Source of the DNA: Polytrichum commune
Taxonomy: Eukaryota > Streptophyta > Polytrichopsida > Polytrichales > Polytrichaceae
Direction: 5' to 3'
NCBI GenBank assembly: GCA_950295325.1
Contig: OX485809.1
Location: 34,596,001-34,660,000 of the forward strand
Length of the DNA stretch: 64,000 bases
Part shown: one piece after another, positions 1 to 64,000 of the stretch
How the letters are laid out: each line of letters opens with the position of its first letter
Position numbering within the stretch: the stretch's first letter is position 1
Made by a program: the position numbers and the translations under genes
The notes under the pieces: model-generated
What the model saw: the letters and a program-made list of their open reading frames with translations, nothing else
Told to the model about the DNA's origin: nothing
The model's database searches: none

Positions 1-3000
1 CTAATGCAAAACGAAATGCAATTTATGCAATTCGTGTTGATTTTGGACCTTCCTCTGCTGCTCCTCGTATGGAGTACTTGGCTGAATTCGCTGTAACAAT
101 GCCCATTCTAAGTGTAACGGTTGCAGATGATGCAATCTCTGAAAACGGGGAGGGCGTCCTCAAGATATACTGTGTGCAGACACATGCCATTCAGCAGTAT
201 ACTCTTGACATGTCACAATGCTTACCCCCTGCGGACGACCTGCATTCTGAAGGCTCTACTCCCAACACTCCCAAAAAAAGCTTGATAGTGCCACACACAC
301 CGGGGACACCCACTTCAACATCATTCTCAGCGCTGGACAAAAATTATCCCAGTTTGATGACCATGACTAATCCAGGAGTAAGCGCATCAGCGATGAGCGC
401 CAACACTGGCATTCCCCCACGGCCATCAGCGTTTGGGAGCTTGGTTGAGAGTCGAGGTCAACTGCACGTGACAACAGATGCTCATAAAAGTTCCGAGACC
501 AAATTCTCCACCGTGCCATTGTTAAGAGATTCTAGAGATGGACCAGGATCAAAGCCAACCACTCCGGGTGGACACGCAAATTCTGAAGCTGGAGTACAAT
601 CGAATAGCCGACTAAACACCCGGCCTGAGGCTTCAAGGGAGGGTCTGCCATCCTCAAATCTAACTAAGCCGCCCACGCCACCTCCGAGAAGACGCGCAAG
701 ATCAAGAAGTCCAGCGAAAGCTGATATTCAGTATAATCCTGTGTACCCTGTCCACTCCAGGCACAAAGTAGAGAAAGAAGTAAAAGACATCTGGATGGAT
801 CCAGAACCTGCCGCAGCAGTTGAGGCGTCTCTGTCCTCGTCTAGCAGCAGCTCCTTAGACGAATCATGTGACAAAGAGGACAGAGAGGGGGCGAACTCAG
901 GCAACTTCCAGCATCAGAGTGGACCACAACTCATTACTCCTTCTGAAATTATGTCTCTCGCGGCCAGCGCCAAGAGGGATGGTCCCCAAATTCAAGGTGC
1001 GGGCCTCGATCCCATGGACGGTACGGATTGGCAAGAGGAGGAGAAATCTAGTATGTCAGGTGGTGGAAAACCTGGAATTAATGTCACAGATGATGTGCCT
1101 GGAGGTTCAGAATCGTTGCTGGAAGCTGCTGACGATTCCTCCAACGGACATCATGCCACTGGCGTTGATTCAGTCGAGAAAGAGATGATGGCTCATAATG
1201 ATGTCTGGTCTAGCCCGGGACTTAATGACGAGGTTCAAGATGGCGATAATACGGAGGACAGAGACGAGCCCAATCCGGATGATTTGCAAGAACAGCTTAA
1301 AGGAATGGCTTTGAAATTGGGTCAAGCAAATTCTAGTCTTCCTGTAATGCAATTCCAAACGTCTGCTACTCTGAAAGGAAGAAAAAGTAAGAACAAAAAT
1401 GGTGACCGTGCTTCTGCAAACATACCTCTACCCACATCTTCGCAGTTGGCAACCATGCCTTCTGGAACAATGTCAGAAGGAGAGGCTGGCAATCCAACTC
1501 CAGCTCCAGTAGAAATCGGCTTGATTACCCAAGTGATTTCTATGCAAGAATCTCTCAACCAGGTTCTGATCCATCATACCCATGTCTTTTCACGTACCCT
1601 TCCTGTAACTGACGGCGAAAGTAATATTCAGAGGATGGACTAAGTTTTCAATCCGCCCCATGATAGCAGCCAATTGCCTTACAATTTTGAAGGAACTGTA
1701 TTGAAGATGACCAAGAAAATGAGTCAAGATATGTGGAGGCTAATTGTTTTTATCAACTAGATTGAATCGATTCATTATTGCCTCATCTTTTTTATGTGTA
1801 CCTTAATGGCCCATCTCATTGTGTTAAGATGTCCGTGGAACTCTGTTAATCAACAATTTGGACTTGATGTTATGTGATATAAAGAGATGTCATGTGATAA
1901 AAGTATGCTTGGCTCTCTCCAGTTGGTCACCGTACAGAAGGAGCTGCAGAAGCAAATTACGGTGATGGTCGCAGTTCCAGTCAGCAAGGAAGGAAAACGG
2001 TTGGAAGGTTGACCATATTCTTACACTCGTAGAGATGATTTCATAGTAACATGTTGACAGGATCAAATAGAGATTATTCACAGCTTATGGTGACAGTCTA
2101 ATTTATCTCAAAGAAAATTGTAGAGATGTGAATTTCCAACCTATACCAACTGAAAACTGAATGTACTATCCAAATTTGCTATTAGGTGCACTGGGCCAAC
2201 GCATGGAGAAAGTCCTGAAGGCCAATGTTGATGCTGTGTGGGCACGGCTAGCTGAAGAAAGTGCCAAGAGAGAAAAGCAAGAACGTGAACGAATGCAGCA
2301 AGTTACCTCACTTCTTACTAATTTCATGAGTAAGGATATGCCAGTTGTCTTGGAGCGTGGGCTCAAGAAGGAAATTGCTGCAATTGGGCCTGCTGTTGCT
2401 CAGTCTATTGCAGCTCCTATTCAGAAATCAGTTTCTACAGCTGTTTCTGAAACTTTCCAGGTAGATTTTACATTGAATGCACATGTATACTTGATTAAAT
2501 AAATAACAACGAAATAGGGGTTGCCAACTTGAGATGGTTTTTAAAAAGATGAATTAGCAACGGATATCTTTTAATAGATTGCTCACCTGTGTCAAAGCTC
2601 CAGCAACAAATATCTGACTGCAAAGTAACACAAAGTTTGGGTGGGTGGGCGGGGTGGCTGCACAGAAGAGTGTCGTTGAGAAAGTGTTACCCCAATTGGA
2701 GAAATCAACAATCTCTAAGCTGGAGGCAACAATGACCAAACAACTTATGACTCAGTTTCAGACAACCGGGAGACAAGCACTGCAAGTAAGCTGGCAAGCA
2801 CTTTTCAATTGAATGGACAATAATGCATTTGTTGTGGAAGGTCTAAGTATGGAAACCTTGGTGGATATTAGGAGGTCTAATTGCTAATTTTCAACCTTAT
2901 TTAATTTGTCTGAGTTCGATCCAGACAACAGTAACTACTAGTACCTCAATGACACTATATATATACATGTCTTTAATGTATCAAGGATCACAAGTTCTTC

Positions 3001-4407
3001 TTCGACTTAACAGTTTGTGTTGCTCCAACGTGCTTATAATGTGCCAGGAAGCACTCCGTTCAGGATTTGAAAACTTGGTCATCCCAGCATTTGAGCAGTC
3101 CTGTCGAAATATGTTTGAGCAAGTTGACTCTTCCTTCCAAATGGGAATGGCTGAGCACACGGCTAATACTCAGCAACAATTTGAATCATCGCATAATGCA
3201 CTTGCAAGCAATCTTCAGGTTTGTTCCATCCTATTTCCTTCTGCTTCAAACTTCATGATGGGTAAATTGATCTGTTAGCAGACAAGGGGAATAATCTGGT
3301 TATATCTAAGAAATAAATGTCTTCCACCGTCGCCCAAAATAATATAGACTTCTTTCCAGTTATTCTTAGCAGTATCAATTCTGGATTAGGTGCTACCTGC
3401 AAGTTGCAACAAAATCAATTTTGAAAGGGGTTGTATCTGAACTGCGGGATGTGCAGCAAGCCATTGAAGGAGCGTCAACGCTAGCAAAGACTTTGAATAA
3501 TGAGCTTTTGGATAGCACTGGAAAGTTGCTTGAAATGGTGGAGTTAGCTGGTGCGAACGTATCACGCAATGTGGCCGAGGTCAATCAGAGCAAAGGAACC
3601 CTGCCTGAAAAGGTAATTATATTCTGTCATCTTTCACTGGTGGTTGGTTGCCAGTTGGCTAGTCTACATACTTGAGGATCAGATGAGCAGATTGCTAGAT
3701 ACAATATTTTCTCTTAGCCCTGCAACCTTTGGCGCAAGTGAGTTCTGTTCGAGATCAATAATCATTCAACGTGTGCTCCAACTGAAAACAGGTGCACTCC
3801 TTACAACATGTGGAGGAGACATTGGACCCAACGATTGAGCTACGAAGGCTTCTGCAGGAAGGAAAATGGGAGGAAGCCTTCAACAAAGCTCTAACCGTTA
3901 ACGACCTGCAAGTTGTCTCTTGGCTATGTCATCAGGTTTGCTGCCTCCCTCAAATCATTCCTCATAGCCATGAATGAACCAAGCATGATTGGAGCTATTG
4001 TACTATCATTGTCTTATGATATCATCTTGCACCTGGTAAACCAAATACAAATATTGGTGAGTATTGTGGTTCTCATATTGTCTCGTATTTGCTTTCGCCA
4101 GGTCGAACCCAGTGCTATTCTTTCAGGAACGTCTCCTCGTGTCAGCCAAGGAGTTCTTCTCTCGCTAGTGCTGCAGCTGTCGTCCGAATTGACAAAGGAC
4201 ACAGGACACAAACTTCAATGGATCAAAGAGGCAGCTCTGGCTCTGAATCCCGATGACCCTCACCTCGGCAAATACATGCGACAATGTCTGGAGCAGGCTT
4301 ACCAAAACTGTCATTGCTTGATGGGCGTCACCACAATTCCTTCCGAGCAAGCCAACCTGAGGCTGGTCATACATGTTATGAATTCCTTGATGAGTTCCTG
4401 CAAATGA
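1..4407 (+). CDS. VCS: Enhancer of mRNA decapping 4 / VARICOSE-like scaffold, 5'-partial
   Basis: Scaffold protein of cytoplasmic processing bodies that bridges the decapping activator DCP1 and the DCP2 nuclease in 5'-3' mRNA decay (family knowledge). The frame is open from base 3 and begins just after the WD40 domain, with [16 protein letters not shown] long Ser/Pro-rich linker follows, including a serine run near 830-860, then the helical C-terminal region with [55 protein letters not shown] and the terminal [15 protein letters not shown]. Proposed exons: 1-1562, 1923-2007, 2186-2460, 2636-2785, 3048-3218, about 3373-3612, 3792-3935, 4102-4407; all phases agree. About 976 residues are present, against roughly 1,300 in full-length plant proteins. 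The starts of exons 4 and 6 are least certain: exon 4 opens with a poorly conserved FGWVGG, and the donor at 1563 is weak. Confidence 0.93.
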
Positions 4408-5511
4408 CAGGCCTCTCATGATCTGCCACACGTATCGCAGCAGAGTCACCAGATCTGGCTTCTTCACTCGATCTGCTAGAGAGATATCACGGATTAAGTA
4501 TTCATGCGATTACTTGAAGTACATTATATTTTTACTTCATGCGCAGGACAATACTGGGAGAAGATCAGCCTTGTCTACTTAATTAGATTCCCACCGCAGG
4601 GAGATTGACGTGCAGAGGGCTGTAAACTGAACCATGCACACATCTCACCTCCCCTTGCTAATTGCTGTGGTCCCATTATTATGATGATGCACCCTGCGAC
4701 GCTAAGACAATTATTTTTTTATTAACCCCAAAATAGCTTGATCAGTGGTCAGTACGCAGAGCTCCTCCTGTGTGGTTCTATGCAAGAACCCTGTACAGGT
4801 ATTGTTTTCCCACTTATCCATCAACCTTTTATGTACCATATATTTTTGTTCCATTGTACTTATTAATGACAACAAGGCGTCCCTTGCCCACGCATGTGGC
4901 CTGGTTTAATTCCCATATTATCTCCATGTACTGATTTATTAAGTTGTCATGTCTGATAAGCAACTTGAATAGGTGGATCACTCACTAGTCTTGTTGTTTG
5001 TCATTCACTCTCCTCTCAATGGTTATCAAGTCCACAACCCATTTGGTTTCCCTCTGATTGTGGATATCAATGGATTAGAGTTAGGATGGGGAGAGTGAGG
5101 ATTACCATCCATGGATTCAAGTTCTTGGTTGTAGCCTATGAGGGCCTACTAGGAGGCAAATGCTTAGAATGAGGACAAGGGAAACTTCTCATTCACCATC
5201 GATTTTATGCACTAATTCCTCAGTCAAAAATTGGAAAATTATGTGCACAAACCATTCAAATCCCATTCGAGTACTCAACAATGTGCACATGTAACACATT
5301 ATGCATAGCTATCGTTTGTGGGGAATAACTTCATGACTCAATTTACTAACTTTATGGACTTACTTAAAAAAAAATGTCGTACTCAATTGAAACTATATTT
5401 TTTAGTTACTTCAATTCAATGGGAAGACGCCGCAAATCTCTCAAAACCCTTTGAATACATCTACATTTCATGGGAGATGTGTAAATTCTTAGTTGTTATT
5501 TGAACTTGGAA

Positions 5512-5525
5512 GGGGGGGGGGGGGG
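5512..5525. repeat. Poly-G tract (G14)
   Basis: Fourteen consecutive G on the + strand, followed by TGGGG. It is one of about nine G or C runs of ten bases or more in this AT-rich window. Confidence 0.95.
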
Positions 5526-5940
5526 TGGGGCTAGTGAAAAACGTAGAAACTACGTGAGATAAAATATAGGGTCTCATATATTAATTATGGATATATTTTT
5601 GTAAATAATTACATATAATATAGGGTGCTTTAGGTGTGTGAAACATGAGTATATGTAATATAAAATTTGACATAATATAATAAAATTACCTAAGTGGTAC
5701 ATATAAAATTCCATGGAGATAAAGGGCTCAATATGAAAAATCATCTACCTTGCACTTCAATTGTGAAGAATTGATGAATAATTGTTGATTTTTATTTTAT
5801 TTTATTGTGAAGAATCGAGGATGGAGGAAATCATTTGTGAAATGTCTCCTAGGATTTCAAGGGGGTTGGGATGTAAGGAAGAAAGGAACTCTGCAAAGAG
5901 TGGGGTTAGGGTTAGGGTATCACACTGGACTCATCAATTG

Positions 5941-5971
5941 CCTCTCCTCTCCTCTCCTCTCCTCTCCTCTT
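5941..5971. repeat. (CCTCT)n microsatellite
   Basis: Six uninterrupted CCTCT units. Confidence 0.9.
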
Positions 5972-6479
5972 CTTTGTTATGTTTGTTTTATATTTGATAA
6001 GTGTTCACTTGTCACACCTAAAGCTAATCACCTACATAGCTTTGTTATGTAATTCTTTGATATTGGGTTAAAGTTTTGCAATCAGGTAGTGTCAAGAGTA
6101 CAGTAGTCCAGGTGAGACTCTTCAATTCTCTTTGCCCATGTGACATTGCACTAGTGGGATTTGCCAACTTTAGCACCACATTTAGTAGCACTTTATGTTA
6201 TAAGCTACATTATCTTGAATTGATATTGTGTCATTGTCAACATTTTTTTTTGGGCTACGCGAGGGCATTTTGCTACACATCGTCATTTTGGAGCTAAATT
6301 ATTTAGGGCATGCAAAAAAAATTATGCCAATGGGCAACTAGAAAGCTTTGTGGTCCTTGATAGCCTAGTAGCTGACACAAATGGGGGCATGGGTGACCAC
6401 CATTTAGCGCCATTGAGGCCCTTGATGGGGCTCAAAAATCCAATGGTGAGGGTCTGTGAGCCCATCTGCTCCCCCCTAA

Positions 6480-7958
6480 GGGCCAAGTTCCATGTGCCGG
6501 TCCCAGTCTGTTTTTTTCAAAATAAATGGGTGGGCCGGTGAAAAGAGGGTGGTGCCATGTGCCCATCCCTCTCACCCAAGGACCGGTTCCCCCCCATGGA
6601 TGGGTGTCCCACATTTTGTGTTGTGCAAGAATGGGTGCCAAAAGACCGGCGGTCCTAATGGTCACAAGAAGGACATGTGTCGGTTAGAAAGCTCCGGTGA
6701 CTGGATCGGCCGGTCACCTAGGGTACACTCTTGGATACTAAAGGCCACTTTGTTCTTCAAGTTCTTTCTTTTGAGGAGTACTCCTAGGGAACGTGTATTT
6801 TATGATGTTTTTAGAATCTAGATCTTAACTATATATATATATATAAGGCAAACAAACCAAAGGAAACACTCATGAAATATTTAAAAGACTATTTTGGTAT
6901 CATTTAGGTGTCATAGTTAAGTTTTATTAAAACAAACACATGATTATTTCACTTTATGTAGTGGTTACATTGACAATTAGATTATCAATTAGGGGTATAA
7001 ACTTAAAAAAATTTGTATGTATCAGTGCATGCAATGTTGACAGCCACTCGCCTCACTCTAATTACCCGAACAATAATCCGGTAGTGAGTAGGCAATTTAC
7101 TTACCAAAACCGGGGGCACTTGGGTATAGTTCATACTCTTGCATTTAAATTTAGAAAATTAGTGTAACTTGAAATTTACAATGTAGTCAACATTAATCAA
7201 AATTGTTGACATTCTTAGATTAATTATGATTTTGAATTAGGTTGTCCTGCTATAGCCTTTTACCCAATCTTGGCCAAAGTAATCAGATTATTCATGGATT
7301 GCGTCAATAAGCTAAACCACATATTGATAATCACACGAGGGATCTCTCCTCTATTCAATTCTTCTACGAGGCACACCCTAAACCATGTAACAAACCATGT
7401 AGCAAACCCTAAACCATGTAAATGCATGTTATTTTTGCAAATCTATTAACGCAAAAATAATGAACTATGTGCTTTTACTTTAAATTCATCCTGGACTACC
7501 ATTATCTTAATTCTAGTTAATATGTATTGATGATGGCTCATGTTACGTGTCGGGTTTAATAAAAAAAATGTATCAAAAATCACTTATAAACAATGTACAA
7601 TGACAATTTCAACTAAAAAAATAATATGTATAAATATTTCCATAGATGACAGCAGTACCAACCTACGCATATCAACAACATATAATTTGGAATTCATTTA
7701 ATAAATGTATGGAAATTGATGTGCAAATCAAATATGAAAAGTTAAATGATGATGACCTCCATTGCCGGTGACCTTCGTAAAGTGTCATGTCTTATCACTC
7801 ACCAAATTTAGTTAAAAAGTAAGAAATCGAAATAAACCGGCACCCCACATAGAAGTACCCCTCCATAAAATGGGTGACATCACCCATTTTTTGGATGATG
7901 TGACCCGTTTCTCACCCATTTAAAACACGGACCGGGACCGGCACATGGAACTTGGCCC
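6480..7958. mobile_element. Non-autonomous PIF/Harbinger-like element, copy 1
   Basis: 1,479-bp element with terminal inverted repeats. The left end reads GGGCCAAGTTCCATGTGCCG and the right end is its near-perfect complement. It is flanked by the trinucleotide TAA at 6477-6479 and 7959-7961, the TWA-type duplication expected of PIF/Harbinger. Only short, unconvincing open frames lie inside, so a transposase elsewhere must have moved it. Both ends match the second copy at 22380-23326 in opposite orientation, including a subterminal segment carrying ATGGGTGACATCACCCATTT. Confidence 0.85.
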
Positions 7959-7961
7959 TAA

Positions 7962-8455
7962 CCCTAGTTGGAGCTATCCCTTCTCCCTCAGTAGCCCTGA
8001 GCTAGCCGTTGAGTGGCTCCCTGGCCTCCCACCCCCTAGCCTCCTCGCTCCTCTTCCATTCCTTGCTCGTCAACTCCCCCGAGGTAGTCCTTCCCCTTGC
8101 AACTCCACTTGCCACACACGCTCCCCCGAGGTAGCTCTCCCCTTTGTAAATCCACCTGCCACACGCTCTTCCCCTCATTGTTCCTTGGGTTGTTGCACTC
8201 CTACTCACTGCTCACTGGTACCTCCTTGTGTTTTTTTCCCTACCTTTGTTATTGGTGTCCTTTGTCAACCCTCATTCTTGGAAATGTTGGTATTCATCAC
8301 CGCTCTTGTGCCTCCTCATTGCCACGTTGTTGTTCATTGCTTCCCTGCTACTCATCATCATCACATTCTTGTTCATCATCGACCTGTTGTTTGTTATGGT
8401 CACATGCCTTGTTGGGTTTCTTTATGGATCGGACCGATTAACATAAACAGTTGAG
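7962..8455. other. Pyrimidine-rich spacer
   Basis: An open + frame of 169 codons (7945-8454) overlaps the end of the Harbinger-like element and is rich in Pro, Ser, Cys and His. It looks like a consequence of the CT-rich composition; no motif is recognised. Confidence 0.4.
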
Positions 8456-8457
8456 TA

Positions 8458-9248
8458 AGGCATACAACCCCTATTTGGCTATTTTTTTAATTGGGACATC
8501 TATGTTTGAATGGTATGTGAATACATATACTTTTGAGAACAAAGTATATCTATAAAAAAAAAACATGTATTTACAAGAGGTTGGGCTACATGCTCAAAAC
8601 ACGATAACCATTCTAGGCTTAATAGTCAACATATTTGGGAAGACCCACGGGTAGATCACTCCATTGTCAAGTTGAACACCACGTGCGACCAAAAAAAATA
8701 TTCTTTTGGTAAGTTGCACCACCAAAATGGGTCAAAATTTTATCAATTTTTTTTTTCATGAGTAGATATACACAGTACCTATGACATAGTCAAAAGTGGT
8801 AACTAAATTTGATGATTTGTTTTTTTCATAAAACATACCATTTCTAACTAGAATGACACAGAATTGAACTAAAACAATTACTAAAAAAATAAAGATGACT
8901 AAAAATTTCAAAAAAGTATACAAAATATACTATCAATGGTTATGTATATGTAGAAAAAATATCATAAATTTTAAAATTATATATGGCATGTAATATAGGG
9001 GTAGCAAACTTTGTCCGCACGTGGTGTCAACTTGACAATGAAGTGACCTCCCCGTGGGAAGACCTATATATCAATTTAATCTTCACTTTGATAATGAACA
9101 TGATATGCATATGAGCTCCGAAAATTATGAGGAAAATGCCTACGGCCTTGATTGGATTTGGCAACCATCTTGTACTATCACGTGTTTGATATCCTAAGAG
9201 AAGTGGGCTAATTGGAAAAATAACCATTTAAGGGATGTCTGCTCTCCT
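8458..9248 (+). mobile_element. Mariner/Stowaway-like MITE (family A), interrupted
   Basis: Family A is a roughly 365-bp MITE with TIRs starting AGGTAGATG and a TA duplication. Internal hallmarks are a segment like CTATATTTGAATGGTATGTG and, later, TTTGATAATGAA. This copy is preceded by TA at 8456-8457 and carries both ends, but it is split by the MULE-like element at 8646-9054, which accounts for its 791-bp length. The right edge is diverged and placed approximately. Confidence 0.7.
8646..9054. mobile_element. MULE-like MITE inserted in a family A MITE
   Basis: 409-bp element. The left end contains TCACTCCATTGTCAAGTTG followed by ACACCACGTGCG, and the right end is the complement with few changes. 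It is flanked by an exact 10-bp direct repeat, TGGGAAGACC, at 8636-8645 and 9055-9064, the duplication size typical of Mutator-like elements. The interior is AT-rich and non-coding. Confidence 0.8.
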
Positions 9249-9304
9249 ATTGCCATCCATTCTCCTCTAGATGGTTAACTAGTCCATGATAGTAAGTTAG
9301 TTAC

Positions 9305-9645
9305 CTCGGGGGGGGGGGGGCAGTGTGTTAAAAAGTTAAGGATATAGGTGCGAACAACCACTATTTTATAGGGGGGTATTACTTTCAATTCTCTTCTTTT
9401 TCACACATGCTATCATTATGTAAATTTCTACTTTGGGTTAATAGAAAAATGGCTTGCATTACTTATAATTCCAAATTACCTATTATTCCATACCCTATAG
9501 TACTTTAAAGATGTCCAGTGCCATTTTTGATACCCTATATTACTCTTAAGCCCAATTATAATTTTTTGCTCCCATGTTTTTAAAATACCCTATCATTTGT
9601 TCGCACGTATATTGCTACTCCAACCAATGACTACCCCCCCCCCCC
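9305..9645. mobile_element. Possible MULE-like MITE with poly-G/poly-C ends
   Basis: 341-bp segment starting CTC then G13 and ending in C12, flanked by an 11-bp direct repeat AAGTTAGTTAC at 9294-9304 and 9646-9656. Subterminal sequence is also inverted: GTGCGAACAA occurs on the + strand near the left end and as its complement near the right. No coding content. Confidence 0.6.
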
Positions 9646-9656
9646 AAGTTAGTTAC

Positions 9657-11082
9657 ATTGATATGTGCAATTAGGTTGCCTTCGCGAATGTGTTGCCTCT
9701 TTACCCATACAAATTACTTTGGGTCAAGATCACATCACAAAAACTTATATAAAAATATGTATAGAAACCATAGTAAAAATATGTGTCTTGTATCTTTCTA
9801 TTGTGGTATTAAATATTCAAAATACTATGGAATGTCAATAAATTAGCGTGAGGCAACCTAAGGGCCAAGTTTGATTGCGGTGACAAAGTGCACCGATCGG
9901 TCAAGAGTTTCTACCTAAGATTAGGTTATTTGAGGCAACGGTTGGTATGTGGACAAGATGAAATAAAAATCATTTAAAAAATGCCTCAAGTTGGAGTTCT
10001 CCAGAGCTGAGTTTCTTGTATGAGGGTTTGAGGTTGCCCAAGAAACTTGACCTCCGGAGAACTCCCCTAAGAAAAAGAGTGTTGCCATGTTAATAGCAAT
10101 GTCATTTTTTCATCCATGCTTTGAAATTCTCCACTGGAGAAGTCTCAACTGTAATGTAAACCTTGACCGGTGAAAACCCCATTTCATAGCCCAAATCAAA
10201 TTACTCCATTTCCTAACAATCTTTCACTTCTTCGCCGTAGTCTGAGCCCTAACTGCATACACATATAAGTGTAGAGCACTAAATTTGAACGTTCCCTAAC
10301 GGTCTGTCCAATTGGGAGCGGAGCGCCGGGTCGCCCCCCCAATGCGAACCCCGGGATCGAACGTCCCTGAGCCAATAATCATGGGCCGGGTGGCCTCCAA
10401 CTCGATCCCCGGGATTGGGTTACCCTTTCCCTTCCCCGTCTCGGCTGCCCTGGTTGGCTCTTTCATTGCAGGCTTGCTTGGCCGCCATAGCCATGCCACC
10501 ACCGCCTTCCGCTCTCATCTGCTCCTCTTCTTCTCTAAACCTAGCGCCCTAACATCATCAACTCACCCTAGGTTACTTACTTATTAGTCCATCCATCAAT
10601 TCGTGACTCCTCATTCTCGTCGCAATCATCGTACTCTTCACCGTGTTCCTTTTTTTAAGAGAGCCTCGTGAAGACTAGGCTTGCTTGCAGTACTTAGGTC
10701 ACTTCTATCTGTGTTCTTTCTTTCTGGAGGTCAGGGAAAAAGACAGGTCAACTTAACTTAGGTTACGGGGTTAGGTTTCTCGGGTTGTGCTGCTTTTGAG
10801 CTCCTGTTTTTGAGCTTGAGTCGCTGTTGTACTAGCAACGGGTGTCTGGTTGTTATTGTTCGGTTCGGTTTGTTTTGATTTGCTCTTGAGTATATGGGAA
10901 TGGGGGTGTTAAGGGGATCAGTAACATGGTTGTTGCTGCATTGTTGATGGTTGGCGCTTAGTCGCCGGGTTGGTCGAGAGGCATTGTTGCGGAAGGGTAC
11001 TGGTGAGGTAGAGGTGAGAAGAGTGGGATTTTGTTCATGTAACGTGTCGACAAGGAGTAAGGCAGGCTATTAGGCAGGAAGG
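9657..11082. promoter_or_regulatory. Upstream region of RRP1
   Basis: No separate gene seen. A TATA-like ATATAAG lies at about 10263, and the DNA from 10300 to 11082 is more GC-rich than its surroundings, as expected for a proximal promoter plus 5' UTR. CCCTAAC motifs occur near 10248 and 10550. A transcription start cannot be placed without RNA data. The 91-codon frame at 10312-10587 resembles no family I know. Confidence 0.35.
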
Positions 11083-14000
11083 ATGGAGGAAGATGGAGGA
11101 GCCTTAGCGCAAGCCAATAGCAGCTTCGCTCGTAAGCTGGGATCCGCCGACAAGAAAACCCGGGACAAAGGTCTTGCGTTGCTTGTGCTATGGCTCTCCT
11201 GTCAGCAGGTAAGCTCCCTGGATCACTTCTTTCTCATCACTTAGGTTTCATGTACACATGAAGAAGGGAGTGCTTCTGTCATCATGAAATGAAACGAGTC
11301 TGCAAACACTCGCCATGTTTAACCGTGAATTATGTGCTAGTAATTACATACCACGTGTTGGCAGCGCTGGTATGCTTGCATCGGTTTTGTCGTTTCTCAC
11401 CATAACTAGGTTAAGGGAAGGTTGCAGTCTTCTTCCCGGTTGGTTATGTTAATCATTCTTATTTAGTGATGTGGTGTTTCTCGTACACACTCGCTTCTCC
11501 TTTCCAACTGAATCTGCACACAAGCTTGCCACTTTTGATTGTGAATTATGTGAAGAAGCGCAACTTCAAATCAATATAACTGGCATCAGCTGAGTCCTAG
11601 GAAGGTGGATGTTCTTTATTGGTTTCTCTTGTTCATCACCAAAAGGGAGGGTTGCATTCTTGCAGGAGGTAGAACCTTTTAATCATTTGAATGATCATCG
11701 CACGATTATCTATCCACATGATGGTTATTAGAGCTCTAGTTGTATTTTCTGTTTGGACTATGTCCAGGCGAGTCAAGGTCATGTAGATATCTCTGTTTTG
11801 ATGGGCTTGGATTGATATTTTTACGCGCTCACTGTGTGAGCTGCGTTGCTCTGCTGTGAAAGGGAGGGTTTACGAGGTTTTCGTTTGATGCATTTGGTTG
11901 GAGTAACTCCTAGGTCACTTTACAATGGCTTTCAAATTTTTTGGGTCAATGGGGTTAATGGTTCATGCTCATCCCACATATAAAGTCCATGCATGTTACA
12001 AATTGTTATTTCCCACCAATAGCCCTCGTTTCTGTCGACCCTTAGTTCTTTAGGTGGAAAGGGATTTAGAGGGTTGTGCCTCTTTTAATAATTGGTGGGT
12101 AATTAGGATGTGGGAAACATTTGGGATTTGTGGGTGGGATTAGCGTGTGGCCCTGCCCCCTTCAGCCTGTTATCGAGAGTATCATTTCTCAGAGACCATG
12201 GAAGACTGTTCTCAGTGTGTGTATTTATTTCATATCTTTGTGCCCATTATTAGTTATCGGTCTGTTAGTCTTAGGGTTTATTACTACTAACTTCGATCAT
12301 GAATCGTTTTGTGGTTTGCCGCATGACAAATCATTTATTTCTGAATTTTAAAGATTCGAGCAAAAACCCTATATGTTTAGGAACAGTTTCGGGTTCTTAA
12401 CCCTAATGTGATTTTAGTCTTGAACCTGGAGGTTGTATTTTTCAACCCTCCAATGGGTGCAAGTGAGGCTTAAGCATTCTGGATCGGTTAATGACGGAGT
12501 ACCTGGTGCACTGCAAGCTGCAGCTGAGTAGGGTTTGCTGATCATTCAGGATTACTTGCAAGATAAGCTTTAATGTACGAATTGAATTAGAATCTGAAAC
12601 GTTAATAAGGAAACTTGAGAAAAAATTGTGGGCAATGCCATAATGTGTCTGCGAGCTCATCTTCTATTTCCTGGAAGAAGTTAGCTGGATAGGCAGGATG
12701 TACTTCGAAAATCTTAAAGTTAGTAGGGCTAGCTAAATATTGCTTGATATTGGTTTTCTGAGGTATTGAAATGGTTTGCCACCTGAAATTCAACTGAGAA
12801 CTCCAGCAGGTTTTTAGTAGCTTTAGTGTGGAATTTCACAATAATACCTGCAATCTCCATGGCTGTTCAAGGCGGTCTCGTTGGCACCTTTCTCGAGTGG
12901 CGGTGTTTCTTTAATTCATACATTGCTTGAGGTTTACCTGAACAGGCTAGTTTCTATGTACTTTGCTTGGTCCTTGGGAATGTCATATTTGGGAAAGTAT
13001 CTGGCATTGGATGTGGAGAAGTAGTGCAATACCTGCTGCTATTCTCACAATTTATGAAATATCTGTATCAATCTAAATGGCTAGGCCATGCCAGACAGCC
13101 CTCTAATGAAGTGGAGGATATCTTTGCATAGAGGAAGTAACTCTTGCAGCACCTTTTCATTTTGTAGCCAATCAGTCACTGTTGATCAACACTCTAGGCA
13201 ATTAGTTCACAGCGCTACCTTAATGTGATAGTAAGGACTCGAAGCTTGCTGTTTCTGTAGTCATGGATGTGAGGAGAAGCCTGCTTAGAGACATGAATTC
13301 GTGCCTTTCATCACCACTCTCAACTCCTGAGCCCTTCACGATCTTAGTGGTTTTGTACTTAAACTTCTGCAGGGTTTTAGTCCTGATATCTGTGTTTGTC
13401 GTCTTGTAGGATGTTGGGGAGGATGAACTTAAGAAGATTTGGAAGGGACTGTTTTATTGCTTGTGGCACTCTGACAAGGCCAATGTTCAAGGAGATCTCA
13501 TCAACAAACTGGCAGGCATCCTGGAAAATCTTGACATTGATGTCTCCCTAGATTTCTACAAGGTTTTCTTGTCAACAATGCGCCGTGAGTGGGGTGGGAT
13601 TGATAGGTTGAGACTTGACAAATTCTACCTCCTCTTGAGGCAATTTTTTGTGAGAGTGCTGGTGATTCTACAAAAGAATAATTGGGATGAAGAACTTGTG
13701 GGAAAGTTCATGGACATTCTGGTGGAAAGGGCTCTTTTAGCCAAGGATGAGTATCCTGCTCTAGGCGTCAACCTACACCTCATGGATATCTTTCTTCCTG
13801 AAATCCGAAAAATGCAGCCTTTGTCTGCTGGTACCTTGAGGCTGATGCTGGAGCCATGTTATACAACATTGGCCAGGACAGCTGACAAAACCCTGTTGAA
13901 GAGGGTCAAGGATTGTGTGTTTGAACCTCTCCTGAAAGAAGCTCAGACTTTTGCTAAAAGTAATCAAGCTGGGGTTGCCTCTGAGGATGGCTCCTTTGGG

Positions 14001-15799
14001 CCGCATGTCATTTCACTGTTGGTTGGCCCTCGACTATTCGAGTTGGCTTCTGATGAAACTACGCCACAGGCAAACCGGAAGCTATTGTATGAGATCCATA
14101 ATGAATTTGCTAAGTTGGACAAGCTTTTAAGTGTTGCAGGTATTGATCCAAAAACCCTCAATGTTGGGGGTACTGATACTGAGATGGGAGAAGTCAACGG
14201 AAATGAGGGTGTTAGGCATTCTGCCAGACATGTTGGGAAAAAGGACAAGAGGGAGCAAGTGGCTATTGTCAGTTCCAAAGAGGGGAAGAAGAGAAAAGTG
14301 AAGTCTGTTCCTACTGTTGACAAAGAGGCCAAGGATTCACATGATTTGGAAAACTTGGAGCCAGTTGCTTCAGAGGGGAAGACCAAGAAAAGCTTGAAAC
14401 GGGAAACTGTTAAGCTACAGGACAAGCCCAAGAAGGTTAAGCAAACTGCTTTGAGGGATGAAGAGGATTCTAGGGAGGAAACTGGGGCGGAATTGGTTGA
14501 CATGAGACAGAAAGAGAATAAGGCAGACAATGTGGTTGTAGAGAAAAAGAAGAAGCTGAAGAAAAAGGTTCTGACAGAGGTTGCCGATGGTCAAATAACA
14601 AAACAAAAGAAGAAAACAGGAAGTGTCGCAGTTGTGAAGAGTAGTCAAGTGAAAGCAGGTACGCGGAGATCTTCAGCGTAGTTTTAGGGCTGTGACGCTA
14701 CTACACCCGTGTTCTTTCGTGGCTCATTGGCTGAAAGCTGAGGGCTGGCCTGTGAAAACATAAGTGGGAGGTTTAGTGTAGATGCAGTTTGATGTCAGCC
14801 CTTTTTAGAGTTCCGCACTAGACAAAAGAAGATGTTAACAAATAGGAAGTGGCGAAACTTTTATGCCTAGAATTTTGATGTTTCTGTCGGCAAGTTTTAT
14901 GGAGGATTGAATACCTGCATACCTGATGGTGCTCAGAGATGAAGCATCTGGCCTGACTGCCAGCCTTCAGAGCAACTGTTATAGCCCTGGTTGTCCTCAG
15001 TTGTCCCTGAACAATTGCTCTGCTCAATTTTCTTTGAAGACACATGGACTAATCTCAAATCTTTTATGAAGCAGTCCAACCCGGAGGCAAACTGGAGGTC
15101 ACGGAACAGAAGGTAGTCATCACAGAGGTTGCGGTTGCAAGGGATGGTGAACTTGTGACCAAATCCAGGTCTGCCAAAAAAAGCCCCATTCCACAGGTCA
15201 CAGGGGCAGCGGGGGAGTTGTCTGAGAGGAGGGAGGCAGAATCTTTGATGGATGTAAGTGTCAATGATTCAGTGATTTCCAACCTGGAGGAGAAATTTGC
15301 TTCGATTGCAGAGTCTAGGTCTAGCGATTTGTTGTTAGGTGCGGTGTCCCCGATCAGGAAGAAGAGGAAACGAGGGGTTGTTGTGGAAGATAGTAGTGAG
15401 CCCTTGACAGAGAACACACCAAGCCCAGGTTTATTGCATTCCCCAATGCCAAAATCGAATGGAGTGGATCATACTCCTGGAAGCCACTCGTCGAAGAAGA
15501 AGAAAGTTAGGTTTGTACTGAAGAACAACATTGTGTGGAAGCCACATAACCCTCTACCACCTCAGTCTATGCGGACACCTCCTTCGGCTACCCCAAGAGG
15601 CAGTGCACTTAAGAAGGGTGTGCCTGCTGGACCTATCCGTGTGACGCCAGCACGAAAGGGACTGAGTTCAAATTCAAGGCGGCGTTCTCCTAGTCAAATA
15701 TTGTCCATCTCAAAACAGAAGCCTTCCAGATCACCAAAGAGCCTCTCTAAGGGACCAAGGTTTACAAGGAGGGTTCGGAAATCACCAAGCTCACTTTAG
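11083..15799 (+). CDS. RRP1: Ribosomal RNA processing protein 1 (Nop52 family)
   Basis: Nucleolar protein needed for pre-rRNA processing and 60S subunit maturation (family knowledge). Exons: 11083-11208, 13410-14658, 15075-15799, predicting 699 aa; introns are 2,201 and 416 bp. Exon 1 supplies the start of the Nop52 domain (FARKLGSADKKTRDKGLALL), and exon 2 continues it with FYCLWHSDKANVQG and FLSTMRREWGGIDRLRLDK, to about residue 240. A long Lys/Glu-rich disordered region with many KKK clusters follows. Near residues 600-645 is a conserved-looking plant C-terminal block, KKKVRFVLKNNIVWKPHNPL followed by PPQSMRTPPSATPRGSALKK, and the protein ends in basic SR/SP-rich sequence. The first ATG (11083) keeps the conserved FARKL segment in frame. 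If intron 2 were retained, the frame would stop at 14681. Confidence 0.94.
11209..13409 (+). other. RRP1 intron 1
   Basis: 2.2-kb intron with a GTAAGC donor and a pyrimidine-containing TTGTAG acceptor, phase 0. I see no nested gene, recognisable MITE or tandem repeat inside it. Small open frames at 12121-12351 and on the minus strand have no recognised motifs. Confidence 0.8.
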
Positions 15800-18012
15800 T
15801 AGTAGCAGTAGTTAAGTGACTTTGAGCTGAGTTGGGGTATTTTCCAATCCAAATACAAACATTCTTTAGTTTGATGAGGGAACTACTAGGTAGCAGTCCT
15901 TTTTGACAGTTAACGGTTTGTTCACATGATTATTGCTTTAAAACTCTTTAGCCACAAATGATACTCTTTTTATTGGTTATGTCAAATACGTGAATACCTG
16001 CTGCTGTGAGTTGTTGTCTTGTAAGAGTTGTTGTAAGAGTAGTTTGTTTGAAAGCGAGGTGTTTTCTGGCTTGTTACATGATAGAAGAGACGCACGTTTC
16101 ACAACAGGATATGTTCATGGGTGCATTATGTACCCAATAATGTACCCAGAACCTATTGACAAACAGGATATCTTATGGATGCATTATTGGGTGGACAGAA
16201 GTTAAAACCTCTCATTTTGGTTGAGTTAAATTCCTGAAGACCATGTGGAATGGCAGGAAGTTGTCAGCAAGCATAGGGTCCACATTCCAGCAATCTGTGT
16301 GTGTTTGAATAATTATGCCCTTGGCTAATCCGCATCAAGACACACTTCAACACTTATTGGGCAATTGCTCTGAGAATTCTGAACTAGATATTACTGCCTA
16401 CAACCACCTCAAACCCCTAGTGGAACATATCTGTGCGAGACAAAATTCTTCATGAGCCAGGACTTCCATGACATATATTGAAATGCTGAATAACCTCTAA
16501 CCAACATCAAAGACATAGGTTCAAAAGAATGTATGCTGCATCATCTAGGTGTGTGTGTGAGACAGAGAGCACTTGCAAAGAACCCTGGGTGGAGAGAGCT
16601 TTGCATTATATAGGTGGAAAGAAGTGGGTTTTAGGGGTGTCACTTGCACTGGAAATGGGGTGGGTTCAGGTATGGATTTAGGAACCTAGAAGTGAGTGAC
16701 TTCATATGATGTGCAATTTGTTTTATTTTTGTTTTCACCATGTCTTCAGCCAATTTGTTGACCTAGTCTTGCATATCATTAGTACACATGGACTCCAAAA
16801 GTAGGCTAAATCAGCCAAAAGGTTGAGGCGGACATTTTTGTTTGGGTAGTCATTGCTATTTGACAATATCAACATACACATTTACATCATAATTTTATGA
16901 TTTTAGACACACAGACAGCTTAAAATTTGTGTGAACAATCCTAACTCTATAGAGTTTCCATCAATATGGTGAGATCTACCATAAGAGTTGCCAATTTTCT
17001 TCAGTGAGTTTTTGAGTAAGATTGAATTATTTGAGATGATTTTGCTTCAACTTTTAGGGGTTAAGCATCCTCTACCTCACTATGGGGACATGACAAGTGT
17101 AACTAGGGATGCCCAATGTAAGTCACACTATACATGTACCCACATCAATTACCATAATATATGTAACTAAGAATCCAATTTGTGCATTTGTGTGGTTAGA
17201 GCTCCAAGAAAGCTTATTGTCTTCATGACACCCACTACTAACTAGAACACTCTAATGCTTTGACATGTAATGAGTTCATCAAAACATAATGGATAATTTT
17301 TAGCAAAGTCAACCACTCATAACAATGCATCTTGTGATTTCTTGATTTAGATTATACATATAACATTTGGAAGTGCATCAATCCAATTCTAAATTTTTAA
17401 ACTCGTTCAAGCTCATTGGGTTTGTCATACATTGGATGAAGCATCAACACTCTTGACAAGTTGTTGAGGATAAATTGGTGATGTTACTTTGGTCAAACTG
17501 CAAATAAATAACCAGAGAGACAGTGAGTCACTCATTTGCAAGGAGAACTAACAAAACTTTTTGCCCAAGATTATGATTATACAACTTTGAAGATATGGAA
17601 ATTGCTTGGATTTGAAGTTTCTATAAGCATTGCAAGTTTCAGGCTCATTGAGTTAAAGCTTGAGTCCAAAAGCAAGGTCGATTAAGGGGTTAACAAATGA
17701 TTGGACTTGACCCAAGACCCCATGTAAGCTGACCATAAAGTTGTGACAATGACACCGATGCTTGCTTGAAAAGAGGTGATGACCTTATGATGCACATTGA
17801 AGCATGGTCTAAGGTATGTGTGCCTTATGTGGTCACATGTGTTATGTGGCTAGCAAATTTTAGGTGAATTTTGGAAATTTAGCACTTGATAAAACTTGGT
17901 TAGATTGAGATATTGTGTATGTAGGGATTGATCCCACAATTTTAAAGCATTGTTGAACAACCTTGGAGCAAAAAGTTGACATTCGTTGATGAAGCCGACA
18001 ATTACAAGAGCA
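15800..18012. other. Intergenic, RRP1 3' flank
   Basis: Probable 3' UTR in the first few hundred bases, then about 1.8 kb of AT-rich DNA in which I find no gene, clear inverted repeat or tandem array. Confidence 0.5.
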
Positions 18013-18014
18013 TA

Positions 18015-18377
18015 AGTAGACGTGCCTATTCGATTACTTATTTTACTCAGACATCTATATTTGAATGGTATGTTGTTAGATGCAACTCCAAGAGCATATA
18101 CCAAAAAGACAATTGATTAGGAGAGATTGGCCTACATGCTCAAAATATAATAACCATTCTAGGTTCAATATTCAATAGACTTTGCAAGGGCTTATATGAC
18201 CATTTAATGAGCGAGAGAATCTTCAATTTGATAATGAATAGGATCATCATGTAAGCTCCAAAAATTATCAGGAAACTAGCTATGGCCTCGATTCCGACTT
18301 GCTAACCATCTTGTACTAATTGCATGTCTCGTCTCTTACGAGAAGTGGGCTAATAATCATTTAAGACCCATCTACCT
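18015..18377 (+). mobile_element. Mariner/Stowaway-like MITE, family A
   Basis: 363-bp copy flanked by TA at 18013-18014 and 18378-18379. It contains the family landmarks CATCTATATTTGAATGGTAT and CTACATGCTCAAAATATAAT and ends ATCTACCT, the complement of the family TIR. Confidence 0.8.
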
Positions 18378-18379
18378 TA

Positions 18380-19372
18380 ATCAGTTTGGGACCATTGCCA
18401 ATCGAAGAAGGAATAAAGTCTACTCTTGTAACCACTTTGAGACTCAGTTCCATATACCCAACATGTGCTTCATTGACAAAGTTTCAAACACAAGATATGC
18501 TTGTTTGAATGTGGTAGACAAATATTTTCCACATCGTTTGACAGCCACACGCACATAAGTGTCATCGTAAACACACGTGAGCCTCAAAATGAACCCTCCT
18601 GCACAATCACTTTACAAATCATAGAATATACACTTTAACTGAAGATTCTAGGAACAAACTCTGATTAATAATGTATCATGTGCATCCGTCCTTGTTAGTG
18701 GAACAGATTCTGTAGAGCCTTTATCCAACAGTCATATTGGTATGTAGGGTTGGAAGTGCCCAGAATAGGCACACGTATCTCAACATACAAAATGGAGCTC
18801 TAAGTGTTAAACCAGACAACACTCCACGGTTGTACGGTATGTACACCCTCAGGTAGCTTATAAAGGATTCAAAGGCCAACAAGGGCCTCTTCTTGGTGTC
18901 CATAACATGCAACTAGAAGCTCCCTTGAAGCTCTTTCACTTCGAAGTTTTTCAACTCACTAGAAGTTCATCAAGTCTGTGAACTGGTGAAATTTTGACAT
19001 ACAATTTAGTCAAGAGACCTAAAAGGATTGTAAGTGGATTTTGAATCCATAGGTGAACATAGTTTACAAGTCGATTCTTCTATTGCTGGTTCTACCTAAA
19101 TTATTATAGATATTGTATGCAGGAAGTCATGCTATAGGTTGTAACAAGATGTCTTCATGCTACCTACCAAGTCGCAAGAACGATGAAGTAGATGTGTGAG
19201 GTCGTCTTGTTGCATACCGTAGCAGGGCAATACATGTACAATATCAAGCATAGAGCTGATCATGTCACGAAGGCCATGTGCTACAGTCTATATTTGATGT
19301 ACTTGTGTCCAATGAAGATGTGACGCGTCAACAAAATCTGAGTGGATCAACACTATAGCAATCAACGTGGTC
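18380..19372. other. Unassigned intergenic DNA
   Basis: No gene, array or element boundaries that I can support. Confidence 0.4.
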
Positions 19373-19636
19373 CATATTAATTGTCGACACTAAAGAACCC
19401 CCATTAAGCTTTGTCCGCCTAGGAATCCTCTGTCCCTAGCCCACACGCCAATGCTCAGACCATAATTTATTGGTTATGTCTACGTTGTTGTCTGTAGCTT
19501 GCTTGATCAGATGGGACCATGAACAGAGTCATCTCCAGCCACGTTAGTCATTCTTCGAGCCACGGATCTTCCTCGGACATTGTGAACATTCTTTGCTCTC
19601 ATGATCTCATCTCCTCGTTTCTACACCACATTTGCT

Positions 19637-19850
19637 AATGTGTTTTGCAAACAAGATCTACTAATGTGTTATGCACCAGCTCCAAATCCAAAAATATGTT
19701 ATGCACTAGATCCAAATCCAAAAATGTGTTATGCATTAGCTCCAGATTCATAAATGTGTTATGCACTAGATCCGTATCAAAAAATATATTATGCACCAAA
19801 TCCAGATCCAAAAATGTATCATGCATCAAATCCAAAAAAATATGTTATGT
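19637..19850. repeat. About 30-bp minisatellite in left foldback arm
   Basis: About seven imperfect units of roughly 30 bp centred on ATGTGTTATGCACTAGATCC followed by AAATCCAAAA. Because the period is a multiple of three, every frame without a stop gives a repetitive peptide; this is not evidence of coding. Confidence 0.85.
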
Positions 19851-20689
19851 AGCAAAATTAACGGATCCAACTTGTCAGTGCGCACAACTATTTCATACAA
19901 ACAGTGTTTGTAATCAAGTGGCCTTCTTCTCTATGCATATGATATTAAGATTCTATAGCTCAGTGCAAACACCCTCTTGTTTTGTGTCTACGTTCACATG
20001 ATTTATAGGTTATGCATGAGTATTTCTAATTGCATTTAATTTTATTATGTGCTAGTAGTTGGTGTGATGTTATGAAATTTTGCTACGTTTGATGATTATA
20101 TTGATTCATTACAATCTACCATTCATATTAGTGTAGACTATGATTTTTCTGTATCCATTCAATTGGATCTTACTGGCATCTTTGTCATATGTCTTGTAGT
20201 TGGGTTTGAGGCCTAGAATAAGAATTAGAAGTGTTTTGCCCAAATTACAATCTTATTCTAGCCATGTTTTGATCAACTTTGTTGGAACCGCAAAACTCAT
20301 CAAAACAATATGTTATGTGTATGTGGATATATGTTATCAGATCTAACACATAAGTAATAACCCAACCGAATGGATATAGAACAATCATAGGTCTACATTA
20401 ATATGAACGGTCGATTGTAATGAATCAACATAATCATCAAACGTAACAAAATTTCATAACACCACACCAACTACTAACACATGATCGAATTAAGTGCGAT
20501 AAAAAATACTCATGTACAACCTACAAATCATGCACAAAACAAGAGGGTGTCGGCACTAAACTATAGAATTTTAACATCGCAAACATAGAAAAGAAGACCG
20601 CTTGATTACAAACACTATTTGTATGAAATAGTTGTACACACTAACAAATTCGGATCTGTTAATTTCGATGCAAACCACATTTTTAGATC

Positions 20690-20880
20690 TGATGCATGAC
20701 ACATTTTTTGATATGGATTTGGTGCATAACACATTTTTTTAATATGGATCTGGTGCATAACACAATTTTGAATTTGGAACTAGTGCAATACACATTTTTG
20801 GATCTGAATTTGGTGCATAACACATTAGTAGATCTCATTTGCACAATACATTAGTAGATCTCGTTTGCATAACACATCAG
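20690..20880. repeat. About 30-bp minisatellite in right foldback arm
   Basis: Inverted counterpart of the repeat at 19637-19850, with units such as GATCTGGTGCATAACACA. The two arrays differ in unit order and in substitutions. Confidence 0.8.
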
Positions 20881-21134
20881 CAAATGTGGTGCAAAACCAA
20901 GGAGATGGGAGCAAGGAATGTTCACAATGTCCGAGGAAGGTCCGTGGCTCGAAGAATGACTAGCGTGGTTGGAGCTAACTCTATTCATGGTTGTATCCAG
21001 TCAAGCAAGCTACGGGTAACAACTTGGACAACACCAGTAAATTATGATATGGGCATTAGCGGGTGGACCAGGGACATCGGATTCTTGGGCAGACATAGCA
21101 CGATGGGGATTCTTTAGAGTCATACATATTAATT

Positions 21135-22376
21135 TGAGGCCTTCTTGATGTGTTACACATGTGCTTTGCAACTCCTCAACTATTCATCAAACCATCATTC
21201 TGGGATTTGAATACCCACTGTGACCAGAAGACCTCTATGCCCACAAACCGAGTTACAGTCGCCTTTGACACCCAAACATTGTGTCTCATCACAATCCGGT
21301 TTTTAGATTTTAGTTTTATCTTCAAATCCTTGTCAAATCACATTGAATACTTGTTCTCATGTCGCTTTGCAAGACCGGCTTTCCAATAAGCTCCAGGATG
21401 CCACCTTAATCCTAGCCATTTGCATGTGGTGAGCATTCAAAGATGATTCAATTTTATTGCAATGTAGCTGACTTCAAACCATGAATCTATCTCATCCTCA
21501 AGTTTTTGTCGATTTGAATGAGCACTAAATTTGTGAAGTTATTCAGGAGTCGTCCAGTGAGCACAAGATCATTTAATAACTCTCACCCGTGTGTACGCAG
21601 TGACCAATTGAAGATCGCATGCACTTCACTTTATTATTACGATTTCTCTGTCTTTGTGGATGCTAAGGTCAAATGAAAGCCCTTGGGGAGGTGAATCCAT
21701 AGAACCCATTTCCTTGTTGGGCGTAAAAGTTCATGTAACCCACTCATACACTGGTCACACTGGTGTCCAGTCGGGGCCCAGCCAACCCGGTCGGTGTGCC
21801 TCCCCCCCCCCGGGATCATGGGCCGGCCATCCAAGCATTCATCTGGGGCACTAGGGTCGACACTGTCCCAAAGGTCCCCAGCTAACTGGATGCAGAGGGC
21901 TCCCCCTCTGCATTCGTATGGGAAGATGTTTTAGTTGAGTTATGATGCATGTTGTGACCACTGGGATTGAGAAAAAGACTTGATTCATAGATTCTACGTT
22001 GTTGAGTTCATAGAATTTTGAGTGTCCAAAATACAAACCAAATTCTAGGGATGCTTCAATTATGTGTCTCTTGTAACTTTTTCCTTTGCAACTTCTTACC
22101 TAGTAAGGAATGCATAATATGTCTACCACAAATGAAAATGTGGATGAAATTTTATGCTTACAGTTGATTTGTTTTCAAATTTGTTTTCTTACATGAAAAA
22201 AAAAATCATAACTAATCCATATGAATGCACCTCCCACTCATCCAACATAGAAACCATGAATCGTGTGCAACTCATAGGCTACTATTTTATGGTTGATTTG
22301 ACACCACAGTTAACATCTAAAGCCCCCAAAACAGTCTGAAACCCAAGTCATTTGAGATGAATCGGCCACAAACCTA
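21135..22376. other. Unassigned intergenic DNA with a GC-rich patch
   Basis: No gene supported. A GC-rich segment with a C10 run lies at about 21770-21910. The rest is AT-rich. Confidence 0.4.
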
Positions 22377-22379
22377 TAA

Positions 22380-23326
22380 GGGCCAAGTGCCATATACTGG
22401 TCCCAATCCATTTTTAAAATGGGTGAGAAACGGGTGACATCATCCAAAAAATGGGTGATGTCACTCATTTTATGGAGGGGTTCTTCTAGGTGGGGTGCCG
22501 GTTTATTCCGATTTCCTAATTTCTCACTAAATTTGGTGAGTGATAAGACATGACACTTTATGAAGATGATCGGCAATGAAGGTCATCATTATTTACCTTT
22601 TCATATTTGATTTGCACATCAATTTCCATACATTTATTAAATGAATTTCAAATTATGTGTTCTTGGTGTCCATAGGTGGTACGGATGTCATCTATGGAAA
22701 TATATAAATATTTATATATTTTACTTTTAGTTGAAATCATGATTGTACGTTGTTCATAAGTGATTTTTGATACATTTGCATAGTCTTTGATTATTATTAT
22801 TTTAAATCTATTAAACCCGACAATTACTATCACATTGCATTTTATATATGTATTTTTGGTTATTAAGATCCATATTCTTGAAAACATCATGAGATACACG
22901 TTCTCATGAGTTCACTTTAGGTCACGATGAGAACTCCGATGATATAACATACAATCATTTTCTATCTCTTCTTTCCTTTTCATTTCTTCTCACAACTAGG
23001 CTTCGAGTGTACAAAGAGTGCATGATGCAAGAGCAAGGAGCCCTAGGAGTACCTCTCAAAAGAAAGGACTTAAAGAACAAAGTGGCCTTTAGTACCCAAG
23101 GTGACCGGCCAACCCGGTCACCAGAGCTTTCTAACTGGCACATGTCCTTCTTGTAACCGTTAAGACCACCGGTCCTTGCACAACGTACAATGTGGGACAC
23201 CCATCCATGAGGGGTACCGGTCCTTAGGTGAGAGGGATGGGCACATGGCACCACCCTTTTTTTCACCAACCCACCCATTTATTTTTTTTTAAAAACAGAC
23301 CGGGACCGGTACATAGAACCTTGCCC
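22380..23326. mobile_element. Non-autonomous PIF/Harbinger-like element, copy 2 (inverted)
   Basis: 947-bp relative of the element at 6480-7958, in opposite orientation. The left end GGGCCAAGTGCCATATACTG and the right end are inverted repeats, with TAA duplications at 22377-22379 and 23327-23329. Its left part matches the complement of copy 1's right part and vice versa. The interior is shorter than in copy 1, so one of them has gained or lost about 530 bp. Confidence 0.85.
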
Positions 23327-23329
23327 TAA

Positions 23330-23810
23330 GAAGGGTTCAAGTTTCCATATGAGATGGATGAGAGGTTCACCCGTATGCGACAATACAATTCCCTCTTTCC
23401 CACACCATCCAAATACCCTAAATGAGAATCTCACAAAGCCATCTATATAGTCTATAATGCTTTCGACTTTTAGAACTACTACCTTTTGAGGCGAGGGTTG
23501 CCCAAAACTCCACGGCATTCATTGTCTCCGACAAGTGTTGAGAGTCCACTTCGAGGTTGTTCAAAGGGGTATGTTGTTCATATATAGCTGTACCTTACTG
23601 ACAACGTATAGTTACCTTCAATTCCCGTGCACATAAGTTATAGGCAATGATGGAATTACATACAACTGCCGAATGTCACTCACCACATAGTGATGGGTCA
23701 TAATGTGAGTCATTTATAGCCGACCTTACTTGCCACCTGCCAAGTTGCCTTGCGGCTTTGCTTGCAAAGTTTGTTGGTCGGGAAGAGCCGTTGACTTCAA
23801 GAGGACTAGC
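23330..23810. other. Unassigned intergenic DNA
   Basis: No gene or repeat that I can delimit. Confidence 0.4.
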
Positions 23811-23812
23811 TA

Positions 23813-24185
23813 AGGTAGATGATGGGTCTTCAATGGTTACTTTGTCCAAGTAGCCCACTTTGCCTACACGCGCACATGCACTAGTACACGATGGGTAGCA
23901 AATCCAAATCGAGGCCATCGCCACTTCCCTTGTGATATTTGGAGCTCGTATGAATATCTTGTTCATTATCAAAGTGAAGATGTTTGTGCTGGTTGAGTGG
24001 TCATGTATGTTAGGTCCCCCCCAACTGTGTTCACTATTGGTTATCATGTTTTGAGCACGTATTTCAATTTTCTTTCCAGACACGTGGGTCATTTTGATAG
24101 CCATTCTTGGAGCCACACCTAATCATATACTACTCAAGTATGGGTGTTTGATCAAGATAAGTAACCAAATTAGGCACATCTACCT
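23813..24185 (-). mobile_element. Mariner/Stowaway-like MITE, family A
   Basis: 373-bp copy with both TIRs intact (AGGTAGATG at each end, inverted) and TA at 23811-23812 and 24186-24187. It is one of the best-preserved family A copies here. A 146-codon minus frame overlapping it is chance: the same family is riddled with stops in other copies. Confidence 0.85.
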
Positions 24186-24187
24186 TA

Positions 24188-24442
24188 AGGTACACGGTGC
24201 TGAGATTGTCCACTTTAAGCGTCCACGTGCTAAAGTGTGGCGAAACTAATAAGGGATTCCATTGCACCGAAGTAAGTTTAACTTAGATTTCGTTTGCGAA
24301 GAGTTATATGGGTTGGAAGTTTTATTGGTAGATGATTTTAAGATGACGTGGGAGCCTAATGTTAAGATGGTGGTTATTCTGAAAATCAAATATGTACGTA
24401 TTTTGCAAGATTCGAAGGTGTTGATTTTAGCATCATCTACCT
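24188..24442. mobile_element. Possible second MITE abutting the family A copy
   Basis: 255-bp stretch starting AGGTACACGGTGCTGAGAT directly after the TA at 24186-24187 and ending with the complement of AGGTAGATGATGCTAAAAT, followed by TA. The interior does not match family A. It could be an unrelated mariner-like MITE that used the same TA target. Confidence 0.45.
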
Positions 24443-24444
24443 TA

Positions 24445-26354
24445 GGATGGAGAGGGATGAGAACATTGGAGAAACGTTTCATAGTCCATAGTTTGTTATT
24501 GTATATGCATGTGATGTACTTGAGTGGTACCTTGATTGAGAGATTGACTGCTTGATTGATGGATGGATTATTAAAAATTGATGACTAACCATACTTTTCT
24601 ATACTTAACATGTGAGCATATGGTGATTGGAGTCAAAACAACTCCAAAGGAAGAAGTGGGTTAGACATTCATGAATGAATTATGCACAAAGGCTAGTCAA
24701 CCCAATAACAAATTGTGCACAAGGGCTAGACAACCCATGATCAAACTATGCACAAGACTTCGACATCTCCTGATGGAAGATCATTGCGTTGGAGTTAGAC
24801 ATCTCCAACTAGAAAATATAAATTGGAGTTAAACAATATGAGCAGATGAGTATTCATTGGAGCTAGACAACTCTCAACTAGATACTTCCAACTCGAGGGA
24901 TGTGATTGAGCCAAAAGCTGGAAGATGGTTCTAGAACTGAAGGTATAGGTGTGAATAGAAGATTTTACTACATTGGAAATATAAATAAAAACAATGCTTT
25001 TGGGATAAGCATAAGCTCGGGGGAGAAGAGAGGATCTTCTGTCTTTCACCTATTGGTAGGTGGTTAGAGCTCACAATCAATCACAACATTGTTGTTAATT
25101 TATAAAACTTCTGCAATGTACATCATTTGAAAGCTCACAATACTAATGTATCATGTGCATTTATGATTGTATTATTTTGTGTTAAAGAGGAGCATGACAT
25201 GGTTAAAAACCCAATTCAATCTACTGGGATTTAATTGGAATAGATTAACAACAAACATGTGAGGGGCATGTTCTTTATCACAATCCCCATGATAGGTCAA
25301 CTAAAATCTAGACTTAAGCACCAATGGTCCGGACTCCACCCTTCTGACCTTAGGGTTCTTGAAAAATACAAAGTTCCATGTACATGGACTAAATTAACCA
25401 AACATAGCTATGTGGGATCTAAGTGAATCTTCACTCTTACGATCAAGCATGGGGGGGGGAGCCATAGACAAGAAGAGCCAATGAGGAGTAAAAGGAAATC
25501 ATCTACATTGTTCATTGGCAAATCTATCAGTTTTTATTGTGGGCTACACTAAAAACATTGGGGATATTACTATAGATGCTTATTTTATTTCAACCCATAA
25601 TTTATAATAGTGGATGTATACATTGTAGATTGTGGTATTTCTATGGATGGTAAGAGTGTGCATTTGAGAAACTTCCAACAAAGTGAGATCCATTCATATC
25701 CATCCTATTTGAGGGGTTCCAAATTCAAGATTTCAACATTTAAATTATTTACAAAAATGAATTCAACAAATTAAAAAATCATTATTTACCCCATAAAATA
25801 TTTTATAAATATGAAACTTTATTATAAATATTTCAAAAAAAAATGAAATAATAAAGTTTTGCATGGAAACCGCCCAGGTAGGATGAGTATGTGGAGAGAT
25901 TGATGCAAAAACAAAGCCGTCAAGTAGTAAAAGGTTCCATGATGTTTCAATGTGTGAGGGTGTATGTTCTGAGCCAGACTATATTGCAATAAAAGGCAAG
26001 TCACAATATAAATGGCCACGGTATTTACCGTAAATGGTGTAGTCCATCTAAGGGGCATGGGTGTTGGCTCAACCTTTGCAATAGCTCATGGAGGGTTGGT
26101 TTGTATCTGCAATAGAACTCCCTGCTATAAACCTTATAGTGTCCATGTTATAATAGGAATACTCAAATCCCATGTTGCAAATTCCCTAAATGCCTAGCAA
26201 TCTAAGGAAACCGGGTTTACACCTTTAATTGCCAAGACCATGGCTAGGGTGAACCAAAGCCATTCCTTGAAGACAAGGGTTTAGGCATCCAACAAGGAAC
26301 GAGTGTATGGGTTGGTTCACCCAACTCCTAAGACCATCATGTGCCATAAGAACA
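24445..26354. other. Unassigned intergenic DNA
   Basis: AT-rich, with a G9 run at 25451-25459 and repeated short phrases such as GGAGTTAGACA near 24650-24860. No gene is supported. Confidence 0.4.
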
Positions 26355-26362
26355 CAGTGGGT

Positions 26363-27246
26363 CAATGAATAGGGAGAACCGACTACTAAGTACAGATGAA
26401 CCGGTTGAGTTTAAAGAATAACTAGTTGAGGTTTAAAACTTTTGGAAAATTACCCATCATTTTAGAGGAATTTGTGGAGTATACACTAAATTAATAAAGA
26501 ATTTGAAAGACTACAACATGTAACCAATTGGAGTTGGAAACACTAAGGTAGATGAATCTAATTCAATTAGCTTTCTTAATTGGACACATATATTTGGATG
26601 CTAATTGGTGGCATAGTTGTTTGAATTCGGTGGGTGAGTCATACATGGTTATTTAGCTGCCGCTTTGATGATATTTGGGTTAGTCACTTTCGCAAAAGTT
26701 GAACTACACCCACCATCCTCCTTAATGAGTGCTATCCACCAAGTTATGACATGCTTGATTTTATTTTTTTGCCAGAGGCGGGCAAATTAGGAGGCGGCAT
26801 GTGCCTATGAGGTGCAAACCAACTTGTATTGTGGGTATTCTATAATGAAAAAACAATTCGGCAACATTTTATCTTACATGTGACCACTCTAGAGACATGA
26901 CAACCAATTATTGGCATTTAACTTGATTTTGATTGACAAATGACCCATGTAGAATTTGCTAACAATGTTGTCCACTTACCCATTGTACGATAAAAGAGTT
27001 CCTCCCCTATAACACCACATTTGGGAAGTAGAGAATCTTTTATTCCGGAGCCCAAATCAACACCTTCTTCGACTCCGGTTTTAGCAATTTCAAATACTTT
27101 GGTCTTGATTTGCAATTGCTAACATACTCTAGCTTCTAATGCTCAAATTCGTCAATTGGATAGTTCCACAGAGCTGGAGGTGTCCACATTAGCCTCATCT
27201 ACCTTAGATCTTGACCAATTATGCCCAAAAATCTCCCGGGATATTG
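26363..27246. mobile_element. hAT-like MITE (family D) split by a family A MITE
   Basis: Left end CAATGAATAGGGAGAACC and right end complementary to CAATATCCCGGGAGATTT. These match the family D ends CARTGATCGGGGAGA seen at 43789-44014. The flanking 8-bp sequences (CAGTGGGT and TATTGAGT) agree at only 5 of 8 positions, as in an old hAT insertion. The element is interrupted at 26546-27204; removing that insert plus one TA restores a sequence collinear with the uninterrupted family D copy. Confidence 0.75.
26546..27204 (+). mobile_element. Mariner/Stowaway-like MITE, family A, long variant
   Basis: 659-bp insert in a family D MITE. Ends are AGGTAGATGAATCTAATTC and its inverted counterpart, flanked by TA at 26544-26545 and 27205-27206. 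The landmark ACACATATATTTGGATGCT is near the left end. It is about 300 bp longer than other family A copies, so it may carry a further insertion I cannot delimit. Confidence 0.75.
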
Positions 27247-27249
27247 TAT

Positions 27250-29598
27250 TGAGTCTTTTATGTGATAGACTTATCTTTAGAGTCACCTTGTTTTAAAAAA
27301 GAATTTGACCTTCAAAGTAGGTTTTGGGGGTGTAAATGAGTTTATCATGAAATTTCACTTCTTTGAGAACCAACCCTTGAATACGTTCATGATACTATCA
27401 ACAATACATTTAAAAAGAACTTTCGCATACTCGTGTTTTGAAGATGTTGTGCGGCGTGGTTGCGTAGTGTGTCACCTTTGATGTGGAGTCAAAGGTTTTG
27501 TGTCTTTGTGACCAACTTAAACCATATTTCAATTTTACCGATGACCCACTCAAGTTCCATCATGAATGCATGTTCTCCTTTCTTGATATGGCCATTCTGC
27601 ATTTTTTCCTCCTAAGTCTTGTTGATCATGCCTCTGTTGGACATTTTCTATTGCGGGGTCTCATTTGGTAATGATGGCTACAAGTGCAAGTCTTTTGGTG
27701 CGTTGACTATTGGGGTTGTTGATACCGGTTTGGGAATAGTTGCGAGGAGGAATGATGTTGAATTTGTGGTCAAGGTCGTGGTTGTGAGTGGCCCGATGTA
27801 TAAACATTGGTATGCTATTGGTTGTGAAACTTCGTTTAGTGGGGATTGATGTTAGGTATGATGGGCCTTCCGGGAGGGTTTCGGTAGTCTAATGCAGGTA
27901 TGTAGGGATGGGGGTTGTCCAATAAGTTTTGGTTGAGGTTGTATTGAGTAGAGAAGTCCCTAGTGTTTGAGGTGATGGGAAGGCCGGGAGTGGCAAGTGC
28001 ACATCGCTATCCTAATCCTTGGTGATTGGTAGGCTTGATGATGGTGCTTTGGTTGTTGAGTTTGTTGATATTTGTACTGATTGAGGGTGGTGGTGTGTGG
28101 GTGGAAGTAGTGGCGATCCATATTAGCTAGATGGTGGCTTTGGTGCCAGGTTGGGATTAAGGTTGTCTGTGTGTTATGTTTGCGCCAATTTACTAGTTTT
28201 TGTTTGGTTGTCTTTAGTTTTGGGGGGTGCCTTGCTATGTTGTGAAGTGGTTTACAGGTGTGGGGTGGAGAATGGTGTTTTGACAAGGTGTGATGGATTT
28301 TTATGTAGTTGTTGTGATTGTTTTTTTTGAGATGTAAGATTTTGTTGTTGTATATGGGTTGGTGTTGCTAATCTTGGTGGTGAGTTGTCTAGGTTGAGGT
28401 TATAAGGGGTGGGATTCTTTTTGGAGTTTGATGTGCGACCACTTTGATGATTTGGATATGTTCTTGAGTGAGGGTTAGGTCTAGAAGCGGTTGTGGGCAA
28501 TGTACCTCGTAGCGAGTGTGAGGAGTATTGTTGAATAGCTCCGGGAGCTTCTTAACGGTTTGAGAGGAAGCAAATCGGTTTAGATTCTTGTTGATGGTTG
28601 GTAGTGGAGATTTTGTCGAGATTATGGGATTGGCACTTGGTGGCATGGAGATTGGTGGTATGGAGATTGGTGATGCAGTTTGGTGCAACGGCTTTGGAGA
28701 AGGTTTTGCTTGTGGCAACATTAAGATCAGGAAGAAGACATGTAAATGTGGTTTGTATATTGATGAATTCCAAACAAATAGTGTGTAATGACATCGATGT
28801 TAGATATAGGATAGAAAACATATTTGTGTTAGTATGGTGAGGGTTAAACAAACCTTATTGTGGTGTAGAAAAGTGGATTTGCAACCATAGCATCATAGAT
28901 CAAGAGTCAACAGATCAAGACTTCTTCTTCTTCTTCTTCTTCTTATTCTATAGACCACCTAACCTACTAGTGTTACCACCCCATGCCTTGCAACCAACCC
29001 ACCAAAAGGGTGGCACTACTCCCTACCCTGCATCATGGATAACCATGATCACCTTAAGGGTAACATGCTCACATTCACATTAGTGCAAGAACATTGATAT
29101 TTAAAAAATAAAATGAAACCCTGATGGTCCTTTTTGTTTCCTTTTCATAGAAAATTCATAAACTCCATTAAAAACATTAAGATTACATTGGAAAAAAAAT
29201 GTCATATTATGAAAGGTTGAGTTTTGCATCAATAGATCACTCATTATTTTCAATTGGAAAAATTGTTGTTGAGGATGTGAAGTACACTTAAATTTTATTG
29301 TCCTATTTGTGTGGGCCACAATAATTCTCTACAACCCCCATTAAGATGCAACATATGCCAAATCTCTAGTTTTGATTTTCTAAGAGTCACATTGATTCTT
29401 TTTGCACGGATTGATATGGGTGGAAATTTTTATTTTTGACCTTAAACCGATACTCAAGGTGTTGGTCGGAAGTCTTCATGAAGACTTAGGGGTTTAGATC
29501 TAAGGATTAGGCCCATATTATTTCATCCTGACTAGATAATTAGGGTGGCTTATTTGAAGTATTTCCACATTGATTTCCACCCACATTAATAGGATAAT
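27250..29598. other. Gene-poor region with strong G/T strand bias
   Basis: From about 27660 to 28850 the + strand is strikingly rich in G and T and poor in C, so minus-strand frames read as Pro/Thr/His-rich peptides. No family was recognised in any frame. A (TTC)n microsatellite lies at 28920-28944. The flanks are ordinary AT-rich DNA. Confidence 0.5.
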
Positions 29599-29599
29599 T

Positions 29600-29960
29600 T
29601 AAGGTGCTTGATCCAACTCTCACTAAGATAAATTGACTAATTTGGTCACTTATTCTCATTGGACACCTATATTTGAGTGTTGTGGTTAGGTTTGGATTTG
29701 AGAACATATACCAAACAAACATGTGTTGAAAAGAGATTGGACGATGTGCTGGAAATTTGTTTCCTATTCTAGGCTCAACTATTACACAACTTGGGGGAAG
29801 GCATATGACCATTTATGAAGGAGAATAATATCTAAATTTGAGATGAATAACATGTTCGTATGTCATTACATTAGAAAATGGCTTTGGCATTTCAAATTGA
29901 TTTGGATTTTCTAAGCATCGTGTCCTAATCGTGTGTTTAGCCCTTGAAAGACATAGGGTC
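29600..29960 (+). mobile_element. Family A MITE, degraded
   Basis: Recognised by ATTGGACACCTATATTTGAG followed by TGTTGTGGTTAGG and by CATTTATGAAGGAG further on. The start next to TTTAAGGTGCTTGATCC resembles the family TIR. No clean right end is seen. Confidence 0.6.
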
Positions 29961-30296
29961 TCGATACACGGCCAAACACACAATTTATACGGGCCCCATC
30001 AAGGTCAAAATTCATATGTTAAATATTTATGGGTTTAAAACCTTAATGTATATATATTCTCTTATGTCAACGAGAAAAGTAAAATATATTCATGCTTGAA
30101 ATTGGCGATCAAAATACAACATATGTATTTGCATCCAAGGGCACCCATGCCATGTATTTGAACTTAAATCCTCAATAATATCAAAGTATCAACCAACTTG
30201 AAAAAAGCACGTGAAGAACAAGTTAGGTTAAGATAAGGTTTGACATGATTAGATAAATTTGAATGTATTTAGCTTTAATACGTTGTTTCGTGCATG

Positions 30297-31212
30297 GAGA
30301 GGCCCAGTCCAGGGCCCCGGGCTAGATCACATTTGCCCAAGGCTAGGCCCCACCCTGGGCACGCCTCCTTCACTGCCCGGATGAAGCCCATGCTCCTGCC
30401 CGCTCCGCCTAATTTTGAAAAATAAAATTGCCCTTGCATTCTTGAAGGTCATTTGTCCATATAACCCATGTTGAATGCACTTCATTTTCAAAGTACAAAA
30501 TCCAATATATTTATATATTCATTTCCATTGAGTAAAGAAGCAATTGATTGGGATTTCATTTTCGAAGTGAAACAATCAATACAACATGTAATTAACTTGG
30601 AAGTCAAAAAAATTACAAAACCCTCGTTAGCATTGAGGTTATATTTTTTGTGATTTACCATTGAAAGGGTCTTTGTCATTCTAATTAAATGTGATTGTAT
30701 GTAATTAAGTCTATTGAATCCTAATTAAGCCCAATTAAATTAGAAAGTATGCTTACTAGATTAATTAAGCCTAATTAATTATAAGATGCACCTACTGGAA
30801 TTAATCAAGATTAATTCATATATGAGAAATGATATGCTTAATTACACTTGTTTAGAATGACAAAGACCTTTTCAATGGTAAGTCACAAAAATTATAACCT
30901 CAACACTAATGAGGGTTTTGTAATATTTTTGACTTCTAGGTTGATTACATGCTTTATTGATGGTTTCACTTCGAATATGAAATCCCAATCAATTGCTTAA
31001 TTACTCAATGAAAGTGAACATATATATTGGATTTTGGACCTTGAAGATGAAGTGCACTCAATATGGGTTATATGGACAAGTGGCCTTCAAGAACGCAAGG
31101 ACAATTTTTTTTCGAAGTTGGGGCGGAGCGGGCAGGGAGCAAGGAGGCGTGCCCAGGTCGGGGCCCAACCCTAGGCAGATGTGATCTAGCATGGGGCCAA
31201 TCTAGGCCTCTC
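30297..31212. mobile_element. Foldback element with GC-rich ends
   Basis: 916-bp near-palindrome. Outer GC-rich parts begin GAGAGGCCCAG and end with the complement, each about 100 bp and about 60% GC. They are followed by AT-rich arms that pair over roughly 300 bp, for example AATTGATTGGGATTTCAT with its complement near 30990. The loop is at about 30700-30850. I found no convincing target-site duplication, so the superfamily is unknown. Confidence 0.75.
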
Positions 31213-31894
31213 GGATGTTTAATGGTTAAGGTCATGAGATAAGTGGACACAAAGCTAAAAGTGCATGTTCCATTCTCACTTACCTTATCACTTCACTGCG
31301 CCTTTGAGGATTTGATGTGTTATTTAAACATTGGGATTTCATACAATTTGGAAGTGGCTTGGTAGTCTTGGGTATATTCTTAGTTGAGAAAGTTGGTTTG
31401 CCTCACTTAGCACCCTGCCACCCTTATTTATCTCAAATGAAATTTAATAGGTGAGGTTCAATGGTTCATGAACTCGTTGAAACGGTTCTAGTCATTCTAT
31501 TCACAAAGTCGACGTAGGTTCACAAAGCACAAGAGGGGTTGGTTCTTAGGATGCAAGGGGGTCGGTACCTATAATGAAAGGTGATGGTTTTGCAAGCAAA
31601 TTGGGTGGGATCATGGAGGTGGCCATTTGGCTTTGCGCATCATTATTAGTTGGGCTTTGATCTTGCTTGGGACTAGTACTGAACTATGTTGTGTTGGTTT
31701 TAGGCAATGAAAATGGGGGTTCCTCATCATATGCAAGGTTGTCATACACATGGCCTATGTTTTGCTTTAAGGAAGCTAGTGGTTTTGCTTTTGAATATTC
31801 ATCAAATATTCCATTGAGGTTAAAACATTTTTTCTTTTTGTTTACCTATATTTATCCCAAAGGTTAATATGATTTTTTTATATCAACCACATGG

Positions 31895-31970
<76 letters not shown>

Positions 31971-32073
31971 GTGCGCATGCATGTGTGCATGCGCAATAGC
32001 TTAAAGTGTTGGTTTAAGCACCCTCTACCTCACCTACTCTCCCACAACTCGGGATGAGGAGAAGTTCATTGCT
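31213..32073. other. Spacer with dinucleotide microsatellite
   Basis: No gene supported. Contains (TA)n at about 31895-31928 running directly into (GT)n to about 31968, then GT/GC-alternating sequence. Confidence 0.6.
31895..31968. repeat. Compound (TA)n(GT)n microsatellite
   Basis: About 17 TA units followed by about 19 GT/GTAT units. The alternating purine-pyrimidine tract continues to about 31992. Confidence 0.95.
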
Positions 32074-32275
32074 TATCCCAATTAGTGCGTGTTATTATTC
32101 GGAGTTATGCGGTGTTATGACTATGTAATGAGAATTTAATATCTTACCAAGGAAAGTCATTCATGTTCTATAATATCCGAACAACCTATTGAACCTTTGT
32201 TAGTAAAATTGAACTCCTAAGTAAGATGTTATTGCACTGCGTAACTCCAAATAGTAACACGCACTAATTGAGATA
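32074..32275. mobile_element. Small unclassified MITE / hairpin
   Basis: 202-bp segment whose first ~50 bases (TATCCCAATTAGTGCGTGTT and following, with GGAGTTATGCG) are repeated inverted at the right end. The interior is short and AT-rich. No clear target duplication. Confidence 0.7.
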
Positions 32276-33555
32276 GGTAGTGTAGTACAAACTTTGGACC
32301 CAATGTTGTGCCGGCATGCATTATATCTAATACAATCTAAGATGGTCATCTGTTATGTTGTGTAGTCAGTCTTAATCGGTTTTTGGTGTCTTACCTGCAT
32401 ACCACTTCATACTAAATTTTAAGGTTGACATGTATACATCCCTACAACTATGGTAGATACATGGGCAGGTATGTAGGTGGGAAGGTGAGTGAGTATGTAG
32501 GCAGGAAGCTAACAAAATATGATATTTGTAGACGATTTGACATGAAAAAAAAATTTGATCCCATTTGTAGAGGTTTGTAATGTCCATGTGAACTCATCCA
32601 TTATCGATGAAAGGGCTATGATGAAAAACGGATTCCCAATAAGCTGATGGTCAATTCATTCCCTCTAGCAGATGGCATTAAGGGACTACATCATCTAATG
32701 ATCGATATCTTAGATGCAAATTGTGAAGAGTGGAATTGCTCAGAAATATCAATCATGGGCTATAGATTCGTCGATCGCTGTTCCCCCTTCCCAGTAGACG
32801 AGTAGTTTGCATAGACACCTTGAAGAAGTAAAATGTAAAAATCATAGAATAGAGTAGGAAATCATAACTAGGAAATAATATTCGCAAATAAACCGGAAAA
32901 AAAATGTTCAAAAGATGGGGGCACAGGTGTACATGATGCCATGGTTCTTGAGCTTTGCCACCTTTCGAAATTGGTCATGCACCTTGGAATATACACACTG
33001 GTTCTAATGTAGCTAGACGCCTGACATAAAGACACACTGTATGCCATGTAAAGGGCATCTTGACAAAAGTTGTCCCCATACAAGGCGTCGTCATAAGACA
33101 ATTATGGCTTTCTTAGTTTGCTAGTATATGTCCATTTTAAAGCATAATGCCCTCATTTTGGAGGGGAGGGCACTTTGCCAATGCGGAATGCTTGATCGTA
33201 CAGTTCCTTCCTCATAATGCCCTTTGTACAGGACCTAACGCCCTCCATGTAAGAAGAATACATGTGTTTTATGCAGTGTAATATACTTCAGTTGTTATGG
33301 GATTTTCAGCCAGTATTCTCAGGGCAGGAATAGTAGAATTTCACATATGAGTGTACCTCTCATCCATCCGACGTAAAGGCCTTGACCCTGTGTAATTTGG
33401 TAGCCAATTCATTTCATATGCTTAGGACTAGACTAATTGGGGGGTCTTTAAAAATTGACTTTGTTGTCAAATGAACCAATTCTAGCAATATCTAGGATGC
33501 ATACTTATGTAAGGCTTTCATGTTGGATGAATGAGAGGCACGCTCGTATGCAGTA
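32276..33555. other. Unassigned intergenic DNA
   Basis: No gene or delimited repeat supported. Confidence 0.4.
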
Positions 33556-33559
33556 AGGC

Positions 33560-33845
33560 ATGTGGTATCATTTGGTTCATTCTTGATGTTTCTCCAATTC
33601 CTTCCATAAAGATTTACACAACGAAACTTGTGTTGGATTATCAAATCTACGATGAAGCATTAATAACATCTAGTTGAAAAGGGGGAGCCTCCCTTGATTT
33701 AGTTATGGTTAACATAAGTGCATGTTTGTTGATTCCTTAACATAATACATAGGTTCCTCCCAGTTGTGTTCACTAGTGAGTGTGGAATAGTTAATCAAAT
33801 ATGAAGACATAGTCCAATCTCTTTGAAACATCATGGAGTTGGCTT
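33560..33845 (+). mobile_element. Family B MITE fragment
   Basis: Matches internal parts of the family B MITEs at 43533 and 44677, for example CACAACGAAACTTGTGTTG, ATAAGTGCATGTTTGTTGAT and ATAGTCCAATCTCTTT. Both ends are eroded. Confidence 0.6.
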
Positions 33846-36180
33846 GTATATTTTAGTTAATTAGTAGGGGGGCTCAGCAATGAAACGAAAAAACAAACAG
33901 CCAAAAATGACACATCCTCACAAGCATAGTAAGTGCACTTTATTTCCAAAATAAATACCCCAAATGCAATGTGGTTGCACGAGCCAACTTCATGCTCCAA
34001 TCACGCCAATGTTTTTGTCTAGTTCCAACCATGAAATTGATGGGGTTTATGTTGAGAAATAGATGCTCACCCACCATGTTTCACACTATTATAGTTGGAG
34101 ATGCTGATGAATGATGCCAAAGGTGGCCAATGTGATCAACCCCTCGAGATGGGCATATGGCTTGGGCTTCCACGGCCTGGGTGTCCCTCGAAGGACCTAG
34201 GCCATAACAATAAAAATTGAGCACAACAATAAGAAGAAAAAAAATTGGTTTCAATATTGTAGGGTAGTACACAAGCATTGTGTTTATTGCATTGGGGTAA
34301 AATGCAAGCTACACCTTAATTGCATTATGCAATCTATGCAGTGACTTACCATGGTTGAAACCATTTTGTTGATGTGTTGTACAATCGCTAGCCCAACTGC
34401 CATACCTCCTCAACTACTAAAAATGGTTGCACGATTGTAGAGTTGGGCCATGTGCCCAACCCTTCATAGCCGAATGTAGCCATTGTCATAATGTCGACAA
34501 TTTGGAAGAAAAATAACTTGGTCACACATAGGTACATATACCTTCCTCTCCGACGTTGCCTTCCTTGCATTCTTGCCCCTCATATTATCTAGGCCATGGA
34601 ACTTAATTGCAGGGTTTGTGTTGGATCCTTTGGAAACGAACTCACCTCGGTTGCCATAACGGCCTTTTCGCTCCCCCCCCCCCCCAAGGTCTTTCCCATG
34701 GTAATATGGTTAATTACAACCAGGTTGTTTTGATAATAGAATGACAAAATCATGTATGTATGATGAAGGGCTCCTTGGGCATTGCTATGATCATGGTGGG
34801 TGGGTAGGTGGGTGTAGGATGAGGGGGGGGGGGGGGGGGATGAAATAGTTTGAGTCACGTGAGAAGGTTCATTTTTAGGGTTTCTACTTTCATGTTGGTG
34901 AAGTGTTGTAGAGATTCATTGCAAGCATAACACTATGGATGGCAAATGTCCACAACATCAACAAAGCTTTGATTGCATTTTGCAACCTCTCCCATTCAAT
35001 ATGTCCAAGCATTAATAGCTATGGGATATCCCAAGCTTTGCGATCTCTTGAGAAGTGTATTGTTTGGAAAGCGCATAACAAAACCATGAGTACAACAAGG
35101 CATAGAGTGGCAACTAAATTTTTTGGTTGTGAAGTACGGCGACGAGGCATGGTGGAGGTGACTTTAATAGGGAATTTTAGTTCAAGTGAATGTTGCAAAC
35201 TTGTTTGCAAATGTATTCACCTTCTGTTGAATTCTCCTAATGAGGTGCAGTTGTTTAAGGTTGCTTTATGTGAATTGAAATCATTGTTCTCAAACACAAT
35301 TTTCAATACTAAATTCACCTTTGCCCATGGAAATTGCACTTGTGGTTGTTCATTCATGGAGTCATTCACATATATTACCCAATTGAGCTTTAGTTCATTA
35401 GGCTTACTTAATTTTATTTGCAAATATGTTCATACACCATAGTCATTACCAAATTCTCCTCTCCCCATCAAAAACACAAGGTCTGAACTAAACATTGCGC
35501 ATCTTTGTTGGATTCAATTGGCATGTGGTTTCCAATATTGTTATTTAGAATTTAGGCTAAACAATTCTAAATTAATTTCTTGTTGCTCTTTCATCCACAT
35601 CATAACAAGGTCGTAATACTTTTGGAAAAAACCTCAACCCTATAACAATGTGTTGTTGTATTGTTCATGTTTGAAGCATTGCAAACTTCAATCTTGTTAA
35701 AAACCTCCCGCAATATTTGGAGTCCTGCAATCCACTGCCCTTTTTGAAAACATTATTGCTAGGGTTATAGTGCCGCTTGTGGTGGTTACATGTCATCCCA
35801 ATCCACAAGCCATGGCTAAAATTGATTATTCCAAAAAGTCCCGAACCACGCTTCACCAAGAAAGGTTGGTGCGCTTCTATTTTAACATGGGCATTTCAAC
35901 ATGTATCTACAACAAGCTTCAAGAGGATCTTGTAAACACTAAGGTGGAGTCCGTCATTGCCTAGAAAGAGCGGCCCGATTCGTTGTGAACATGTTGTGAG
36001 AAGAAGTGCTCAAGCAAGTTGAGATTAAGCGAGCATCATTGGAGATGATGTAAGCAAGGTCCTTGGGTTCATGGTTATGAAAGAAAGGGTGAGGGATTGC
36101 CTATCTTCCCCAATGTGAAAACCATTGCATTGTCCATGGCAAAAACACAAAAGATAGAGAATGGGGAGGTGTTGCCCATT
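33846..36180. other. Gene-poor region with a 167-codon open frame
   Basis: A + frame at 34939-35442 is open for 167 codons from an ATG, with no motif I recognise. Other stretches, such as + 35770-35964, are open for 60 or more codons. They might be upstream remains of the decayed gene at 36223-37571, or chance. A C13 run (34673-34685) and a G17 run (34823-34839) lie here about 140 bp apart. Confidence 0.35.
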
Positions 36181-36222
36181 TGTAATTAGAATGTCATAGA
36201 TACGGAGCAAAATTTGTCCAAA

Positions 36223-37571
36223 TACCCAAAGCATGGCGACAAAGTAAGAAAGCATGTCTCTTGGTTATAGAGTTTACAAGAGCTGCCACCAGGGCCATGG
36301 AGCAAGGACCGCTGCAAAGAACAAGACAAACCCGGACAACATGCTATGGATAATGAAAACATGGAAGAGGAGGCTAGCAATGGTGGGCGGTCAAAGGGCA
36401 AGGAGAAGTGAAAGAGGAAATTGGTAACACAACCATTGACTAGGCAAGAAACCGCCCCAGTTGTTCAAGAGTTGTCCACGGATAGTGATGTCAATTCCCC
36501 AACTCCAACAAAGAAACGGAGGACCTCCACTTTCAAGGAATCTGGACATGTCATTTATTCAAAGAAATCCACATGCAAATCCTCCACGCCCTAGTTACAC
36601 CCATGCAAGCACAATTCGCGTGGGGACCTGTAACCCCAATAAATAAAACAACCCGTTTTCTTTTTCACATTATAGTCAAAGACTGTCCTTATAAACGTAA
36701 TTGCATGCACCCAAATTGTCTTAGTGGATGTAATCACTAAGGAGGTAGAGGATATGGTTACCGTGAAGTGCGCTCAACCTACATATCCACCAGAGGTCCC
36801 TATTGAAGGCCTTGTTGAGCTCTTGCGATATATGTTGTCCCACTATGATTGGGAGTTGGACAATCTTGTCAGTTCAAAAGATGTTGGCAGAGTATAGGGA
36901 CTTGGCTCCTTTTGGAGGCAACTACAAACTATGGTTCAAGGAGAATATGATGGCTGGATATGGTGCATGGAGTTTGTATGTGGTGAGTTGTCCTTGCACT
37001 ATATAAACTGTGATGTACTTCTCCATTTCTATTTTTTTTTGTTTACATTGTCAATGGCGTTGTTGTTGTCATGTTGTGAATGGCTTTGAGAATAGTTGCG
37101 GAGTCCAATTTTTTTGTCTTCACATTGCAAGTGCTTGCCAACCTTCTTGCCCATGTTGTCATCTTATTCGCATTCCCATCCACAATGTTGTTGTCCTTAT
37201 TGGTACAATGCTGGAATATGTATTTGTAAGTTGGATTCCTTTTGCCCTCCTTGTTATGGATCTTTGCCTTCACATTCACAATCTCATGTTTGACATAATA
37301 TGTGCGGTCAAATGGTTACAGACTTTATGTACATACTCACCCTTCCTGTTCGTTTTGTGTTTCTAAATGTTTTATGTTAACTGTTTCTATAGGTGCAACA
37401 ACAAACCGTGTTACGGGAGAGCAAGAATTTGAGGACCTTGTTGCTTATGTCGACTACCATCAAAAATGTAAGGGAATGGAGGTGATGATCAAGTACATTA
37501 GTGAGCAATGCAAAAATTAAATAGAGGATATTGTGGTTGCTAAACTAGAAGAGTTTGAGGAGTCAGTTTAA
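36223..37571 (+). pseudogene. Decayed multi-exon protein-coding gene, family unknown
   Basis: Three blocks read as protein in a gene-like layout. Block 1 (36223-36594) holds 123 codons before its final stop, with two in-frame stops, and includes an acidic stretch and PTPTKKRR, which resembles a nuclear localisation signal. Block 2 starts after a plausible acceptor near 36674 and reads ITKEVEDMVTVKCAQPTYPP, then VELLRYMLSHYDWELDNLVS; a frameshift is then needed to continue with AEYRDLAPFGGNYKLWFKEN. It ends at a good donor, GTGAGT, near 36982. Block 3 follows an acceptor near 37392 with GEQEFEDLVAYVDYHQKCKG and a stop at 37518-37520, then stays readable to 37571. I do not recognise the family. 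It could be a dead host gene or a transposon's second protein. Inactive as it stands. Confidence 0.5.
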
Positions 37572-39206
37572 GCTCTTTTGGAGAGCATCACATGGGGATG
37601 GCATCCTCTTTTCCACATTTTTACAACATGCTTAGACTTAGAAGAGGTTTTTCCTCCCTACCCATGGAATGGGGCACATTAGAAATGATTGCACTGCCTT
37701 GGAAAGGGTACATTTTTGGGGGGGGGGGGGGAGCAACAATTTTTGTTTCTCCCCAATCCTAGCGACGAGTGGTGGCAAGAATATTCAACTTGGGTAGAGA
37801 TCACCTAGTTTAGGGCAATGCAATAGTGGTTTACTCATGACTCTATTAGTTTTGTGAAGTGACCAAAGTACTTGGGTCTTCGATGATCTCAACAACTAGC
37901 AAGGAATAGTCAAATGGTTTTTCTTCACAAATCACTTGGACATATGGTAGTTCATGCGTACCAAAGGTGAACAATTCCTTCTTGTCACCATTGTGACCTA
38001 GTTGCCATAATGGTCATTCGCCCTTTGTAGTGTACATAACCGTGACCTAATTGGCATGATGCAATTATCTACCAAGGTGCCCTAGTGGACAATGGGGAGG
38101 AGGATGTCCTTTAACAAGAGCTCGCAACCATGTTTGTCAACAACACGAGACAATATTGAGCCATCATAACCTGGTGTGGAGAAAAATAAAAGTAGATATT
38201 ATGACAATGCAAGACATGGGATCGGATTTGATTTGTCCCACCTTGACCAAAATGGAGGACATACAAGCATCTCCACTTTTGCCCCCCCCCCCTTTGCTAC
38301 TGTTGCCAGCAATGTAGCACCCACCCCCAATGTAGTGACCGAATCCATTGCAAGTTTGTTGCCGGCAGTGCTGGTAGCTATTTGCACAACACCTAAAGTT
38401 GTCTTGACGGTTTTCATAATGCCCAATGTAACCACACATGTGCCCGCCCTGCCCATATCAACGACATCATATATGCCCTCTGTAACCACTGCCACCAAGT
38501 GGAACACATGTCTCCAATAGGAGATGCTTGGATGGCTACGGCACAAGAATGTCGTTGATGAATGCATGGCCATTAGTCCCTCCCCTGTCACAATGTCAAG
38601 ACCCGTCAACCCAAAGGGACAAACGGGTAATAACCTCTTTTGTCCCAATGCATACATTTCCACTTTCCAAACGAAAAATTACATTAAATTCAAGCGGATA
38701 ACTCAAGGTGGTAGAAACTTGCTAGAGATCAAGAAAAGAAATTGAGAGGTTTCAAGTTTCAACTCCTGGGAGTTGTCCCAACCCAACTTTGCGGGTTACC
38801 AAGACAACAATCAACATGCTTCTCACAAACCGGAAGTAATACTAATCCTTCATGTAGTTACATCTTTCCTGAGACACTACAATACTTTATGTGTAATCAC
38901 AAACTAGGTGGAAAGTGGAAGAGATGGATCTACAAACTTCTCAACATGTGTTAGATAGGTGGAGGTGAAGAGGATGGTAACATGAGCTCGTAACGGAATG
39001 GGTTACCATGATATTATATTATAGACAATGCCAAATTTCCAGAGGGAAAGAAAACGTGAAAAGATGGCCAGTTTGGTAATGTGATGATTTGTGACTTGGG
39101 AGGGCTATGTTGATAAGCTAGGATGATTGTGCACTGTCGGCCTGAAACTTATAGGCCTGAAACTGGTGGTGGGCAGTAGTGAACGGGCGGACTATGTTCA
39201 CTGCCG
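37572..39206. other. Unassigned intergenic DNA
   Basis: Contains a G14 run (37718-37731) and a C11 run (38282-38292). Overlapping frames on both strands around 38176-38663 are open for 110-154 codons, but with no family motif and with mutually shadowing composition, so I do not call a gene. Confidence 0.4.
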
Positions 39207-39218
39207 CCAATATGTATG

Positions 39219-39650
39219 GGCGAGAACTAGGGAGAACCAGTTAGTTGCAGATGAACTGATTGAGTTCGAGACTTCAGGATAATTTTGTACCTTAAGTTTC
39301 AAAGATGAACCGGTGAGTTTGAGAAATAACCCGGTTGAAGTTCGAGACTTCAAGATAATTTTGTACCTTAAGTTACAAAGATGAACCGGTGAGTTTGAGA
39401 AATAACCCAATTAAAGTTTGAGACTTCAGGATAATTTTGTACCTTAAATTACAAAGATGAACCGGTGAGTTTGAGAAATAACCCAGTTGAACAAGACCTC
39501 ACAAAACTTATCAAGCGTTCTAGAGGAATGTAGAGAATATGCCTGAAATTAATAAAGAAAAAACCGAAAGTTCACGCAACATGTAACCAATCAGACTTGG
39601 AAAGAATAGAATTTTAACCCATCATGCCAAAGAAATCTCCGTGGACACCT
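39219..39650. mobile_element. Family D hAT-like MITE with internal tandem expansion
   Basis: Left part AGGGAGAACCAGTTAGTTGC and right part ending CCAAAGAAATCTCCGTGG correspond to family D ends. The central body has been duplicated in tandem (separate entry), making this copy about twice the 226-bp size of the copy at 43789-44014. Its extreme termini are too diverged to place exactly. Confidence 0.65.
39240..39490. repeat. 76-bp tandem repeat
   Basis: Just over three units. The landmark GATGAACCGGTGAGTTTGAG recurs at 39304, 39380 and 39456, giving an exact period of 76 bp. The unit is derived from the family D MITE body. Confidence 0.9.
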
Positions 39651-40653
39651 AGTTATCGAGCGATATGAATTCGTGGCCTCTCTGTAAACTCGTTCATTGC
39701 GAAGGTGAAAACGCAATGAACTATCTCACGCGAAATTATCTTGTAGTGCGGAATCATCTTAAGCGAAATTATTTGATAGTGCGAAATTATCTCGCACATT
39801 AGCGAACGAGCGAGTGGTAGGACCGATGCGCCAAGTCGCTGCCACTGCTGTAAAGTGAGTTTAAAGTTCGACCTTGCTAGTGGGAGTCGTTGACTGGCCT
39901 CACCATCAGCAGGGTGTGGGGAGGCTTTGGGCGAACCAACCCATACACTTGTTCCTCGTTGAATGCCTAAACCCTTGCCTCCCATAAACCAATGTACGGG
40001 TTGGTTCGCCCCAGCCGTGTGGGGAGGCTATTATATTACAAGAGAACGAATTCTTTCGCACCCTCTGCCAAGGTGAAACTTAAGTAAAAGGCTGGGAAAG
40101 GACAATGACCCAGTCAGTCAGTCAGTCAGACAACATTCTAATTTCCAAAGGGGAAGGAAAAGCAAGGGAACTTTTACTTGGAAGCAAGGAAGGAGGGAGG
40201 GAGGGAAAGGAAAGGAAGGGAAGGGAAAGGGAAAGGGAAAGGATCGAAGGGAGGGAACATCGTGGGGTTGGTTGGACATGGGAGCTGAGCGCTTGTGCAC
40301 CACCGAGGAAGACATCAAACGAAGTGCCACCATGTGTCCAGATAGGTTAGGCAACGGGAACTGGGGATGTGCAGCCCGGATTGAGCCACGACGGAGGAGC
40401 AGATGATGGGAGGCCTAGAATTCCACACGACAACGCCTGGCTCTCATCTCTCGCCTCTCCCCATCCCATCCAGCGGGGGCAACCCCTCTCCGACCTACTT
40501 ATTTGTGCTCGTCATTGGTGAACTCTCATCAGAAGCATTGAGCAGCATCAGAAGAAGAGAAGCCCACCAAGCGGAAGCCGCAGGAACGAACATAGGACAC
40601 ACATACCGCTGCTGACTTGTCTTGCGCCCTTGTACACTTGGCTACTTAGCACC
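39651..40653. promoter_or_regulatory. Upstream region of LHCSR
   Basis: Higher GC than its surroundings. Contains a (CAGT)n tract at 40111-40129 and a purine tract of GGAA/GGGA/GGAAAG units at about 40186-40258, roughly 400 bp upstream of the ATG. I see no clear TATA box; TACTTATTTG near 40495 is weak. The last ~100 bases before the ATG are AG/AC-rich, like a plant 5' UTR. Open frames here are compositional. Confidence 0.4.
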
Positions 40654-42248
40654 ATGGCTTTTGCCACTGCCCTTTCCTCCGTGAGCGCCATCTCCGGTGC
40701 CTCCTCGCTCTTCGCCTCCTCGGCTGCCTCCTCTGCTCAATCTTGCAGGAGGTCATCCGTGGTGCGTGTGAACGCTGTGGTGGAGAAGACCGACAAGGCC
40801 GCCCCTAACCCCGATGTCGTCCCTCCCAATGTGCTCGACTGTAAGTGTGACAGTTTCTCCTGTCTCCAAGTTCTAGAATACGTAAGGATTGCGCGGTTGT
40901 GATTGTAAAGGAGGTTAGTAGTAGTTGTTGAAGGTGGCCGCATTGCCATCCATCCTGATGCGGCTGCCAAAGCAACGTGGGTGCATGTGAAGGTGCCAAA
41001 GTGTTAACCGGGCCGCATTCGGAAGTGTTGTGTTTGCAAATTCGAGGATGCTGGAACGGAGTTTAGGAGTTCTGACATGCTTGTTGTATCCTTCTTGCCC
41101 TGCAGACGCCAGGTCCATGCCAGGAGTGACCCAGCCGTTCCCCAACATTTTTGACCCTGTCGATCTTTTGGCCCGTGCTGCATCCAGCCCACGCCCTATC
41201 AAGGAGCTGAAGAGGTGGAGGGAGTCGGAAATTACCCACGGTCGTGTTGCCATGCTTGCTTCCCTCGGGTTCATTGTCCAGGAGCAGCTCCAGGACTATT
41301 CTCTCTTTTACAACTTCGACGGCCAAATTAGCGGTAAGTTTAGTTTCGGTCGACCAGAAATAGAAGATAAGCCCCCTTAGTGACGCCAATCTCAGGAATG
41401 TCGAGGGCATGCAGTAATCGGCTCTGGAAACTCAGGTGGTTTCTATCAGTTGTGGTCAGATATTATTTGCGATGCACTTAGTAGCTTGTTTGTCGTCAAC
41501 ATGGCGGATTGAGCACGAGGGATATGTGAAGCTCATGTCATTAGGTACTATCTAAGAGTGCCAGCTTCGTGTTTGCGAAATGTCGGCTTGTACTCGAATT
41601 GTGGTCAACGTTTCACATGGCTTATCTGCCGTCACCATAGGTTTGAGTGTAATTCTTGAGTTGTCTGTTCCAGATAGTTGATAATGTTAATCTTTATGTT
41701 AACTTATGGTCGACATTTGACATGTCGCACATAGAAAGAAGCTGACCTCTGCCGTAGCGACAGCTATTTGAATCCGAGGCCGATCGATTTAGTTTCTGGT
41801 TCCAAAAACTTAGAATGGAAAACTTATCTCATTTATGCCGAATGGTAAGACACATATTCTCCTTTGTCGCTAACGAAAATGTCTGGTATTGTTGCTTCGC
41901 TCAGGTCCTGCTATCTACCATTTCCAGCAGGTTGAAGCCCGCGGTGCCGTGTTCTGGGAGCCACTTTTGTTCGCCATTGGTTTGTGCGAGGCATACAGAG
42001 TGGGTTTGGGATGGGCTACTCCCCGATCTGAGGATTTCAACACCCTGAGAGACGACTACGAGCCTGGTAACCTTGGATTCGACCCCTTGGGTCTGCTCCC
42101 CTCGGATCCTGAGGCCAGGAAGGAGATGCAAACCAAGGAGCTGAACAATGGCCGCCTGGCCATGATCGCCATTGCTGCCTTCGTTGCCCAGGAGTTGGTC
42201 TCCGGCGAGGAAATCTTTGTACATTTGTTCAAGAGGTTGGGTCTGTAA
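40654..42248 (+). CDS. LHCSR: Light-harvesting complex stress-related protein (LHCSR)
   Basis: Thylakoid chlorophyll/xanthophyll-binding protein that dissipates excess excitation energy in non-photochemical quenching (family knowledge). Exons 40654-40840, 41106-41333 and 41905-42248, all with good GT-AG junctions, give 252 aa. Residues 1 to about 40 are Ser/Ala-rich with arginines, typical of a chloroplast transit peptide. Helix motifs are [17 protein letters not shown] (102-118) and [20 protein letters not shown] (216-235), with the middle membrane segment at about 149-174. The stretch PGVTQPF, the [20 protein letters not shown] junction and [20 protein letters not shown] distinguish LHCSR from ordinary Lhca/Lhcb antennae. 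The protein ends 27 residues after GRLAM, without the long tail I associate with the algal proteins. The ATG at 40654 is the only one giving the transit peptide. Confidence 0.96.
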
Positions 42249-43530
42249 ATTGGGCTGAGTGTAAATACCAACCTGTCGACATTGCATCATCACCACCACC
42301 ACCAGCGAGAAGCCTGTAGGAGAATGTAAAGCAAGCAATTTTTAGTATGTCTTGTCTTCGGAGAGAATTTTAAGTGACACAATTTTGGAAGAAACGCTGT
42401 ATTTGTGTTTTATGAACCAACAATTTGACTCTGCACATTGATGTTATATCTTTATCTTCCAATGTGTTGCCTCTGTCTCCTGAAGATATGAAGGGATGTG
42501 GAATATTTTCTTTGAGTGTGTTACCTTAGTGCTCTCTCGGTAAATTTAAAATTACACTGTTTCGGAATGTATTTTGAGCGTCTGTTTGATAAACCACAAA
42601 GTTGGTTTTGCACATTATTGCCCACTTCAAATTTCAATGTGCTCTTGGCTTCTTGCAAATCACGTTATTTAATACGAAGTGCATTTTCGAAATCTATGAA
42701 ATTGTATGTAAGGAATTCTTGAACGTCTTGAAACTTTAGAGGGTTTGTAAAACAAAATTCTGGATCAAATTCTAAAATTATCGTGTTCATCAACTACCAA
42801 TTTGTTGCTGCAAATCGGTGTTTATTTTTATTTTCAGTGTTCTCTTGAGAAAAGTAAATAAACTCTTCGTCCTGTAGACAAATGGACTTACAGGCAGAAT
42901 TTTTTGAGCTTGTTCCAAATATGCTTTAGATAGTAAAATTTTCATGTTACATATCCTTGGACTGATGATATGATTGCACTTTCAAAACCTCAAATTCGAC
43001 ATAATTTCCAATGCATCCCTAGCCTCTCAATCAAGGTTTGATATGCATCCTATCTTCGAAGTGCATGCATTCACCCAATCGCCTTCTAGGAATCGATTGT
43101 GTGTCCAGGAATGTGCAGGTACAACTTGTTGGGTGTAAAGATCATCTGCGAAAAGCTGCACAAAGCACGACATAACTATAAGTCAGTCAAATATTCTCAG
43201 AATGTCCAGAAATAGTCTAGACTGTTCTAAAATTTGTCAAAGCTGATCTCAAAATACATGCACCGATAAAACACAGGGAAAAACACCATCAGTATGCATC
43301 AAGTGAATAAATCAGCTCAATGCTCATCAAGTCTGTTTCAAGATTATATTGCCTGTACGAAAAGGATACGATGTACAGGTTTCCTTCGGGACGTTTCTAT
43401 GTAAACCCATGTCCACTTTCAAGGCGTGGTAACTAATCCATCATGACATGTGGCGCATTTAAGGATAAAGAGTGCCCAGTTTGACCTGATGTGGGGTCCT
43501 TGCATAGTTAGGGGGTTGGGAATCTACTCA
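42249..43530. other. LHCSR 3' flank
   Basis: Probable 3' UTR, then AT-rich intergenic DNA. No gene or delimited repeat. Confidence 0.5.
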
Positions 43531-43532
43531 AA

Positions 43533-44152
43533 AGGTATGTAGGTGTTTTTTTTCTTCATGTTCTCCAACTTTTACTGATTAGATTTACATGAGAAAACTT
43601 GTGTTGCATTGACAAATCTATGAGGAAGCATCAATCAAAATTGAATTGATATTCAAACCTCCTTTGATTTAGTTGTGATTGATTATGAGAAGCCTATGTT
43701 TGTTGATCTCTTTACCGAATATATATAGGTCCTCTCAAGAAGTGATTGTGTTCATTATTGAGTGTGGAGCAGTTAATTAGATTTGAAGCAATGATCGGGG
43801 AGAACCGGCAGTTAGTTACAGATGAACCGGTGGAGTTTGAGAAATAACCAGTTGAAGTTCAAGATTGTAGGAAAATTACCGATCATTTTAGAGGAATTTG
43901 TAGAATATACCCCAATTCAATAAAAGAAAACCAAAAGATGTCAACATGTAACCGGTTGGACTTGCAAACACTAGGATCTCAACCAATTACGCCCAAAAAT
44001 CTCCCCGATCACTGATTTGAAAACGTTCATTTAATCTTTTCTAAACATGCGTCTTTATGGTGTTTGTTCTTTGATCCTCCCCAAACTACACACCAATCAA
44101 ATATAGGTGTTAGTTCGCTAAAAGTAACGTAAGAACACCAACATACCTACCT
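43533..44152 (+). mobile_element. Family B mariner-like MITE carrying a family D insertion
   Basis: TIRs AGGTATGTAGGTGTT and the complement of AGGTAGGTATGTTGGTGTT, followed on the right by TA (44153-44154). The left flank is AA instead of TA. Excluding the 226-bp insert at 43789-44014 and its 8-bp duplication, the body is about 386 bp and collinear with the copy at 44677-45047. Confidence 0.8.
43789..44014. mobile_element. hAT-like MITE, family D, intact copy
   Basis: 226-bp element with terminal repeats CAATGATCGGGGAGA (left) and CAGTGATCGGGGAGA (complement of right end). It is flanked by 8-bp direct repeats ATTTGAAG (43781-43788) and ATTTGAAA (44015-44022). An 8-bp duplication and CA-starting ends are hAT features. 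It is inserted inside a family B MITE and serves as the unsplit reference for the copy at 26363-27246. Confidence 0.8.
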
Positions 44153-44676
44153 TATGTACTCTTGCCACAACCATCTTCCTCGGAACCGGCTATTCATATC
44201 ATTCAAGTAGCCGACCCGTTCCCAACCAACTAGATATTTTGGTTTAGCATCCATGCAGATTAGGAGCAATCAGAGAACAAATTCCTCACATTAGTAAAAT
44301 AGAATTGAGCGTATTTTTTCCGAATTTTATTACTACTGATTGAAACATGCGATACTTATGTGTTTGATGACACATGGAGCTGCTCCATGGCAGCCGAACA
44401 CCTGGCACACGCCTGGCACCCCTCTTTAGAAAGGAGAATTTACTTTCCAAAAGGAACTGTGCTTTCGAATGCTAGAGAAGCGAATGAGAAGAGTTGTACG
44501 CCAGGTTCGTTCCAAAAGGGTGGGGTTAACTTAGTCAGCTGCTCATTTTCCTTCAAGGAAAGTTGTGACACCTGCCACAGGGGAGAATAAGAAAGCAGCG
44601 AAGCACCCAATAGCCTGGGGGTTCTAATTTTAGCCAATGTGGCACTCAAATCAACGTGACATACCTCGATTTAGTA

Positions 44677-45047
44677 AGGTATTTGGGTGTTGTTCAGTTA
44701 TTTTTTCCATGTTCTCTTGCTCCAAATGACCTCACACAACGAAACTTGTGTTGCATCAACAAATCTACGGTGAAACATCAGCCAAAATTGGATTGAAAAT
44801 CTAATTTTTTCCAATTTGGTTATGGCTATCATAAGTGCATGTTCATTGATTTCTTAGTTGAATACGTATGTCTTCCTAACTATGTTCATTATTGAATGTG
44901 GATTGCTTAATAAAGTTTAAAGATATAGTCCAAACTCTTTTAGACATGTGTCTTTATGGTGTTTGTTTTTTGATCCTCACGTAACTACACACCAATCAAT
45001 GTAGGGGTCCGATTAAGAAAAATAACCGAATAGCACCCCACCTACCT
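44677..45047 (+). mobile_element. Mariner/Stowaway-like MITE, family B
   Basis: 371-bp intact copy. TIRs AGGTATTTGGGTGTTGTTCA and the complement of AGGTAGGTGGGGTGCTATTC, with TA at 44675-44676 and 45048-45049. Inverted similarity extends about 33 bp. Confidence 0.85.
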
Positions 45048-45204
45048 TAGGAGAACCCCATTGGAAAGGGTTGACAACAACTTGGTAAGACCAAGTCTTT
45101 AACACATCTCCCATGGTAGGTGTTATGAACCGAAATCTAGGCATGAAGTTACCTTTTGGTTCATGAGCCTTCCAATTGACTATGATGAGATTTTATGGTG
45201 AAAA

Positions 45205-45632
45205 AATTGTACCTCACTACCCTAAATATTGTATTTAATGTCATATGGTATTTTACGTCATTGTGGTAAACTATTCTGATGACACTTCTTATGAATAAGT
45301 GTACAAATGTATAGATGATGTTCTTGTTAGCCCACTCTTGTGACATGGTACATGAAAACCATGCACTTATTGAAACAAATTTTGGTATATTATGCATCCT
45401 AACATAAACATTTATGTAATGAAATATTGTCATGGATTATTGAAATTTAGATAGAAAATCACTTAGTAAGTGATAATAATTGCAACATTGTAAATCTATA
45501 ATGCCCAAATGTTTTTACAAGGAAGGACCTATAATTGGGTTAACATTGAGTGTTGGTGTCAGTACACCAGGGTTTATGATTAGTATTGAACAAGACAATT
45601 AGGATTGGTAACACTATATACAACATTTAGTG
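45205..45632 (+). mobile_element. TIR MITE, family C
   Basis: About 428 bp. The left end CACTACCCTAAATATTGTAT is inverted at the right end as the complement of CTACTACACTAAATGTTGTA. A second, opposite-strand copy occupies about 62757-63170 and a truncated one 56475-56703. No duplication was confirmed, so the superfamily is open. Confidence 0.7.
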
Positions 45633-45849
45633 TAGTAGCAATTCCCCAACAATTTGGTTGGTTTCATTACAATTATAAACAATGAAATGACAATCTCAAT
45701 CATCAATCTTTTGTTGTTGATTCATCTCACAACATGCTTATACATAACCGTGCTAAGCCTCATTCTCCCTTACCTTAGGCAAGAAAATAATAAGGGCAAG
45801 GATAAAGTTATTGTTGTGATTCTCAAAAAAAATAAAAATAAAAATAACT

Positions 45850-46337
45850 TCATGGACCATGAAGTTTTCCAATGTCGGAGGACATTATTCCATGGTCACA
45901 CTTCCATGGTCCGATTTCTAAAAATACATTCAAAAAGCCTTTGGGCCCCTAACTAGGTGTAAACCAAACATGGACCAAGAGAAGTGACCATGCACCAAAA
46001 AGTGGATGTGCCGATTTTTTAATATATGTCTAAGAAAGGGAATTTTTGGAATTTTTTTCATGTTTGACCTTCTCCCCTTTGTCTTTCCTTCTTTCCTCAT
46101 AACTATGGAAATTTTACAAAAGAAAAAGAATAAAAGAAAAACGACTAAAAATTATCAAAACAACATTTCTCTACCATGGTCCCCTGACATTTGCAGCAAG
46201 AGATCCTCTTTCGCACCCACTGCAAAACATGTTGGACCATGACAGTAGATAATGTAGGCATGAAAATAGGCATTTTGGAGACCTCTAGTTCCATGGTCAC
46301 ACTTACATCTTTTCCATGATGTAAACCGAAGTGGTCC
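45850..46337. mobile_element. Non-autonomous relative of the 46-53 kb Harbinger element
   Basis: The first ~230 bp match, inverted, the right end of the transposase-bearing element at about 52970-53205 (shared GTGTAAACC, CCAAAAAGTGGATGTGC and TTTTTTTCATGTTTGACC-like segments). The right edge near TCCATGATGTAAACC resembles the terminal motif of the same family. Edges are approximate. A 34-bp inverted repeat around AGTTCAACAACCAATCA (46328-46361 and 46470-46503) overlaps its right side. Confidence 0.5.
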
Positions 46338-47601
46338 CGGAATGAGTTCAACAACCAATCACATATTTTAGAGGAGCAAGGGACGATTCATGATCCACAA
46401 TGTCAACAACCCCTACGGGCCGATTTACACCATGGACCATGAACTAGTCCCAAGGCTTTATAAGAGCGTTGATTGGTTGTTGAACTTGTCCCAAGACCAC
46501 TTCAAATTACACTAAGCAAAAAATGGCAAAAATGGCAAAAAAAAGTAATCATGGAGGTCGAGGTCCCCAAAAGACATATTTTAAGGCCCAAATAATCCAC
46601 TGACATGGTCTAATGAGTTTTGCGGTGAGAGAGGCAAGAGAAGTGGTATGATAGGAAAAGGCAGGGGCCCATAGCAGAGAAATGTTGTTCTAATTTTTTT
46701 TATGAATTTTGTTTTGGGGGCTATAGATGAAATGGTGGCTCCCTTTCATTATAGAATAAAATTGTAATTTTAAAAACTAGTATAATGCCTAAACCCAATA
46801 AATCAATAAAACGTTAAATTACCTAAAACCAATATATAAGCGTGTTGTTTTTAGCAAACTTTCAATTTTTTTTCTGAACATGTTATGACATAATTTGTAT
46901 AGTAGTGTACGAATAATTTTTTGCAATCATAGAGAAATATACTACTGATGATGAGTTACATAAAGAATCACAATGAGGACAATTAGAAAAACCTCCTGAG
47001 TTGGCATCTTCCAAGGATTCAAAGAAGTGGCAGCAACGACAACAACAACAACATGAAAAGAAGAGAATGCAAACAACAAAAGAGAAAACAAAGAAGACAA
47101 AAAACCAAGAAGAATGTTATAGAGATTGATGAATCTGAAAGAAAAAACGGCAATAATGAAGTAAAGAGATTTTCACGTTGATCACGTAATTACTATTCTA
47201 GGCGAGATGGATGAGGAATTTACAAAAACAACAAACAAATGATATAATTTCTCTAACATATATAGAATCTAAAAAATATAAGTAATTTTTTATAAGTCAA
47301 TATTATTTTTTCATAAAAATAAAGGTTCCATGAGGTTGAATATAGATATACAGGGTAGTGTATGGGCATATGTGGTTTGTATGACGAGGCCATAAAAGGC
47401 CTTGGTCTTAGTTCCAATTGCCCTCTCCTCTCAAAATGTCATCGCCCGCTTTTGCGGAAGCTTTTGGATTTGTTTATCATTTATATTATCTATCACGCGC
47501 ATGAGGTTTCGAACCCGCATCAGCTCGGAAATTTTCTTTTGTCCTCTTTGTCTATCCACTAATTTATTTTTATTTATTTTTTCATCACCTATTACTTTGT
47601 A

Positions 47602-47668
47602 CTTACATTTCAACTTTATTGTACATTTCAACTTTATTGTACATTTCAACTTTATTGTACATTTCAAA
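47602..47668. repeat. 18-bp tandem repeat
   Basis: Nearly four units of TTTCAACTTTATTGTACA, the last diverging to TTTCAAATTTG. Confidence 0.9.
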
Positions 47669-49245
47669 TTTGTTTTTACATTCTATCTTTGTTTTCTATA
47701 GGTATTAACATTTGGATTAAATTGCAGGTTTGATTTATAGGTGCAATCAAAGGTTTTAATCGTTTTTGGTTGTCATATCAAAAAAACATATGTAATTTCA
47801 AATAATACAAGTCTAACAAAATGACTAATGGTGTTTCCAAATTAGATTAAAAACAAGAATATGTATGATTTTAGCAATTTGATGAAGGCCATGGGAATAA
47901 GGCATATGTGCATAATAAGATTCTAGCAAGTGCCACATAATCATTGTAAAAATATGTTATTTCATCTATACCTACATCATATCAAACAAGTACACCACCA
48001 ACAACAACTAGATTACAAGAGAAATGTTTTTTAAAAAATCAAGAGAAAATTGAAAATATATTGGTAAAATTGAGTTCTTCTTGTAACATTCCAAGAATCT
48101 ACAAATTTCCTAAAGAGCATGAAAAAAAATTTGTTTACCTTCTAAATAAATTCTAGGTACCGTTCTACTATATCAATCTCACTATTATTATCTCTATTTG
48201 AAATACTGATTTTGTTTTGTATTTTGTATTGCCACACTTTACGCTTGTGAGTGCCATGTGTTAAAACTTACTCAGTTTGAACCTGTGCGAATCCTCCGAA
48301 AATGTTGCTTCTTCTATCCTTTTTTTAGGGCCGCTTTGATGGGGGACTTTCTGCCAATAAATTGTGCATCATTGTGGCTTACAGTGAAGGTCATTTGCTT
48401 TCTCATTTTCTCTCAATTTGAATAATGTTTTATCTATATTATTTATCTCGTCTACAATTGGAGCATCTTTCCTAACTAAAACATTTCTTTTACTTCAACA
48501 ATTTTTTGTTTTTCCACCCCGCAATTCATTGCCATCTCATATTTTTCTTCAATAGGTCTTTTAGCTAATTTATTTTCTACTCCTACAATTCAATCATCTT
48601 TAATACCTGCATTGTCTACAATGCATTAATTCTGCAATACAATATATGTTGTTACAATATATGACATATTTTTCAAAGATTTTTCGGATTGCTTCATTAT
48701 CAACCTTAAACACCGGTTTCATTAAAAGTGCACATAAGCATGTGCACTTTTTTGGGGGATTATTTTTTAATATTTTATTCTCAAATTTTGGAATGATTGC
48801 GCAATAAATTCGTACTTTGATACAAATACTTTCAAATATTATTAGTTTCAAATAATTCCAAGACAAAGCTTATACACTATATGACCATCATATTTATATT
48901 GTGTTTCACTTTTTTAGTAAAAAAATTTAGATTATGAAATAAATCAAAGGAATAAAACACATCCATTTGTGCATAGCTTAAAATACATTATTTATAAACT
49001 TAATGAAAAGTGCGACACATACACCTCACCCTTGGACCAAACACATAAAAATAAATTGAAACTAAGTGACACAACACTTGCTTCACGATAGAAGTAATAA
49101 TATTGAAGTAGATGGTTCCAAAAAACATAACGACATACTTATGTCATTTTATATTTGAAATATCAATATATAATATAACAAACATTTTTCTTTCCAAACT
49201 ATACATATCTATATAATAAAATACAAATATGAATTAAAATAATTT

Positions 49246-49558
49246 TAACCATCCAAAGAGTCTAAACCTAAACCTAGAGAAAACATATTTTTTCGTACAT
49301 CTGGATGTACCAATGCATATTCTTCAAACTCTGTTGATCCAAATATACTAGCATTTACTTCAAGTTTTTCATTATGATTGTGTCCAAAACTTCATTCAAC
49401 ATATTTGTATTTCACAAGATCTTGTGTATAGGCACGAATAACAATTTTTTGAACAATTTCTTTTTTGGACCATGCTTTAGAACACCATACTTTGTTCTCT
49501 ATCCACAGATAAGTAGAAATCTTTAGGAGCACATGCTTATCATCGCGTGTGAGAAACC
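49246..49558 (-). pseudogene. Second coding block of the Harbinger element (ORF1 candidate)
   Basis: About 103 codons, open apart from one internal stop, ending in TAA. Readable parts include HVLLKISTYLWIENKVW, KAWSKKEIVQKIVIRAY, then after the stop EKLEVNASIFGSTEFEEYAL and RKNMFSLGLGLDSLDG. PIF/Harbinger elements normally encode a DNA-binding accessory protein besides the transposase. I cannot see a clear Myb/SANT motif, so the role is inferred from position only. Its upstream exons may begin near 50880, where a possible telo-box and an open minus frame (50466-50831) occur. Confidence 0.45.
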
Positions 49559-49744
49559 ATAATCCTTAAAAGTATTCGAAGATTCAAATGTTTATTCGGG
49601 GGGCCGTGGAAGGCCCACCCCCCTTGTCCTGCATGATATCACTTCCAACCTCACTTCATTCAAGCACACATAAACCATTTTAAAGACATAAAAATATCCT
49701 CTAAACACATTACGTTTTAAGCAATCACAACAAAAATCGATTTT

Positions 49745-50235
49745 CTCACTAAGGATGAAGCATGTGCCTCACCTCTAAGCACTAGCTTAAGGAGAAATTC
49801 AGATTTCTCAAGGAGGGTGAGGCATGTGACTCACCTTCAAAACTTAGAATTTTGTTTCATAAGGGTGAGGCATATGCCTCACCTCTAAGCATAACCTTAG
49901 GGAGAAATTCAGATTTGTCAAAGAGAGTGAGGCATGTGCCTCATCCCGAAAAAAACAAATTCAAAACATAGAATTTTGTTTCATAAGGGTGAGGCATGTG
50001 CGTCATCTCTAAGCACAAGCTTAAGAAAAAATTCAGATTTCTCAAGGAGGGTGAGGGATGTGTCTCACTCCAAAAAAAGAAATTCAAAAAACTTAAATTT
50101 TTGTTTCATAAGGGTGAGACACGTGCCTCACCTCTAAGCACAAGCTTAAGGAGAAATTCATATTTTTCAAGGAGGGTGATGCATGTGCCTCATCCCCAAA
50201 AAAACAAATTCAAAACATTTGCCTCAACTTGAAAG
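49745..50235. repeat. Tandem array 1 with palindromic core
   Basis: Eight variants of the palindrome GGTGAGGCATATGCCTCACC, mostly as GGTGAGGCATGTGCCTCACC, arranged in about four superunits of roughly 120 bp. Each superunit has two alternating linkers: one with CTAAGCACAAGCTTAAGGAG then AAATTCAGATTTCTCAAGGA, the other with AAATTCAAAACATAGAATTT then TGTTTCATAAG. The short open frames across the array are by-products of the repetition. Confidence 0.9.
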
Positions 50236-50880
50236 GAAGAGAAGTGATAGAATATTTTGTAATCAAGAATGAAGAAAAAAAAATTTCAGGAATACGGATG
50301 AATAATACCGATTTTGAAGGGTAAACATCATATATTCCAGAGTTTGAAAAATGAGGATGAGGCATTTATTACGAAAATTTCATAGTATGAACTACATGTA
50401 CTAAGTATACTGTAATCTTTTGTAATAATTAATAAATTGTGTTGTTTTGAAAAACGAAATCAGATTTAGATTTGAATCCCAAAAAATTGAAAAGTTAAAC
50501 AATTACATGAATGGAGTGTTGAATTGAAGTACATTCTGAATAAAATTGAAAATAAGCGTAAAATATGTAAAATACGATGGTATTTGAATATTGAATAAGA
50601 GTTGGTGTTGAAGCGCCTATATAAGTTGAAAGTAGAGTCGAAGATCAGTTGACATGCAAATGAAGACATTAGAGTTATTGGAGAGTGGATTGAACGCAAT
50701 AAGATGATAGAGAGCTGAAGGATCAAAATTTGCAGCAATAGGTTAGACGGTGTAGTACTAGAAAAACTTTTGAACTTTTGAGGAATAATAATTAGAAGAA
50801 GGAGTGAAGAGGTACCATCGGAAAGAAACAAGAAGGTGTTGGAGTAAGAGTTTTAGGAGGAAGAGGCGCCGAAGTAGATC

Positions 50881-50950
50881 CGTGTTGGAGAAGAGCGGCG
50901 GCTAAAAAACTTGACCTAACCCTAAGCGGCGTTTTAGGGTTTAGGGTAAA
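50881..50950 (-). promoter_or_regulatory. Possible promoter with telo-box
   Basis: On the minus strand this reads as two consecutive CCCTAAA repeats, then GCGGCG-type GC-rich sequence and another CCCTAA-like motif, just upstream of a 121-codon open minus frame (50466-50831). Telo-boxes mark many plant promoters (family knowledge). Here it may have driven the element's accessory gene. Confidence 0.35.
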
Positions 50951-51196
50951 CGTTTATTTTTTAATTTTATATGTGTGGACAAACTTTGTATTGGTCTATC
51001 ATGCACATATTTAAGAAGTTACACTTGAATTTTTTTAGTTAGGCCGGTGGCATTATTCTACTCATACCTACTCATTATTTAGTTTTTTGGAAATAAAATA
51101 GAATTTCTATAAATATTTAATCTAATATATATAAATATTATAAATATAACTTCAAATAATATTTATTATAAAAATAATTTTAAAATAATATTTAAA

Positions 51197-51718
51197 GGGG
51201 TGAGGCATATGCCACACCTTGTGGAGCCGTAATTAGTTTTTATTCAAGTTTTAAGGGGGTGGGGCATATGCCTCACCTTGTCAAGCAATAATTAGTTTTT
51301 TTTCAAGTTTTAAGGGGGTGGGGCATATGCCTCACCTTGTCAAGTAGTAATTAGTTTTTTTTCAAGTTTTAAGGGGGTGGGGCATATGCCTCACCTTGTG
51401 AAGCAATAATTAGTTTTTTTTTCAAGTTTTAAGGGGGTGGGGCATATGCCTCACCTTGTGAAGCAGTAATTAGTTTTTTTTCAAGTTTGAAGGGGGTGGA
51501 GCATATGCCTCACCTTGTGAAGCAATAATTAGTTTTTTTTTTCAAGTTTTAAGGGGGTGTGGCATATGCCTCACCTTGTAAAGCAATAATTAGTTTTTTT
51601 CCAAGTTTGAAGGGGGTGGGGCATATACCTCACCTTGTGAAGCCGTAATTGGTTTTCTCAAGATTTATAGGGGTGAGGCATATGCCACACCTTGTGGAGC
51701 CGTAATTGGTTTTTATTT
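51197..51718. repeat. Tandem array 2 with palindromic core
   Basis: Nine units of 58-61 bp. The unit is GGGGGTGGGGCATATGCCTC followed by ACCTTGTGAAGCAATAATTA and a T-rich GTTTTTTTTCAAGTTTTAA linker. The core is the array 1 palindrome with one change (GGTGGGG for GGTGAGG). The first and last units share a different variant (GTGAGGCATATGCCACACC and TGTGGAGCCGTAATT). Confidence 0.92.
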
Positions 51719-51936
51719 TATAATTATACATAACTCCCATAAAATGAATTCCTCATCTTATTGTAGGATGAAGTCTTTTTACAAAAATCATCAAATTATA
51801 ATTTAATTAATGACCAAGAACATTGATCTAAATGTACCCATATTTATAAAAAAATTATTTATAGCCAATACAATTATAATATGATCGTATTTTCATTGAA
51901 ATCTATGTGTTTGCAATAATTTGTTCATGTGCACTT

Positions 51937-52972
51937 TTACATATTGAATTGCATTTTTAACAAAACCGGTGTTCTTAATTTATCCCTCAAAATATCAAAT
52001 GTCTTTTTCATACACATTCTAGCTGAAGATTGGATAAAATTTGCCTCCTTCCTGAAGAATGTAGTTTTTTCACCCTTAAATAGACTGTACATCCAAGGCC
52101 TCACCGAATATGCAACGCCTCCTACAAATTTAAGTGGCTGGAATTTCTCTTTTATACATGCTTGTTCGATCCCTATAATATGAAAACAACCCAATTTAAA
52201 AGACTTCCTACCCATCCAAATTCATAATTCTAAAACCTACAATTTGGTCCGACAATTGCCAGTAAATTGTCAAATGGAATGACTTCCTATAGTTTTAGTC
52301 TTCTCCGCCAACTACCGGAGCTAAAACATGAATATGTGATCCATCTACTGCCCACATAATGGAAGATATATCATGCCACTGCTCGAACCTTATAGTAAAA
52401 ATCCTAAATGCGATTCATTTGGAGTTCGCACAAAAATTGATTACAAAATTTTTTTAACAACTTTACAAAATTCCTTCATTATTTTTTACAATGTATTTCT
52501 ATTGACTCTATACAAGTCTCCTATGCTTTATAATTCATCGTTGTTACCTAACTTATGCAATAACATTGCTATCCTCTCTTGCACCGGCACAATATCCCTA
52601 AAATGTGTATCCTCCTTCAAATACGGGCCTAATTCCTCACACAAAAAATTGAGTGTATTGTATTTCACTTGAGTTCGCTTCTTAAACTCTTTCTCCGTCC
52701 ATGACCCCAACAACAAGCGGTCTACAACTCTCTACATCCGTTCTTGACTTCATATGCTTCTCTCTCTATGCCCCATACTCTCATAAACCAAGCTCAAAAT
52801 TCCAAACTTCTCCCAATCTTCTTGCAAATGCAATGCTTGAATGTCCACAACAACATGCTTCACAAGCATGTACAAAAACATGTATCATCCTAAGAGCAAA
52901 ATAAGTCTCCTCGTCTTTTCCTCCATCGCAACCATGCTTGTTGAAATTCAAGATGAAAACAAACAAAAACAA
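51937..52972 (-). pseudogene. PIF/Harbinger transposase (ALP1-like DDE nuclease), broken
   Basis: DDE nuclease that excises and inserts PIF/Harbinger elements in the nucleus. The minus strand shows the N-terminal helical part (WTEKEFKKRTQVKYNTLNFL, ERIAMLLHKLGNND), the first catalytic block AVDGSHIHVLAPVVGGED followed by NYRKSFHLTIYW, and the C-terminal block YSVRPWMYSLFKGEKTTFF with NFIQSSARMCMKKTFDIL. The first catalytic Asp (VDGSH) is kept. The block that normally reads GDxGY is GGVAY, and the position normally Glu in xERAFGxLK is Lys (MKKTFDIL), so two catalytic positions look lost. There are also in-frame stops (for example after GGED) and frame breaks. Inactive remnant; conserved order of blocks makes the family call firm. 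Confidence 0.85.
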
Positions 52973-53219
52973 GAAGTGAAGCCAAGAGAATGATCAAACT
53001 TGATTTTTTAATTTTTTCAAAACTGCCCTTTTTGTGCATATATCAGAAAAATAAGCACATCCACTTTTTAGTCCACGGTCATTCCTCTGTGTCCACATTC
53101 GGTTTACACCTAGTGAGGGGCCCAAGGCTTTCTAAATTGATTTATTAAGAAGTTGGACCATGGAAAAAGGCCATCTTTCATGGTCCGACTTCATGATCCA
53201 TGGTGTAAACCGGCCCTAA

Positions 53220-54240
53220 GTCTTAGCAATCATGGCAAGGTCCCCATGGAATACAACATCTCCTTTGATATAATGTTCTCCTTTTTTAAATATGACATGT
53301 TCGGTCCCACAAGAAAGTGCCGTATTATCCGAATGTATAAACATTATCCACTTGGTGTCATGTAAGACGCCATCCATTTGAGTTTCATTGACCGCTCATG
53401 CCTTCAAAGTCTACTAGAAAGTGAACTTAGACCGTCTCCAACTTCTCAACTAACCACAGAATTTGTATATCATGGTTCAAGGGCCCTCAAGCTCTAGTGT
53501 AAAGTGGCTCTCAGTAAAGTAAGTCAGTGATTGCAATGGTAGTCAGAGGATTCTAGTGCAGATGTTGATGTGATATCTAAACCGTCCAGATGAAGTCTGA
53601 CTCAAATCGAAACCAAGCATGCAGTTGCATCATCAGGAACGATATTTTGCCAATTTTTCTACTCAACCAACCTTCTCTTCTGAATGTCCCTCAACGAGTG
53701 ACTTAAATAAGTTAGGATTTTATTTATTTATTTTAAATCCAAAAGTACCCCCACTGCCTATAACCATCGTCCATGATTGATGGAGCCTCCTCACGGGTGC
53801 AATGATCATAAATGTAAGCTTACGTAAGGGCACCTGTGACCCTATCGTCATGTTTGCAGAGTCCACTAGACTGAGGTAACTTGTATGCCCTGGTGGTGGC
53901 CGCCACTTCCGACTCCACAAACAATTTTGACTGTTGTATATGGACTTAGGGCTGCTTTACATGGGTCCCAACTCACTTGAGGTCAATCTGGGCAATCTCA
54001 GCCGTTGAGAGCATGCAAGTTGGGACTTACCACTTCACATGGGGTCTCAAGTCCTAAGTCTCAAGTATGACATGGATGTCTACATGGTAACGGTTTTTGA
54101 GGTGACATCTGGGACTTGTGTTGAGAGTTGGGTTGAGCAAAATGTTACATTCAACTTCCAAGAATTGGGTTTGCATAAAATAATCGAGACTTGGGAAAAT
54201 CTGGGCCATGACATGGAAAAAACCATTTTTAATAAATGAT

Positions 54241-54298
<58 letters not shown>

Positions 54299-56091
54299 TT
54301 ATAGATTGTTGAAATATTAGGGTTGTTGTGGTCAAATTGGAGGGTTTTTGTTTCCTTTCTAAGAACCAGTTTATATGTACATAAGAGGAATTCATTGCTC
54401 CATAGCATAGTTTTCTACTAATGGGCCGTATAGTGCATTTTAACCATTGAATTTTTAAGGAGAGGATTCTAGTTTTTAAAGATTGGAGGCACAAACATTG
54501 AGAGTGCAAACAACAATGATAAGGTTAAACATGATATGATAGAAGTAGGTGAAGAAGAGGACACATGAGTTTTGAGTGCACCCCAGAAGAAAATACTTGC
54601 CATAAGAAAAACAAAAACATCCAAAAACCCTAAAGCGGTTGCTCCAAAGAGACAACGGCTTCAAAAAAAAATGTAACAATGACAATTAAAGGAGGAGGTG
54701 TTGATGAAGATGAGGAACCTTGTGTAGTGGAAGTTCTATCCCAAACAAAATATGTTGAAACCTTAACCAAAGTCTAATTTCCTTTGCTAGAACAGCCAAC
54801 GCTTGAAAATATGCCCTAAGTGTAGGAGAAGGGTAATTGAAGAGGGTGTTCATAAATTAGAAGATCTAGGAACAAGGATGTGAGCCCAAGCGTTTCTAGA
54901 TTCCTTCTACTTGTTCCCCAACATCTCTATTTGTTCTCACTCTGGATGTTGATATTATCCTACTTACAAATGTCACTTCCACTTCACAAGGTTCCCAAAA
55001 ACAAGAGAAAAACCCAAAGAGAAAATCCAAACATTTGTATACAACGGACAATGAGGGGTGGTGAGGCCATCCCTCCACCAATCCTCACATTCCAAGAACG
55101 ATGGATGAAAACAACAAGGTGAAGGCTTGGAACTCTTAGGACCATGTTCAAGAGAGGCATATCTTATATGCACGGGTGCTAGAATGGGCTAGAATGGCAT
55201 AAATCCAAACTAATATCTTTACATGGTATGTTTAAGGTGAGGCTTGAGCCCCAAGTCCTTATGAGACATAAGGGTCCACTTGTGTGCATAGGCCCTTGGA
55301 TCCCAAAATGCCCCATGGCAAGGGCCTCATTAATCATTCATTTTTAGTAATACTATTACTATTACTATTAATAATAATAGATCGGCACAATTTTATTGTC
55401 CGTAATGCCAGGCTTCAAGGGATTCAATGGGCGATTTTGCCAGGTCAGGCCCTTACAATAGCAAGCAAAAAAATTGCCCTCATTCCTTATGGGTTTACAC
55501 TAGCATGGTCCAAGACTATGGAGTGAGTGGCCGAGAGCTAGAATTTGGACCCAAGGAATTTACACTAGGGTTCAGGTCCAAGATATGAAAAAGTGAATTG
55601 GCACTAGTGTGGTGTCACTTTACCACCAAATCTAAACTTGATCTTTACTCAAGAGAGTATTGCTCCCAATTTGAGAAACCGATCTTTGAGATTGAGTTCT
55701 AAAGTAAGATCCATTTAAGGGGTGTTTTGGACCCCAACTTTCTTGCACACGGACCGTAATGTAAACTCGTGAAAATGCTTGCTAAGAGATGACTTAGCGA
55801 GCATTATTTATGACCATCTTTTAAGAGTGAACCCAATGGCAAGCTTGAAGATTGGTTTCTCAAACTATGTAAGGAGTAATTTTTTGAGTGGTCTGAGATT
55901 TGGGAGAAAGTGATGCCACATCAATGCCCTTCCGGGCCCTAGTGTGAACTCCTATGAACTCCTTGTAGGGTCCAAAATTTTGCTCTTGTCCAAGAGGATT
56001 GCTCATTTTTGGACATTCCATTGGTCTTGGATCCTAAGGTAAACCCTTCCTTCAAAAGCAAGCATTCCAAAATTGTGGTTGAACAATGTAA
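53220..56091. other. Unassigned intergenic DNA
   Basis: No gene supported. Contains a (CT)n microsatellite at 54244-54294. A 151-codon minus frame (54054-54509) runs through that microsatellite and is not credible as a gene. Confidence 0.45.
54244..54294. repeat. (CT)n microsatellite
   Basis: About 25 uninterrupted CT units. Confidence 0.95.
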
Positions 56092-56093
56092 TA

Positions 56094-56458
56094 AGTTAGA
56101 CGTGCCTAAATCCAACACAACATAACTTGGATACCTATATTTGAGTTGTATGTGGATTCAAGAAATGCAAACCAAAAAAGACACATGTTTAAGAGATTGG
56201 ACTAATGCGTGCTCAAAATGTGATCAGTGTAGGTTTAATAGTCAACAATATTATTAAGGAGGGATCTATATGACCACTTACTAAGCATGAGATTCTTACC
56301 TTTGATAATGAACAAGAAATTCATACGAACTTCAAAAAAAATGAGGCATTTGGCTATGGCCACAATATGGATTTTCTAATCATCCTGCACCGATTGTGTG
56401 TTTTGTATTTTATAAGTGGGTTCTTAGAGAAAAAGAATCTCAACAAACTTGTTTATCT
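56094..56458 (+). mobile_element. Mariner/Stowaway-like MITE, family A
   Basis: 365 bp, flanked by TA at 56092-56093 and 56459-56460. Landmarks GGATACCTATATTTGAGTTG, GTGCTCAAAATGTGAT and TTTGATAATGAACAAG are in family order. Confidence 0.8.
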
Positions 56459-56474
56459 TAAGGTTTTAACAATT

Positions 56475-56703
56475 TTTAGATGAAATTGTCATCAATGATT
56501 GAAATTTGGATGAAACATCACTTAAGAAGTGATGGTAGTTGCAACATTGCAAATTTGTAATGGCCAAATGTTTCTACAAGGAATGACAAATAATATTAAG
56601 TCTACATTTAGTGTTGGTCACACTAAACTGGCGGTTTACAGTTTTAGCAGTGAGCAAGACAAAGAGAATTGGTGACACTAAATACAAAATTTAGTGTAGT
56701 CGC
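56475..56703 (+). mobile_element. Family C MITE, 5'-truncated
   Basis: Matches the second half of the 45205-45632 element from ATTGAAATTTGGATGAAAC to the end AAATTTAGTGTAGTCG. The left half is missing. Confidence 0.7.
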
Positions 56704-58774
56704 CCATTTGCAACAAGATGCAACTCATGCCCATCCTATAGTCACAAAGGAAGCAAGTCTAACTTAACATTACAGGAATCTATCTCCAGGCGCTGGCGTG
56801 TAGGAGGAAAGCGAAAAGGAGCTTTACATTTAGTTCTGTCCTTGCATGAGCAGCCATGGCATCGGCATCATCCTCGGAGACATATCCCTTGCTTGAATGC
56901 TCACACCACCATCACCACCACTATCACCATCATCTTTCCAAGGAATGAGTCTACTCTCTTTCTCTGTCGCTCTCTCTCTCCCCCTCTCCTTTAAGCAATC
57001 TTACAGTTGCTCCAATGTCCAGCCCAACAACTTACCACCTTACCCATACCCTACGCCATGTCGATAGCTCACCAGGAATCCTTCCTGCTACGTCGTCACA
57101 ACGAGGATTGATGGATGACGACTGTCTCCCTACCGTACCATTAATTATCACGTGATCTGCAAACACGGGAGTAACTACCTAGGGGATGGATCCTCAAAGC
57201 ATCAAAGCCGAGTACTACGCAAATGGTCAGGTGCACTATTATAGCTATCTATCTGCCCAGGATCATATTGCTTCAACCGTGTACCTGCACTGACTAAAAG
57301 AAGGATTGCACTAATGCATTATTGAGCTACTTAATTAGTTTCGATGTGGATGTCTGTTTGAGTTTGGTGGATATCGTCAGCCAGGCTTGTATTTGCAGGC
57401 AGCGGCACTATGTAGTGGTGTACGCAACGTGGAGCTCAGGTTTCCCGGGGGTTTCCCGAATTAGAGCCGATCGACGTCGACCACTTGATGAAGAAGGGTG
57501 TGTTCCAAGTTGCGGGCAGCCAGGACCTTTGTATAAGTTGGATACATTTGAGGTAGACCAGTATTATATTGCGGACTTGCACATCCAGATCGGTCGTTGT
57601 TCATGTGCCGCTCGCTGATCGCATGGACCGTCTTTTGTGGGAACTTATAAGGTTATATCCATGCGGTTTTTATAATTCGGATGTTTGTGTTTTTTTTGGG
57701 CCTGATCAGTTGACTAACTGTACCGGTGATTTATGTGATGATCAGCCTCGTCACGTTTGTACGGAATAGTTTTATCTTGTGAATAATATCATTAGTGCAT
57801 TTGTGAAGAATTCCCTCTAGTCATGCATTCAATCTCTTTATCGATCTTCATTCACAGATGATTGAGCATATTGGTTGGATGCAGCCTCCAGGCGAAGCTG
57901 ATACCTAAGATTAAGTTCTGGGAGCTGTAACAGGTGTTGATCTGCTCCACATTATAACCAGCTGGTCTCAGGTATTTGATCTCCCTTCATCAGTTATTGC
58001 GATAAGAGATTATTCAACTCCTATCGGATGGACGGGGTAAGAGGTGTTTCATTACTGAAGTAATGGCATATTGGAAGATCATGTTGTGCCAATTTTCTTT
58101 GCTTTGATGAAGACCGCGTCATCACTAATCCGTGGACAACTTATTAGTTCATAGCTTCGTGATCAATCCGGGGTGATCAATCTCGTCTTTACAACCCGGT
58201 TTGGAGCTGCTAAAACATTTTCAAGAAGCTTTCTTTTTTAAAATTGCTTTTGGGTTATACTCATTTGTAAGTCTGGGAATTCTCTCAAAGTGGTAAAGTA
58301 CATAGGGCGTCTGGATGGTGATCCCTGCTTTTTCTTCTTCTTAAGAATAACATTTGACAAGGGAAGCCTTTTCTACTTAGGACATAAACGGTATGAATAG
58401 ATTATATTCCCCTCTTTCCAATGCCCTCTTTCCAAGCATGCTGCTTGCAAGTTTCTGAAACACCAAACAATCAAATCCACTAAAGATTACAAGTGATTTA
58501 GAAACAAATTGTTCTACAAGGAATTAGAGTTGCATCACCCCAGGTGATCAATGCTGGTGTCGATGGATTTGTGCTGCCGCAAATGTTTCCTACATAATTA
58601 TTAATCATGCTGTCCAGCATTCATTGCTTGACATCCAGCTTTCCGATGTCTCCTACATTGATGCAGAGATCATAAGCCAGTGCAAGCAACGATAGGCAAA
58701 TTTTCCTATCATCACCACAATCCGAAAAGAAAAGGGTTCCGCATCGTCAGGTGCAGGCAGAAAAATTCGTAGCC
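56704..58774. other. Upstream region of the phospholipase C gene
   Basis: Locally GC-richer than the repeats around it, so it may contain the promoter and a 5' UTR. It holds a His-rich 30-codon frame (56856-56948) and open + frames at 57322-57618 and 57569-57769 with uneven quality. No family recognised; no gene called. Confidence 0.4.
56856..56948 (+). CDS. Histidine-rich micro-ORF (tentative)
   Basis: ATG-to-TGA frame of 30 codons. After a Ser/Ala-rich start (MASASSSETYPLLEC) it carries S, six His, Tyr and three His before LSKE. The His run comes from a CAC/CAT trinucleotide-like tract, so it may be chance. The ATG context (GCCATGGC) is favourable. It could be an upstream ORF in a leader, a first exon without a usable donor, or nothing. 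Confidence 0.2.
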   Translation: MASASSSETYPLLECSHHHHHHYHHHLSKE

Positions 58775-61700
58775 ATGGCCATCACCAAGTGCTGTGGACT
58801 CTGGGCACCGAAACCTCCAAAAGTACCACCATCAGATGCAACAACCAAGAAGAAAGCAACTCCATTAGGCCCGATCAAGACGGTAGTCATATTGTGCATG
58901 GAGAATCGGTCGTTCGACCACATCCTCGGATTCATGAAGCGCATCAACCCCGAAATCGATGGTCTGACAGGCACCGAATCAAACCCGAAGTCTCTCACAG
59001 ACCCCAGCTTGGGTGAGGTCACCGTCTCCGACCATGCTCCTTACATCGACCCCGCAGACCCAGGCCACTCATACCAAGCCATAGCTTTACAAATCTTCGG
59101 TTCCCAAACCAACACAACCCTAAGCCCGCCTCCGATGAACGGATTTGCAGCACAAGCCGAGGCGGTCCAACCCGGGTTGTCCAAGACCATTATGAGTGCT
59201 TTCGCACCTGACGACATCCCCGTGCACAAAGCTTTGGTGCAAGAATTCGCTGTGGTGGATCGCTGGTTTGCGTCCGTGCCTTCTAGCACGCAACCTAATC
59301 GCCAGTACCTTCACTCTGCCACTTCCCATGGCTTGATGAGCAACAACCAGGATCTTCTCCTTGCAGGCTTACCGCAGAAAACCATCTTCGAATCTGTGGA
59401 GGAGGGTGGACTCTCGTTTGGGATTTATTACCAGCAAGTGCCGAATACTTTGTTCTACAGAAATCTGCGGAAGGTGAAGTATCTGGACAATTTCCGCCCT
59501 TACGATCTCACCTTCAAGGATCATGCCCGGCGAGGGACGCTCCCCAACTACACGGTGATCGAACCCAGGTAAGTTGAAGGTTACGGTGTGATCGGTGTTG
59601 TGATGCCAGGCGATTTTGTTGATGTGTCTATTCTTCTTGTTTGGATTGGACACAAGGAGGCACATTTGCCATCTATCATCTTAAGGCAAACGTGTCTTGC
59701 TTGTCTAAATTGAACACTTATATTTGAGTGGTATGTGGTTAGGTGTGGATCTATGAATAAACTAGGAAAAGATAAGTGTTTTAAAAAAATTGAAATATGT
59801 TGGGGCGACATACATAAACATTTGACGACCCTGAGAAACTTCACTTTGATAATGAATAAGTTATTCAAATAAGGTTCAAATTTGGTCCAATTTTTTTGAG
59901 GAAAATGGCTAGGGCCTCAGTTTGGATTTGCTAATCATCTCATGGTGGTTGTGTGTTGCATATCCTATGAGAATTGGGTTAGGCCAAAAAAAAGTAACCA
60001 TTTAAAAACCATCGACCTTATGGACTAGATAACCAACAAGAGGAGAGTGGATGGTGAATTGGGGGAGCACTGAGTCATCTGCCTTCTTGAGTTGGAACTT
60101 AACAATCTAAACAAATAAGCTCATGAACAAAATCTGAGATTTACAATCATGAGATTCACGAATGATATCGTGCCTTGAATGGATGACAAAATTAATTCTA
60201 ACAAAGTTCTCTAATCCCACTTGTTTTTGGCTAAGTGATCGGTTATGTTGAGTAAAGGGCACATGCCGCTTTAGCATTAGCCATAGTACTTTGGGTGTTC
60301 ATTATAATTCGTGGTATGGCTCCTCACATCCGTACATAGTCGAGGCAAGTGATTTTATTGAATTGCCTATTCTTGATTTAGGATACAAGGTAGCACATTA
60401 CTATCCATTTAATGTATGACCATGTTTAGAGAGGGGCACTCTCAAACTATGTAATGGCGATCAAACCCAAGCATGGATCATGATGTGTGATCAAGATGTT
60501 GTAGGCTCTTTCAACTCCACAAAACCCAAGGTGGCAACAAAGTCCCTTTTGGATCAAATGTTTCTAAATCACTTCTAATACTTCTAAAGAATCGATGAGT
60601 TTCAAATATTCTTTTCAAAACTAATTAGTAGCATTTTTCTAAAGTAGGGTTCACCATCCACACACCTTAGGAATTTTATTCTTCACTCCTAAGGAATTTA
60701 AAAAAATCTTGGAGTTTATAGTCTTAAAATTGCTTATAATACAAAATCAACTCCAAAAGAATGCTTCTTAACTTTGTTTTAACAACTCCAAAGTCCAAAC
60801 CATGTTCTAATGACAATGATCCAATGATGTGTTTGCTACATGTAGACCCCATATACATAATCCCACGTGAAAATAACCATGCTTCAATTACATTCTTCCA
60901 ATCGAAACACACACACACACATAAGAAAGAAATATTGAGATATCAAGTTTCTTGAAATGGCCTAGTCTCAAATACATATCACAAATATGATACATATATA
61001 TATATCATCATTGTTACATACAATTGTAATATCACTTTAGGCTCTTTGTGGTAGATTGTGTTTGGTATAGTGTTTGTGTTATAGACCTAGTAAAATATGA
61101 CTTGAATACTTGTTGGGAGCTTATATAAACTACTATGTGGCCAGAGAACGTATACAAGTGCCTTCAAGAATTGATACCAATCAACCATGTATTTGTTGAA
61201 ATTATGCTTTGATTATTTCATGTACTTTTATTGAATGTTGATATTGTTTAGAAATACCGTTCAATGAGTTGTTGCTTGAAGTTCTCAAATCAAACCGGCT
61301 TATTTGTAACTAGTTGCCGATATCCTTGTTCACTACCCAGGTACTTTGAGATACTTGGAATCCCCGCCAATGATGACCATCCAGTTCATGACGTCGCACA
61401 CGGGCAAGCGTTGATCAAGGAGGTTTATGAAACATTACGGGCAAGTCCTCAATGGAATGAAATTTTGTTGCTCATCACATATGATGAGCACGGCGGGTTT
61501 TATGACCACGTGCCCACGCCCCTTGGTGTGCCTAGTCCAGATGGATTGTTGGGGTCGGCGCCTCCTTACTCCTTCGATTTCACAAGGCTAGGGGTTAGGG
61601 TGCCCACACTCTTGATTTCCCCTTGGATCGAAGCAGGTGTTGGTATGTGATGTCATCTCAATTCTCAATTCCCACTCAGTCTTATCATGTTTTTTGCATT

Positions 61701-62621
61701 GGTGTGGAGAATAACTTGACCCCCCCCCCCCCCAAGACTGTTGGCATGCATTAGGTAGCTAGTGTGTAGACTTTAATTACCCTCTTGAAAACTATGATAC
61801 TAAAAAGTTGAGAGCAGTAGACCCAAAAAAAAAGTTTGAAATTATAAAAGCCCTCAACTTTTAGGATGATAGTTAGGTTTTTTTTCCCATTGAATGCCGG
61901 ACATAACCGTTTGTAGTTTAGGAGGAAGCCGCACGATGAGAGTACACAAGGTTGAGATTCATTGTGAATTTTGAAATTTTGCACCCTTGTAAATTTTGAA
62001 GAACATCCACATGATTGACGGTTGAAAGTTCTTGGCCTTTAGGTCAATAGGAAGTTGACGCATAGGTGAACCTAAGCCTAGGTTTGTTCCAACTTTCTCT
62101 CAGTGTTAGTGAAAAGTGTTGTAAGATATGCAAATGTCATTCAGTTACTTTATTAATCAGATACCTAGACTTGATTGGTGTGTCGTTCAGTGAAGATCAA
62201 AGAACAAACACCACAAAGACACATGTTTAAAAAAATTGGACATTGGCTTCAAATTTCTTAAACTAAGATTCCCCATGCCTTAGTGAACAAAATGACAAAC
62301 CTATGCATTCCGTTACAGGGTTCTTCCAAGTGTGTTCACTACTGATTAGGTGCATTGCCATCTGATCAAGAGATGATGTAGAGCACGAAGAACAAAGCGA
62401 ATAATCCCCTCATACTTAGTTGCTCCTTGGTTACTTTGTCTGTGCAGTGTTACATGAGCCAAAGGGACCGACCCCAACATCCCAGTTTGAGCACTCCTCG
62501 ATTGCAGGCACGGTGAAGAAACTCTTTGGCCTGCCCAGCCCTTTCTTAACCAAGCGAGATGCATGGGCCGGCACTTTTGAAACTGTTCTCACTCGCAAAA
62601 CCCCCCGCACCGATTGTCCAA
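58775..62621 (+). CDS. NPC: Non-specific phospholipase C, 3'-partial
   Basis: Hydrolyses phosphatidylcholine and related phospholipids to diacylglycerol, in membrane-lipid remodelling and signalling (family knowledge). Exons 58775-59568, 61341-61642 and 62448-62621 encode 423 residues; the GTAAGC donor at 62622 shows that at least one more exon follows, and I find none before 64000. Full-length plant enzymes are about 510-540 aa. Phosphoesterase motifs: [14 protein letters not shown] (ENRSFDH, residues 43-49), [51 protein letters not shown] (motif 311-321), [10 protein letters not shown] and TSQFEHSS (376-383). There is no signal peptide, so it resembles the cytosolic or membrane-attached branch. 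For exon 2 the GTATGT donor at 61643 restores the family sequence better than the nearby GTGTTG. The first ATG, in context GCCATGGCC, is used. Confidence 0.95.
59684..60018 (+). mobile_element. Family A MITE in phospholipase C intron 1
   Basis: 335 bp with TA on both sides (59682-59683, 60019-60020). Landmark ACACTTATATTTGAGTGGTA is near the left end and TTTGATAATGAATAAG inside. It lies in the same orientation as the gene within the 1,772-bp intron. Confidence 0.75.
61720..61733. repeat. Poly-C tract (C14)
   Basis: Fourteen C in intron 2 of the phospholipase C gene, about 80 bp after the exon 2 donor. Confidence 0.95.
62145..62350 (-). mobile_element. Family B MITE fragment in phospholipase C intron 2
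   Basis: Minus-strand match to family B (complement of GAACAAACACCACAAAGACA and of AAGTGTGTTCACTACTGAT), ends eroded. It ends about 100 bp before exon 3. Confidence 0.55.
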
Positions 62622-62756
62622 GTAAGCAACCCCGGCTTTTGCTTTTCGCTTGCTAGTAGGCTAATATGTGAATCAAGCTGCTTGCCCACTTTCACTTTGT
62701 TCACCTTCACTTAATATTCACCTTTGCCAATCAGCCAAACAACGTCGAAATTATAC

Positions 62757-63170
62757 ACGCTACAACACTAAATATTATTGTATTCTGTGTCGTCAATTCG
62801 ATTTGTCTTGCTCAGTACTAATCGTAAACCGCATGTGTAGTGTCACGAAGACTAACTGTAAACTAAGCATTATTTGTGAGTCCTTGCAAGAAAAAGTTGG
62901 GCATTAAAGATTTACAGTGTTGCAAATATTGTCGCTTACTAAGTGATTTTCCACCCAAATTTCAATCATCCATGACGACATTTCGGTATATAAAATGTTA
63001 GGACGCATAATAAACCAACCTTTGTTTCAATCATTGACATTTGAATGACCTAAAAGTAAGTTGGGATGATAGTATTTGTAAACTTATTCATAGGAAGTGT
63101 CATTGGAAAAGTTACCACAATGACATAGAATACCATGTGACACTAAATACTATAATTAAGGTACTTATTT
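62757..63170 (-). mobile_element. Family C MITE after phospholipase C exon 3
   Basis: Opposite-strand counterpart of the 45205-45632 element. Its complement contains the family blocks GTGACACTAAATAC-like ends, CACTTAGTAAG-like centre and GTCATGGATGATTGAAATTTG. It lies in what must be an intron of the phospholipase C gene. Confidence 0.7.
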
Positions 63171-64000
63171 CACCTTTAATTCCAATATTTAATGGACTCC
63201 CATTAACATAATCCCATAAGGGTACACAGAGATAGAAAATGCTTTAGAGGTGCCACATCAAGTTGATTTGCCATTCCCTTCATCCTTCCTTCCCCTACTT
63301 GTCCTTTTTTTTTGCAATTCTCTCTACTTCTCTCCCTTGCCTCCCACACTATGTATTCCCTTGGCCTTCCCTGGCCCCCTCATAACCAAATAATCTGTTC
63401 AAGTAAGCTCGGATAAATTCTAAAATTATGAGGGGATAGCGATGATGTGAGAAATTAGCGGAGACAATGGATGTGCAAGAAGTGATGAAATAGCTAAGTA
63501 AAATAAAAGACATGCAACTAACCTTTGACACAAGAAATATTAAATTGACAATATGTATATATGAGGTTTCTCATAATAAGTAATGACTCCAAATGGAACA
63601 AGGCCACACATATATACATTCATTGTGTGGGGGCACAATCTTGCCGTGCACCTCTAGCTTACAAACATGTTAATTTATTTAGTATTTTCAACAATGAGTA
63701 TTGTTCCAAGGTAGGATATCCTAGTATGTAAAAGGGGAGTAGAAACCGGTTGGATTTGAAACTTTCCAAGATCATTGATGGATTACAAGTTGATTTCTTT
63801 CAGTTTTCTTTTAGATATGTTCGACAAATTCCTCTAAAACGACCAGGGATTTGCCTAAAGTCTTGTACACAAATTGATTATGTTTTATGCTTGATTGATT
63901 CATCTATACCTAGCAGAATTAGTTGATCTCAACACTACATAATAAATTGTTTGAATGCCTAAAATCTACCTCATACACAGTGGCAAAGAACCACTGATAA
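63171..64000. other. Probable intron sequence of the phospholipase C gene
   Basis: No exon of the phospholipase C C-terminus can be recognised. Eroded family D-like text occurs near 63740-63860 (GAAACCGGTTGGATTTGAAA and TTCCTCTAAAACGA, minus strand). Otherwise featureless AT-rich DNA. Confidence 0.45.

Follow-up and report, generated by a model that had tools for sequence, protein, structure and literature searches.

Tandem arrays of a 20-bp near-dyad core are a conserved, family-private part of a TIR transposon family that makes 4-bp target site duplications in Polytrichum commune

The target sites of VANC proteins lie in introns and upstream regions and form tandem repeats of one orientation that expand and contract (PMC5735166). 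The TNPA repeats of En/Spm are cis-determinants of transposition (PMC2613891). Elements of the Mutator superfamily, VANDAL included, make TSDs of 7-12 bp, Sola elements combine TIRs with a 4-bp TSD and, among flowering plants, are described as uncommon, and Ginger elements have TG...CA termini, TSDs of 4-6 bp and a Gypsy-like integrase (PMC10741241). Here we describe two arrays of a shared core in the moss Polytrichum commune and compare them with these systems.

The stretch of DNA analysed (the window) is 64,000 nt long, and coordinates without a chromosome name are positions within it. A scan of the window found 16 sites with at most 3 mismatches from GGTGAGGCATATGCCTCACC, all on the + strand, where 0 were expected by chance (100 shuffles). 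A looser scan found 17 cores of a single orientation in two arrays spaced by about 1.0 kb, eight in array 1 and nine in array 2, in agreement with a first-pass annotation of the sequence that had counted about 17 copies in two arrays about 1 kb apart. The arrays and two single cores are as follows.

49754..50194, unstranded: array 1, 8 cores, A and B units alternating, ~62 bp (dimer 123-124 bp)
51199..51691, unstranded: array 2, 9 cores, unit of 59-60 bp, linker unlike that of array 1
49864..49883, unstranded: the sole perfectly palindromic core of the window
49011..49030, unstranded: lone degenerate core TGCGACACATACACCTCACC, ~300 bp inside the left end of the element

The cores of array 1 start at 49754, 49816, 49864, 49926, 49988, 50050, 50113 and 50175. 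The superunit of about 120 bp that had been described for this array is seen as TRF periods of 62/124, but it is really an alternation of A units (~62 bp) and B units (~61 bp), which have the core in common and differ in their linkers. Array 2, for which a period of about 60 bp had been given, has a TRF period of 59 and consists of one unit type with a third linker. Across the three unit types, whose linkers are dissimilar, 18-20 of the 20 core letters are in common. The consensus core is GGTGAGGCATGTGCCTCACC in array 1, with a mismatched centre, and GGTGGGGCATATGCCTCACC in array 2, with a mismatch at pair 5/16. A perfect (CT)26 microsatellite was also seen in the window, at 54244-54295.

Both arrays lie inside a complete TIR transposon copy, which emerged when 7.2 kb of sequence including the arrays was searched against the genome.

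48709..51973, unstranded: TIR transposon copy, complete, 3265 bp, both arrays inside (genome search, TIRs and TSD checked)
48709..48732, + strand: left TIR, 24 bp, AACACCGGTTTCATTAAAAGTGCA
51950..51973, - strand: right TIR
48705..48708, unstranded: left TSD, CTTA
51974..51977, unstranded: right TSD, CTTA

This copy is one of a dispersed multicopy family. The TIR consensus AACACCGGTTTCGTTAAAAGTGCA had 76+78 matches in the genome at no more than 3 mismatches (reversed control: 0), suggesting a family of about 75 copies. A 4-bp TSD, varied in sequence, was perfect in 12 of the 13 copies with both ends readable. Paired TIRs gave copy lengths of about 2.2 to 12 kb. No copy shorter than about 2.2 kb was found among those whose TIRs could be paired, and therefore an array-free miniature form was not seen. 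When the core was sought in other copies, as the first-pass annotation had proposed, both arrays were present in 25 of the 28 genomic places read; of the other three, two were read in part only and the third was a diverged relative (L015). The number of cores varies from copy to copy, from about 6 to 40 in array 1 and up to 14 in array 2, with the orientation always the same, and the lone-core sequence TGCGACACATACACCTCACC occurs eight times among the copies read. All full short copies read, which look like deletion derivatives as does the copy at 48709..51973, have retained both arrays. Since 96 of the 100 listed exact array-1 cores lie no more than 13 kb from a TIR of the family, the core motif is private to the family. 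The arrays are thus a conserved, family-private, non-coding part of a TIR transposon family with a 4-bp TSD.

Three other observations concern the copies themselves. At C3:17877971-17894103, three tandem copies of much of the element follow each other about 5.54 kb apart; this tandem duplication is local and takes in the transposon. On C6, four TIRs of the same variant (GACACCGG...) at 5939000, 6129000, 6321823 and 6400795 are separated by 79-193 kb, a pattern suggestive of segmental duplication of DNA that carried one copy. At C3:8844156-8854096 (L034), array 2 is split, with about 6.5 kb from its first to its last units, probably by a nested insertion.

The arrays had been assigned to a decayed Harbinger element. 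With the transposon sequence taken out of the window, its two flanks meet, and their minus strand can be read, by motif, as a decayed Harbinger-like protein.

48330..48704, - strand: Harbinger-like relic, left part, older than the insertion (joined flanks read by eye)
51978..53223, - strand: Harbinger-like relic, right part, with DGSHIHVLAPVVG and ARMCMKKTFDILRDKLR motifs, identified by motif only

A Pfam search of the relic gave no confirmation. The Harbinger element of the first-pass annotation is therefore probably real, yet it is the landing site rather than the owner of the arrays. These belong to the separate element at 48709-51973, which inserted with duplication of CTTA, and a Harbinger origin of the arrays is ruled out by the nested family, its other termini and its TSD of 4 bp instead of 3 bp. 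Part of the right flank (52974-53224) recurs at 70-76% identity inside three family copies (C1:39.09 Mb, C1:41.64 Mb and C3:17.88 Mb) as a second small repeat inserted into the element.

The core had been described as a perfect palindrome. A near-palindromic core of 20 bp does recur, but only one core in the window is perfect, and the perfect form accounts for 13 of some 650 cores across the 28 genomic places that were read, where the common forms are GGTGGGGCATATGCCTCACC (90 times) and GGTGAGGCATGTGCCTCACC (54 times). None of the 159 array-2 units has a complementary pair 5/16 (G/T 109, A/A 26, T/T 20, G/A 4), and pairing of cells is less frequent than in shuffled cells. The centre of array 1 is T/G in most units, with pairing close to shuffled. 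Changes in the arms do not compensate for each other; dyad symmetry is not maintained in this manner, which counts against a binding array. The core is a near-dyad whose strict symmetry is not maintained. Rare and uncompensated symmetry led us to reject a cruciform or strict palindrome as the main reading, and the cruciform that had been suggested earlier is unlikely. Binding by a dimeric or multidomain protein with tolerance for the mismatched core positions is possible.

The earlier annotation had also stated that the core is kept while the linkers differ. In the test that it had proposed, a comparison of core and linker divergence within array 2, there was no significant difference (mean column identity 0.960 for core vs 0.922 for linker, 159 units, p = 0.35). 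In array 1, the values for core and linker were 0.913 and 0.905 in A units and 0.879 and 0.920 in B units. Without base matching, core and linker are thus conserved alike, another point against a binding array. The core is G/C-rich, the linkers are A/T-rich, and change is faster at G/C positions. At G/C columns, deviation by unit class was 4.3, 11.7 and 14.5% in the core vs 10.9, 19.5 and 21.8% in the linker. Pooled G/C columns deviated at 10.2% in the core vs 17.6% in the linker (p = 0.003, same direction in three of three classes; p-values for G/C columns are rough because columns were taken as independent), so that the base-matched core changes at about 0.6 times the linker rate. The gap persisted without CG/CHG columns (10.2 vs 17.0%, p = 0.003), and methylation-driven linker decay was therefore rejected as its whole cause.

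Comparison between relatives gave a similarly divided result. In the more diverged L015 (69-79% identity), the consensus core is intact at 20/20 positions and the homologous linkers are identical at 27/44 and 28/42 (61-67%). The linkers of A and B units each resemble L015 linkers; direct comparison among the linkers of A, B and array 2 detected no homology (p 0.10-0.26). Between the main family and the subfamily at C1:54.85 Mb, array-1 linkers agree at 40/42 and 41/41 positions and cores at 20/20 and 19/20. Since these linkers are conserved like the cores, whole units rather than cores alone are kept or exchanged. The earlier statement thus holds for the base-matched comparison and for L015, and fails in the unmatched test of array 2 and between subfamilies. 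A core-specific constraint, modest and resting in part on the single relative L015, is likely.

These data also bear on whether the arrays are neutral minisatellites, in which a near-palindromic core promotes slippage or unequal exchange and serves as a seed of duplication without a function. The wide variation in core number, the homogenised units, the similar unadjusted rates of core and linker and the equally well kept linkers between subfamilies would all fit such an origin. We nevertheless consider it improbable: with bases matched, the core exceeds the linkers in conservation in each of the three unit classes, the core of L015 is intact despite the decay of its linkers, and both arrays are present in every full short copy read. 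A further alternative is a host factor. The core centre CATRTG is an E-box (CANNTG), at which a host bHLH-type protein might drive the element promoter; CATGTG or CATATG stands at the centre of 535 tallied cores, and the centre columns are among the best kept in array 2. However, the core is 20 bp long with outer arms that are conserved too, and it is nearly absent outside the family, unlike typical host sites, which makes a host factor very improbable.

The arrangement of the full element is seen in four long copies of 9-12 kb. In these, 3-6 kb separate the internal array region from each end: the arrays are about 5.3 kb and 4.2 kb from the ends in C4:51836197-51848213, and about 4.6 kb and 4.1 kb in C6:41938811-41949818. 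In all four, the distance from the array 2 marker to the first exon of a gene (gene 1) is 1-2.7 kb, and another 4.5-6 kb lie between array 2 and the right end; in three long copies that stretch is C4:51836197-51841484, C6:41938811-41943376 and C7:2071626-2077540. Two of the four showed array 1, which presumably lies between the exon and array 2 in the other two. The arrays are therefore internal in the full element and come near an end only in deletion derivatives, unlike the subterminal arrays with which they had been compared. This distance of several kb from either end and the single degenerate core at the left end count against the idea that an element protein binds the cores during transposition, comparable to TNPA at the subterminal repeats of En/Spm. 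Such end arrays would agree with the retention of arrays in deletion derivatives of differing size, with the roughly 280 bp between array 2 and the right end in short copies, with the lone core about 300 bp from the left end and with the role of the TNPA repeats noted above, but on balance we regard them as rather unlikely.

The copy in the window retains a remnant of gene 1, and the region between the arrays was assigned a tentative role.

49248..49655, - strand: gene 1 remnant, 138 codons, 3 stops (genome protein search, L046)
50236..51185, - strand: inter-array region, proposed gene 1 promoter and leader (consensus of 25 places)

The remnant consists of two exon parts fused by a deletion: its 138-residue reading matches the long copies at two places about 3 kb apart, in open frames that are much longer. 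One long copy (L046, 3.7 kb read) contains exons of a protein of about 1,100 aa with several stops or frameshifts. There, the last two array cores and a good splice acceptor (TGTGTGCTTGTAG/G) immediately precede the opening of gene 1, so that array 1 ends directly before the acceptor; in the long copies generally, the array region is directly upstream of gene 1. Gene 1 had no relative in Pfam, NCBIfam, PHROGs or the PDB sequences, its open frames in L046 had no match to DUF1985 or DUF287, and structure prediction for two pieces gave no usable model (pLDDT 33 and 30). Distant relatives in the genome show 27-29% identity. One of 28% identity, at C2:44398989-44399957 (L047 in part), has an open frame of 882 residues with 0 stops; the 187 residues read match no family, Pfam included, and it is a candidate host gene or active relative. 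The inter-array region is proposed from its sequence as the promoter and leader of gene 1, with a CT-rich leader and a telo-box-like AAACCCTAA on the minus strand at about 50920-50946. Of the 29 places where the AAACCCTAA motif was detected, none is in a long copy, which counts against a promoter.

Because the core shows base-matched conservation, is common to three unit types and is intact in L015, our best guess from these sequence patterns is that it serves as a protein-binding site, and that the arrays are regulatory rather than end-binding transposase arrays. We take them as sites of an element protein because the private motif, its orientation, variable number, placement and retention resemble VANC targets. 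We would give an even chance to their being putative family-private protein-binding arrays around the control region of the element that work like VANC or TnpA sites. The protein, its binding and its effect are what we infer here, and the steps may be as follows. The 20-bp near-dyad would be bound by a dimeric or multidomain protein that the element itself most likely encodes. With same-orientation cores spaced at about 60 bp, many molecules would be loaded around the control region, and the loaded protein may keep the element expressed or counter its silencing. Unequal exchange or slippage would make the arrays grow and shrink, amplifying sites and homogenising linkers. Short copies may retain arrays because the protein would still be needed in trans.

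By its termini and its 4-bp TSD, the family falls outside Harbinger, CACTA, Mutator/VANDAL and Ginger in their usual definitions (PMC10741241). PIF/Harbinger elements have a 3-bp TSD (TAA/TTA), and the 4-bp, varied TSDs differ from it; the element sits inside a Harbinger-like relic but has different termini, and no DDE_Tnp_4 match fell in the long copies among the best 150 of 990 candidates scored. Like En/Spm and other CACTA elements with TNPA subterminal repeats, the family keeps a repeated motif in deletion derivatives of a large transposon. Unlike them, its termini are AACACCGG and not CACTA/CACTG, its TSD has 4 bp instead of 3 bp, and its arrays are internal in long copies rather than subterminal at both ends; Transposase_21 (TNP2) had no match in the long copies among the best 150 of 650 candidates scored. 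The MULE transposase domain gave 142 matches, none in the long copies (best 150 of 271 candidates scored). The AA...TT termini differ from those of Ginger. The 4-bp TSD and a TIR size within the reported range are shared with Sola (PMC10741241), the sole listed plant superfamily compatible with the TSD and TIRs tested, and the family is left unclassified. Because a 4-bp TSD fits mainly Sola among plant superfamilies and the large protein matches no Pfam family, naming the transposase would be useful in itself.

The closest likeness is to the VANC arrays of Arabidopsis VANDAL elements (Mutator superfamily), which also consist of a short private motif in same-orientation tandem in non-coding DNA, with units gained and lost fast and with placement upstream of genes and in introns (PMC5735166, PMC10398659). 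The moss arrays have the same character, a family-private tandem motif of one orientation and variable number in non-coding DNA. They differ from VANDAL in their 24-bp TIRs and a TSD of 4 bp, in a 20-bp near-dyad in place of the 9-bp VANC motif YAGTATTAY, and in that VANC proteins are marked by DUF1985/DUF287, neither of which gene 1 matches. In VANC-type arrays, the bound protein is encoded by the element and its binding removes methylation. It is conceivable, though doubtful, that the family represents a second, independently evolved system of sequence-specific anti-silencing or self-activation outside Mutator, in which a 4-bp-TSD family uses a large protein of unknown fold that binds a 20-bp near-dyad amplified into two arrays flanking its own control region. 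If the arrays do recruit an element protein, tandem sites near an element's own promoter would be a recurrent anti-silencing strategy and not one of VANDAL only.
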